Shown: positions 1 through 44,188 of the stretch, in pieces
Layout of the letters: the number at the start of each line of letters is the position of its first letter
How positions within the stretch are numbered: position 1 is the first letter of the stretch
From: an uncultured bacterium
Lineage (GTDB): Bacteria; Verrucomicrobiota; Kiritimatiellia; RFP12; UBA1067
Length of the DNA stretch: 44,188 nt
Assembly: GCA_902772905.1 (NCBI GenBank)
Contig: CACYCL010000159.1
Span: forward strand, 1-44,188
Reading direction: 5' to 3'
Made by a program: the position numbers and the translations under genes
Notes under the pieces: generated by a model
Told to the model about the DNA's origin: nothing
What the model saw: only the letters and a program-made list of their open reading frames with translations
The model's database searches: none

Positions 1-2
1 AG

Positions 3-287
3 GCGGTTTCGCCCGACGGCTACAGCTGCTGCCATGGCTTCCCCTGCCTCGCGGCATGGGTTCTGGTGCGCGACGCGCTGGGCGTGAGGCGGATAGACCG
101 CAAGGCGAAGACAGTCGAGGTTGCGCCGCCGAAGGGGATTGCGCTCGACTGGTGCGAGGGAACCGTGCCGGTGTCGCGCACGGAGTCCGTCACCGTCAGG
201 TGGCGGAAGGAAAGCGGCGCGGAGCCGGCATTCAGCGTGGAGCTTCCCTGCGGCTGGAAGCGCGAGGCGTCTTCTACAGCCAAATAA
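3..287 (+). CDS. Alpha-L-rhamnosidase-like (GH78) C-terminus, 5' partial
   Basis: Only the last ~94 codons are in the window; the frame is open to the left edge (first full codon at base 3) and ends with TAA at 285-287. The reading CCHGFPCLAAWVLVRDALGV followed by a beta-rich tail containing GTVPV matches the end of GH78 alpha-L-rhamnosidases. In that family a conserved HG motif in the (alpha/alpha)6 barrel is followed by a strand reading LGVRP-like and then a C-terminal beta-sandwich with a conserved 'GTV' turn. Such enzymes release terminal rhamnose from plant or host polysaccharides. A GTG or ATG inside this stretch could be mistaken for a start, but homology runs straight through it. Assignment rests on a short tail only, so the family is probable, not certain. 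Confidence 0.55.
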   Translation, partial: AVSPDGYSCCHGFPCLAAWVLVRDALGVRRIDRKAKTVEVAPPKGIALDWCEGTVPVSRTESVTVRWRKESGAEPAFSVELPCGWKREASSTAK

Positions 288-380
288 TCGCAACCAACGC
301 ATTGCCGCATGCAGGTGGTACGCTTCGTGGCATTCCCTGATTTCGCGCCGTGACCGCAATGTTCAAGGGTCTGTAGGGAT

Positions 381-454
381 GGTGCGCAGCGTTTTGTGCT
401 TTGGTGCGCAGCAAAGCATGAAATGGTGCGCACCAAAACCTTCGACGGTGCGCA
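381..454. repeat. Four GGTGCGCA cores at exact 22-bp spacing
   Basis: The octamer GGTGCGCA occurs at 381-388, 403-410, 425-432 and 447-454, so starts are exactly 22 bases apart, about two helical turns. Each contains the palindrome TGCGCA; the third copy extends to the perfect 12-bp palindrome TGGTGCGCACCA (424-435). The bases between cores are not conserved, so this is a phased binding-site array rather than a simple tandem duplication. It lies about 55-128 bp upstream of the -35 box of the tetR/efflux promoter. A small hairpin, TGCTTTG (397-403) with CAAAGCA (412-418), overlaps the second core. Function is inferred: probably sites for a regulator or nucleoid protein. Confidence 0.6.
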
Positions 455-508
455 CGGCTCGAGACTGTCCACTGTAGCGAAGTACAAGGTATAAACGAAA
501 AGGCCCAC

Positions 509-538
509 TTGACATACCTACCTGAAAGTATGTATAAT
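509..538 (+). promoter_or_regulatory. Consensus promoter for tetR/efflux genes
   Basis: The -35 TTGACA (509-514) and -10 TATAAT (533-538) are both perfect sigma-70 consensus hexamers with an 18-bp spacer. Expected transcription start is about 545, only a few bases before the ATG at 549. The spacer is filled by an inverted repeat annotated separately. Confidence 0.85.
512..533. promoter_or_regulatory. TetR/AcrR-type operator inside the promoter
   Basis: ACATAC (512-517) and GTATGT (528-533) form a perfect inverted repeat separated by 10 bases, spanning from the -35 box to the first base of the -10 box. The ACATAC...GTATGT arms resemble operators of efflux-linked TetR repressors such as AcrR and TtgR. 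A bound dimer would block RNA polymerase, so autorepression by the adjacent TetR protein is the simplest reading. Confidence 0.7.
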
Positions 539-548
539 ACGCGCTCGA

Positions 549-1169
549 ATGGCTAGGAGAACCAAAGAAGATGCACTGAAGACGCGTACCCGCATATTAG
601 CGAGTGCGCTTTCTCTGTTTTCTAAGAAAGGCTACGACCATACGACTTTCACCGATATTGCCGCACGGCTGAAATTGACGAAGGGTGCGGTTTATTGGCA
701 TTTCGAGTCCAAGGAGAAACTGCTCGTCGAATTGGTTCGCCTTGCGTTGGCGAAGTTTCGCCGCCAGATTGAAGAGTTGATGCCAGACGGCGAACTAACT
801 TTCCCCACTGTCGCGGACATGATGGTACGAAACGCCGAACAGGTTGTTTCAGACCCGAAGGGGGCTGCGTTCTTCAGGCTTATGAAGTGCCAGATACGCT
901 GGGGCGACGAGTCAATGGCGCAAGTGCGCGCCGATCTGCTGATAGACTCGGCGTTCGGTCCGAAAGAGACGTTCTGCCGCGCCGTGCAGAGCGACATAGC
1001 GTCGGGCAGGGTTCGCAACGATGCCAACGCAGAGGAAATCGCGACCGTTGCGGTCGCGCTTTGGGATGGGCTTGTGCAGACGAGGCTTGACGGATTTCTG
1101 AAGTGCAACATGGTCTCAACGCTGCGGCATGCATACGAGGCAATTTGGCAGAGGATACGGATTGCCTAG
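549..1169 (+). CDS. TetR/AcrR-family transcriptional repressor of efflux
   Basis: A 206-residue regulator. The N-terminus (MARRTKEDALKTRTRI) is the classic AcrR-like opening and is followed by a TetR helix-turn-helix ending GAVYWHFESKEKLL around residues 40-60; the rest is the helical ligand-binding and dimerisation domain. The family represses RND efflux operons and is released by the pump's substrates. The gene sits directly upstream of adaptor, pump and channel genes on the same strand, with a palindrome in its promoter, so self- and operon repression is likely. The ATG at 549 is chosen from the family N-terminus. There is no Shine-Dalgarno sequence and the predicted transcript begins within about 4 bases of the ATG, so the mRNA is probably leaderless or nearly so. 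The inducing ligand cannot be told. Confidence 0.9.
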   Translation: MARRTKEDALKTRTRILASALSLFSKKGYDHTTFTDIAARLKLTKGAVYWHFESKEKLLVELVRLALAKFRRQIEELMPDGELTFPTVADMMVRNAEQVVSDPKGAAFFRLMKCQIRWGDESMAQVRADLLIDSAFGPKETFCRAVQSDIASGRVRNDANAEEIATVAVALWDGLVQTRLDGFLKCNMVSTLRHAYEAIWQRIRIA

Positions 1170-1229
1170 CCATGGACAGGCTGAGATGGCAGAACATTCA
1201 ATTATTTTGAACAAGAAAGGAAAGATGAA

Positions 1230-2426
1230 ATGAACGAAAGCAAAGGTTCGAAAATAGGTTCCGCAATAGGACTTGTGGTTCTGGTAGTCGCATGCGTGGC
1301 AGGCGGCTGGATAGCGCGCGAGCTGTGGCCGAAGGGCGCGGTCGCCGTGCCGCAGGTGCCGAGAGGGCCAGTGACGGTGTCAGTGCGTCCAGTTGAGGAA
1401 CGCGCCTACAACCTTCCAGAAAAATTCGTTGCCCATGCCGAGGCCATGCAGGAGGTCGATCTGCTGCCTCAGGTCGATGGCTACGTGAAGGAGATACGGT
1501 TCAAGGAGGGCGACATTGTAAAGGAAGGTGCAGTCCTGTATGTGCTTGACGACGAGCGCTATCAGGCAGTCGTGAACCAGCGCAAGGCCGACCTTGCGGC
1601 CGCCGAGGCCGAGGAGCGTCGCACGAAACGCTACTACGAGCGTATGCAGAACGCCGATGAACGCGGCATCACGCAATTGGAGCGCGACAACGCAGAGGCC
1701 GCGTACGAGCGCGCCAAGGCGTCGGTCATGCAGGCCAAGGCGAACCTCGTGGTCGCCGAGTACGACTGCAAGAAGGCGAAGGTAATTGCTCCTATAAGCG
1801 GGCAGATCGGAAAGACCAGCGCACACGTCGGCGACTACGTCGCTCCGTCGAAGGGCGCTCTCGCGCACATTGTCCAGATCGACCCGATGCGCGTCAGCTT
1901 CCCTCTCACCGACCGTGCGTACATAGGCTGGCGCACGGCTCTCAAGAAGGGCAAGGCCCTAGACTACCGCATGAGGCTCATGCTGCCTGACGGCAGCGAG
2001 TACGGCGAGGAGGGCGCATGGGACTTCGACGACAACGCGATGAGCAAGGAAACAGCCACGATCATCATGCGTCTTTCGTTCCCGAACCCCGACAGGCTGC
2101 TCATACCAAACAGCTATGTGACGCTTCTCACCGACCGCAAGGCGCCGCCGAAGATGCTCTGCGTGCCGCAGCAGGCGGTTTCTGACCTCTCCACTGGAAG
2201 CCAGTGCGTCTGGGTGCTCAAGGACGACATGACGGTTGAGCAGCGCGTAGTCGAGCTTCGCGAGATGAGCGAAGGCTGGATGCCCGTGATCTCAGGGCTG
2301 AAGCTGGGCGAGAAGGTTGTGATCTCCGGTCTTGGAAAGCTCGGTCCAGGAGTAAAGGTCCAGGTTGTCGAGCCAACAATGAACGACGACCTTGACCCCA
2401 ACTACGTCCCGCCGGTCAAGGAGTAA
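1230..2426 (+). CDS. RND efflux periplasmic adaptor (AcrA/MexA-like)
   Basis: A 398-residue membrane-fusion protein linking an inner-membrane RND pump to an outer-membrane channel. After a short basic N-terminus there is a hydrophobic anchor (about residues 12-30) containing VVAC, which could be a lipobox with Cys22 as the lipidated residue; the stretch after the Cys stays hydrophobic, so an uncleaved anchor is also possible. Then come the biotinyl-lipoyl half motif (VDLLPQVDGYVKEIRFKEGD), a long alanine/glutamate-rich helical hairpin (about residues 110-175), the second lipoyl half (APISGQIG), a beta-barrel and a membrane-proximal domain. Length is normal. AAGGAAAG just upstream of ATG 1230 serves as ribosome site. 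It follows tetR by 60 bases and precedes the pump gene by 16 bases. Confidence 0.93.
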   Translation: MNESKGSKIGSAIGLVVLVVACVAGGWIARELWPKGAVAVPQVPRGPVTVSVRPVEERAYNLPEKFVAHAEAMQEVDLLPQVDGYVKEIRFKEGDIVKEGAVLYVLDDERYQAVVNQRKADLAAAEAEERRTKRYYERMQNADERGITQLERDNAEAAYERAKASVMQAKANLVVAEYDCKKAKVIAPISGQIGKTSAHVGDYVAPSKGALAHIVQIDPMRVSFPLTDRAYIGWRTALKKGKALDYRMRLMLPDGSEYGEEGAWDFDDNAMSKETATIIMRLSFPNPDRLLIPNSYVTLLTDRKAPPKMLCVPQQAVSDLSTGSQCVWVLKDDMTVEQRVVELREMSEGWMPVISGLKLGEKVVISGLGKLGPGVKVQVVEPTMNDDLDPNYVPPVKE

Positions 2427-2442
2427 GAGAAAGAGCCGACAG

Positions 2443-5400
2443 ATGAAACTCTCACTCAGAAAGTCAATAGACGAGATAAAGACGTTTTCGCGCACGTTCG
2501 TCGAACGACCGCGATTCGCGATGGTCATTTCGATAGTCCTCACGATTGCCGGCGTGATGGCAATCTCGTGGCTGCCGATATCCCAGTACCCGCGCCTCAC
2601 GCCGCCGTCCATCTCGGTGACGTACAACTATCCGGGCGCGAACGCGAAGGAGATTCTCAACACCGTCGCAATGCCTATCGAAGACGAGGTGAACGGCGTT
2701 GACGACATGCTTTACATGGTTGGCACGTGTTCCGACACCGGCACGTACACGCTGAACGTGTCGTTCGAGGTTGAGTCTGACCGCGACATGGACATGGTCA
2801 AGGTGCAGAACCGTGTCGCCCAGGCCGAGGCGAAGCTGCCGACCGAGGTGAAGCAGCTTGGCGGGCGAATCCGCGCACAGGCAGAGGACATGCTTGGCGT
2901 CATCTGCCTAAGGTCTCCGAAGGGCACCATGTCGCGTCTGCAGATATCCGACTACATCTACGGCAACATCCAGCCTGTCCTTCTGCGAATCCCCGGCGTG
3001 GGCGAGGCGACGGTGTACGGCCCCAGGATATCGATGCGAATCTGGCTCGACCCAGACCGCATGGCGGCGCAGGGTCTCAACTCGGAAGAGGTGATCGCTG
3101 CCGTCGCCAAGCAGAACGTGCAGGCGTCCGTAGGCTCCGTGGGCGCGTCGCCGATTCCGAAGAACGGCGCGCACGTCTACACGCTCACGGCCAAGGGACG
3201 CCTCATGACGCCCAAGGACTTCGACGAGATTGTCGTGCGGCGCGACGCGAACGGCGGTCTCGTGAGACTCAAGGACATTGCCCGTACCGAGATCGGCGAG
3301 GAGAACTATATGTTCACAGGCCAGTTCAACGCTGGCAACGCCGTGTCGATCGCGCTGCAGCAGAAGCCTGGCGCGAACGCAATCGCGACGATGGACCAGA
3401 TATACAAGGAGATGGACCACCTCGCCGAGTCGTTCCCGGACGACCTTGAGTGGATCACTCCATACGACGCCACGGACTACGTGCGCATGTGCGTCAAGGA
3501 AATCGTCGAGACGCTTCTCATAACCTTCGGACTCGTCGTGCTCGTCTGCTACCTGTTCCTTCAGGACTGGCGCGCAACGCTCATCCCGTGCCTGACGATT
3601 CCCGTGTCGCTCTGCTCCACGTTCATCCTTATGGCGTTTCTCGGCTACTCGATCAACATCCTCACGCTGTTCGGGCTCGTGCTTGCCATCGGAGTTGTGG
3701 TTGACGACTGCATCGTCGTAGTGGAGCGCGTGCAGTTCCTCATCGAGACGCGCGGCCTCAATGCAAAGGAGGCGGCGATTCAGGCCATGAGCGACGTTAC
3801 GAGCGCGGTCATCGCCACGACCCTCGTCCTGCTCGGCATTTTCGTGCCGGTCGGGTTCATGAGCGGAATAACGGGCCGCATCTACCAGCAGTTCTCAGTG
3901 ACGCTTTCGGCGGCGGTCTGCTTTTCGACAGTGTGCGCACTTACGTTGGCCCCAGCCCTGTGCTCGCTGCTGCTGCGCGAGTCGCGTCCGTACAAGCACG
4001 GTCCGCTTGCTTGGTTCAACTGGGCTGTCGAGCGGTTCAAGGGCCTGTTCGTCATGGCGGCCAAGTGGCTTGCGAGCCGCATATTCCTCGCCGGAGTGCT
4101 GCTCCTTCTCGTAATCCTACTGACGATATCGCAGTTCATGAAGACGCAGACGGCGTTCCTTCCCGACGAGGACCAGCGAGTGGTGTTCGCCTCGATGGAG
4201 ATGCCGGAGGGAACGGCGCGCGACCGCAGCCGCGACGTTGCCCTTAGGGCGGTCGACATGCTGCGCGCTCTTCCCGAAGTGGAGAGCGTCCTCTCGATCA
4301 CCGGTTGGGGCATGATCGGCGGGCGCGGCGAGAACCAGACGACGCTCATCATCGACCTGAAGGGATGGGACAAGCGTCCGCTTCCGGAACAGCACGCCCT
4401 TGCGCTCATAGGAAAGATACAGCTCATGCTTGCGGCGATACCGGAGCCGAAGTGGCAGGTGTTCGTGCCGCCGGCGATTCCTGGCCTCGGCATGTCGAAC
4501 GGCATATCAGTGCACATACAGGACAAGCTCGACTCCGACCCGATGAAGATCGACGAGATCAAGAAGAGGCTGCTTGCCAAGCTCAATGCCAATCCGCACA
4601 TACTCATGGCGTTTGCAGGCTACAATGCGGAGACGCCGCATATCAAGTTCAACCTCGACCGCGTGAAGGCCGAGATGTTCCACGTGCCGGTTGCGACGAT
4701 CTATGCGACGCTGCAGAACTACCTTGGCTCGCGCTATGTGAACGACGTCAACCTCGGAACGCAGGTGAACCGCGTCACGGTATGCGCAGAGGCTTCGGCC
4801 CGTGCTACGCCCGAGGCCGTCGAGCGACTGTACGTCAGGTCTGACACGGGCGCGATGGTCCCCGTCGGCTCGCTCGGCACCATATCGCGCGAGCTCGGGC
4901 CGCGCACGATCTACACGCGCGACAAGTACGTGACGGCTGGTCTCAACATACTGCCGATGCCCGGCGTTCCGTCCGGACTGGTCATGGACGAGATACGCGA
5001 GCTCTTCAAGGCCGAGCTGCCTGAAGGCTATGGCTACGACTGGGCCGCGCTGTCGTTCCAGGAAGCGCGCAACGAGGGAACCGCCGCGCCGCTCATCCTG
5101 CTGGCGGTGTTGTTTGGCTACCTGTTCCTCGTGGCGCAGTACGAGAGCTGGACGATTCCGCTCCCCGTGATGCTCTCGATCTTCGTTGCTGTGCTGGGTG
5201 CGCTTCTCGGCCTCAAGTACTGGGGCATCTTCGCTACCGGCAAGCCATACGCGCTTTCGATATATGCGCAGCTCGGACTGGTGCTTCTCGTCGGCCTCGC
5301 GTCGAAGAACGCAATTCTGCTTGTCGAATTCGCGCGCGACAAGCGCGAGAACGAGGGATTCTCCATAGTCGACGCCGCTGGCGCCGCAGCCGGCGAACGA

Positions 5401-5664
5401 CTGCGTGCGCTTCTCATGACTGCGTTGACGACGCTTCTCGGCACTCTCCCGATGATGATTGCGACTGGCGCTGGCGCGGCGAGCCGCAACCACCTCGGCA
5501 CGACGGAGTTCTTTGGCATGCTGGCGTCGGTAGTTTTTGGTATACTACTCGTTCCAGGCCTCTACGCGCTCTTCCAGACGTGGCGTGAACGTGTGAAACG
5601 GTTCTTCTCGTATCTGTCTGCGACAGCCGCACGACGCCGCAGACTGAGGGATGGCGCGAAGTGA
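2443..5664 (+). CDS. RND (HAE-1 type) multidrug efflux permease, AcrB-like
   Basis: A 1073-residue proton-driven exporter expected to form trimers in the inner membrane and expel hydrophobic compounds through the adaptor and channel encoded on either side. The duplicated RND architecture is complete: TM1 with ISWLPISQYPRLTPP, a large periplasmic loop, six clustered TM helices, a second loop, and six more TM helices. Proton-relay residues are present: the paired aspartates of GVVVDDCIVVVERV (Asp421/Asp422) and the lysine of GLASKNAILLVEF (Lys955). ATG 2443 is preferred because the hydrophobic N-terminus begins just after it and it lies 16 bases past the adaptor stop; an in-frame start at 2392 would add a basic tail overlapping the adaptor gene. 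Near the end (5531-5546) codons become AT-rich and carry a promoter-like sequence. Confidence 0.95.
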   Translation: MKLSLRKSIDEIKTFSRTFVERPRFAMVISIVLTIAGVMAISWLPISQYPRLTPPSISVTYNYPGANAKEILNTVAMPIEDEVNGVDDMLYMVGTCSDTGTYTLNVSFEVESDRDMDMVKVQNRVAQAEAKLPTEVKQLGGRIRAQAEDMLGVICLRSPKGTMSRLQISDYIYGNIQPVLLRIPGVGEATVYGPRISMRIWLDPDRMAAQGLNSEEVIAAVAKQNVQASVGSVGASPIPKNGAHVYTLTAKGRLMTPKDFDEIVVRRDANGGLVRLKDIARTEIGEENYMFTGQFNAGNAVSIALQQKPGANAIATMDQIYKEMDHLAESFPDDLEWITPYDATDYVRMCVKEIVETLLITFGLVVLVCYLFLQDWRATLIPCLTIPVSLCSTFILMAFLGYSINILTLFGLVLAIGVVVDDCIVVVERVQFLIETRGLNAKEAAIQAMSDVTSAVIATTLVLLGIFVPVGFMSGITGRIYQQFSVTLSAAVCFSTVCALTLAPALCSLLLRESRPYKHGPLAWFNWAVERFKGLFVMAAKWLASRIFLAGVLLLLVILLTISQFMKTQTAFLPDEDQRVVFASMEMPEGTARDRSRDVALRAVDMLRALPEVESVLSITGWGMIGGRGENQTTLIIDLKGWDKRPLPEQHALALIGKIQLMLAAIPEPKWQVFVPPAIPGLGMSNGISVHIQDKLDSDPMKIDEIKKRLLAKLNANPHILMAFAGYNAETPHIKFNLDRVKAEMFHVPVATIYATLQNYLGSRYVNDVNLGTQVNRVTVCAEASARATPEAVERLYVRSDTGAMVPVGSLGTISRELGPRTIYTRDKYVTAGLNILPMPGVPSGLVMDEIRELFKAELPEGYGYDWAALSFQEARNEGTAAPLILLAVLFGYLFLVAQYESWTIPLPVMLSIFVAVLGALLGLKYWGIFATGKPYALSIYAQLGLVLLVGLASKNAILLVEFARDKRENEGFSIVDAAGAAAGERLRALLMTALTTLLGTLPMMIATGAGAASRNHLGTTEFFGMLASVVFGILLVPGLYALFQTWRERVKRFFSYLSATAARRRRLRDGAK
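5541..5546 (+). promoter_or_regulatory. Possible internal extended -10 before the channel gene
   Basis: Inside the 3' end of the pump gene, TTTTTGG is followed by TATACT (5541-5546), giving an extended -10 (TG-G-TATACT) like those in front of thiC and other genes here. The codons used to encode it (GTA GTT TTT GGT ATA CTA) differ from the C/G-ending codons of the surrounding gene. No convincing -35 is visible. It could give the downstream channel gene its own promoter. Weak, sequence-only evidence. Confidence 0.3.
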
Positions 5665-5708
5665 AAGCTAGAATTGCAAGACAGAGACCCGCAAAGAGAA
5701 AAGGCAAA

Positions 5709-7235
5709 ATGAAAACGACAACGAAAACGCTAGCAGCATTGACGCTCTGTGCGGCCGCAGGCTGCACGAGTCTGAATTCCGTTATTTCAAGCCTGCCGTC
5801 CGTCGGCCCCGACTACGAAGAGCAGGCGTTCAAAGTTCCCGAGTACGCACTGCCCGATGCCGGGCAGCCGACTACGAACTTCACGGAGACAGCGGAGTAC
5901 AAGCCGGCATCGTCAAATGCGGATGCTCGCATCACCATCTCCAAGAACATGCTCGCCCAGTGGTGGAAGAGGTTCGACGACCCCATTCTGGAGAAGCTTG
6001 TCGAGGGAGGCGTATCCAACAACGTCGGCTACTTGATGGCACAGCGTCGTCTTGAGCAGGCGACGTGGGAGCATCTCGGCTCGTACGCCGCGTTCCTGCC
6101 CAATTTCGCCGTCGGAGGCGCCTGGACGCGGCACTGGTATGGCAGCGGCGACGTGACGCACTACAACGTGCGCAACGCCGCGCTTGACGGCAACTGGGAG
6201 ATAGACATATTCGGCGGAAGCCGCAGACAGTGCGAGGCGGCGCTCGCGCAGGCCGAGGCGGCGGGATGGACCGTATCTGATGCATGGGTTTCGCTTACTA
6301 CGCAGATAGGCGAGGCGTACGTGAACCTCCGCACGACACAGGCGCGGATTGACGTCGCACGCACGAATCTCGTGCTTCAGTCCGAGACGTACGACATATT
6401 GAAGTCGCGTCTCGACTCTGGCATCGGCGACGAACTAGCCGTAAACCAGTGCGCCTACATCGTAGAGCAGACGCGAGCGCGCATACCGTCGCTTCTCGCG
6501 CAGGAGGAGAAGTTGAAGAACGCCCTTGCGATTCTCGCTGGCGAGATGCCCGGTTCGCTGCATGAACTGCTCAAGCCGGTCGAGGTCAGCCGCGACTGGC
6601 TGCTCGCCCCTCAGAAGGTTGACGAGCTGAGCCTCGACATGATGCGTGGGAGGCCAGACGTGAAGATTGCCGAGCGCAACCTCGCCGCGCAGGTAGCGCG
6701 CATCGGCGTCGCCAAGTCTGCGTGGTTCCCCAAGCTTTACATCAACGGCGCGCTCGGCTGGGAGAACAGGGGAAAGACTCGCCTCTTCACGAGGGAATCG
6801 TTCTTTGCAACCCTTGGTCCGGCCATCAGCTGGCCAATCTTCCAGGGCGGTGCGATATACGCGAACGTCAAGGCCACAGAGGCCAGGACGTCGGAGCTGG
6901 CGCTCGCATACGAGCTAGCAATTGAAAATGCATACGGCGAGGTGCGCAACGCATACGCGGCATACACGCAGGAGTACCTGCGCAACAAGTCGCTTGGAGG
7001 CGCCGTTAAGGCCGCTACCGATGCTGTCACGATATCCCAGGACCTCTACAAGAACGGGCTCAAGGACTTCAACAACGTCCTCGACGCGCAGCGCTCGCGC
7101 CTGCAGCTCGAGGAGGAGTTCGTCATTTCGCGCGGGCAGATCACCCTTGATTTGATCGACCTCTACAAGGCGCTCGGCGGCGGACTCGCCGCAGACGAAG
7201 AGGGAGACGAATCTGCGGAATCCACGTCAAAGTGA
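5709..7235 (+). CDS. Outer-membrane efflux lipoprotein (TolC/OprM/NodT-like)
   Basis: A 508-residue outer-membrane channel of the RND efflux system. From ATG 5709 the protein has a lipoprotein signal (MKTTTKTLAALTLCAAAGC) with lipobox AAGC and predicted lipidated Cys19. It then has the typical NodT/OprM opening VGPDYEEQAF, a WWKRFDDP motif, and two OEP repeats made of long helices with the GRPDVKIAERNLAAQ signature. The C-terminus is acidic. An in-frame GTG at 5661 overlaps the pump stop codon, but it would place a basic extension before the signal peptide; the start at 5709 is preceded by AAAAGGCAA and is preferred. Third member of the adaptor-pump-channel set. Confidence 0.93.
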   Translation: MKTTTKTLAALTLCAAAGCTSLNSVISSLPSVGPDYEEQAFKVPEYALPDAGQPTTNFTETAEYKPASSNADARITISKNMLAQWWKRFDDPILEKLVEGGVSNNVGYLMAQRRLEQATWEHLGSYAAFLPNFAVGGAWTRHWYGSGDVTHYNVRNAALDGNWEIDIFGGSRRQCEAALAQAEAAGWTVSDAWVSLTTQIGEAYVNLRTTQARIDVARTNLVLQSETYDILKSRLDSGIGDELAVNQCAYIVEQTRARIPSLLAQEEKLKNALAILAGEMPGSLHELLKPVEVSRDWLLAPQKVDELSLDMMRGRPDVKIAERNLAAQVARIGVAKSAWFPKLYINGALGWENRGKTRLFTRESFFATLGPAISWPIFQGGAIYANVKATEARTSELALAYELAIENAYGEVRNAYAAYTQEYLRNKSLGGAVKAATDAVTISQDLYKNGLKDFNNVLDAQRSRLQLEEEFVISRGQITLDLIDLYKALGGGLAADEEGDESAESTSK

Positions 7236-7258
7236 CTGCAATCTGAACTGGCAAGCCG

Positions 7259-8008
7259 GTGAATCGAATAACGTTCAAGCCTGACGTACATACAGCGCTC
7301 TGGGGCTATGAGGAGTGGCTTGTGAGCGCACATTCGAGCGCTCCAAGCCGCGTCGCAGGCTTGAACGGAAAGACCCTTTGCGATATTTGCCCAGGTTTTC
7401 CGCTGCTCGTAAAACGCATCTGCGCTAGGGATCGTCTGAGTGTCCAGGTGCATCCGAACGCTGCAACGGCGACTACTGTAGGCGGCGAAGCCAAGGATGA
7501 GATGTGGTGCGTTCTCGAACCTGGACCAATCTTCGCCGGGTTTCAGTCTGGCGTTGAGGTTGCGGACATTGAACGCGCAGTTCATGACGGTTCGTTCGAA
7601 TCTCTTCTTGTGCGCTTTGATGCAAGACCTGGCGAATGTTATTTCATTCCCGGAGGTCTTGTTCACGCCATTGGCGAGGGTACATCAGTATACGAAGTGC
7701 AGCAATCGAGCAACACTACGTTTCGTCTATACGATTGGGGGCGCGTTGATGCCGATGGGCGACCGAGACAGCTCCATGTCAAAGAGGCGCTTGCAGCATT
7801 GGACCTGTCGATTCCACCGCCTAAGCCATCTTCGTTCGTCTCATGTCCGCATTTCGATTTTAAAAAAGTTCCAAAAGGCTCCATCGCGTTGTCGGACAAT
7901 TGGCGCATTGTCTACACTCCGGCTACTGGGGAATCATTTCTGCTCCAGCCAGGCATGGCGGACGAGGTCTCCGCACCGTCATTTCTGACGCGGATTCCCG
8001 TGGCTTAA
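7259..8008 (+). CDS. manA: Mannose-6-phosphate isomerase, class I (short type)
   Basis: A 249-residue zinc enzyme interconverting fructose-6-phosphate and mannose-6-phosphate, the entry to GDP-mannose and GDP-fucose. Diagnostic segments are present: the metal-site motif LSVQVHPN, the KDEMWCVLE segment, IPGGLVHAIGEG, and VYEVQQSSNTTFRLYDWGRV with ...RQLHVKEAL, all close to the Firmicutes-type ManA. The family is usually near 310 residues, so this is somewhat short at the C-terminus. The GTG start at 7259 is chosen because FKPDVHTALWG, the expected N-terminal segment, starts almost at once; no good ribosome site is visible. It follows the channel gene by 23 bases, so it may be read through from the efflux promoter, though its role points to cell-surface sugar supply. 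Confidence 0.85.
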   Translation: MNRITFKPDVHTALWGYEEWLVSAHSSAPSRVAGLNGKTLCDICPGFPLLVKRICARDRLSVQVHPNAATATTVGGEAKDEMWCVLEPGPIFAGFQSGVEVADIERAVHDGSFESLLVRFDARPGECYFIPGGLVHAIGEGTSVYEVQQSSNTTFRLYDWGRVDADGRPRQLHVKEALAALDLSIPPPKPSSFVSCPHFDFKKVPKGSIALSDNWRIVYTPATGESFLLQPGMADEVSAPSFLTRIPVA

Positions 8009-8048
8009 TCTTCCATTCGCACCATATCTGACAGGACACAGAAGGCTT

Positions 8049-9278
8049 ATGAATGTTGGCATGATATTTAAGGTTGCGATACTTGCGATACTGCGCAACA
8101 AGACACGTAGCCTCCTCACGTGCATTGGCATAATAGTTGGCATTGCGGCCGTAATCGCAGTAATGGCGATCGGGAAAGGCGCATCGACGATGATGGTGAA
8201 GGAAATATCGTCGATGGGAAACAATCTAATGATGATATGGCCTGACCGCAACAGGAAAGGCGCCGTCAGGAGCGGCATGGGCTCCGGACAAACGATGACT
8301 GCGGACGACGCAGAGGCCATACAACGCGAACTCGGTCATCTCGTCTCTGCCGTGTCGCCGACAGTAAACGTGTCAAGCCAGATTATCCGCGACAATCGCA
8401 ACTGGAACACACGGGTCAGCGGCGTAAGCTACGAGATGCCGGAGATTCGCAATTGGGTCGTTGGAGAAGGTCGGTTTTTTGAGGAAAGCGAGCAGCGCGG
8501 CTACGCACGGGTGTGCGTAATCGGCTCAACCGTAAAGTCAAATCTGTTCGATGACGATGAAGATGCAATCGGCAAGACAATAAGGATTGGCGCAATGCCG
8601 TTCAAGATCGTCGGGGTCCTGGCGTCAAAGGGTGCGAATGGCTGGGGGCAGGATCAGGACGACACGGTGATGGCACCGTACACAACCGTCGGCCGAGTGC
8701 TTTCGCGCTCTAAGTTCCGTGCCGTGAACATGATGAACGTGTCGCTGCACTCCATGGACGATTCAGAGGAAGCGAAACGAGAAATAACCGCTCTTCTTCG
8801 CCAACGCCACCGTCTCGCCGACTATGAGGACAACGACTTTGAAACGCGAGACACCACCGAGATCATGAACACGATCGGATCCGTGTCTAGCTTGATGACC
8901 GTCCTTCTAACTGCGGTAGCGGCGATTTCGCTTCTGGTAGGTGGCATAGGCATCATGAACATCATGCTTGTCAGCGTGACGGAGCGCATAAAGGAAATAG
9001 GCCTCAGAATGGCTATCGGTGCGACACCGGCAAACATCCTGTGCCAGTTCATCCTGGAAGCCGTCGTGCTATCCACGGTTGGCGGCGCAATAGGCGTCGG
9101 CGTCGGGATAGCGACGGCGAACATAATAGGCGAAGTCAATCACTGGCCAATCGTGATAGAGGTATCGAGCGCGCTCTGGTCGTTCCTCTTTTCTGCGTTC
9201 GTCGGGATGTTCTTCGGCTTCTATCCAGCTTACCGCGCGTCAAAGCTCAACCCGATCGACTGCCTGCGCTACGAGTGA
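8049..9278 (+). CDS. MacB-like ABC transporter permease (FtsX/MacB family)
   Basis: A 409-residue integral membrane protein. TM1 lies at about residues 17-45 (TRSLLTCIGIIVGIAAVIAVMAIGKGA), followed by a MacB-type periplasmic core domain (to about residue 280), and three C-terminal helices including LLVGGIGIMNIMLVSVTERIKEIGLRMAIGA, the FtsX signature. The protein ends FGFYPAYRASKLNPIDCLRYE, the normal family terminus. These permeases work by mechanotransmission with a dedicated ATPase and often an adaptor. Neither is fused or adjacent here: upstream is manA and downstream the thiC riboswitch. GAAGG 5 bases before ATG 8049 supports this start. The substrate is unknown; antibiotic, peptide or lipoprotein export are family possibilities. 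Confidence 0.88.
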   Translation: MNVGMIFKVAILAILRNKTRSLLTCIGIIVGIAAVIAVMAIGKGASTMMVKEISSMGNNLMMIWPDRNRKGAVRSGMGSGQTMTADDAEAIQRELGHLVSAVSPTVNVSSQIIRDNRNWNTRVSGVSYEMPEIRNWVVGEGRFFEESEQRGYARVCVIGSTVKSNLFDDDEDAIGKTIRIGAMPFKIVGVLASKGANGWGQDQDDTVMAPYTTVGRVLSRSKFRAVNMMNVSLHSMDDSEEAKREITALLRQRHRLADYEDNDFETRDTTEIMNTIGSVSSLMTVLLTAVAAISLLVGGIGIMNIMLVSVTERIKEIGLRMAIGATPANILCQFILEAVVLSTVGGAIGVGVGIATANIIGEVNHWPIVIEVSSALWSFLFSAFVGMFFGFYPAYRASKLNPIDCLRYE

Positions 9279-9315
9279 AGAAACCGTCGTGCCTTTAGTG
9301 GTTTTCCATTGCGAA

Positions 9316-9345
9316 TTGCCTTTTGTCATGGAAATTTGGTATAAT
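9316..9345 (+). promoter_or_regulatory. Promoter of thiC (extended -10)
   Basis: TTGCCT (9316-9321) and TATAAT (9340-9345) are 18 bases apart, and the -10 is preceded by TGG, giving the extended form AATTTGGTATAAT. Transcription would begin near 9352, immediately before the riboswitch. Confidence 0.75.
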
Positions 9346-9354
9346 TCTCGTCCA

Positions 9355-9433
9355 TTCCGGGTGCTTGGGCGCATGGTGCGTCCGGCTGAGAAGAGACCGG
9401 CAGGACCTGACCGGGGTAATGCCCGCGTAGGAA
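9355..9433 (+). ncRNA. TPP (THI-box) riboswitch
   Basis: The aptamer shows the conserved THI elements in order: GGGTGCTT near the 5' end, CTGAGA (9386-9391), and the ACCTGA...GGGTAATGCCCGCGTAGGAA block (about 9405-9433). Outer stem P1 can form between TTCC (9355-9358) and GGAA (9430-9433). The 3' strand of P1 runs directly into the ribosome-binding sequence AAAGGAGA (9432-9439) of thiC. No terminator hairpin with a T-run lies before the ATG, so ligand binding most likely blocks translation initiation. Known target: thiamine pyrophosphate. Confidence 0.93.
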
Positions 9434-9446
9434 AGGAGAAAAGCGC

Positions 9447-10757
9447 ATGACGCAGTTGGAGGCAGCTCGCAAGGGCGAGATCACGGAGGCGATGAAGATC
9501 GTCGCCGAAGACGAGAAAGTTGAAGTGGGGGCAGTACGCGCAGCTGTTGCGAGCGGAGAGGCCGTGATTCCCCTCAACGTACATCACGCGAACGCTCGCC
9601 CAATTGGCGTTGGGCGAATGTTCACGACTAAGATAAATGCCAACCTCGGACGCAGCGTGACGCATTCCGGCAAGGGCGACGAGTTGGAGAAGCTGAAGGT
9701 GGCGCTAGAGGCCGGCGCTGATTTCGTAATGGATCTATCAGTTGGCTCCGACGATCTCAAATCGATACGTCAGGGAATGCTTGATGCCTCGCCGAGACCT
9801 TTGGGAACGGTTCCTGTGTATGAGACAGTCTCGCGTCTCGAAGGCGACATTCCGAAGATGGATCCTACTTTCCTGTTGGACGTCATTCGTTCGCAGGCTG
9901 AGCAGGGCGTGGACTTCATGACACTTCATGCCGGCCTTCTTCTTCGCCATATCCCGCATGCGCTCAAGCGCAAGATGGGAATAGTCTCAAGAGGCGGAGC
10001 CATCATGGCGGAATGGATGCTTGAGAACGGCAAGGAAAATCCGCTTTATACGCACTGGGAAGAAGTTCTCGACATTCTAGTGAAACATGACGTGACGGTG
10101 TCACTGGGAGACGGCCTCAGACCTGGATGTCTTGCAGACGCATCCGACGCTGCACAGTTTGGCGAGCTTGACGTGCTGGGCGAGCTTGTTGCCCGCTGCC
10201 GCGAACGTGGTGTACAGGTTATGGTCGAAGGTCCGGGACATGTCCCGTTCGACCAGATACGCATGAACATGGAGCGTCAACAGGAAGTCTGTGCAAAGGC
10301 TCCTTTTTATGTGCTTGGCCCAGTAACCACTGACATTGCGCCGGGATATGACCATATCGTATCGGCAATCGGCGCGACGGCCGCTGCAACATACGGTGCA
10401 TCACTGCTCTGCTATGTTACACCAGCCGAGCACCTGGGCCTGCCAGACGCCGACGAAGTGCATCGTGGATGCATCGCCTATAGAATTGCCGCTCATGCTG
10501 GCGATGTTGCGCGAGGGCTTCCTGGCGCACGTGATCGCGACGATGCAATGGCCGATGCCCGTGCAGCCTTCGACTGGGATCGGCAATTCGCGCTTTGCCT
10601 AGACCCAATCCGGGCAAAAGAGCGCTGGCTTAAGACTCGTGCGTTTACCGATGAGGCCCATTCAGATGACCATTGCTCAATGTGCGGAAAGCAGTTCTGT
10701 GCCGTGCGCACGTCACGACGCATTCGCGAACTCGCCCAGAGTCGCAATTTGGTATAA
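9447..10757 (+). CDS. thiC: Phosphomethylpyrimidine synthase ThiC
   Basis: A 436-residue radical-SAM enzyme that rearranges 5-aminoimidazole ribotide into HMP phosphate, the pyrimidine of thiamine. The non-plant (short) form is complete: KINANLGRS, the DLSVGSDD segment, LGTVPVYE, HAGLLLRH, SRGGAIMA, SLGDGLRPG, MVEGPGHVP and LGPVTTDIAPGYDHI. The C-terminal [4Fe-4S] motif CX2CX4C is formed by Cys410, Cys413 and Cys418 in CSMCGKQFC. ATG 9447 follows AAAGGAGA by 7 bases and lies right after a TPP riboswitch, so expression should fall when thiamine pyrophosphate is plentiful. The stop codon TAA is part of the -10 box of the next gene. No other thiamine gene is in the window. Confidence 0.97.
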   Translation: MTQLEAARKGEITEAMKIVAEDEKVEVGAVRAAVASGEAVIPLNVHHANARPIGVGRMFTTKINANLGRSVTHSGKGDELEKLKVALEAGADFVMDLSVGSDDLKSIRQGMLDASPRPLGTVPVYETVSRLEGDIPKMDPTFLLDVIRSQAEQGVDFMTLHAGLLLRHIPHALKRKMGIVSRGGAIMAEWMLENGKENPLYTHWEEVLDILVKHDVTVSLGDGLRPGCLADASDAAQFGELDVLGELVARCRERGVQVMVEGPGHVPFDQIRMNMERQQEVCAKAPFYVLGPVTTDIAPGYDHIVSAIGATAAATYGASLLCYVTPAEHLGLPDADEVHRGCIAYRIAAHAGDVARGLPGARDRDDAMADARAAFDWDRQFALCLDPIRAKERWLKTRAFTDEAHSDDHCSMCGKQFCAVRTSRRIRELAQSRNLV

Positions 10758-10758
10758 T
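10750..10758 (+). promoter_or_regulatory. Extended -10 promoter overlapping the thiC stop codon
   Basis: TTGG followed by TATAAT (10753-10758) forms the same AATTTGGTATAAT string as in the thiC promoter. The thiC stop TAA (10755-10757) is inside the -10 hexamer. No -35 hexamer is recognisable at 16-18 bases. The next ATG is at 10766, 7 bases after the -10, so the transcript should start at or next to the start codon. Confidence 0.65.
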
Positions 10759-10765
10759 ACCTCCC

Positions 10766-11110
10766 ATGGAAGAGATTGATTTCACCTCTGATGCATTTGA
10801 TGACATCGTAGCGAAGGATTCGCGTTACGACGCGAGGGCGTACGCATTGCTGATAGATGTCGTGCGCCGTAGAAAGGAGGAGGATTTCGACCTCCTTGAG
10901 GAGTTCCGCGAGACTGCACTCGACCAGTATGGTCCACTGGCTTATACCGTCCTTGCTGAATGGGGCGTCACCTGCACCGAAGACATCGGCGAGATGATGT
11001 TTAATCTTGCCGAGGCTCATCGCGTGGAACGAGAGGAGGGCGATACGCCAGAGAGCTTTGTCGGCGGCTACGACTTCAAGGAGGCGTTTCTCGGACCGTA
11101 TGAAATCTAG
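10766..11110 (+). CDS. Minf_1886-family conserved protein
   Basis: A 114-residue acidic cytoplasmic protein. It has the pattern of the Minf_1886 family seen in Verrucomicrobia and Planctomycetes: a segment like IVAKDSRYDARAYALLIDVV, then EFRETALDQYGPLAYTVLAEWGVTCTEDIGEMMFNLAEA and a terminal GYDFKEAF. The function of the family is not known. ATG 10766 is chosen because homology begins directly after it; upstream codons belong to the thiC end. No Shine-Dalgarno sequence precedes it, and the -10 box sits 7 bases before it, so leaderless translation is predicted. The rsgA-like gene follows 3 bases after the stop, suggesting co-transcription. Assignment to the family is from memory of its pattern. 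Confidence 0.75.
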   Translation: MEEIDFTSDAFDDIVAKDSRYDARAYALLIDVVRRRKEEDFDLLEEFRETALDQYGPLAYTVLAEWGVTCTEDIGEMMFNLAEAHRVEREEGDTPESFVGGYDFKEAFLGPYEI

Positions 11111-11113
11111 TCT

Positions 11114-11920
11114 ATGACGCGCATCGAGCAGTTCGGTTGGAGAGGAGCCGTCGAGCCAGGGCTTGGACGCGTAGTAAGCGCACATGGCGACTACTATCAC
11201 CTAGTCTGCAATGAGCAGTTGACTGGCGAGATATTGGCGCGCAAGAAGAAAAGTGCTTTCCGCGATGCGACACCTCCAATGACAGGTGACTTTGTGAGGT
11301 TTCTACACAACAAGTCTGGGGAAAGCCTTGTATTGGAGGTTTTGCCTCGTTTTTCGCATTTTGAGCGCAAGGATCCAGGTGCGCGACGCTCATCGCAGAC
11401 ACTTGCCGTCAATTTCGACGCGCTCTTCATAATGATGTCGTTGAACGAGAACTTCTCGCTGCCACGGCTTGAACGGTATCTGGCGCTTGCCGAGGACATT
11501 GGCAAAGCAAAGGCCGTGGTGTTGCTTACGAAATCCGACCTCGCGTCAGCCGCTGCCATACCAACGCCCGCTGCTCTGTCGTGCAGGGTTCTCCGCGTCT
11601 CAAGCGTGACAGGCGAGGGGATGGATGCGGTTCGTGAATACGTGGCTCCAGCATCTACTGTTGCGCTTGTTGGCAGTTCGGGCGTCGGGAAATCGACACT
11701 ATTGAATTTTCTTGCTGGTGAGGAGATCGCCGCAACGCAGGAGGTGCAAGAATGGTCTGGGAAAGGGCGTCATACAACGACATCCCGAGAACTCGTCATG
11801 CTGCCTTGTGGCGCGATGGTGCTAGACACTCCCGGCATACGCGAAGTCGGTCGCATTGGCGAAGTTGAGCTGCTTCAAGCGAAGGGCGAATCATCTCATC
11901 GTTGGCGCAACAAGTCTTGA
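11114..11920 (+). CDS. rsgA: RsgA-like circularly permuted GTPase lacking the zinc domain
   Basis: A 268-residue protein related to the GTPase that helps 30S ribosome maturation. It has an N-terminal OB-fold (about residues 1-90), then permuted G motifs: G4 LLTKSDLA, G5 SSVTGEG, G1 GSSGVGKST (187-195), switch region GRHTTTSRE and G3 DTPG (238-241). Known RsgA proteins continue about 90 residues with a Cys/His zinc-binding domain that contacts 16S rRNA. Here only 27 residues follow DTPG, with no Cys or His cluster. Other frames do not restore it, because the der promoter and start lie 35 bases further on. Either a natural short variant or a gene trimmed by a deletion; GTPase activity looks possible, normal rRNA binding less so. 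Confidence 0.82.
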   Translation: MTRIEQFGWRGAVEPGLGRVVSAHGDYYHLVCNEQLTGEILARKKKSAFRDATPPMTGDFVRFLHNKSGESLVLEVLPRFSHFERKDPGARRSSQTLAVNFDALFIMMSLNENFSLPRLERYLALAEDIGKAKAVVLLTKSDLASAAAIPTPAALSCRVLRVSSVTGEGMDAVREYVAPASTVALVGSSGVGKSTLLNFLAGEEIAATQEVQEWSGKGRHTTTSRELVMLPCGAMVLDTPGIREVGRIGEVELLQAKGESSHRWRNKS

Positions 11921-11939
11921 TGCACTGCAAGCAGTATTA

Positions 11940-11948
11940 TGATATAAT
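11940..11948 (+). promoter_or_regulatory. Extended -10 promoter of der
   Basis: TGA followed by TATAAT (11943-11948) gives an extended -10. The GTG start of der is at 11955, 6 bases after the hexamer, so the predicted first transcribed base is the first base of the start codon. No ribosome-binding sequence fits between. Confidence 0.65.
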
Positions 11949-11954
11949 ATCGAC

Positions 11955-13334
11955 GTGAAATTGAATGTAGTATCGTTAGTCGGACGCCCCAACACTGGGA
12001 AAAGTGCGCTTTTCAACAGAATTGCGAAAAAGCGTATCGCCATCGTCTTCGATCAGCCAGGCGTCACGCGCGACCGCGTCACCAGAGAGGTGGAAATTCT
12101 GGGGCGTCAAACAATGCTTGTGGATACGGGCGGCATTGCGTTCGACAAGCGTGTCACGGGCGATCCGTTGGACAACGAGACGAAAAGTCAGGCAGCTCTT
12201 GCCGTTGAGGATTCGGCAGTTTGCGTAATTGTCGTGGATGCTCGTGCTGGCATTACGCCCTTGGATGCCGAAGTGATTGAGCGTGTGCGCAAGTCTGGCG
12301 TGCCATGCATGATAGCCGCCAACAAGTGTGATCTGCCGGTGGATGATTTGCGCGCTGCAGAGTTTGAGCGTTTTGGACTCCCCGTGTTCGCAACTAGCGC
12401 AGAGCATGGCCGCGGGATGGAAGAGCTGCTTTCTGCAGTTGTCGCGAAATTGCCTCCAGCCGAACAGAATGAGACGTCTGTGCATCCGCTAAGAGTTGCA
12501 GTGGTTGGGCGTCCAAACGCCGGCAAAAGCTCGTACATAAATAGGCTTCTCAATGCTCCTCGTGTCATTGTGTCAGAGATTGCCGGCACGACGCGTGATG
12601 CTGTCGAAGTTCCGTTTACGATAGGTTCTGGGCCTGAGGCGCGTCACTATATGCTCGTAGACACTGCAGGGATGAAGTCTCACACCAAGATGTCCAAAAC
12701 CAGTGTCGATAATTTCTCTCTATTCAGGTCTGAACAGGCCATTGAGGAAGCCGATGTCGTTGTCCTTTTGCTTGATCCGGTAATGGGTCCCACGATGCAA
12801 GACAAGCGAATCGCAGGCAAGATACTAGATGCGCATCGTGCCTGCGTTTTGATGCTGAATAAATGGGACCTTGCGGCAACCGAAGGAATTACAAACGAGA
12901 CCAAAGCTGCGGACGCTGTTCGCAAGATGATGCCGTTTCTTGCATTCGCCCCAATTGTGTTCTGCTCCAACAAGTCAGGTTACAACATCAGGCGGACGAT
13001 TGAAGCCATTGACAGAGCGGCAGCAAGTGCGTCAGAGCGACTGCCCACTGGAATGCTGAACCGCGTCATTGAGACGGCTGCAAAAAAAACGCTTGCGCCA
13101 ATGGTTCGCGGCAAGCGTCTCAAGGTCTACTACGGGCTGCAAGTCGCAACAAATCCCCAGACTATACGTCTTTTTGTGAATGACCCGAAATTGGCAACGC
13201 CTGCATATCTCGCATATATTGAACGATGCATTCGCGCAAGGTTTGGGCTTGAAGGCGCACCGCTTCGGATATTCATCAAAGCACGAACGAGAAAAGGGGA
13301 GTCGTCGTCCGCGAAAGAGAAGACGCTGAAGTAG
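11955..13334 (+). CDS. der: Ribosome biogenesis GTPase Der (EngA)
   Basis: A 459-residue essential GTPase for 50S subunit assembly. Two tandem G domains are visible: the first with GRPNTGKS (residues 10-17), DTGG and NKCD; the second with GRPNAGKS, DTAG and NKWD. They are followed by the KH-like domain ending with FGLEGAPLRIFIKARTRKG. Length is typical. GTG 11955 is the start: MKLNVVSLVGRPN is the expected N-terminus, and the TATAAT is too close for an upstream leader, implying a leaderless transcript. The gene converges on the minus-strand operon with only 8 bases between the two stop codons, leaving no room for a terminator. An A8 run at 13082-13089 encodes the AKK of ETAAKK and is in-frame. 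Confidence 0.95.
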   Translation: MKLNVVSLVGRPNTGKSALFNRIAKKRIAIVFDQPGVTRDRVTREVEILGRQTMLVDTGGIAFDKRVTGDPLDNETKSQAALAVEDSAVCVIVVDARAGITPLDAEVIERVRKSGVPCMIAANKCDLPVDDLRAAEFERFGLPVFATSAEHGRGMEELLSAVVAKLPPAEQNETSVHPLRVAVVGRPNAGKSSYINRLLNAPRVIVSEIAGTTRDAVEVPFTIGSGPEARHYMLVDTAGMKSHTKMSKTSVDNFSLFRSEQAIEEADVVVLLLDPVMGPTMQDKRIAGKILDAHRACVLMLNKWDLAATEGITNETKAADAVRKMMPFLAFAPIVFCSNKSGYNIRRTIEAIDRAAASASERLPTGMLNRVIETAAKKTLAPMVRGKRLKVYYGLQVATNPQTIRLFVNDPKLATPAYLAYIERCIRARFGLEGAPLRIFIKARTRKGESSSAKEKTLK

Positions 13335-13342
13335 CAGTCCGA

Positions 13343-14272
13343 CTAGTCAATAGGGATGCGGAACGAAGAATTCTTGCCTTTTACCTCAACAGGAATCTGA
13401 TAAGGTTCATCGCGTTTAATTGGCTGTGTTGCAGTATTTGGCTGCATTGATGTTGGTTGCACTATTGGATTGCTGGGGTTCTGTCGCACAGGCTTGACTT
13501 CCTCATCGGCAAAATAATCTATTGCGCTATCGTCATCTGGCAAATCTTCATCTATGGGTGAACTTAATTTGGGGGTTGGAAGGGGAGTGGCCACTGCAGT
13601 TGAGGCGCGGTGTGCTTTGGGAAGGGTTTTTGGCAGACCGTACAGTTCGGGATAGTATTTACGTCGATATGCTTCAAGTTCTTCCTCTCGTTTGCGTTTT
13701 CTTTCTGCATCTGCCCTTTCTTTCTCTAATCGTGCATTTTCTGCGACTTTCTCTCGTTCAGCAGCTAGAAGGGCATTTAGGCGTTTTATTTCCAATTCCT
13801 CTGGCGTAGGTTCCTTTGGCTTTGCTGCTTCAGCTGCAATACGCGCCCTTTCAGCTGCAACGGCTGCTTCACGCTCTGCCTTGGCTTTGTTTTCATCCAG
13901 TCTGCGCTGCAGCTCGTCCAATTTTGTCGCAAGCGCCGTTATGGCAGAAGTATCTTGCGCTGGCTGAACAACAACAGGACCTTGCTTGTCGCGCTCTTTC
14001 ATTGCATATTCGACAAGTCGGTCATTAAGCTGTTGATTGCGAGCTGTCACATGCATGAGCATTACGACAAAGACAGCAATGATCGCCCCGGTAAGAATTC
14101 CAAAAAAGATTCCAAGCGACAAAAGACGTTTTCTGGCCTTAGCTTGTTCGGCGTCAATATACTGTTGAAATGCTTTCAGCACAGGAAAATCGTCCATGGC
14201 ATCACCATAGACACGCAAAGCACTGTTGCCAACATTTCGGTCGATTTCTGGCATCTCGACATCTGGATTCAT
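13343..14272 (-). CDS. Unknown TolA-like membrane protein with coiled coil
   Basis: A 309-residue protein I do not recognise. The N-terminal ~49 residues look cytoplasmic, one transmembrane helix follows (about 50-75: LLSLGIFFGILTGAIIAVFVVMLMHV), then a long charged Ala/Glu/Lys/Arg helix (about 105-205) with TolA-like runs such as KAEREAAVAAERARIAAEAA. The remaining C-terminal third is rich in Pro, Asn and acidic residues and probably unstructured. This single-span plus helical-rod plan suits a protein reaching across the periplasm, but no TonB/TolA C-terminal domain is seen. GGAGG (14280-14284) precedes ATG 14272, giving a strong start. It is the last gene of the guaB-lepB-kinase series, 48 bases after the YdjY-like gene. 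Confidence 0.7.
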   Translation of the reverse strand: MNPDVEMPEIDRNVGNSALRVYGDAMDDFPVLKAFQQYIDAEQAKARKRLLSLGIFFGILTGAIIAVFVVMLMHVTARNQQLNDRLVEYAMKERDKQGPVVVQPAQDTSAITALATKLDELQRRLDENKAKAEREAAVAAERARIAAEAAKPKEPTPEELEIKRLNALLAAEREKVAENARLEKERADAERKRKREEELEAYRRKYYPELYGLPKTLPKAHRASTAVATPLPTPKLSSPIDEDLPDDDSAIDYFADEEVKPVRQNPSNPIVQPTSMQPNTATQPIKRDEPYQIPVEVKGKNSSFRIPID

Positions 14273-14320
14273 CCCTGTACCTCCATTTCCCTTATAAGCC
14301 GGATTATGTAAACTATGCGG

Positions 14321-15358
14321 TCAGGACACAAAGACATACCAATTATGTACCTGTGAACCGGCGAACTTCAACTTTATTGTGTAAAGACGCGAGAGTTTTA
14401 TATTTGCAGACACGTATATGAAGCATGTGTCGGTACTTGTCTTCGTTCGTGCCTCGGCATACGAAATCTTGCGCGGCGTCAGCTTGGGATCAGATCCTTC
14501 GACACTCCAATCCTCGTCGATGTACAAAAGTTCATCAACATCACCATTGACTGTGAGTTCAAATGGCTGAACCATGCGATTCTGACGATCTGTCCAGCTG
14601 ACCGGTGGAAGAAATGCGCGGTAGAAAAACGAATCTTCACGTGTCCCGGTAATCTTGACGCGTACAGAATCTATCAAATCCAGCGCCCTGGCAAATTGAA
14701 CAGCCTCAGCAACAGTCAATTCTGCGTCAAACGAAACAAGGACGTCTATCGAAGATTTCTGAGACTCAGACTTGAGTCTTTTTATCAAATCGGCAGCCTC
14801 GCCGGGTTTTACATGGATATCAATGTGTCGTGGCTGATCGATTTCATTCCACTTAAGCGTAAATGCATATTTATCGCCCTTCCTCAGCTCTTCTCTTGCT
14901 CGGAAACGGCCGTATACATCACCCTGAGAGAAATTCTTTTCAAGAAGAAACAGCGACTGTGCAAGAGAAAATAGAGAACAGACAGACTCTGGCATTTCGT
15001 TCGCGGCAATAGGTGCGCCATCGGCATTGCGCAGTCCACCAGTGTAGACGATGCGCCCAAGGTCAAACCCATCGGCGGTGTCAACAGCGATGAACTTCGT
15101 AACTGCCGGTTCAAACGAAACTGGCGTTCCTACAGGCCATACGCGGCACTTCTCCGGGTTCATTGCCTGACCAGGATGCAATCCCGCTTTCTCGATCGCA
15201 CGAGAAAACTCCGCGATTGGCATGTCAAGAGTAAACATTGCCTCGTAATCGCGGTCAGAATCTGATCCTATGAAGAGGAATTCAACCGTAGTGCCCTTCC
15301 CCACGCCGGTTGCAGAGGCAGTGAAAGTAAATGCGGCGGCTAAGAGGGAATGCAGCAT
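14321..15358 (-). CDS. Exported protein with YdjY-like N-terminal domain
   Basis: A 345-residue protein with a short N-terminal signal (MLHSLLAAAFTFTASATG). The following stretch, DYEAMFTLDMPIAEFSRAIEKAGLHPGQ, resembles the YdjY domain, where a conserved HES-like segment is followed by a helix ending '...GLKPG'. Here the usual His is replaced by Tyr in DYEAM. The C-terminal half (from about residue 170) contains a repeat-like alpha/beta region (KSSIDVLVSFDAELTVAEAVQFARAL) and is not recognised. Function unknown; YdjY-type proteins are poorly characterised. It starts 2 bases after the aminotransferase stop, so it is probably translationally linked to it. Confidence 0.6.
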   Translation of the reverse strand: MLHSLLAAAFTFTASATGVGKGTTVEFLFIGSDSDRDYEAMFTLDMPIAEFSRAIEKAGLHPGQAMNPEKCRVWPVGTPVSFEPAVTKFIAVDTADGFDLGRIVYTGGLRNADGAPIAANEMPESVCSLFSLAQSLFLLEKNFSQGDVYGRFRAREELRKGDKYAFTLKWNEIDQPRHIDIHVKPGEAADLIKRLKSESQKSSIDVLVSFDAELTVAEAVQFARALDLIDSVRVKITGTREDSFFYRAFLPPVSWTDRQNRMVQPFELTVNGDVDELLYIDEDWSVEGSDPKLTPRKISYAEARTKTSTDTCFIYVSANIKLSRLYTIKLKFAGSQVHNWYVFVS

Positions 15359-15360
15359 TC

Positions 15361-16575
15361 TCAGCGGTTGAATTTCTGCATAGTACGCTTGAACCCTTCG
15401 GCGCTGCGAGCTATTATCGCCTCGTCTACGCTGCAGCTTAGACGCACATAGCCAGCAAAGCCAAAGCCCTTTCCGGGAACTACAAGTATGCGCTCCTTGA
15501 GCAACTCGTCCACAAATACCGAATCATCAGCAACAGGGCTTTTTGCAAAGAAATAAAACGCACCTTTCGGCATCGCAAATTCAACACCAGCCTCGGACAA
15601 GACTTTGGCCATCAGCCTCCTGCGTCTGTCATAAATCTCAAGATCCACAGACTCTGACACAAGTGCGGCTGCCATGCGCTGTCCTATGACTGGCGCGTTC
15701 ACGTAGCCTAGTGTGCGATTTGTAAGCGTGACGGCCGCCATGAGAGACTGCTGGTCTGGCATTGACGGATTCGCAACGAAATACCCAATACGCTCCCCTG
15801 CCAAAGAAAGCGTCTTTGAGAACGAGCCAAGAACACAAGCCCATTTCGTAAGCGGCAATACAGGTGGAACGCTTGCTCCGTCAAACGCAAAAGCACGGTA
15901 TGGCTCATCGGAAAGGAGAAAGAGCGGACGTGCTCCTGGTATATTTGCCCTTTCGCCATTGACACTGTCTACCATATCCGCAATGCGGCGCATAACCTTG
16001 GCAGAATATATGCAGCCAGTTGGGTTATTGGGAGAATTTACGATTATGGCACGCGTATTGGGTGTAATTGCTACCGCTATTGCATCAATATCAGGATCAA
16101 ATGCCGGGGGGATTGACGGCACTGCACGAAGCACGCCGCCAAAATGTCCACAATACGAGCCGTATTCAACGAAATAAGGTGCTGGAGTAATTACCTCGTC
16201 TCCTGGTTCCAAGACGGCGCGAAAGAAGCTGACCATGGCCCCAGCAGCACCGACCGTCATGATGACATCACCAGCAGACAAATCAGTTTCCTGCTGCTTG
16301 GCTAGATGATTGGCAATGTCCTCGCGCACAGATGGTATTCCAGCATTTGGACAATACCCCAGGCCGAGAGGCTTAATGGCGGCATCAGCTATACGTATGA
16401 GTTCATCGCGCGCTCTAGCTGGCGGCGGAACATCGGGGTTCCCAAGAGAGAAATCGCATACAGCATCTTCACCAAACTGCTTCTTCAGCTCAATGCCCTT
16501 CTCGAACATTTTGCGTATGAAGCTTGATCCTGCCATTGATCGCGCAATGGCAGGGGCAACCGCAGACATGCTCAT
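15361..16575 (-). CDS. PLP-dependent aminotransferase, class I/II
   Basis: A 404-residue fold-type I aminotransferase of the aspartate aminotransferase group. Visible landmarks are FSLGNPDVPPP near the N-terminus, the cofactor-binding VGAAGAMVSFFRAVLEPGDEV, NSPNNPTG (substrate/cofactor Asn), DEPY, and the catalytic lysine in SFSKTLSLAGERIGY, with the C-terminal VRLSCSV carrying the substrate carboxylate Arg. The substrate cannot be fixed; aspartate, alanine or aromatic amino acids are all possible. Its ATG (16575) overlaps the kinase stop codon in an ATGA, a typical sign of coupled translation. A second ATG two codons on (16569) is also possible. Confidence 0.9.
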   Translation of the reverse strand: MSMSAVAPAIARSMAGSSFIRKMFEKGIELKKQFGEDAVCDFSLGNPDVPPPARARDELIRIADAAIKPLGLGYCPNAGIPSVREDIANHLAKQQETDLSAGDVIMTVGAAGAMVSFFRAVLEPGDEVITPAPYFVEYGSYCGHFGGVLRAVPSIPPAFDPDIDAIAVAITPNTRAIIVNSPNNPTGCIYSAKVMRRIADMVDSVNGERANIPGARPLFLLSDEPYRAFAFDGASVPPVLPLTKWACVLGSFSKTLSLAGERIGYFVANPSMPDQQSLMAAVTLTNRTLGYVNAPVIGQRMAAALVSESVDLEIYDRRRRLMAKVLSEAGVEFAMPKGAFYFFAKSPVADDSVFVDELLKERILVVPGKGFGFAGYVRLSCSVDEAIIARSAEGFKRTMQKFNR

Positions 16576-19127
16576 TCCTCGGCCTCCTCAAACTTTATGT
16601 CGGGGAATATGGCCTGAGCGGTCTTGAGATATTCAGGAAACTCCTTTACCGCAGCCTTGGCCAGCGTCTCCGCACGTTCTACGGCAGTTGACTCTTCGCC
16701 ACAGACTAGCTGCAGAATAAGAGCACCGCCTGTAAGGGCGTCGGCCACATCGCGTTGGCTTAGATTCGAATTGCGACGACCATTGAATACATAATGATTG
16801 ATAGCCTCTAGCACATTTGAATAATACTCGCGCTGGAAACGCTGCCAAGAGAGTTTCATGCGCTTCTTTCCTCGTTCAAGCTGAATTTCCTTGTCATTCG
16901 CAGAAACGACCTTCGCTCCACGCAGCTTCGGCTTGCGGAACGTGAAAGCCTGCGCGCCCTTTACTCCTGGCATGTTTCGTATGAGCACCTTGTAGAAACT
17001 GGACATGGCATTTACCTTGCGTACCTGCAATTCGACAGCAAGCTGCCCTTCTGCCGTCTTGCAGTCGGCCTTCAGGTTGTCGAGAAGCCGCAACGCCGTC
17101 TTCCAGTCCTGCTGGCGGAAGCATCCCTGCGCAGATATCATTTCAAATTTGTCCTGCGCAGCTTTCACCTCTTCATCAACCAGTGCCTTGCGTTCTTCGG
17201 CAAGCTTCTCTTGACGCGCTTTCTCCGCCGCTGCCGCCGCTTCAGCCTTTGCCTTGCGTTCAGCCTCGAGCTTCTCAATTCGCAGACGCTTCACCGTCAA
17301 TTCTACGGTCTTTTCTCCCTTTGACTTTATGTAGGATATGTTCTTGCGGACGTTTTCGACATCCTTCGAAGCCTTGATCTGCTCAAGCTGGTCAACAACC
17401 ACACGAGAAATCTCGCCCAGTTTCTCTATGTTTTCGCGCGATGGTTCCCTGTAGGCATCGGCCTCGGCAGACTTCTTGACAAGTTGACGCACAGAGTGCC
17501 GAATGCGCACTGCGCTCGCCTGACACGAATAGGCACGATTCCAAAGGTCGTTCATGGATATCACGACCTCGGGTGGAGGCGCGTCATGCGGCTGCGGCTT
17601 CTCTTCGCCCTTCTTCTCTTCTGCTCCCTTTGCTCCCTTGTCGGCGGCTGACTTGGCATCCTTCGGCGGCGCATTGGTCGCAGCAGTTGCCGCTGGCGCG
17701 TTTGTCGGCACGCTTGCCGACGCGGGCGGTGCAACGGTCTGAGGTGCATCGTTCGTAGAGGCAATGGCATCGAGAAGTTCTTTGGACGGCAAGGGCCTGA
17801 GCATTGCTCCCTGCTCTTGCGGCAGAATCTTAACCAGCTCGGCGGTGGGCTTTTCACATTCCTCCACTGCGCGTTTTGCGAATGCGTCGAAATCATCAGC
17901 AAATGCTTTCGCCTTGCGGACTGTATCAGCAATCGCTGTCGACGCCTTCTCGGTCTGGCTGACAATCTGCGCACGCTCTTCGGCTTCCTGAGCTTCCTTC
18001 GCGGATATCTGGTACCAAACAAGCCCTCCCACAACTGCAACAACGAGCAGAACGACCCCTGCGATTACTCCGAACACCTTGAGCCCAAGATGACCGCCGG
18101 ACTCCTCGTCATCCTCGTCCTTCGCTGTGTTGTTTTCGCCTTCGTTTGCTCCTTCATTGCCCTCCTCGCCAGACTGGAGACGCTTTCGGAGCGTTGCTGC
18201 CCCGCCGCGCATAACGCGTCTGCCGTGCACCGTCATTCTCTTGGTGCCGCTGGGTGAAGGCCTCGTTCCAGCTGGTGCTGGTGACTTCTTCGTCAGTCCC
18301 GTCGTAAGAACGCTGCGAAAGGCATCAAGCAGTGCTTCAAAGCTTGGATAGCGATTCTCTTTTTCGAGCGCCAGCATCTTCATGACCAATTCGTCTATCG
18401 CAGGCGTAAGTTCAGGACGAATCTCGCTTGGCTTCTTTGGCGGGCCGTTGAAGCGCTGCTTGACAACGGCAATAGCGTCTTCGCCTTCGAATGGAGCAAC
18501 TCCAGTGAGGGCGTGATACAAAGTTCCTCCGAGAGAATACATGTCCGCACGGAAGTCAATTGGCTCTTTCTTGACTTTTTCCGGAGAAATGTAGTAAGGC
18601 GTACCCCATATCTCGTCGGTGTCCTTCTGCATCGCCGCAAGACCAAAGTCCACAAGCTTCGCATTGCCGTTGGCATCAAGCAATATGTTCTCCGGCTTGA
18701 CGTCGCCATGCACGCACCCCTGGTCTGATGCGCACTGGAGGGCCTGTGCAACCTGCTGGCAGATCTTGATGACGCGCGGGATGTCCGTCTTTCCAGGATT
18801 CGCGTTCATCAACGAATAGAGAGACCCGCCGGAGGCCAGTTCCATCGCAATGTACGGCATGCCATCGCAAATGCCATACGAATACACCTGTGCAATGTTC
18901 GGGTGTATGAGACGCGCGGCGGATTGCGCTTCCTTCTTGAACTTCTCGACGAACTCGGCATCGCTGCCAAGCTCCCTTAGCATTACCTTCACGGCGACGG
19001 GTCTGTCGAGCATTTTGTCGCGACCCATGTACACTCCACCCATGCCGCCTGAGCCCAGTTCGCGTTCAAGAAGAAAATTCCCGTTTTCGCCAAATGTTCC
19101 AGGCGTGTTAATTAGTTGTTCGCTCAT
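16572..19127 (-). CDS. Membrane Ser/Thr protein kinase (PknB-type) with coiled-coil exterior
   Basis: An 851-residue kinase. The catalytic domain (about residues 18-275) has the glycine loop LGSGGMGGVYMG, the ATP lysine in VAVKVM, the catalytic segment VHGDVKPENILL, VDFG and the SPEK activation-segment end. In the catalytic loop the usual HRD Arg is Gly, making it a non-RD kinase. A basic linker is followed by one transmembrane helix near residue 350-375 (VFGVIAGVVLLVVAVVGGLVWY). An Ala/Pro-rich stretch and long charged coiled coils follow, then a C-terminal domain of unknown fold. Known PASTA repeats are absent. ATG 19127 is preceded by GGAGGG, which lies inside the lepB 3' end. The start overlaps the lepB stop. 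Confidence 0.9.
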   Translation of the reverse strand: MSEQLINTPGTFGENGNFLLERELGSGGMGGVYMGRDKMLDRPVAVKVMLRELGSDAEFVEKFKKEAQSAARLIHPNIAQVYSYGICDGMPYIAMELASGGSLYSLMNANPGKTDIPRVIKICQQVAQALQCASDQGCVHGDVKPENILLDANGNAKLVDFGLAAMQKDTDEIWGTPYYISPEKVKKEPIDFRADMYSLGGTLYHALTGVAPFEGEDAIAVVKQRFNGPPKKPSEIRPELTPAIDELVMKMLALEKENRYPSFEALLDAFRSVLTTGLTKKSPAPAGTRPSPSGTKRMTVHGRRVMRGGAATLRKRLQSGEEGNEGANEGENNTAKDEDDEESGGHLGLKVFGVIAGVVLLVVAVVGGLVWYQISAKEAQEAEERAQIVSQTEKASTAIADTVRKAKAFADDFDAFAKRAVEECEKPTAELVKILPQEQGAMLRPLPSKELLDAIASTNDAPQTVAPPASASVPTNAPAATAATNAPPKDAKSAADKGAKGAEEKKGEEKPQPHDAPPPEVVISMNDLWNRAYSCQASAVRIRHSVRQLVKKSAEADAYREPSRENIEKLGEISRVVVDQLEQIKASKDVENVRKNISYIKSKGEKTVELTVKRLRIEKLEAERKAKAEAAAAAEKARQEKLAEERKALVDEEVKAAQDKFEMISAQGCFRQQDWKTALRLLDNLKADCKTAEGQLAVELQVRKVNAMSSFYKVLIRNMPGVKGAQAFTFRKPKLRGAKVVSANDKEIQLERGKKRMKLSWQRFQREYYSNVLEAINHYVFNGRRNSNLSQRDVADALTGGALILQLVCGEESTAVERAETLAKAAVKEFPEYLKTAQAIFPDIKFEEAEE

Positions 19128-19870
19128 CTTATCACCCTCCATCCGTTAAATGGCCAGAATACTATCGATGCGCATCCGCGCAGGTTCTCGGCTGGGACGG
19201 GCCCCCAATACCGACTGTCAAAGCTGTTGTTGAAATTGTCTCCACAGGCAAAGTACTCTCCGTCTTTCATAGTCACAGTGGCGGGGCCGCCAGGGATTGG
19301 ATGTTCAAGCGTGTACGTCTCGCCAGGCCGCGCTTTCATGCGTTTTATGTAGTGCGTTCCCTGCGGCAGCGCCTTTATTCCCGTCGTCGAGAATATCATC
19401 ACTTCACCATCTTTAGGCTGTACAAAGTTCCACTTCCAACGATTGACGAAGATAAAATCTCCGGTCGTTATTGTACCCTTCCACAGCACGTCGCCAGCGC
19501 GGACAAACTTGCCGTGGAGCGCTCGGCAGGCGTCAGTTGGCAACGACCATGATTCGTCGGCTGTGCCTATCTTGACAGTCGCAAAGCCGTCATTGCGCGG
19601 CATGCACCGCACTTGGCCTGTTGTAGGCGATATCCACTCGACCGTGCGCGATCCCGTCCATGCCCATTTGACGAGAGAGAGCGGAAAAGAGTCCCACGAG
19701 CCCTTCTCGTCTCCTGCGGACGTGTGAAAGCCCCAAAGAGTCTCCTGCATCGAGCCAGTGGGTATCTTGAACGGCTCGTAGAAATATGCACGAAAGGCCA
19801 TCGCGACAGATAGCGCGACAACCAACGTATCAAGCCACTCGCGGCAATAGTCGACGAGAGTTTTCTTCAC
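19124..19870 (-). CDS. lepB: Signal peptidase I
   Basis: A 248-residue membrane serine protease that removes signal peptides. One N-terminal transmembrane helix (about 12-30) leads to box B, FKIPTGSM, with nucleophile Ser40. Box C reads TGDFIFVNRW, box D HYIKRMKARPGE with the general-base Lys176, and box E GDNFNNSFDSRYWGPVP. Between boxes B and C there is about 100 residues, far more than usual, so Ser and Lys are 136 residues apart (55 in E. coli LepB). GTG 19870 is chosen because the protein begins there with a basic residue pair and the first helix, and GTGA overlaps the stop of the gene before it; codons upstream are that gene in another frame. Confidence 0.88.
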   Translation of the reverse strand: MKKTLVDYCREWLDTLVVALSVAMAFRAYFYEPFKIPTGSMQETLWGFHTSAGDEKGSWDSFPLSLVKWAWTGSRTVEWISPTTGQVRCMPRNDGFATVKIGTADESWSLPTDACRALHGKFVRAGDVLWKGTITTGDFIFVNRWKWNFVQPKDGEVMIFSTTGIKALPQGTHYIKRMKARPGETYTLEHPIPGGPATVTMKDGEYFACGDNFNNSFDSRYWGPVPAENLRGCASIVFWPFNGWRVIR

Positions 19871-21033
19871 TTCTGCGGAACCTTTGTTGGCATGATGTCT
19901 ATCAAGGTGTCGATCTGCGCCTGGAAAAGCATCGCCTCCCCTTGAAGCTGTGCATTCTGGCTGTTCGCAAGCGACTCGAGAATCTTCTTGTACTTGTTGA
20001 GCTCCTGTATGTTCTTTGTGGCTTCGCTCTTGTTCTTGCACACGTAGTCGTCACGGCTCCAAAGCATGATCTTTTCGAACACCTTCCCAAGCGCGCCTAT
20101 TTCCTTGTTGGCCTTCAGCTTCGCATCGATTGCCTGGAGATTCTTCTTTTCGCCCGGGAAAAGCTTTACAAGCGTCTGGTAGTCGTAGTACGCGCGAGCC
20201 GGTGCCGTGTGGAACTCCAGCTGTATTCGCAGCATGAGATCTGTCTTGTACTGATTCAGCGCGTCAAACATTATCTGCGCTTCTTTCGCCTGTTCGGGAT
20301 TCTTTGATTTTATCCCGCCTTTCAACGCCGTCATCAGAGACTGCGTCGACTTGCCTTTCGCGAAGTCCGCCTGAATCTTCTTGAAAAACTGCGACTCTTC
20401 GACACCCAACGGAGCTTTCCATGGCTCCAGCGCGCCAACAGCCTCCGTGATCGCGGCTTTGACATTCTTGAGGTCGGAGCTTGTCCACTTCTCCTTCTTG
20501 TAAAGCGGCTCCGTGCCAGTGCCGCCGTAGACGGCCACGTATGGCAGGTTCTCATCGGCTATCTCTGCTCCGCCGACCGGCTTTAGATCACGGTAAAACG
20601 GTATTCTGTTCTCTGTCCAGCCAGTGTACTTCTGAGACACGGCGGCATCCGCGCCCTTAGGAGGCCTTATGACCGCAGGGAATTCCTTTGCCTCGTTCTT
20701 GCCAAGATTCCGCACTGACACTACAAGTATCTTCTCGCGCGGAAGCTCCTGCGTCTCCCAGTGAATCTGATGGGCTGACGGCAAAGCGGCAAGAGATGCC
20801 AACGACGAATAGTTCGGCACCTTGTCGTTCGTGAAGGCATTGGCATCCACCTCGACATATACCACTGCGCGATGACGTAGATCGCTGGGAGTTATAAGGC
20901 GTCCAGCAAGAAAGTTCTTCGGCACGACTCCGTCCCAGTCCATGTATCCCTCGGCAACGGGATCCTTCTGCCCCGGCGCAGCAACTGCTGTCGCTGCGGC
21001 AACCAACATTCCGGCGAACAAGACGTTTCTCAT
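19867..21033 (-). CDS. Unknown exported protein, lepB-linked
   Basis: A 388-residue protein not recognised. A clear signal peptide (MRNVLFAGMLVAAATAVAAPGQ) with AxA cleavage is followed by an alpha/beta region containing RAVVYVEVDAN and REKILVVSVRNLG, loosely suggestive of a thioredoxin-like core but without a CXXC. A helical C-terminal half (about 230-385) ends in a coiled-coil-like tail. No lipobox or transmembrane helix is seen, so it is probably periplasmic. AAAGGAGA (about 21040-21047) before ATG 21033 decides the start; an upstream in-frame start at 21051 lacks such a site. TATAAT lies at 21060-21055 on this strand. It lies 46 bases after guaB and overlaps lepB by 4 bases. Confidence 0.7.
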   Translation of the reverse strand: MRNVLFAGMLVAAATAVAAPGQKDPVAEGYMDWDGVVPKNFLAGRLITPSDLRHRAVVYVEVDANAFTNDKVPNYSSLASLAALPSAHQIHWETQELPREKILVVSVRNLGKNEAKEFPAVIRPPKGADAAVSQKYTGWTENRIPFYRDLKPVGGAEIADENLPYVAVYGGTGTEPLYKKEKWTSSDLKNVKAAITEAVGALEPWKAPLGVEESQFFKKIQADFAKGKSTQSLMTALKGGIKSKNPEQAKEAQIMFDALNQYKTDLMLRIQLEFHTAPARAYYDYQTLVKLFPGEKKNLQAIDAKLKANKEIGALGKVFEKIMLWSRDDYVCKNKSEATKNIQELNKYKKILESLANSQNAQLQGEAMLFQAQIDTLIDIMPTKVPQK

Positions 21034-21054
21034 GTTAAATCTCCTTTGCACTTG

Positions 21055-21060
21055 ATTATA
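21055..21060 (-). promoter_or_regulatory. Possible -10 box after guaB
   Basis: TATAAT reads on the minus strand (21060 to 21055), 22 bases before ATG 21033, in the short guaB-downstream gap. No TTGACA-like hexamer is found 16-18 bases upstream and no TGn extension is present. It may let the exported-protein/lepB/kinase genes be expressed separately from guaB. Confidence 0.35.
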
Positions 21061-21079
21061 AAACCCGCAGAACGACTTC

Positions 21080-22576
21080 TCATGTCCTGTAATTCGGGGC
21101 TTCCTTCGTAATCGTTATGTCGTGCGGACGCGCCTCGCGCTGGCCTGCCGCTGTGACTCTGTAGAACTTGCCCTTCTCCTGGAGCTCTGCAATCGTGCGC
21201 GCGCCGCAGTAGCCTAGCGATGCGCGGAGACCTCCGCAGAACTGAGTCATAATGGACTTGACGCGCCCGGAGTAGGGAACCATTCCCTCAATGCCCTGCG
21301 GCACGAGGCTGTCTTCGTCCTCGTTGTCCTGAAAATAGCGCGCTCGCGAACCCTTGCCGTTCTTGAGCGCCGCCATGGATCCCATCCCACGGTACACCAC
21401 ATACTGCCTGCCGTTGGAATATATCTTTTCGCCAGGGCTCTCCTCCGTGCCTGCAAGCACAGAGCCAAGCATCACCGAGTCGGCTCCTGCAGCAAGCGCT
21501 TTCGGCACGTCTCCAGAGAGTTTTATTCCACCGTCCGCGATGACTGCTACGCCGCTGCCCCTCAACGCCCTTGCAGCGTTGTACACTGCCGTGAGCTGCG
21601 GGATGCCGACGCCGCAGACGACGCGAGTTGTGCAGATTGAGCCTGGACCAATGCCGACCTTTACTGCGTGGGCACCGCATTTCGCTAGCGCCTTTGCGGC
21701 CTCTCCTGTCGCAATGTTTCCAGCGATCACGTCAACCTTCGGATAATGCTTCACGATGTACTTCGTCATCTCCATGATGCCCTTTGAATGGCCATGCGCT
21801 GAATCGACGACAACACAGTCAACACCGGCGTCAGCGAGCTTCTCCATGCGCGAAAGGTCGCCCTTGCCTCCAGAGACGGAGGCGCATGCACGCAGGCGGA
21901 ACTTGTCGTCAAGGTTGTACGAACTGTCGCTGTTCTCGACGATGCGGCTTACGTCGGTGAAGCTGTACAGCCCCGCGATGCGTCCGTTCCGGTCAACGAT
22001 CGGAAGCTTTCCGATCTTGTTCGCCCTCATGATTTCGTATGCCTTGGCGAGAGTCGTGCCGGGCTTGGCCGTGAGAAGCCTTGTCTGCATCACGTCACGA
22101 AGCTTTGCGGCGTTCATCGGCGCAAAGCGCATGTCGGACGACGTTATCATTCCGACAAGACGATCCTGCGAATCCAGGACGGGGAAGCCGTTGAACTTGA
22201 TCTTGTGCTCGATCTTGTAGCTGCGAAGGTATCCTATGTCGTCATCCTCGTGGAAGCAAACCGGAGAGTCTATGAGCCCGTTCAGATGCTTCTTAACAAG
22301 TCTTACCTGCGCAGCCTGTTCGTCTTCCTCAAGGTTCTTGTGTATGCATCCTATGCCGCCGGCAAGTGCCATCGCAATGGCCATTGGAGCCTCGGTCACG
22401 GTGTCCATTGCCGCAGACATGAACGGCACTCGCATCTTGGTGCGGCTGGTAAGCTTTGTCTCAAGAGAAGTCTCGTCAGGCAGGAAGTCGGCGTATTGCG
22501 TAACCAACGTGACATCGTCGTATGTCAGCCCCTCGTAGGGGAATGCCTTCATGAAATTGTCCAGATACTTGTTCAT
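21080..22576 (-). CDS. guaB: Inosine-5'-monophosphate dehydrogenase
   Basis: A 498-residue enzyme converting IMP to XMP, the committed step of guanine nucleotide synthesis. Features in order: FPYEGLTYDDVTL at the N-terminus, SAAMDTVTEAPMAIAMALAGGIG, a tandem CBS pair (about residues 95-215), VVDSAHGHS, the catalytic loop VGIGPGSICTTR with the active-site Cys, ADGGI, GSVLAGTEE, YRGMGSM, and the flap ending VPQGIEGMVPYSG. Length is typical. Two adjacent ATGs (22579 and 22576) follow GGAAGG; the second has better spacing and is used. A promoter TTGATT-17-TATACT lies about 40 bases upstream. It is first in a series with lepB and the membrane kinase. Confidence 0.96.
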   Translation of the reverse strand: MNKYLDNFMKAFPYEGLTYDDVTLVTQYADFLPDETSLETKLTSRTKMRVPFMSAAMDTVTEAPMAIAMALAGGIGCIHKNLEEDEQAAQVRLVKKHLNGLIDSPVCFHEDDDIGYLRSYKIEHKIKFNGFPVLDSQDRLVGMITSSDMRFAPMNAAKLRDVMQTRLLTAKPGTTLAKAYEIMRANKIGKLPIVDRNGRIAGLYSFTDVSRIVENSDSSYNLDDKFRLRACASVSGGKGDLSRMEKLADAGVDCVVVDSAHGHSKGIMEMTKYIVKHYPKVDVIAGNIATGEAAKALAKCGAHAVKVGIGPGSICTTRVVCGVGIPQLTAVYNAARALRGSGVAVIADGGIKLSGDVPKALAAGADSVMLGSVLAGTEESPGEKIYSNGRQYVVYRGMGSMAALKNGKGSRARYFQDNEDEDSLVPQGIEGMVPYSGRVKSIMTQFCGGLRASLGYCGARTIAELQEKGKFYRVTAAGQREARPHDITITKEAPNYRT

Positions 22577-22616
22577 CATTCGCCTTCCGGGCGCGCTTTG
22601 CCCTTTTTGCCTATGT

Positions 22617-22645
22617 AGTATATACTTTTTGCCCGTTGGAATCAA
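22617..22645 (-). promoter_or_regulatory. Promoter of guaB
   Basis: On the minus strand TTGATT (22645-22640) and TATACT (22622-22617) are separated by 17 bases. Transcription would start near 22610, giving a leader of roughly 34 bases that carries the GGAAGG ribosome site. Confidence 0.65.
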
Positions 22646-22678
22646 GTGCAATACACCGACGCCTTGCTGCTGTTCACT

Positions 22679-24025
22679 TCACTCCGCACCGAGTCTGATG
22701 CCGCGTTTCGCAAGCTCCGCCGCGTCCAGTGCATAGACCGGGTCTATTTCGAGAGGAAAGCCCTGCGGCACGTTTATGCCTGATGCGGCGAACCAGCGCG
22801 ACCACTTGGCCTGCATGTCAGCCTTGCATGTCGCCGGCGAATCGCCGCCCTCCGCGTTCTTGACCGGCGAGAACTCGTCCTTCTGGTCGAAGGCGAGGAA
22901 CGCCGCGCGCTTTGCGTTGGGCAGGATGTCGAATATGAACTTCTCGAACTTGTATCCATTCGGCTCAGCGGGCTTGACAACCTTCTTGCCGTCGAACACG
23001 GGTATCTTCTTGAATGCAAGATGAAGAGGCATCGCCTTGGACGCCTCGCGGGCAAGGAACGCGCGGTCAAATACGTGTATTGCAGGCGACCCGTACTTGA
23101 AGTAAAGTTCTCCATCCGACGTGCGCCGGTTGCACTGCTCGTCCGTCATTTCCGTATACTCTACCATGCGGAACGACTTTCCGAATCGCATCGGCATGCC
23201 AACCTTCTCGTACGGATCGCGCTTTGCGCAGAGCTTGAGCGAATACTCAGACTTCTGCATCACATGATAGCCGATGAACGCAGGGTCGGCGACCTCTACG
23301 AGCGGATTGTCGACCTGGAAGAAGAACACAGACCTGACGCCGCGGCGTTTCATGTCGTCAAGCGCGCCCGAGCGCTTCAGCGCGGCGAGAAGTCCACCGT
23401 GTCCGTCTGGCGACATGAACACATGACCGGGCGCGTCGAGGATTATCTTGCCGTCCTTAGTCATGCCTGGCCACATTCCCTGCGTGAAGAAGAAGACGCT
23501 CTTCGGGTCGAGCCCGAAGTAGCCGTGCCTCTCGAAGCACGCCACAGTCTCGGCGTTGTTCGCCTCGCTCGTCATCACGTACCACGGGATGGTCGCGCCA
23601 TAACGGCGCGAACGCGCCAGAATCTTGCGCGCGTGGAAGTGGAAGAGAGGCGCATCGCTGATGGGACCTATCGGATAGCAGCCCTTCGGCCCGTCGTAGC
23701 CGAGACGAGAGCCCTGGCCGCCCGCGACGAGAAGCGCCGCAACACGGCCTGCTTTCAGTTCGCGTTCTCCGGCGGCGACGGCCTTCGCGAGCGCAACACC
23801 TTTCAGCGTGGCGACTTTTGGGGCTGCGCCGGACGACTTGACCGCCGCTGCTGCGGGCGCCGATGCGCAAAGCGCAGCTCGGCAACGCTCGATCTCTTCC
23901 GGGTCTATGGTTGCAATCTGCGCCAGAAGCGCATCTTTGGCTTTCTTCGAAAGTTCCGACCATCCGGACAACAGATGTTCCTGTCCACAGGCCTTAAGCA
24001 ATTTCTCCGCCTTGGCGTATTCCAT
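22679..24025 (-). CDS. UDPGP-family pyrophosphorylase (UAP1-like)
   Basis: A 448-residue nucleotidyltransferase of the eukaryote-type UDPGP family, making UDP-GlcNAc or another UDP-sugar from UTP and sugar-1-phosphate. The nucleotide-binding loop is VAALLVAGGQGSRLGYDGPKG; other family segments are YVMTSEANN, FFTQGMWP, SPDGHGGLLAAL, FFFQVDNPLVEVADP, EYSLKLCAKRDPYEKVG and EYTEM, all as in UAP1. The bacterial GlmU plan (hexapeptide acetyltransferase tail) is absent. Sugar specificity (GlcNAc, GalNAc or glucose) is inferred only from closeness to UAP1. ATG 24025 follows AAAGG at a good distance; ATG 24034 is too close to it. It lies 29 bases after the glycyl-tRNA synthetase gene and may supply sugar nucleotides to envelope synthesis. 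Confidence 0.85.
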   Translation of the reverse strand: MEYAKAEKLLKACGQEHLLSGWSELSKKAKDALLAQIATIDPEEIERCRAALCASAPAAAAVKSSGAAPKVATLKGVALAKAVAAGERELKAGRVAALLVAGGQGSRLGYDGPKGCYPIGPISDAPLFHFHARKILARSRRYGATIPWYVMTSEANNAETVACFERHGYFGLDPKSVFFFTQGMWPGMTKDGKIILDAPGHVFMSPDGHGGLLAALKRSGALDDMKRRGVRSVFFFQVDNPLVEVADPAFIGYHVMQKSEYSLKLCAKRDPYEKVGMPMRFGKSFRMVEYTEMTDEQCNRRTSDGELYFKYGSPAIHVFDRAFLAREASKAMPLHLAFKKIPVFDGKKVVKPAEPNGYKFEKFIFDILPNAKRAAFLAFDQKDEFSPVKNAEGGDSPATCKADMQAKWSRWFAASGINVPQGFPLEIDPVYALDAAELAKRGIRLGAE

Positions 24026-24054
24026 GTTAGGCATCCCTTTCTTAGTCGGTCGGA

Positions 24055-25698
24055 TCAAAACTCCAGAGCCTCGGTCATCATGGCCAGGAACTCGGCGTAT
24101 GTCATGCGCTTCTGCTCCATCGAGTCGCGTTCGCGCACCGTGAACGTGCCGTCCTTCGTGGACTGATCGTCAACCGTTATGCACCATGGCGTGCCAGCTT
24201 CGTCCTGACGGCGGTAGCGGCGACCGATTGCGCCGGACACGTCCCACATGCAGTTGACCTTCTGCTGCAGTTTCCGGAATATGTCGCGCGCGAACTTGAA
24301 CTGAGCTTCGTCCTTCTTTATGAGCGGGAAGATGGCGACCTTTATCGGCGCAACCTTCGGGTTGAAGTGGAGAACGGTTCGGATGTCGTCCTTGCCCTTC
24401 TCGTCTGTGAGCTTCTGCTCCTCGTACGCCTCGCAGAGAAGCGCAAGCATCAGACGGTCAACGCCGGCCGAAGGCTCGATCACGTGCGGAACGTACTTGC
24501 CCTCGAATAGGTTCTCGCAGAACGCCTTGGCCTTCGCGGACACGTCAGCGCGCTCTTCGTCGGTGAAAACGACCGCCTTACCGGCCTTTGCGGACGCCGC
24601 CTTCTCGCGGCGCTCTACCCATTCCGCCTGCGTCTTCGCTATGAATGCCGACTTCTGCTCGTCAGTCAGCTTCTTGCACGCCTGCTTCAGCGGATCGTCA
24701 AACACCGTCTGCGGCACCTTGGAGTGCAGCTGGTGCTGCGTGAGGTCGAAGTCGCTTCTTGCCGCGATGCCCTCAAGCTCCTGGCGTCCGAACGGGAAGT
24801 CGTACTCGATGTCAACGCAGGCGCGGGCGTAGTGCGCGAGCTCATCTGGCTTCTGCCAGTACTCAACGAACTTCTCAGTTGGCAGTCCGACGGCGTTAAG
24901 GAACTTCTTGCGCTGCTCAACCCAGTACTTGTGCCAGACCTCCCAGCCCCAGTCGTCCTGCACCTCGCCGTTGAGATCGGGATTGTCGGCAAGCGTCACC
25001 ACATGACCGTACTGCAGCTCGATCGCCTCGTCGGGGCGGATGAAGAACTCAAGCTCCATCTGCTCGAACTCGCGCGAGCGGAACGTGTAGTTCCTCGGCG
25101 TGACCTCGTTGCGGAAGCTCTTGCCCATCTGCGCGATGCCGTACGGAACCGTCATGCGCGACGTGGCCGTAACGTTGAGAAACTGCGCGAATATCGCCTG
25201 CGCAGTCTCTGGGCGCAGATACGCAACGTTAGAAGGGTCGTCGATAGGGCCGACAACCGTCTTGAACATGAGGTTGAACGGCTTTGGCTCTGTTAGCTCG
25301 CCGCCGCAGTACGGGCAGAAGAAGTCGCTTCCGGCGGCCTTGGGCTGTGGCTTCTTCTTCTGTTCCGCGTAGATGTCCTTCACCTGGTCGGCGCGCATGA
25401 GCTTCTTGCAGTCCTTGCACATGGTCATCGGGTCGGCAAACGTGTCGAGATGCCCGGACGCCTTCCATATCTTAGGGTGCATGATGATCGTGGCGTCAAG
25501 CCCCACGACGTCTTCGCGACCGCGAACCGTGAACTGCCACCACGCCTGCTTGACGTTCTGCTTCAGCTCGCAGCCAAGCGGTCCGTAGTCCCAGAAGCCG
25601 GGCATTCCACCGTATATCTCGGATGAATGATATATGAAACCGCGGCGCTTGCAAAGCGCGCTCAATGCGTCCAGTGACGACTTGTTTTCTTCTGCCAT
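24055..25698 (-). CDS. glyQS: Glycyl-tRNA synthetase, homodimeric type
   Basis: A 547-residue class II synthetase of the alpha2 type found in archaea, eukaryotes and many bacteria rather than the alpha2beta2 type. It opens with LDALSALCKRRGFIYHSSEIYGG..GFWDYGPLG. A Cys pair insert follows (CKDCKK ... CPYCGG), probably zinc-binding, then motif 2 (FRNEVTPRNYTFRSREFEQMELEFF), motif 3 (EPSAGVDRLMLALL), and an anticodon-binding domain (APIKVAIFPLIKKDE ...). ATG 25698 is chosen from the conserved N-terminus. No clear ribosome site precedes it; upstream codons in the same frame are part of the aminopeptidase gene read in another frame. It follows the aminopeptidase by 32 bases. Confidence 0.95.
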   Translation of the reverse strand: MAEENKSSLDALSALCKRRGFIYHSSEIYGGMPGFWDYGPLGCELKQNVKQAWWQFTVRGREDVVGLDATIIMHPKIWKASGHLDTFADPMTMCKDCKKLMRADQVKDIYAEQKKKPQPKAAGSDFFCPYCGGELTEPKPFNLMFKTVVGPIDDPSNVAYLRPETAQAIFAQFLNVTATSRMTVPYGIAQMGKSFRNEVTPRNYTFRSREFEQMELEFFIRPDEAIELQYGHVVTLADNPDLNGEVQDDWGWEVWHKYWVEQRKKFLNAVGLPTEKFVEYWQKPDELAHYARACVDIEYDFPFGRQELEGIAARSDFDLTQHQLHSKVPQTVFDDPLKQACKKLTDEQKSAFIAKTQAEWVERREKAASAKAGKAVVFTDEERADVSAKAKAFCENLFEGKYVPHVIEPSAGVDRLMLALLCEAYEEQKLTDEKGKDDIRTVLHFNPKVAPIKVAIFPLIKKDEAQFKFARDIFRKLQQKVNCMWDVSGAIGRRYRRQDEAGTPWCITVDDQSTKDGTFTVRERDSMEQKRMTYAEFLAMMTEALEF

Positions 25699-25730
25699 AG
25701 TAGTATTTTGTGTTGCAAAGTTTTTTCTGA

Positions 25731-27122
25731 TCAGTCGCGAAGATATGCCGAGTAGGCCCGGTAAGTCTGCCAGCAGTCGCTTCTTGATACGATTTCCCAG
25801 GGGGCATGCATGTTCCACATTGGCGTGCCCATGTCGAGAACCTTCATGCCGAAGCGTGCCATGTACTGCGAGATCGTGCCGCCGCCGCCCTTCTCCTGGC
25901 GGCCAAGCTCCGCCATCTGCCACTTCACATCCGCCTCGGACATGATCCTGCGTATTTCGGCTACGAACTCCGGCGAGCAGTCGCTTGCGCCGCTCTTAGA
26001 CGTGCCGCCCGTGTACTTCGACGCGGCGACGCCCTTGTGCAGCCTCGCCTCGTTGCCCGTTGAGTCTACATCCGGGAAGTGCGGATCCGCCGCAGCCGTA
26101 ACGTCGGCAGACAGCATCGTGGAGCGTTCGAGTGCGCGGCGCACCAGAATGTCGCGCGCGTTCTTCTCCTGTCGCTCGATCAGCTCTGCAACGGTGTTTT
26201 CAAAGAACGAGCTCTGCATTCCCGTGGCACCCATGGAGCCGACCTCTTCCTTGTCGCACATGAGAATCGACGCCGTCTGCTCGGGAACTTCGCCAGCCGC
26301 GTCTATAAGCGCCTGCAACGCAGCGAACGAGCAGACGCGGTCGTCGTGGCCATAGCCTGTTATCAGCGCACAGTCAAAGCCGACGTAGCGCGGCATGCCG
26401 GCAGGCACGATCTCGAGCTCCGCGCTCAAGAGATCCTCTTCGTCAACCTTGTACGCCTTCTTGAGATAGGCGATGAGTCCAGGCTTGTCGGCTTTCGGCT
26501 TGCCGTCGGCCTCGGCGTCCTTCGCAGACGCTCCCGGAGTGCTCCAGCACACCGGGTCGAGGTCTTCGGCCGGATAGAACTCGGCAACGGACTTCTTCTC
26601 CTGGTCGCGCCCGAGGTGCGGAAGAATGTCGCTAATGAGGAACACCGGGTCGTCGGGGTTGTCGCCAACAGTGACATCGACGAACGATCCGTCCTTGCGG
26701 ACTATGCGCCCGTAGAGCGCCAGAGGAAGCGTAAGCCACTGGTACTTCTTGATTCCGCCGTAAATGTGGCAGTCGAAGTAGACGCAACCGCCCTTCTCGT
26801 AAAGCGGACGAGGCTTGAGATCTAGGCGAGGAGCATCAGTGTGCCCGCCTACGACCTTGATGCCGGCTTCGGATATCTTCTTCTTGCCGATGACGGCAGC
26901 CATTACAGTGCGATCCTCGTAGCCACGGTAGACGCGGTCGCCAGGCTTGAGCGACGCGAACTTCGAGATTTCGCGAAAGCCGCTGTCCTCCAGCAGTTTC
27001 ACGCTCTCGGCGTAGCTGCGGCGAGCAGTCTTTGCCGCGCCGAGATATCGCATGTAGCCTTTGCAATACGTGTCTATGTCACGGAACTTGTCGGTCTTCG
27101 ACTTTCCTGTCTTCTTGATCAT
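25731..27122 (-). CDS. M18-family aminopeptidase
   Basis: A 463-residue cytoplasmic zinc peptidase, probably removing acidic or neutral N-terminal residues. The metal-site segments of M18 are present: VVGGHTDAPRLDLKP (His), ALITGYGHDDRVCSFAALQAL (bridging Asp), CDKEEVGSMGATGMQ (catalytic Glu pair), LSADVTAAADP (Asp) and near the end MWNMHAPWEI (His). Length fits the bacterial 'M18 aminopeptidase 1' type. ATG 27122 is chosen because GGAG lies 6 bases before it; ATG 27128 is too close and TTG 27146 has no ribosome site. An extended -10 promoter lies upstream. First gene of a group with the glycyl-tRNA synthetase and UDPGP genes. Confidence 0.92.
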   Translation of the reverse strand: MIKKTGKSKTDKFRDIDTYCKGYMRYLGAAKTARRSYAESVKLLEDSGFREISKFASLKPGDRVYRGYEDRTVMAAVIGKKKISEAGIKVVGGHTDAPRLDLKPRPLYEKGGCVYFDCHIYGGIKKYQWLTLPLALYGRIVRKDGSFVDVTVGDNPDDPVFLISDILPHLGRDQEKKSVAEFYPAEDLDPVCWSTPGASAKDAEADGKPKADKPGLIAYLKKAYKVDEEDLLSAELEIVPAGMPRYVGFDCALITGYGHDDRVCSFAALQALIDAAGEVPEQTASILMCDKEEVGSMGATGMQSSFFENTVAELIERQEKNARDILVRRALERSTMLSADVTAAADPHFPDVDSTGNEARLHKGVAASKYTGGTSKSGASDCSPEFVAEIRRIMSEADVKWQMAELGRQEKGGGGTISQYMARFGMKVLDMGTPMWNMHAPWEIVSRSDCWQTYRAYSAYLRD

Positions 27123-27160
27123 ATTCATCTCCAATGTGCACTCCAAATGTTCAGCAGTGT

Positions 27161-27169
27161 ATTATACCA
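27161..27169 (-). promoter_or_regulatory. Extended -10 promoter of the M18 aminopeptidase
   Basis: On the minus strand ATATGG is followed by TATAAT (27166-27161), giving TGG-TATAAT. A weak -35 (TTATTC, 27189-27184) is 17 bases away. Leader length to ATG 27122 is about 32 bases. Confidence 0.6.
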
Positions 27170-27203
27170 TATTCGCCGCGCATGAATAAGCTCTGTCATA
27201 GGG

Positions 27204-28355
27204 CTACGCATTAAACCAAGGCACGATCTCGATTTCACCGTCTCGTTGCGGAAGGTTCCCGCCGTAGATTATTCTTGCCTTGTCAGCGCCACACGCCGAC
27301 GTTGCCAACCATCGGCGCATTGGCCGCGCCCATTCGCCTCGGTATGTGCGCCCGCTCTTGATTTCAATCGGATGGGGTCCGTCAACCATCTCATCTATCA
27401 AATCAATTTCAAGTTTCCCGTTGTCCCTCCAGAAATAAAGCCGGGGAATCCGACCGCTGTTGAGACTGCGCTTCCTAAATTCGAGAACGATTGCCGTTTC
27501 GAATATCGCGCCATATTGCGGATGCAGATGCAATTGTCCGGCAGTCTCAATTCCCATAAGCCAGCAGACCAGACCTGTGTCACAAAAATACACCTTCGAC
27601 GACGACACGAGTCTCTTCGAGAAATTCCTGAAATACGGCGGCAGCCGAAACACAATTCCAGAAGCCTCCAAAACGGAAAGCCAAGACTTGGCCGTTGTGT
27701 GCGATATGCCAGCCTCTCCGCCAAGCGAATGCAAATTCAGCTCCTGCCCGGTACGACCCGCCAAGAGCCTCACAAACAGCTCAAACGTCGTCAAGTCCTT
27801 GACTTTAAGTATCTGCCTTACATCTCGCTCCAAATAGGTCTGGAAATAGGAACTGTACCAAAACCTCGGCGCGGCCTTTCGCGCCAGCACGGGTGGATAC
27901 AGCCCACGCACTATCATATCATCCACATCTACGCCCGACAAACCAGCGCCATGCCACTCCGACCATGTAAACGGACTCATTGACAGCACCCCTACGCGCC
28001 CAGCGAGTGATTGTGTCATTGACTCCATCAATGAAAACTGGCGGGAACCCGTAAGAACATATCGCCCCATTCTATCTGGCGAGGCATCAATCATCCCCTG
28101 AAGATAGGACATCAAGTCCGGAGCATTCTGAATTTCGTCAAAGACAGCCCCGTCGCCATACTGCGCAAGAAAGTACCGAGGATCGCGTAACGCCAAACCC
28201 CTTACATCAGGATCTTCCAATGTAACATACGGCAAATCGGGGAAGGAAGCTTTCGCAAGCGTCGTTTTCCCGCACTGCCTAGGCCCCATGATGGCCACGG
28301 CAGGGAATGTCGCCGCAATTTCCTTCAGTGGAATTTCGATTTCGCGCCTTATCAT
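27204..28355 (-). CDS. AAA ATPase with DUF4143 domain
   Basis: A 383-residue ATPase of the 'AAA_14/DUF4143' group that is scattered in many copies through bacterial and archaeal genomes. Walker A is GPRQCGKTT (about 24-32), Walker B is GAVFDEIQ, the sensor segment is YVLTGSRQF, and the second half is the DUF4143 region including EASGIVFRLPPYFRNFSKRLVSSSKVYFCDTGL, FETAIVLEFRKR and a restriction-endonuclease-like LYFWRDNGKLEIDLI...IEIKSG. The D-X(n)-E-X-K pattern suggests a nuclease-like fold, but the role of these proteins is not established. GGAG (28369-28366) is the ribosome site. It stands alone between metabolic genes and the polysaccharide cluster, and its promoter sits inside a long inverted repeat. 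Confidence 0.85.
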   Translation of the reverse strand: MIRREIEIPLKEIAATFPAVAIMGPRQCGKTTLAKASFPDLPYVTLEDPDVRGLALRDPRYFLAQYGDGAVFDEIQNAPDLMSYLQGMIDASPDRMGRYVLTGSRQFSLMESMTQSLAGRVGVLSMSPFTWSEWHGAGLSGVDVDDMIVRGLYPPVLARKAAPRFWYSSYFQTYLERDVRQILKVKDLTTFELFVRLLAGRTGQELNLHSLGGEAGISHTTAKSWLSVLEASGIVFRLPPYFRNFSKRLVSSSKVYFCDTGLVCWLMGIETAGQLHLHPQYGAIFETAIVLEFRKRSLNSGRIPRLYFWRDNGKLEIDLIDEMVDGPHPIEIKSGRTYRGEWARPMRRWLATSACGADKARIIYGGNLPQRDGEIEIVPWFNA

Positions 28356-28380
28356 AATCCAAAATCTCCAAACAGCGCAC

Positions 28381-28410
28381 AGTATACCAAAGAACCTTTA
28401 CGGATTGCAA
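28381..28410 (-). promoter_or_regulatory. Promoter of the DUF4143 ATPase gene
   Basis: Minus-strand TTGCAA (28410-28405) and TATACT (28386-28381) are 18 bases apart, with TTTGG preceding the -10 (extended form). Start of transcription would be near 28374, 19 bases before ATG 28355. The -35 spans the left arm and loop of the inverted repeat described next. Confidence 0.55.
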
Positions 28411-28438
28411 GTGCAACTTTCAATCTGTAAAGGTTCTT
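28390..28438. repeat. 18-bp inverted repeat with 13-base loop
   Basis: Left arm 28390-28407 (AAGAACCTTTAC-G-GATTG) pairs with right arm 28421-28438 (CAATC-T-GTAAAGGTTCTT): 17 Watson-Crick pairs and one G-T wobble. The loop is 28408-28420, and the centre TTGCAAGTGCAA (28405-28416) contains a shorter inverted repeat. The stem is not GC-rich and no T-run follows on either strand, so it is a poor intrinsic terminator. Because it covers the -35 and spacer of the DUF4143 promoter, it is a good candidate for an operator or an element end. It also marks the 3' boundary of the polysaccharide cluster. Confidence 0.8.
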
Positions 28439-28466
28439 CGCGCTTGCACCTCAACCCATCCATCAT

Positions 28467-29342
28467 CTACACGTTATTAGCATTATTGCGCTGGCACTTC
28501 AACATCCCAATTTCGCGGTCAACGAGGCATCGATACCACAACCCTTGCCAGAAATGCCAGCGGAAGCCTGGCAGGCCATCAAGGAAGCCGAGCTTGAGGA
28601 AGTAACGAATGCAGAAATAGGCAAAGGCACGGAAGTAAGGTGGGAACTTGTAGTACAGGCGCTTATTCTTGTTCGCTCGACCTTCAACAGCCATCTTAGC
28701 CTCACGCTTCGCATACCCCCTGTGCTTCTCTTGCCATTCGACAAAGGGAAGAAGAGAATCATCAACAAACTGCCCATTGAGTCTCAAGTTCCGTCCCTCA
28801 CTCGTAACAATATGCTCATCCATCTCGGCATCGGTGCTTCGACCAAAGCCAAACTTGAACAACCGCACCAGCTCAATCTCGGGATTACCATGCCTAATAT
28901 CTCCGCCAAAAATACGTCGAGAGAGAGAGAGAGAGAGAGAGGTCACGTCCGGCGGCAAACTACCGCCCGTGACCTTTTTGCCGTCCCATTTTGGCAGCAA
29001 CGCATTTATTTCCGCAATCGTATCAGGATAAAGATACTCATCAGCATCAAGTCTCAAAACCCAACTCGCCTTGATGGGCAGATTGTCCAATGCCCAGTTG
29101 AACTGCTTTGCCTGATTCCCAGGCCATTCATGCTCGACAAAGCACACTTCAGGCGAACACTCTCCCCATTTTCCATTCTCAATTCTGCATTTTACATTTT
29201 CGACAATCGCATGTGTGCCGTCTGTCGAGAAGCAATCCACGACAAACACCTGGCGAGGGTTCAAATCCCTCAACCGCTCCAGACACCGAGCGATATGAAG
29301 CTTCTCGTTCTTTGTGAGGATAACTACGGCTATGTCAGTCAT
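28467..29342 (-). CDS. Glycosyltransferase family 2 with CT-repeat tract
   Basis: A 291-residue GT-A enzyme that adds a sugar to a lipid-linked or LPS-core acceptor. It starts TDIAVVILTKNEKLHIARCLERL with nearby FVVDCFSTDGT and the metal-binding DADEYLY, matching the WaaE/KdtX-like branch of GT2 (similar enzymes act on LPS core). The C-terminal part ends with an aromatic-rich amphipathic stretch (YYKFPPYFRAFAYFCIRYFLKLGFLDG) typical of this branch. ATG 29342 is chosen by homology; no good ribosome site is visible. An (CT)11.5 tract encodes SLSLSLS near residue 134-141 and would throw the frame if it changed by one unit. Last gene of the polysaccharide cluster. Confidence 0.88.
   Translation of the reverse strand: MTDIAVVILTKNEKLHIARCLERLRDLNPRQVFVVDCFSTDGTHAIVENVKCRIENGKWGECSPEVCFVEHEWPGNQAKQFNWALDNLPIKASWVLRLDADEYLYPDTIAEINALLPKWDGKKVTGGSLPPDVTSLSLSLSRRIFGGDIRHGNPEIELVRLFKFGFGRSTDAEMDEHIVTSEGRNLRLNGQFVDDSLLPFVEWQEKHRGYAKREAKMAVEGRANKNKRLYYKFPPYFRAFAYFCIRYFLKLGFLDGLPGFRWHFWQGLWYRCLVDREIGMLKCQRNNANNV
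28919..28941. repeat. GA/CT dinucleotide repeat (11.5 units) in a GT2 gene
   Basis: An uninterrupted 23-base alternating GA run on the plus strand (CT on the coding strand) lies wholly within the open reading frame of the terminal GT2 gene. In-frame here: it encodes alternating Ser and Leu. Gain or loss of one unit shifts the frame. Repeats of this length are prone to slipped-strand mispairing. Confidence 0.95.
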
Positions 29343-29399
29343 ATTTGGGCGCAACTGCAAAATACGTCTCCACATCCATTTCGGACGTAGACACCGCAA

Positions 29400-30875
29400 T
29401 CACATGTCCATGTTGTTAATTTCCATCTGCATTCGCTCGAACTCCATCTGCCGCCTGATTTTCTCGTTCTCATCCCCCATCTTGCGCATGTCCAGCGCAA
29501 GCCCTACAAACACCATGGCCCAGCAGAATCCGCCGATATATGACATTGAAAAAAATGAGAACTCTCCAAGATTGGAAACCATAAAGACAAATAAGCAGGA
29601 AGCGCCAATATACGCTTTCCGCTTTATAGATATCGCGATGCTTGCAATCAGGAAGAAAACAAAAATACTCCATCCTATAACCCCTCCCTCTTCCAAGACG
29701 GCCGTCACCCATACACCCTTCTCAATCGGTGCCGTAAGGATGGCAAGCCCCTCTTTTTTTTGGGACTTCATGACTTTTGACACCTGAAAACCATTTCCTA
29801 TCAACGGACTTTTTCTGAAGTTGCGAAGAGATTCTTCAACAAGTGCCACCCGAGAACTGGTTATCCTTTCTGCAGTAACAGGACCAGCATCTTCACTATT
29901 CGTTTTCACCAAGAATTTTATTGCCCTAGCCTGTACGGACGGGACAAAAGCAGCTCCCAAAACAAGAAGCGACAGTATCCCCATCGCAGCGGTCATCACC
30001 TTCGACTTCCAGCTCGCCCTTATCCCGCGCGCGTTCATGAAGACCCACAACAAAAACAACTGTCCCACAATATAGGTAGCCATTCCCGTCCGACTTGAAG
30101 TAAGATAGACAAGGTAAGGTACGCAGCAAAGTAGAACAATATAAAGCGGATCTGCCTTCTTGATGGAAAAAAGGAGATCTCCCAGAAGTAAAACTGAAAC
30201 AACCGACACAAGCGGCCCAAGGCATTGTGGCTGACTGCTCATGCCCATAAAACGGCTCACAAGGCCTGACAAATCCGCTTGTCCATTTATAAAGTCTTCT
30301 GCCCGCATCTGAGACAGCCCTGGGAATGGCACAAGCGCGACAGAACCCAAGATGAATACAATTGCCAAAGACAACATCACGCTCCTAATCCTTCTGGTGG
30401 AAATCTGAGGATTGACACCAACCTGATTTGACACGCCGACGTAGGAATAATACACAAGAGTAAACAATATCAACTTCAAAAAAGATATCTTCGGATTCCA
30501 CCCCAACAGTGACGGAAACACCATGAACAATACGTAGCACAGCATCCAGGCATACGGACGAATCGCACCATGCAAAGGATACGACATGACGTTTACCGCC
30601 ATTATACAGCCAAGGAAAACCATTACGCCCCTTTGCATATAGGCAAAACCACCGCCCTTATATACTATATACGGATTGGCAACAAGTGTGCTGACTGATA
30701 CAAGCAACCAGAACAGCAGCGACTCCGTTTTTCGCGCCAGAGCACTGTAAAGCACCATTGGAATGACTATCGCGAACCCAGCGCCACCCGTCACCCGCAT
30801 AAGGCCGAACACAACGCCAATCCACAGCAGACATTTGAACAGATACTTTTTATCATATATCTCTGAAAATTTCAT
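29400..30875 (-). CDS. O-antigen polymerase/ligase-like membrane protein (Wzy/WaaL)
   Basis: A 491-residue polytopic protein with about 11-12 hydrophobic helices and one large soluble loop (about residues 305-375). The segment YLTSSRTGMATYIVGQLFLLW and the loop's SPLIGNGFQVSK correspond to the Wzy_C/O-antigen ligase signature, where basic residues in the loops bind undecaprenyl-linked sugars. It therefore either polymerises repeat units or ligates the glycan to the lipid A core; sequence alone does not separate these. The last 40 residues are charged and Met-rich. An A8 tract on the coding strand (plus-strand T8 at 29754-29761) encodes the QKK of SQKKEG. Starts at ATG 30875, 15 bases past the GT4 stop. 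Confidence 0.82.
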   Translation of the reverse strand: MKFSEIYDKKYLFKCLLWIGVVFGLMRVTGGAGFAIVIPMVLYSALARKTESLLFWLLVSVSTLVANPYIVYKGGGFAYMQRGVMVFLGCIMAVNVMSYPLHGAIRPYAWMLCYVLFMVFPSLLGWNPKISFLKLILFTLVYYSYVGVSNQVGVNPQISTRRIRSVMLSLAIVFILGSVALVPFPGLSQMRAEDFINGQADLSGLVSRFMGMSSQPQCLGPLVSVVSVLLLGDLLFSIKKADPLYIVLLCCVPYLVYLTSSRTGMATYIVGQLFLLWVFMNARGIRASWKSKVMTAAMGILSLLVLGAAFVPSVQARAIKFLVKTNSEDAGPVTAERITSSRVALVEESLRNFRKSPLIGNGFQVSKVMKSQKKEGLAILTAPIEKGVWVTAVLEEGGVIGWSIFVFFLIASIAISIKRKAYIGASCLFVFMVSNLGEFSFFSMSYIGGFCWAMVFVGLALDMRKMGDENEKIRRQMEFERMQMEINNMDM

Positions 30876-30890
30876 CTCTAAGCCCTCACT

Positions 30891-31967
30891 TCAATCAACC
30901 GGCAGACCATTTTCAATTCTACCATAAACCGCACTATCCATCTCTTGTTCAACATTGCCCCACCGATACTTTTCAATAGCTAATTTTCGGCCACGTTCAC
31001 CCATAGCCTTCCTTTCTCGCCTATCCAACGACATGGCAATTCCGATACTAGCAGCAAGACTATTTACACCTTGTTCTATCCACCATCCACAATTATACTC
31101 TTCTAACTCCCTCCACGGCGTACCGACTGTAGCAATAACTGGAATTCCATACGACAAAGCTTCAAGCACGACAATAGAAAAGTTTTCCATAGGACTAGGC
31201 AGCACAAACAAATCTGCCTTTAGATACTGTTCCGCTTTCCTCTCGCCATCCACTGCACCTATAAAATCTACATTCCGTATATTCTTTGCCTTTATGATTT
31301 CCTTTAACAGCTCACCGTAGCCCAGCCAATCAGGGCCTGCTAAGACTAAACGCCAATCTTCGCGAACAACTTTCTGCCATGCTTGCAACAACAAGTCTAG
31401 ACCCTTTTCCTTGGCAATGCGGCCTATGAACAAAATCGTTTTCGCCATATTTGCCTTTCCGTCTCGCGTCACATTATCATTTAAATCGGGGATGTCAATC
31501 CCAATTGGAACAACAACACAATGGGGCCGCAACCCCAGCGAGCGACATACACTCGCTTCATAATCACAAGTGCAATGCAACGCATTCGCCGACTGCAGGT
31601 ATCTTCTCAGGAACAAATAATAGAACAACCACTTTTTCAGAGGGGATCTCGCAAACACTTGCGGCATCAAGCAACCATGGATTGAAACCACATACTTATA
31701 TTTTTTGTAGTAACACCATTTCAATGCACGATACTGGCAATACGACCATACCGCGTGGACATGCACAACGTCTGGATCAAACCTTATGTCATCCGGCGAA
31801 CGCATTACAACCCGCTCCACATCCTCAGGCAAGTTACATGGCTCCGCATCAAAAGTTGCAATTACAACCACGTTGCCCCTTGCCGTCTGGGCCTTCGCAA
31901 GGTTGACAACAAATACCGTAGTGCCTGCCGTTGGCGGCAACCCCTGAATAACGTGCAAAATCCTCAT
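30891..31967 (-). CDS. Glycosyltransferase family 4
   Basis: A 358-residue GT-B retaining glycosyltransferase. It begins MRILHVIQGLPPTAGTTVFVVNLAKA, the glycine-rich acceptor-side loop typical of GT4. The nucleotide-sugar half starts at ILFIGRIAKEKGLDLLLQAW and contains the EX7E element in SPMENFSIVVLEAL. A Cys-rich segment (NALHCTCDYEASVCRSLGL) is near the middle. Sugar and linkage are not predictable. Its ATG overlaps the stop of the preceding GT4 gene by 4 bases (31964-31967). Codon use here is more AT-rich than in genes to the right. Confidence 0.9.
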   Translation of the reverse strand: MRILHVIQGLPPTAGTTVFVVNLAKAQTARGNVVVIATFDAEPCNLPEDVERVVMRSPDDIRFDPDVVHVHAVWSYCQYRALKWCYYKKYKYVVSIHGCLMPQVFARSPLKKWLFYYLFLRRYLQSANALHCTCDYEASVCRSLGLRPHCVVVPIGIDIPDLNDNVTRDGKANMAKTILFIGRIAKEKGLDLLLQAWQKVVREDWRLVLAGPDWLGYGELLKEIIKAKNIRNVDFIGAVDGERKAEQYLKADLFVLPSPMENFSIVVLEALSYGIPVIATVGTPWRELEEYNCGWWIEQGVNSLAASIGIAMSLDRRERKAMGERGRKLAIEKYRWGNVEQEMDSAVYGRIENGLPVD

Positions 31968-33154
31968 GTCCTGTTCAGCATTCTCCCTTCACCCCCAAGC
32001 ACATCACGCATCATCCACGTTCCTGCACTCTTGGCCGTCCATTCCCCAATGCCGATTTTTGGCACATTATCACACAACAACTTCTCCAACGCCATCCAAT
32101 CGCCCGCATGAAAGAGGCAACTTTCCGGCAATATCGTTGCACAACTCCCAGCCTCATGCGTCCCGACAACTATCATCCCCTCTTCCAACGCTTCGCTTAC
32201 GACAGCTCCCCAACCCTCATAACCATTGCTTGAAAGAACATAAACATCGTGTTCTCGCATCAACATGCGAACTTCGTCGATAGCAACTGCTGGATAAAAC
32301 CTTACGGCGTTTCCATACTTAGAAGCCAATTTCTTGAGACTTGTTTCCTCTTGTCCCGTTCCATATATATCCAATATAAATCCATACGCACGAGAATTGG
32401 GCATTGAGGAGGCAGGGGAGCGGGAAAGCTCACCTACGGCGAGAATGATTGTATCAACTCGCTTCCATTTCAACATTCGACCAACCCAAAGAACGCGAAG
32501 TGGTGATTGGACATCCAGTGGACGACAATCGCCATTGCATCCTCCTTCTTCTTCCTTTTCCCCTCTTCCTTTCTCCACGAAGTACCCCCACATCCGCATC
32601 TTATCCAGGCAATACCTTATGTTCGTACCCTCATTTCCCGCACTCGCCCATATCTTCCCGCCTGGCTTACGCTCGAATTCCAATCTTGGCGCACGAAACA
32701 AACACCGCAAGTCCCCCTGCATCAAACCACAAAGTCGAGCCATGTCTCTCGCGGCATGAATGCCGATTGGCAGATACACAAGGCCATCATAGCGCCGCAA
32801 CATCTTCGCAAACCGCCTCGCCATCTTAAAGTATGGCGGCCATGCAAGTCGCAGAACGCCAAGTGATGGCTTGAACCACCGCTCGCTCATGTAATATGTT
32901 TTCCGCCCACTCTGCGCACGCCGCTCCATAAGTGAAATTGGGCGCAATCCGCCGACAAGAAGAATTTCGCAATCCTGAAGAACCGATTTATCTGTAGTAA
33001 TCCACTGGGCATTGGCATCTATGCACTGGCTACCCGCTGCCGTCACATTTTCGTATACGTACGCGACTTCCGATGCACCGAGGTGTGACACCATTTCGCA
33101 TGCAAACGGCAATTGATGCGCAGATACGCAATTCGTATAAAGGACAAATTTCAC
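31964..33154 (-). CDS. Glycosyltransferase family 4-like
   Basis: A 396-residue GT-B protein. The N-terminal half is divergent (MKFVLYTNCVSAHQLPFACEM), without the usual glycine loop. The C-terminal half is clear: LRVLWVGRMLKWKRVDTIILAV, DIYGTGQEETSLKKLASKYG and the EX7E element in SSNGYEGWGAVVSEALEEG. Between the halves is a low-complexity charged insert (GRGEKEEEGG) encoded by a CTT/CCT-rich stretch. The start is GTG 33154, overlapping the stop of the upstream GT2 gene (GTGA). Sugar specificity unknown. Confidence 0.85.
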   Translation of the reverse strand: MKFVLYTNCVSAHQLPFACEMVSHLGASEVAYVYENVTAAGSQCIDANAQWITTDKSVLQDCEILLVGGLRPISLMERRAQSGRKTYYMSERWFKPSLGVLRLAWPPYFKMARRFAKMLRRYDGLVYLPIGIHAARDMARLCGLMQGDLRCLFRAPRLEFERKPGGKIWASAGNEGTNIRYCLDKMRMWGYFVEKGRGEKEEEGGCNGDCRPLDVQSPLRVLWVGRMLKWKRVDTIILAVGELSRSPASSMPNSRAYGFILDIYGTGQEETSLKKLASKYGNAVRFYPAVAIDEVRMLMREHDVYVLSSNGYEGWGAVVSEALEEGMIVVGTHEAGSCATILPESCLFHAGDWMALEKLLCDNVPKIGIGEWTAKSAGTWMMRDVLGGEGRMLNRT

Positions 33155-34113
33155 CCTGCGACAAATCCCTTTATTCTGCGCACAAGCCCGGAAAATGCGA
33201 CTGCAAAACAGTTTCGCATGACACTTCTTGCAAGACTTCGCCCAGTTGCTTCAAACGCATGTGCCACTTCCGGGAGATCAAGCAAAGCCCGTATCTTGTC
33301 ATTGCGCGGAACGCCGTCCCTTATCGGTGCAGTACATGCTACTTTCCACATATTCAGAACATTCATGCATATCCAATTGTCAAGCATGCCATCCGGCACA
33401 ATCATCCCATATTTCGGTATGAACAAATCCCGGAATCGTATCGCCTCCTTTAGATCCGCGACATTCTTCATCTTGAAATTGCGAACGCTGCTTCCATCGT
33501 TCACATTGTATCGGTACAATCCACGTCGCAGATAACCGACTTTTTGAACGAATAAAAAAGCCTGAAGATTAAACGCCAAATCCTCAAACATCATGATGTC
33601 CGATTGCTCAAACGGCAACCGCAACACAGATCGCCGATACAACTTATCCCAAACTGAAACCGCATCACGTCCCATGATGAGACGGGGATGTATGACTTTT
33701 TCCAGAACCTCCTGTCTTGTCATGAAGAGTTCGTCTCCATCTGCAAGTCGCCGCGACCCCACGCATTCACATTGTACGATGTCAAGATCGTGCAGCTTGG
33801 CAAATTTAAGCATCTCTTCATACATGCCAGGCTCGACCATGTCGTCAGCGTCAACAAAGGCCAGATATTTCGCGTCGCATTTTTCGACACCCGTCAATCG
33901 CGCCGAGTACGCGCCCGCATTCAATTGATGGACGACCCTCACCCTTGGACATTCCTTCGCATAATTGTCGGCTATCTTGCCTGTGGAATCCGAAGAGCCA
34001 TCGTCCACGACAATCACATCTACGGGGATTGTAGATGCCAATACGCTGCTGATTGACCTAGCAATCGTCCGTTCCGCGTTATACGCAGGAATGATTACCG
34101 CTACTTCATTCAT
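33151..34113 (-). CDS. Glycosyltransferase family 2
   Basis: A 320-residue GT-A enzyme. MNEVAVIIPAYNAERTIARSISSVL and VIVVDDGSSDSTG form the nucleotide-binding start, and FVDADDMVEPGMYEEML supplies the DXD metal site. The later motif FEDLAFNLQAFLFVQKVGYL is the acceptor-side ED region typical of O-antigen GT2 proteins. ATG 34113 is used because it begins the conserved fold and overlaps the acetyltransferase stop by 8 bases; longer in-frame starts read through that gene in a different frame. Confidence 0.9.
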   Translation of the reverse strand: MNEVAVIIPAYNAERTIARSISSVLASTIPVDVIVVDDGSSDSTGKIADNYAKECPRVRVVHQLNAGAYSARLTGVEKCDAKYLAFVDADDMVEPGMYEEMLKFAKLHDLDIVQCECVGSRRLADGDELFMTRQEVLEKVIHPRLIMGRDAVSVWDKLYRRSVLRLPFEQSDIMMFEDLAFNLQAFLFVQKVGYLRRGLYRYNVNDGSSVRNFKMKNVADLKEAIRFRDLFIPKYGMIVPDGMLDNWICMNVLNMWKVACTAPIRDGVPRNDKIRALLDLPEVAHAFEATGRSLARSVMRNCFAVAFSGLVRRIKGFVAG

Positions 34114-34669
34114 TTCGATCGCCACCTTGCGCATTTGCCTTGTCAATCTGTCGTTTCGCCACGGCAGGCACGCCAGCCCAGAGCCAGCCAGCCTGATCGG
34201 TAGCATTGTTCCGCACAAGCGTTCCGGCGGCGATTACCGTCATAGGCGGAACATTCACACCCATTAGGAGCGTGGCGCGCGCGCCAATCCAGCATCCGTC
34301 TCCTATAACCAACGGGGCTGAGCATCCTTTCCCCGCAGCATGTCCTCTGTGTGCAACCATTTCATGCCCGCCCGTAACAATCATCACACCGGGGCCAAGA
34401 TCGACTCTCGAACCAATGAACACGTCCCCTTCCCCTGTCGGGGAAATCCAACAATCCGAACCAATCCAAACATCATCACCTATGACAAGGCGCGCCGTAC
34501 CGAAAAAGGTGGCCGACGAACTGATCCTGACATCACGGCCCACTTCGGCGCCGCACCACCGCAGCAATGCGCGCTTGAGTGCAAAAGCGCGCGTTTCCGG
34601 CAGAAATGCCGCCACCATCCTGTACACGCAAAGCCGCGCCGTTAAAAGTTTTCTCGGTTTTTCTTTCAT
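34106..34669 (-). CDS. Hexapeptide-repeat acyltransferase (WbbJ/WcaF-like)
   Basis: A 187-residue left-handed beta-helix protein, probably an O- or N-acetyltransferase decorating a sugar of the repeat unit. Hexapeptide repeats are plain: VIGDDVWIGSDCWI, VFIGSRVDLGPGVMIV, LVIGDGCWIGARATLL and MTVIAAGTLV. The active-site His candidate lies in VTGGHEM, and the protein ends with WAGVPAVAKR as in many sugar acetyltransferases. The acyl donor is normally acetyl-CoA. It lies 29 bases after the GT25 gene and overlaps the next GT2. Confidence 0.9.
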   Translation of the reverse strand: MKEKPRKLLTARLCVYRMVAAFLPETRAFALKRALLRWCGAEVGRDVRISSSATFFGTARLVIGDDVWIGSDCWISPTGEGDVFIGSRVDLGPGVMIVTGGHEMVAHRGHAAGKGCSAPLVIGDGCWIGARATLLMGVNVPPMTVIAAGTLVRNNATDQAGWLWAGVPAVAKRQIDKANAQGGDRNE

Positions 34670-34698
34670 GGATTTCCGTCAATGCATTATGTCAATGC

Positions 34699-35436
34699 TC
34701 ATCTCCCGAAGATTCGAAAATGCAATTCATCCATCGTTCGCCCGAACACACGCCAAAGCCCCCAGGCAATTCTTCGCAGGCCAGTCCTCCCCCGGACGAT
34801 GGAGTCGTATTCAAGATTGCTGTGGAAGTCAGAACGGTTCTGGATTGCCACTGTCGGCTTCGCATGATAAAGCTCTATGTGCCCGCGTTTTGTCCAACGC
34901 GGATAGGAATCGCACGTAACAACCATGGGATGATTGATGCGCAATATCTCTTTTGCCGCGGCAAGAGTCACGACATACGCCTCGGTGCAATAGTCATATC
35001 CGCAGCGTTCAAGATGCGGTGCTTCGCCTGAAGCCTTGATTTCCATCGCATGACCATGCGAATGGTCCGAGAGAAGCACCCATTGCGGTTTCTCAGGATT
35101 GATCACACTCGAAACGAAAGAAATAATGCGCGGCGCATCAGAGGAAAATCTTACATCGTCCTCCATGACAAGCGCAACAGGAACATTCTCCGACAGCATT
35201 CTACGGTATATGTTCATATGCGAAAGCGCACAGCCGATCTGTCCCGGCGTATACATCGTGCCATTCGCGAAGAGAGCGCGCAATCGGGATACATGCTTGC
35301 GAATCTCGGCCTTGGTCAAATTCTTCCCGCTCACGGCAGGAACACGCTCATAAGCGATTCCCAGTGCACGCAACTGGGAATCCGCCGCTGCGAGACGATC
35401 TTTGTCCCTGTCAAGATTGATTAGAAATGCTCTCAT
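34699..35436 (-). CDS. Glycosyltransferase family 25 (LPS biosynthesis type)
   Basis: A 245-residue protein of the GT25 group that includes LOS galactosyltransferases (LgtB/LgtE/LpsA). It opens MRAFLINLDRDKDRLAAADSQL, has the conserved GQIGCALSHMNIYRRM and the VMEDDVRF acidic cluster, then YVVTLAAAKEIL and DSYPRW. These fit the 'Glyco_transf_25' domain over its whole length. A galactosyl transfer is common in the family but is not proved here. It follows the GT10 gene by 27 bases. Confidence 0.9.
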   Translation of the reverse strand: MRAFLINLDRDKDRLAAADSQLRALGIAYERVPAVSGKNLTKAEIRKHVSRLRALFANGTMYTPGQIGCALSHMNIYRRMLSENVPVALVMEDDVRFSSDAPRIISFVSSVINPEKPQWVLLSDHSHGHAMEIKASGEAPHLERCGYDYCTEAYVVTLAAAKEILRINHPMVVTCDSYPRWTKRGHIELYHAKPTVAIQNRSDFHSNLEYDSIVRGRTGLRRIAWGLWRVFGRTMDELHFRIFGR

Positions 35437-35463
35437 GGTGGTGCAGTATTCCTCTGCCTCCTA

Positions 35464-36426
35464 CTATCTCAAACAAGCCTTGATTCTACGCAAGCATTTG
35501 ACTGGCGCGGCAAGCGCATCGTGAATGGCATAGAGCCTGCGCATCCTAAAACGGTGAATCGACTGGAAACCGTACCGGTTGAGACGACGAGCCTTTTCTA
35601 TTGGCTGATCGATTATGTGGCAAAGAAACTTCTCAAGTTCCTTTTCGTAAAAGTCGTGCGGTTGGACTAGGCACGGCGTCTTCGCCTTCTCGAGATACGC
35701 CGCGTCGTCGGTGTCGAGGCGGACAATTTCCTGAATCGCCCGGTCGATATCCGCCTCGTCCCTTACGCAGACCATCGAGGCTGGAGTGAAATCCTTCGCT
35801 ATCAAAGGATTACCCCAGTAGATCGGAACCGAGAAGCAGGTAAGCGGCTGCATCACCTTCTCGGTCGTATATCCAGGCGAAGAACTGTTCTCGAAAGCAA
35901 TATTGAACTTGTACTGACTGCAGAACGCCATCTTGTCCTTGACGTTCCCGCCGATATTGTTTAAGTACCTGCCTCCGCTGTCCACCCGCTTGTACTTGGA
36001 AAGCGCGTGGAAGAACTTGGTGCGCATCGGGTCTCCGTAGCCGCCGTTGGTGACGACGAAACTGCAAAACTTGCGATTGAGCAACGCATCGTCAGGCGGA
36101 GGATTTGCCCTGCCAGCAAGCTTTGGATACTCGGCAAAGAATACATATAACGGGACTCTCAGATAACGGTCGCCGAAGGAAAGATGGTCAAACCCGATGG
36201 CGTAGTCGAACTCGTTGAAGTCCGGAACTATGTTCTCGCCGATGTCCGCTATCTTCACGCAGTCGTATTTGACATGCGAGTGACCGTTCTGGCTGCATAT
36301 CAAATAGTCGGGCTTGTCGGAAAGCTCGATATCGTAGTGTCTGGCGAGAAGCTTGTAATAGAAGTCCTCTTCGGGAACGAATCCGCCCCACTTGTCCGCA
36401 AAGCCAAGTTTGATTTTCTTCTTCAT
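35464..36426 (-). CDS. GT10 alpha-1,3/4-fucosyltransferase-like
   Basis: A 320-residue protein with the GT10 C-terminal signature YKFNIAFENSSSPGYTTEKV followed by PLTCFSVPIYWGNPLIAKDF. This is the GDP-fucose-binding motif shared by Helicobacter alpha-1,3-fucosyltransferases and animal FucTs. The N-terminal half (KIKLGFADKWGGFVP...) is the acceptor-side domain; a basic tail (RFRMRRLYA...CLRRIKACLR) could hold the enzyme at the membrane. Bacterial GT10 enzymes build Lewis X/A-type branches, but the acceptor here is unknown. It starts at ATG 36426, overlapping the acyltransferase stop by 4 bases, and a GT11 gene is two genes away. Confidence 0.9.
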   Translation of the reverse strand: MKKKIKLGFADKWGGFVPEEDFYYKLLARHYDIELSDKPDYLICSQNGHSHVKYDCVKIADIGENIVPDFNEFDYAIGFDHLSFGDRYLRVPLYVFFAEYPKLAGRANPPPDDALLNRKFCSFVVTNGGYGDPMRTKFFHALSKYKRVDSGGRYLNNIGGNVKDKMAFCSQYKFNIAFENSSSPGYTTEKVMQPLTCFSVPIYWGNPLIAKDFTPASMVCVRDEADIDRAIQEIVRLDTDDAAYLEKAKTPCLVQPHDFYEKELEKFLCHIIDQPIEKARRLNRYGFQSIHRFRMRRLYAIHDALAAPVKCLRRIKACLR

Positions 36427-37406
36427 AATCCACTCCCAATCTTCCCGAGCCCTTCATCAATTCTTATCAGCACGCTGTCATAGCAACCATCAAGCAATTT
36501 ATAAACCCGGTCCAGAATTGGACGCATAAACCATATAAACACACGACGCGGCACATCTACCGCCAACGCAAGGAAGAACACCGTCAGGGCCGCTGCAAGG
36601 TACGCAATGTAGATATTGCAACCGAAGTCTGTCCACGACATGACAATTCCAACCTCAAAATCTATTTCTGGCTGATGCAGCAAATAGATAGCAAACACCG
36701 AAGGTGACATCAGCATGACCACACGTTCCACCCATGCCGGGATCGCAATTCTCAAGAAAAGCGAGAAAAGCACCGCCGACAACAAGAGTGACACAACATT
36801 CTGGTATTCATTCATACCCAGAGCCGCGAGAACAAACAAAATTGGAGCCAAAATCAAGATAATAGCGAACCTCATCCTTTCTAGGCCATAAAGCCTGTAT
36901 ATGCGGGCTGCGGCATATGCCCCAAGCAGCGTCAACCCGGAAAACGCTTCAAGGCCAGGCGTTACAGGAATATTCAGCTTGCAAAAGAACGGAAGCATCG
37001 GCAGATCACCCCACAAAAATACAGCCGCCAGCAAAGGCATGGCGACGGCAACCGCCCCGCCCCCCCCCCCGCGCGAAATTGCTCCGTCAACGAGCGGTGC
37101 AAGGCACATCATCAGCACGTAAGCATGCAGAAACCAGTATCCTCCGTATATTCCCCATGCACGCGAGATGTCGCCCCTTCCGCAGATCAATGCGCAGACG
37201 CTCCCTGTACCGACAAGTCGCACTATCTTAGAAGGTCGGAAAGAAGTGCCGTAATATCCAGAAATGAACGCAAACGCCGTAACGCAGAAACAGGTGATGT
37301 TTATGAACCATGCTCTTGAATATCCAGGATTGATCGCTGAATGCAAAAGGCATATCCCGAACATCAGCAACAAGCGAAACAACTCTGTCGACGCATTGCG
37401 CTTCAT
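36423..37406 (-). CDS. Acyltransferase family 3 membrane protein with poly-G tract
   Basis: A 327-residue protein with about ten hydrophobic helices. It opens MKRNASTELFRLLLMFGICLLHSA, where the Arg and His match the acyltransferase-3 (OafA/NodX-like) active-site pattern RxxxxxxVxxxH. These enzymes transfer acetyl groups to surface sugars. The GGGGG of ISRGGGGGAVAVA (about residues 112-119) is coded by a run of 11 G on the coding strand. A single-base change in that run would end the protein early. The family is usually nearer 350 residues, so it is slightly short. It overlaps both neighbours by 4 bases (GT11 before it, GT10 after it). Confidence 0.88.
   Translation of the reverse strand: MKRNASTELFRLLLMFGICLLHSAINPGYSRAWFINITCFCVTAFAFISGYYGTSFRPSKIVRLVGTGSVCALICGRGDISRAWGIYGGYWFLHAYVLMMCLAPLVDGAISRGGGGGAVAVAMPLLAAVFLWGDLPMLPFFCKLNIPVTPGLEAFSGLTLLGAYAAARIYRLYGLERMRFAIILILAPILFVLAALGMNEYQNVVSLLLSAVLFSLFLRIAIPAWVERVVMLMSPSVFAIYLLHQPEIDFEVGIVMSWTDFGCNIYIAYLAAALTVFFLALAVDVPRRVFIWFMRPILDRVYKLLDGCYDSVLIRIDEGLGKIGSGL
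37060..37070. repeat. Homopolymer C11 (G11 on coding strand) in acyltransferase gene
   Basis: Eleven consecutive C on the plus strand, preceded by CCCCG, lie in the first third of the acyltransferase-3 gene. The frame is open at this length. Long G/C homopolymers inside surface-glycan genes are the classic phase-variation elements of Campylobacter, Helicobacter and Neisseria. A sequencing or assembly length error is possible in any homopolymer. Confidence 0.95.
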
Positions 37407-38257
37407 CTTCCACCCACCTTTCTCAAAATATTTCCCGCAGCGGTCTTTGTCATGTGGAACAACGCCGAAAGACGCTGGGGAAGCGTGTAGCGGTTTTCAA
37501 TCACCTGACTGCCAGGGAAATACATGCCAGAACTGTCCTGACCCTTTATTGCCATTCCGAACCACATCGACGGGAAAACCGTGAGCTGCGCGCCAGGCGA
37601 AGAATCAAGCATGCCGAGATACGCGCCCCAGAACGAGAATGACGAATTTGAGCAGACATGTCCGCCGCGGCACTTCGCCATGAGGAAGAGATCTGTCATG
37701 ACGTCATTGCCTTCCGAGAATAAGAAATCGTGGCCTTCAAACACCTTGCGCGAAAAGAACTTGCGGCACCACGGGATGTCGTCGGAGCAGACCAAGAAGC
37801 GCATCCTGCGTCCGCCGCCTCGCGCGGCAAATATGGCGACCGCCTTTTCAAGATACTTCGCTCCGACGAACGGATGGCGATGAGGCAGCGAGAGATAGTC
37901 GCCCCTGCGGACATGGATGGAGACGACGTCATCCCAGTCGGCGACTGACCGCCCATATTTATCTTCTATTCGCCTCTCCACCTCCGACGGGCATTTGAAT
38001 AGGCCTCGGACGACTTCTGGCTTGAGAAGCCGCCAGTCCTGAAAGAGCCCGACACGCACCGGCGCCACCCCCGGCGCGACGCGCACATACTCGGCCTCCG
38101 GCCAAAGTGCCGCGTACTTCCGCACGGCGTCAATGCTCTGTCTGCCGCCAATGACAAAAGTGACCTGCTCATCAGGAGCCACGCTCCTAGCCGCAGCATA
38201 CTGGAACATCCAGTTGCCGAGCCGCGTCGAACACGGATCCACCTTGACGTAGGTCAT
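37403..38257 (-). CDS. GT11 alpha-1,2-fucosyltransferase-like
   Basis: A 284-residue GT-B enzyme of family GT11. The three hallmark segments are present: RLGNWMFQYAAARS at the N-terminus, VSIHVRRGDYL (the GDP-fucose-binding HxRRGDY motif) and NSSFSFWGAYLG near the C-terminus. The family includes Helicobacter FutC and E. coli WbsJ, which add fucose alpha-1,2 to galactose, making H-type or Lewis Y/B structures. The exact acceptor is not predictable. GDP-fucose synthesis genes are not in the window. ATG 38257 overlaps the stop of the GT2 gene before it. Confidence 0.93.
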   Translation of the reverse strand: MTYVKVDPCSTRLGNWMFQYAAARSVAPDEQVTFVIGGRQSIDAVRKYAALWPEAEYVRVAPGVAPVRVGLFQDWRLLKPEVVRGLFKCPSEVERRIEDKYGRSVADWDDVVSIHVRRGDYLSLPHRHPFVGAKYLEKAVAIFAARGGGRRMRFLVCSDDIPWCRKFFSRKVFEGHDFLFSEGNDVMTDLFLMAKCRGGHVCSNSSFSFWGAYLGMLDSSPGAQLTVFPSMWFGMAIKGQDSSGMYFPGSQVIENRYTLPQRLSALFHMTKTAAGNILRKVGGR

Positions 38258-39255
38258 CTCCGCCGCCTCCTACGGAAGATTGTCTTCACTCGATATGGTG
38301 TCAAGCACAGAAAACGTGCCAGCATCTTTGCGACAAGCGGAGCTCCTGCGCAGATCCTCAACAGACGGACTATACAAGCATACCATATCGACAGCCACGA
38401 TATAAAGTCACAACTGGCAACGCTCTTCAGCCAAGCGGCAAAAAGTAGATTTCGCTCCACCCTGCTCTCCACGTCAGCAATGCGTATCTGGGGAACCTCC
38501 ATCCACAACACCGTCATGTTGCGACGCACGGGGCTCGGCACTGTCTTCCCGGACAAAGCAAGCAGCCGGAGGCACTCTCTGGAGAAATCAATACAGCTGA
38601 AAATCTTCCTCGCATCCATCGGCGCATGTGCCATGGATCCAGAACGCAGTCTATATCCGTAATCGCGATACGGAAGGACGGCGGCAAGCGTAGAGCGGCA
38701 AAGGCACTTCATCGTATAGATTCTGTCCGCGCCGATGCAGTAGTCGGTAAACCGCAAATCGCCGAATACTTCACGCCTATACGTGGTGCTCCAGACCCCA
38801 ATCATGAATAACGGAGCATCAAGCAGGTGCGAAGTGTCATACCAGACGGCACGGCCTTGATCCCGTTTGAACGCACACCGTTCTCCATCCTTGAAATTGA
38901 CCTGTCCAACGCTCACCATATCCACCGGTCGACCATCGCCTATTGCCGCGGCGAAATCAGCAAGCGCATCTGGCGCCCATATATCGTCGCCATCAAGATA
39001 GCATATCCAATCACCTGCGGCAATCTCCAGCCCGGCATTGCGTGCGCTTCCCTCTCCGCCATTCGGCTTGTGGATCACCTTGACTCTCCGGTCCAAGGCG
39101 GCGAACTCGTCCAATATCGCAGGAGTGCAGTCGGTCGACCCATCATCAACGCAGATGCACTCAAAATCCGTGAATGTCTGCGCCAACACGGATTCCACCG
39201 CATCGCGCGCGTAGGTCTCCAGATTGTAAAAAGGAACTATGACGGAAAAGGTCAT
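38254..39255 (-). CDS. Glycosyltransferase family 2
   Basis: A 333-residue GT-A enzyme. MTFSVIVPFYNLETYARDAVESVLAQTF and CICVDDGSTDCTP start the fold; ICYLDGDDIWAPDALADF holds the metal-binding DGDD. An RRRRR tail closes the protein after a hydrophobic, basic C-terminal region that may bind the membrane. ATG 39255 begins the conserved fold and overlaps the preceding stop (ATGA). The in-frame extension upstream is the preceding gene in another frame. Sugar unknown. Confidence 0.9.
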   Translation of the reverse strand: MTFSVIVPFYNLETYARDAVESVLAQTFTDFECICVDDGSTDCTPAILDEFAALDRRVKVIHKPNGGEGSARNAGLEIAAGDWICYLDGDDIWAPDALADFAAAIGDGRPVDMVSVGQVNFKDGERCAFKRDQGRAVWYDTSHLLDAPLFMIGVWSTTYRREVFGDLRFTDYCIGADRIYTMKCLCRSTLAAVLPYRDYGYRLRSGSMAHAPMDARKIFSCIDFSRECLRLLALSGKTVPSPVRRNMTVLWMEVPQIRIADVESRVERNLLFAAWLKSVASCDFISWLSIWYACIVRLLRICAGAPLVAKMLARFLCLTPYRVKTIFRRRRRR

Positions 39256-41348
39256 TTGCAGTTCTTTCGCAGTCCGAGCGTCACGGCGATACGCTTGAAT
39301 CCGTTCTTTCGGAGCGAGGCAAAAACCGCCCTGAGTTTGCGCCAGCGGTTGATCCACCAACGCCAGCGACATTCACGCTCAGAGACATAAAATCCAGCAT
39401 CATCGATTATGAAACCTACTGCGCGTTCGTATGGCACTTCCGCCCATTTGAAAAAGCGCCGCGTCTTCACGCCGATGTAGTGAAAAACCGATATCTCATT
39501 ACCGTCAAGCAGCAGGCGCCCGCCCGGCTCCATCGTCACCATCCTGCCGGCAAGTCCGCATTCAGTAATGAAATCATCGTGCTTGAACTTGATCTCTGGA
39601 GTCCGCCACACCACTGCGGAGTAGCTGTCGCGAATCGCGCGGCAATCTTCAATCGTCATTTCGCCACGTTCAAGCTGCGGGAACATAACACAACCGATTT
39701 CGTCAAAGAACTCTATATCCGTAATCTTGGAATCAACAATTTCCTTCCAATTGTCGGCTTTCATAAAAAGCCGGTTGAGTTCATAGTTGTTCCTAGCAAA
39801 CATTAACGGCCCGGAGCACCAATGTTTTCTCGCCGAAACAACATCTGATCCCGATGTCAACATTGCATCAAGAAATTCGTTCAGCTTGTTGCCGTATACT
39901 ACATCGCAATCTCCCCAGCCGATGTACTTATAATCTTTAATATAGTCTTCAAAAATACATCCATACATCGGCTTGAAGTCGCAAAGCCTTTTAGGGCCAT
40001 TCAGGGTCACCGGCACCCCAAGGCGTTCCCTCGCCAATCGCTTAAATTCTTCAAACGACATCTTGATAATCTTGAAATTTCCTGGATGCGCTCCGACTTC
40101 TACGTCAGAGAAAAACAACACATCTAGGTGCTTGCCTTCCAGACTTTTAAGAAAAAGGCCGAAGTAAGGCGGAAGCTTGCCGAAATACGGCATTAGCAAA
40201 GCTATGCTGTTCTTCTTCATGCGCGGATTATAGAGCAAATTCGCCTCCACCGCGACAACTGGCCCATGCGGCCTAGAGTGCCGCGTCTTGCGGCAGAAAA
40301 CGCCGTTGGCAAGGCGGCTGTATACACGAGCGAGAAAGATGGCGAAAAGCGAAAGGCGACCGTTCTTACGCCAACGCGAGACATACGGATATTTGAGTCG
40401 TCGGGAGAACACGACCTTCCCGGTCGACACCGCCAAACTGGCGTTTTTCGCAACGATGGCGTCAACGCGGGCAAAGCCGTCGTTGACCTCTGCCAGCGGC
40501 GCAAAAATGAAATAGTTGTAGTATAGATTCGCGGCCACGCTGTGCAGTTTCGCCGCGAAGAACCGCGACCTCCCCGGATCGCCATGGTATCCGCCCAGCT
40601 CCGCAACCATGCGCGCAAGTATCTTTTCAAGATGGCTGGAGCTGCGGCTGACAACTTCACGCGAAATGCTCTGCCCTTCCCGTCCTTGCAGAGACCGGTA
40701 GACGACGCCCGGCAGATACCGAATCTTCCTGACACCAAGCATGGGATAGGTTATCCATTCAAGGTCAGTGTAGAGAATGCCCTCCGACTGGTGATAGCCT
40801 ATGTCGCGCAATGTCTGGGCGCGGAAAGTAGACATATGCATGAAGCAGCATCTCTCAAGGGGCTCGTCGACGCCAACATCCACATCCAAGCCCTCACCGT
40901 GCTTAAGCACGCTGGTTTCCGCTCCCGTCGCATCGACAGTGCAATAATCAGACAAAACCAAGTCCACCTCATCAAGCGCCCCACTTGCCGAGCCATCAAT
41001 AAGAAATTCCAGCAGCCTGGCAAACTCTGCCGTATTGACGGAATCGTCGGCGTCAAGGGTCTTCACGAACTCGCCCTTTGCCTCGGCGAGCCCGCAGTTG
41101 ACGCAGCTGCCGTAGTGTCCGTTCTCCTTGTCGATGACGCGGAACGTCCCCGGATACCGTCGCTCGAACGAATGTGCGATTTCGCTTGTTCCATCGGTGG
41201 AGCCGTCGTTGACCACGATCACCTCTAGTCTGGACATAAGATCATCAGACAAAACAACGCTTCGACAGCATGCGTCAAGATACCGTTCCATATTGTAGGC
41301 AGGAACGATCAGAGTCAACGCCTTGGATGCATCAATATCAGTCGCCAT
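39252..41348 (-). CDS. GT2-DUF6625 double glycosyltransferase
   Basis: A 698-residue two-module protein. Module 1 (about 1-375) is a GT2: LTLIVPAYNMERYLDACCRSVV, VIVVNDGSTDGTSE, KTLDADDSVNTAEF. Module 2 starts exactly at Met377: KKNSIALLMPYFGKLPPYFG matches the start of DUF6625-type proteins, continuing with GWGDCDVVYG (a DXD-like site), RKHWCSGPLMFARN and FHYIGVKTRRFF. Two sugar transfers by one polypeptide would fit. TATAAT sits 6 bases before the Met377 codon, so module 2 may also be made alone. Starts at ATG 41348 after GGAAAGGA in the flippase 3' end. Confidence 0.85.
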   Translation of the reverse strand: MATDIDASKALTLIVPAYNMERYLDACCRSVVLSDDLMSRLEVIVVNDGSTDGTSEIAHSFERRYPGTFRVIDKENGHYGSCVNCGLAEAKGEFVKTLDADDSVNTAEFARLLEFLIDGSASGALDEVDLVLSDYCTVDATGAETSVLKHGEGLDVDVGVDEPLERCCFMHMSTFRAQTLRDIGYHQSEGILYTDLEWITYPMLGVRKIRYLPGVVYRSLQGREGQSISREVVSRSSSHLEKILARMVAELGGYHGDPGRSRFFAAKLHSVAANLYYNYFIFAPLAEVNDGFARVDAIVAKNASLAVSTGKVVFSRRLKYPYVSRWRKNGRLSLFAIFLARVYSRLANGVFCRKTRHSRPHGPVVAVEANLLYNPRMKKNSIALLMPYFGKLPPYFGLFLKSLEGKHLDVLFFSDVEVGAHPGNFKIIKMSFEEFKRLARERLGVPVTLNGPKRLCDFKPMYGCIFEDYIKDYKYIGWGDCDVVYGNKLNEFLDAMLTSGSDVVSARKHWCSGPLMFARNNYELNRLFMKADNWKEIVDSKITDIEFFDEIGCVMFPQLERGEMTIEDCRAIRDSYSAVVWRTPEIKFKHDDFITECGLAGRMVTMEPGGRLLLDGNEISVFHYIGVKTRRFFKWAEVPYERAVGFIIDDAGFYVSERECRWRWWINRWRKLRAVFASLRKNGFKRIAVTLGLRKNCK
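40227..40232 (-). promoter_or_regulatory. Possible internal -10 box before the DUF6625 module
   Basis: Minus-strand TATAAT (40232-40227) encodes part of LLYNPR and ends 6 bases before the ATG at 40220. The spacing equals that at der. No good -35 and no TGn extension are seen, so this is weaker than the other promoters. Confidence 0.35.
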
Positions 41349-41351
41349 ACA

Positions 41352-42926
41352 TCAATCCTTTCCTTTCAACATTTCGCCTACAATGGGAATGCGAGACAAA
41401 ACCCTTTCCATCAAAAATGTCCGCTCTTCCTCTTTGAGCACAAAGAACCACACCCCCGGCAGGAAGACAACTTCACAGCATATTGTCGTAAGCACAACGC
41501 GCCAGAAAGACGGCTCTATACACAAGCGCGGCATCAGTCCGGCCGACAGCACAACCAACATCAGTAGCAATATCGGGATCAAAACTTGGCGCCACCACTG
41601 CCGAATGCGGTATCCAAGCAAAACACTGGCCATATACAAATGAACTGAAATCATGGCAATAGCAAAGGCAACAAAACCAGCGACAAGGCTCCACATGCCA
41701 AATCCCAGCGCAAAACAAATCCACGCCACCGAAACAAGTGCAATTCCACCAAGACTTATCGCAAGGCTATACTTGAGCACCCCTACTCCGCAACTGAGAA
41801 TCGCCATCCTATACCCATCGGCCATACGTTCAAATGCGGCAACCGCGAGAAACGCAATACAAAGCTCTGCGGCAAACTGCGGTGGATTTACCAGCCATAA
41901 CCGGAGCACCTCGTGCGCCTCAATGGCAAGCGGCAGGGCGAACACCAGGATCATTATGGACCCAAGTCTGCACACCATCATGCACATCCGCTCTACTCCG
42001 GCCATGTCTCCCTCCCCGGCTTTATTGGCAATCGCCGGACTGAAAGCTCCAGACATCGCGCTCGAAAGCGTCATCGCATGACCTGATACCGATGTGCCTA
42101 CTGCTACACTTGCATTTGCAGCTGGTCCAACATACTTGTTCACCAGAATCGCCGGGCCCTGTCCGCACAACATACCTGAAAAGCCAGAGATGATCCGAGA
42201 TAGCGCAAATGAGAGAATTTCTTTGCACCGCCTGAAATCCCATAGATACGCAAAGACAATCCTGCACTCACTATATTTATAAAATGCTCGTGCAGCAATA
42301 ATTGACTGTGGAATTGCAGAAAGGAGAAGAGAAAACGCCGAGAACTTCACCAGCCAAACACCTGGGTGCATAACCATGTAATACAAAAACATCGCGTTGA
42401 AAGTCGTCGTGGCAAAACCATACAGCGTCAATTCTGCTATCTCCTGTTTCGCCCCGTACATGGCACGAAACGGAACATTCATCATCGAGACCAAAGTAGC
42501 AAGACATGAGAAGCTCCAAACCCAGCGGCAGGCGGCAATACGATCAAGGGGAATGGTGAGAAAACTATTCACCGCCCACAGCCCAATAGGATAACCAATC
42601 ACAACCAAGGCCACCGGAATGACTGCGTGCATCAAAACGGCGGTGTTGAACCATTTTCGACATTCCTCAAGTCCCTTCTCGGCATTGCCCTCCTTTTTCG
42701 CAGCACCAACGCTTACTGCATAGAACCTTCCAACAGATTCAGAAAGCAGATTGTTAATAAAGGTAACAAATGTAACCAGTCCGCCGACGAGCCCCATAAG
42801 TCCATAGTCGGTCTGTCCCAGCGCCATCAGCGTCCAGCGCCCGCAGAACAGACCTATCGCCAGCGCATACAGCGACCGGCCGTAGGTGGCGACGATGTTC
42901 AGGAATATTCTGCGGTTGGGCGACAT
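41352..42926 (-). CDS. wzx: Polysaccharide flippase (Wzx/MATE-like)
   Basis: A 524-residue protein with roughly 12-14 hydrophobic helices. It begins MSPNRRIFLNIVATYGRSLYALAIGLFCGRWTLMALGQTDYGL, the usual opening of 'lipopolysaccharide biosynthesis protein' flippases of the MOP superfamily. It should move undecaprenyl-linked repeat units across the inner membrane. Internal signs include SESVGRFYAVSVG and NKYVGPAANASVAVG. ATG 42926 is chosen because the first helix pair follows directly; no strong ribosome site is visible. It lies 22 bases after the stop of the GT39-like gene and 3 bases before the GT2-DUF6625 start. Confidence 0.88.
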   Translation of the reverse strand: MSPNRRIFLNIVATYGRSLYALAIGLFCGRWTLMALGQTDYGLMGLVGGLVTFVTFINNLLSESVGRFYAVSVGAAKKEGNAEKGLEECRKWFNTAVLMHAVIPVALVVIGYPIGLWAVNSFLTIPLDRIAACRWVWSFSCLATLVSMMNVPFRAMYGAKQEIAELTLYGFATTTFNAMFLYYMVMHPGVWLVKFSAFSLLLSAIPQSIIAARAFYKYSECRIVFAYLWDFRRCKEILSFALSRIISGFSGMLCGQGPAILVNKYVGPAANASVAVGTSVSGHAMTLSSAMSGAFSPAIANKAGEGDMAGVERMCMMVCRLGSIMILVFALPLAIEAHEVLRLWLVNPPQFAAELCIAFLAVAAFERMADGYRMAILSCGVGVLKYSLAISLGGIALVSVAWICFALGFGMWSLVAGFVAFAIAMISVHLYMASVLLGYRIRQWWRQVLIPILLLMLVVLSAGLMPRLCIEPSFWRVVLTTICCEVVFLPGVWFFVLKEEERTFLMERVLSRIPIVGEMLKGKD

Positions 42927-42948
42927 GGCCGGGCAAAGCGGTTTTGGG

Positions 42949-44188
42949 CTACAGTTCCCAGCCCTTGGGCACATACAGCTTCCACTGCGAGCCTTCCAGC
43001 GGAAGCTTTTTGTAGTGTTCGTCTATAACCGGGTACAGATACATGCGGAAGGGATCATTGGCGTAATATCCTCTGCGGCAGTCAAGCGCCAGCTCTCCGT
43101 CCATCGCGTCGAGAATGATGCATGGCGTTTCCGTCAATTTTGCCGCGACGCCATCAAGGAACGCTTGTGACAGAAAGCCAGGCGCGTTGAAAGGCACATA
43201 GTAGTAATATGGCGCCAACGGATTCTTTCTGCCGGTCCGAGCATAAACCTCGCACTTCGATCCCCAGACGAAAAGTCCGGCCTCTGGAAGCGCCGCGATT
43301 CTCTTGACAATCTTCTCATAGTTCACTTCAGTAATTCCAAAACTCGTCTTCCTAGTTCCATACGCGATTTTGTGCCATACATTCTCAGCTACCGTCTGCA
43401 ACCGCGGCAGAAACACAGTCAACAAAGCGACAAAAACAACACAACGCGCAGCCTTGCATGTAGGTTTTGCAGCCAGCAACAGCAGGACTGGCAGATAAAG
43501 CGCCGTCTGCGAAACAACAAATTGATATCCCCACGGGCCTTGGCCAAGCACAAGCAAAGCAAAATCCCACAGGAAGAACATAGACCAGGCAACAACGAGC
43601 GGTACCGCCATGCCAAGTTTTCTGGCCGTCTTCCATCCGAATCCAATTGCGGCAGTCACGAGAACGAAGGCTGTCGACAACCCTTCGGCGAAACCGAAGA
43701 ACCGAAGCGCCAGAAACTTGCGGAAATTTCCTCCGTAGATCGAATTGAACCGGAAGCAGCATTCCAAGTAGTCGCCGAATGAGCCTTTGACGAGCAGTGC
43801 GCCGACAATCACCGCCGTCGTGAGCAGTCCACCGCCAATATACGCCCACAGCGGAGTGCGACGCCTCTGGAAGAACTGAATGAGCGCGAACACCCCCACC
43901 CCAACGAAAAAACCCACGCTTGTCTGCTTGCTGAAGAACGCAAACGCCCCCAGCACCCCGCACAAAACCCAGCCCCATGGCCGCCATCCGGAAAGCAGCA
44001 GCAGGCCGAGCCCTGCGACGCTCATTTCCATCACAAATGTCTCTGGGCGGTTCGGCCAGGCCGGAATCAGCAGCAGGCCCGCGCAGAACCAGAACGCCGC
44101 CTTTACGCCGAATCTACGGACGATGCCGAAATATAGAAGCGCCATCGCCAGCGCATATATTATGTACTCTACTGCGGCAATGCCCAAT
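42949..44188 (-). CDS. GT39-like (GT-C) membrane glycosyltransferase, 5' partial
   Basis: The frame is open to the right edge of the window; 413 codons are visible and the N-terminus is missing. About seven hydrophobic helices (such as GLGLLLLSGWRPWGWVLCGVLGAFAFFSKQTSVGFFVG on the coding strand side) are followed by a soluble C-terminal domain with EAGLFVWGSKCEVYARTGRKNPLAPYYY. The helix pattern and the FxxKQT-like loop fit GT-C transferases of the PMT/ArnT/GT39 kind, which use polyprenyl-phosphate sugars in the periplasm. The catalytic Asp/Glu loop would be in the missing N-terminal part, so the family call is moderate. Confidence 0.65.
   Translation of the reverse strand, partial: LGIAAVEYIIYALAMALLYFGIVRRFGVKAAFWFCAGLLLIPAWPNRPETFVMEMSVAGLGLLLLSGWRPWGWVLCGVLGAFAFFSKQTSVGFFVGVGVFALIQFFQRRRTPLWAYIGGGLLTTAVIVGALLVKGSFGDYLECCFRFNSIYGGNFRKFLALRFFGFAEGLSTAFVLVTAAIGFGWKTARKLGMAVPLVVAWSMFFLWDFALLVLGQGPWGYQFVVSQTALYLPVLLLLAAKPTCKAARCVVFVALLTVFLPRLQTVAENVWHKIAYGTRKTSFGITEVNYEKIVKRIAALPEAGLFVWGSKCEVYARTGRKNPLAPYYYYVPFNAPGFLSQAFLDGVAAKLTETPCIILDAMDGELALDCRRGYYANDPFRMYLYPVIDEHYKKLPLEGSQWKLYVPKGWEL

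Follow-up and report, generated by a model that had tools for sequence, protein, structure and literature searches.

Does a run of eleven guanines in the middle of an acyltransferase gene serve as an on/off switch for a surface polysaccharide, or is it a by-product of a genome that gathers G runs? The question arises from the window analyzed here, a stretch of 44,188 nucleotides from contig CACYCL010000159.1 of an uncultured bacterium (assembly GCA_902772905.1; Verrucomicrobiota, Kiritimatiellia), in which a first-pass annotation proposed a phase-variation tract in an acyltransferase gene situated between two fucosyltransferase genes. We approach it through the anatomy of the locus, the abundance of long G/C runs in the genome, and the state of the homologous genes across the order.

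The Acyltransferase Gene and Its Surroundings

The gene that carries the tract (36423–37406, minus strand) encodes a protein of 327 amino acids that matches the Acyl_transf_3 family (PF01757, herein AT3) at 45.2 bits, exceeding the curated cutoff of 31, in agreement with the membrane acyltransferase that had been proposed; the acylation that we ascribe to it is a family-level call from PF01757. No sequence relatives of the AT3 set were found in the PDB, and an AlphaFold model computed from a two-sequence alignment was set aside (mean pLDDT 40). Directly upstream lies a GT11 fucosyltransferase-family gene (37403–38257, minus strand; PF01531) and directly downstream a GT10 alpha-1,3-fucosyltransferase-like gene (35464–36426, minus strand; PF18025 and PF00852), the latter joined to AT3 by an ATGA overlap. 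Pfam thus confirms the two neighbors that the annotation had named, and the overlap amounts to 4 nt on each side. The GT10 gene is also preceded by its own Shine–Dalgarno-like GGGAG at a suitable spacing.

The same cluster includes genes for a GT2 glycosyltransferase (38254–39264, minus strand; PF00535), a GT25 glycosyltransferase (34699–35436, minus strand; PF01755), a Wzy_C/O-antigen ligase family protein (29400–30875, minus strand; PF04932), and a hydrophobic protein of 540 amino acids (41352–42974, minus strand) that has no Pfam match and is, judged by its sequence, possibly the flippase of the cluster; GT4s, GT2s, and a hexapeptide transferase were also identified by Pfam. This company of Wzy_C, GT2, GT4, GT10, GT11, and GT25 points to a surface structure as the setting in which the AT3 protein acts. 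Elsewhere in the window, an AAA_14/DUF4143 ATPase gene occupies 27204–28355, and a gene that looks similar by eye is found directly behind GT10 in the related genome RUG10963 (L027:8104–9252).

Position and Reading Frame of the G11 Tract

The eleven G that the annotation had placed near residue 113 are present: the plus strand has C11 at 37060–37070 (...CCGCCCCG-C11-GCGCGAAATT...), which is G11 on the coding (minus) strand, starting at nucleotide 337 of the AT3 gene in phase 0 of codon 113 and covering codons 113–116 in frame. All other homopolymers of the window are at most 8 nt long, and its other G/C runs at most 6 nt. The same annotation had described the tract as interrupting the gene, a wording that we do not retain, as the frame 36423–37406 at the G11 length reads through all 327 amino acids. 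When altered tract lengths are translated, those that shift the frame lead to a stop after 131–145 amino acids; on sequence grounds alone, then, a change of tract length alters the AT3 frame in the manner expected for phase variation. The tract is flanked by LAPLVDGAISR and AVAVAMPLLAAVF, that is, it lies between two hydrophobic segments, and AT3 homologs vary in length at this very site. The site accordingly has the appearance of a length-tolerant loop, in which in-frame changes would be accepted and only frameshifts would break the gene.

Long G/C Runs in the Genome

We estimated the rate of run extension from 159 kb of the genome and combined it with genome-wide pattern counts. For G/C runs of 2–6 nt, the probability of extension by one base is ∼0.11–0.18, and exact G7 runs number 22 in the 2.36-Mb genome; anchored on this G7 count, about 0.01–0.25 runs of ≥11 nt are expected, whereas six are present (C39, 15 nt; C69, 11 nt; C81, at least 19 nt; C92, 12 nt; C159, 11 nt; and C183, 13 nt), which are not all independent because those of C69, C92, and C183 share one intergenic repeat context. 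G11 is hence a homopolymer long enough for frequent slippage, and of a length class found beyond chance. Of the twelve runs of ≥9 nt, none but the window tract falls well inside a long open gene (the others having been judged by ORFs only), and two others (C81 and C140) lie at contig ends. Elsewhere in the genome and genus, long G tracts lie mostly between genes, as would also be expected if G runs simply tended to build up.

The shared context is a dispersed intergenic repeat (C69:7573–7583, C92:299–310, and C183:1727–1739, in L010, L012, and L019, respectively) with the pattern GCCGAAATT-G(11-13)-(C/T)AAAATTCCG..GCAAGCGCTCTACG. Dispersed repeats of a different sequence, around G tracts of varying length, occur in the other genus members G012 (L060, L061, L067), G001 (L068, L069, L074, L076), and G010 (L085, L088, L090, L094, L116), two examples being taagtgtagatattttgc-G(11-13)-caaacataacag and gttatttgcaataaatta-C(10-13)-taactttttgacacatta. 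A separate G9 run in the genome of the window (C164; L015:8414–8422) sits just 5′ of the start (ATG) of a gene for a small lipoprotein-like product, in the place of a Shine–Dalgarno sequence, where a change of length could tune translation of that gene.

The Nearest Relative and the Origin of the Tract

The nearest relative, RUG10963 (G012), has kept GT11, AT3, and GT10 at 84% nucleotide identity, in a match that spans about 35493–38274 of the window (L027:5133–7903) and goes no further than the edges of this gene trio. The cassette seems to have been inherited or exchanged as a unit, and the loss of similarity to RUG10963 at both edges of the block suggests exchange between polysaccharide clusters. 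At the site of the tract, RUG10963 reads GCGAAAG---------GGTGCG; it has no homopolymer and is exactly 9 nt shorter, and the reading frame agrees on either side of the gap. The lineage of the window has thus probably gained the tract recently, as three codons inserted without a shift of frame, a polarity that, with one outgroup only, is the simpler reading and not proof.

Because this nearest orthologue has no tract, the tract is not conserved within the genus, which counts against a contingency locus and leaves room for neutral slippage, that is, a recent and unselected G expansion in a tolerant loop, in frame by luck, that mutates fast and has no adaptive role. Long G runs build up in this genus, for the most part within intergenic repeats, and one-third of tract lengths would be in frame by chance. 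Neutral expansion alone nevertheless sits poorly with the window tract being the only one of its genome inside a long gene, and with the relatives of AT3 in another family of the order, which keep tracts across species, as described below; we regard it as unlikely.

Tract-Bearing Homologs Across the Order

Matches to AT3 are present in 16 of the 162 genomes of the order, each species being represented by one genome, so that tract lengths are compared between species. Three homologs from genus g3, which belongs to a sister family within the order, are 44–50% identical and have a G tract at a common early place: G10 in L117 (SLRLTE-GGG) and G9 in L022 (PLKLT-GGG), both in frame with the enzyme, and G11 in L118 (DSLTR-GGG), which is out of frame and in which translation from the upstream ATG hits a stop soon past the tract. 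A fourth g3 homolog, L026, has C8 just past its ATG and is also out of frame. For both L118 and L026 the “OFF” call is weakened by a possible restart of translation at an ATG further downstream, that of LMFGICLLH or its counterpart. The remaining homologs among the 16 genomes are without a tract. A tract that is kept in place at 44–50% identity while its length and frame vary matches the expectation for a contingency tract that is being maintained.

One genome of the order (G051) has further tracts beside its AT3 homolog: the GT4 gene before it has an in-frame G10 separating its two domains and, 2.5 kb further on, a GT25 gene contains an in-frame G9. GT4, AT3, and GT25 on contig C7 of G051 thus each have an in-frame G9–G10 within ∼3.2 kb (L117:826–835 and 1455–1464; L236:1503–1510 region), a grouping that is suggestive but, by a rough whole-genome estimate, not rare enough to carry weight by itself.

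A Predicted Switch in Acylation

Phase variation, as the first-pass annotation proposed it, draws its support from comparison (the tract-free orthologue, the homologs in both frame states, and the in-frame tracts of G051), and at that level it is well supported. We consider it probable that G11 is a slipped-strand contingency locus in an AT3 O-acyltransferase gene of a surface-polysaccharide cluster, and that the gene is ON as assembled. Replication slippage would add or remove one or two G and shift the frame, so that the AT3 protein would end at about 131–145 amino acids (OFF), and OFF cells would make the polysaccharide without this acyl group; in-frame lengths would keep the enzyme ON and alter only the glycine stretch between the hydrophobic segments. 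Translation of the OFF form would end ∼550–580 nt ahead of the overlapping GT10 start, and GT10 output may fall as a result. This effect is plausible from the anatomy (the ATGA overlap and the early stop), and the GGGAG of GT10 may maintain some of its expression, which keeps the coupling conjectural. The genome encodes MutS, and in Neisseria mutations of mismatch repair make mononucleotide tracts switch 100- to 1,000-fold more often (PMC3639595), so the rate of switching could be modest.

The ON call depends on the assembled length, and homopolymers are prone to error, as the tracts of C81 and C140 at contig ends also recall; were the length an artifact of consensus calling or assembly, the gene could be in either state, or the tract would be stable and shorter. 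We think this improbable, given that the contig continues through both flanks in an unbroken alignment to the RUG10963 orthologue and that the frame is open at the assembled length. Homopolymers of about the length of G11 can cause transcriptional slippage, and polymerase or ribosomes that slip on G11 would yield complete and truncated protein in constant proportion from a single DNA sequence, an account that we give very little credence, as tract length and frame differ between the homologs of different species, which fits length change in the DNA, and no observation here requires an RNA-level device.

Comparison with Known Phase-Variable Loci

Helicobacter pylori has phase-variable fucosyltransferases, with homopolymer control of GT10/GT11 fucosylation of surface glycans. 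The window resembles this system in having GT10 and GT11 genes near a homopolymer (and a GT10 whose closest PDB sequence is the alpha-1,3-fucosyltransferase 2nzw); however, its tract lies in the acyltransferase and not in a fucosyltransferase, and could act on GT10 only indirectly. Another parallel is Amuc_2098 of Akkermansia muciniphila, which encodes an acyltransferase of capsule biosynthesis, contains a (C)10 repeat, and has been proposed to be phase variable (PMC3048395): by its description, this too is a surface-polysaccharide acyltransferase of a gut bacterium with a G/C tract of similar length. The window tract is situated mid-gene and between two fucosyltransferase genes. Neisseria pglI is a phase-variable O-acetyltransferase (PMC5445459; PMC9558356) and, like the enzyme predicted to be phase variable here, an AT3-family O-acyltransferase that acts on a surface glycan, although PglI is an AT3-SGNH fusion that modifies pilin glycan and the window protein a stand-alone AT3 of 327 amino acids in a polysaccharide cluster. 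The surface-glycan O-acetyltransferase gene oafA of Haemophilus influenzae is switched by slippage of an in-gene repeat (PMC6479036), in that case a GCAA tetranucleotide as opposed to poly-G, and acetylation of O-antigen rhamnose in Salmonella is switched epigenetically (PMC9558356). Phase variation is well established among surface O-acyltransferases, and to these the window, on our prediction, adds a member in a new lineage.

Poly-G Promoter Spacers in the Order

Of 46 tracts in genus g3, 10 form the spacer of a sigma-70-like promoter on the G strand and 1 does so on the C strand, against a mean of 0.13 after shuffling; none of 70 tracts in the window's own genus does. Across the order, the pattern TTGA-N1-8-G9-N0-8-TATNNT has 110 matches (overlapping variants included) in 37 of 162 genomes, compared with 4 for the reversed pattern, and the commonest poly-G spacers are 16 and 17 nt long. 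Examples include L167:1681, L171:1628, L176:1678, and L163:1681 of G030, with others in G051, G083, G088, and G110. The arrangement corresponds to a known promoter model, Neisseria porA, in which poly-G lies between −10 and −35 (PMC3639595), and in this order looks like a widespread system of promoter phase variation. For the window tract itself, a role of the porA type was ruled out, since it lies mid-gene and without a −35/−10 arrangement; none of the tracts of its genome passed the −35/tract/−10 test.

Ten of these spacer tracts sit ∼40–70 nt 5′ of genes for secreted proteins of ∼210–240 amino acids. Nine of the downstream proteins were scanned, all with a match to PEP-CTERM, and the C-terminal motif of these nine can also be aligned in the tenth. 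These genes (G030 and G038; L156, L160 with two genes, L163, L167, L168, L169, L171, L176, and L180) encode a divergent PEP-CTERM family whose members share a signal peptide, a Trp close to the N-terminus of the mature protein, and the C-terminal sequence VPEPTALALLALGVAGLALRRR. Many of the genes downstream of spacer tracts in G083, G088, and G110 also have signal-peptide-like starts.

Implications for the Lineage and the Order

Considered together, the comparisons point to widespread poly-G switching throughout the order. We tentatively hypothesize, with the balance of our judgment slightly against it, that the window tract is part of a large poly-G “phasome” of this uncultured gut order, which has mismatch repair, and that in it coding tracts toggle acyltransferases and glycosyltransferases of glycans while −35/−10 spacers toggle the promoters of secreted proteins, those with PEP-CTERM among them. 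If true, envelope glycans and surface proteins would be diversified by a single mutational mechanism. To our knowledge, most work on poly-G contingency loci has concerned Neisseria, Haemophilus, Campylobacter, and Helicobacter; the locus described here belongs to an uncultured lineage in which such switches have hardly been studied and to which a rumen genome is the nearest relative. There, a single slippage event could change how one surface polysaccharide is acylated, and perhaps how it is fucosylated, which would probably affect the adsorption of phages as well as recognition of the cells by the host or the community.
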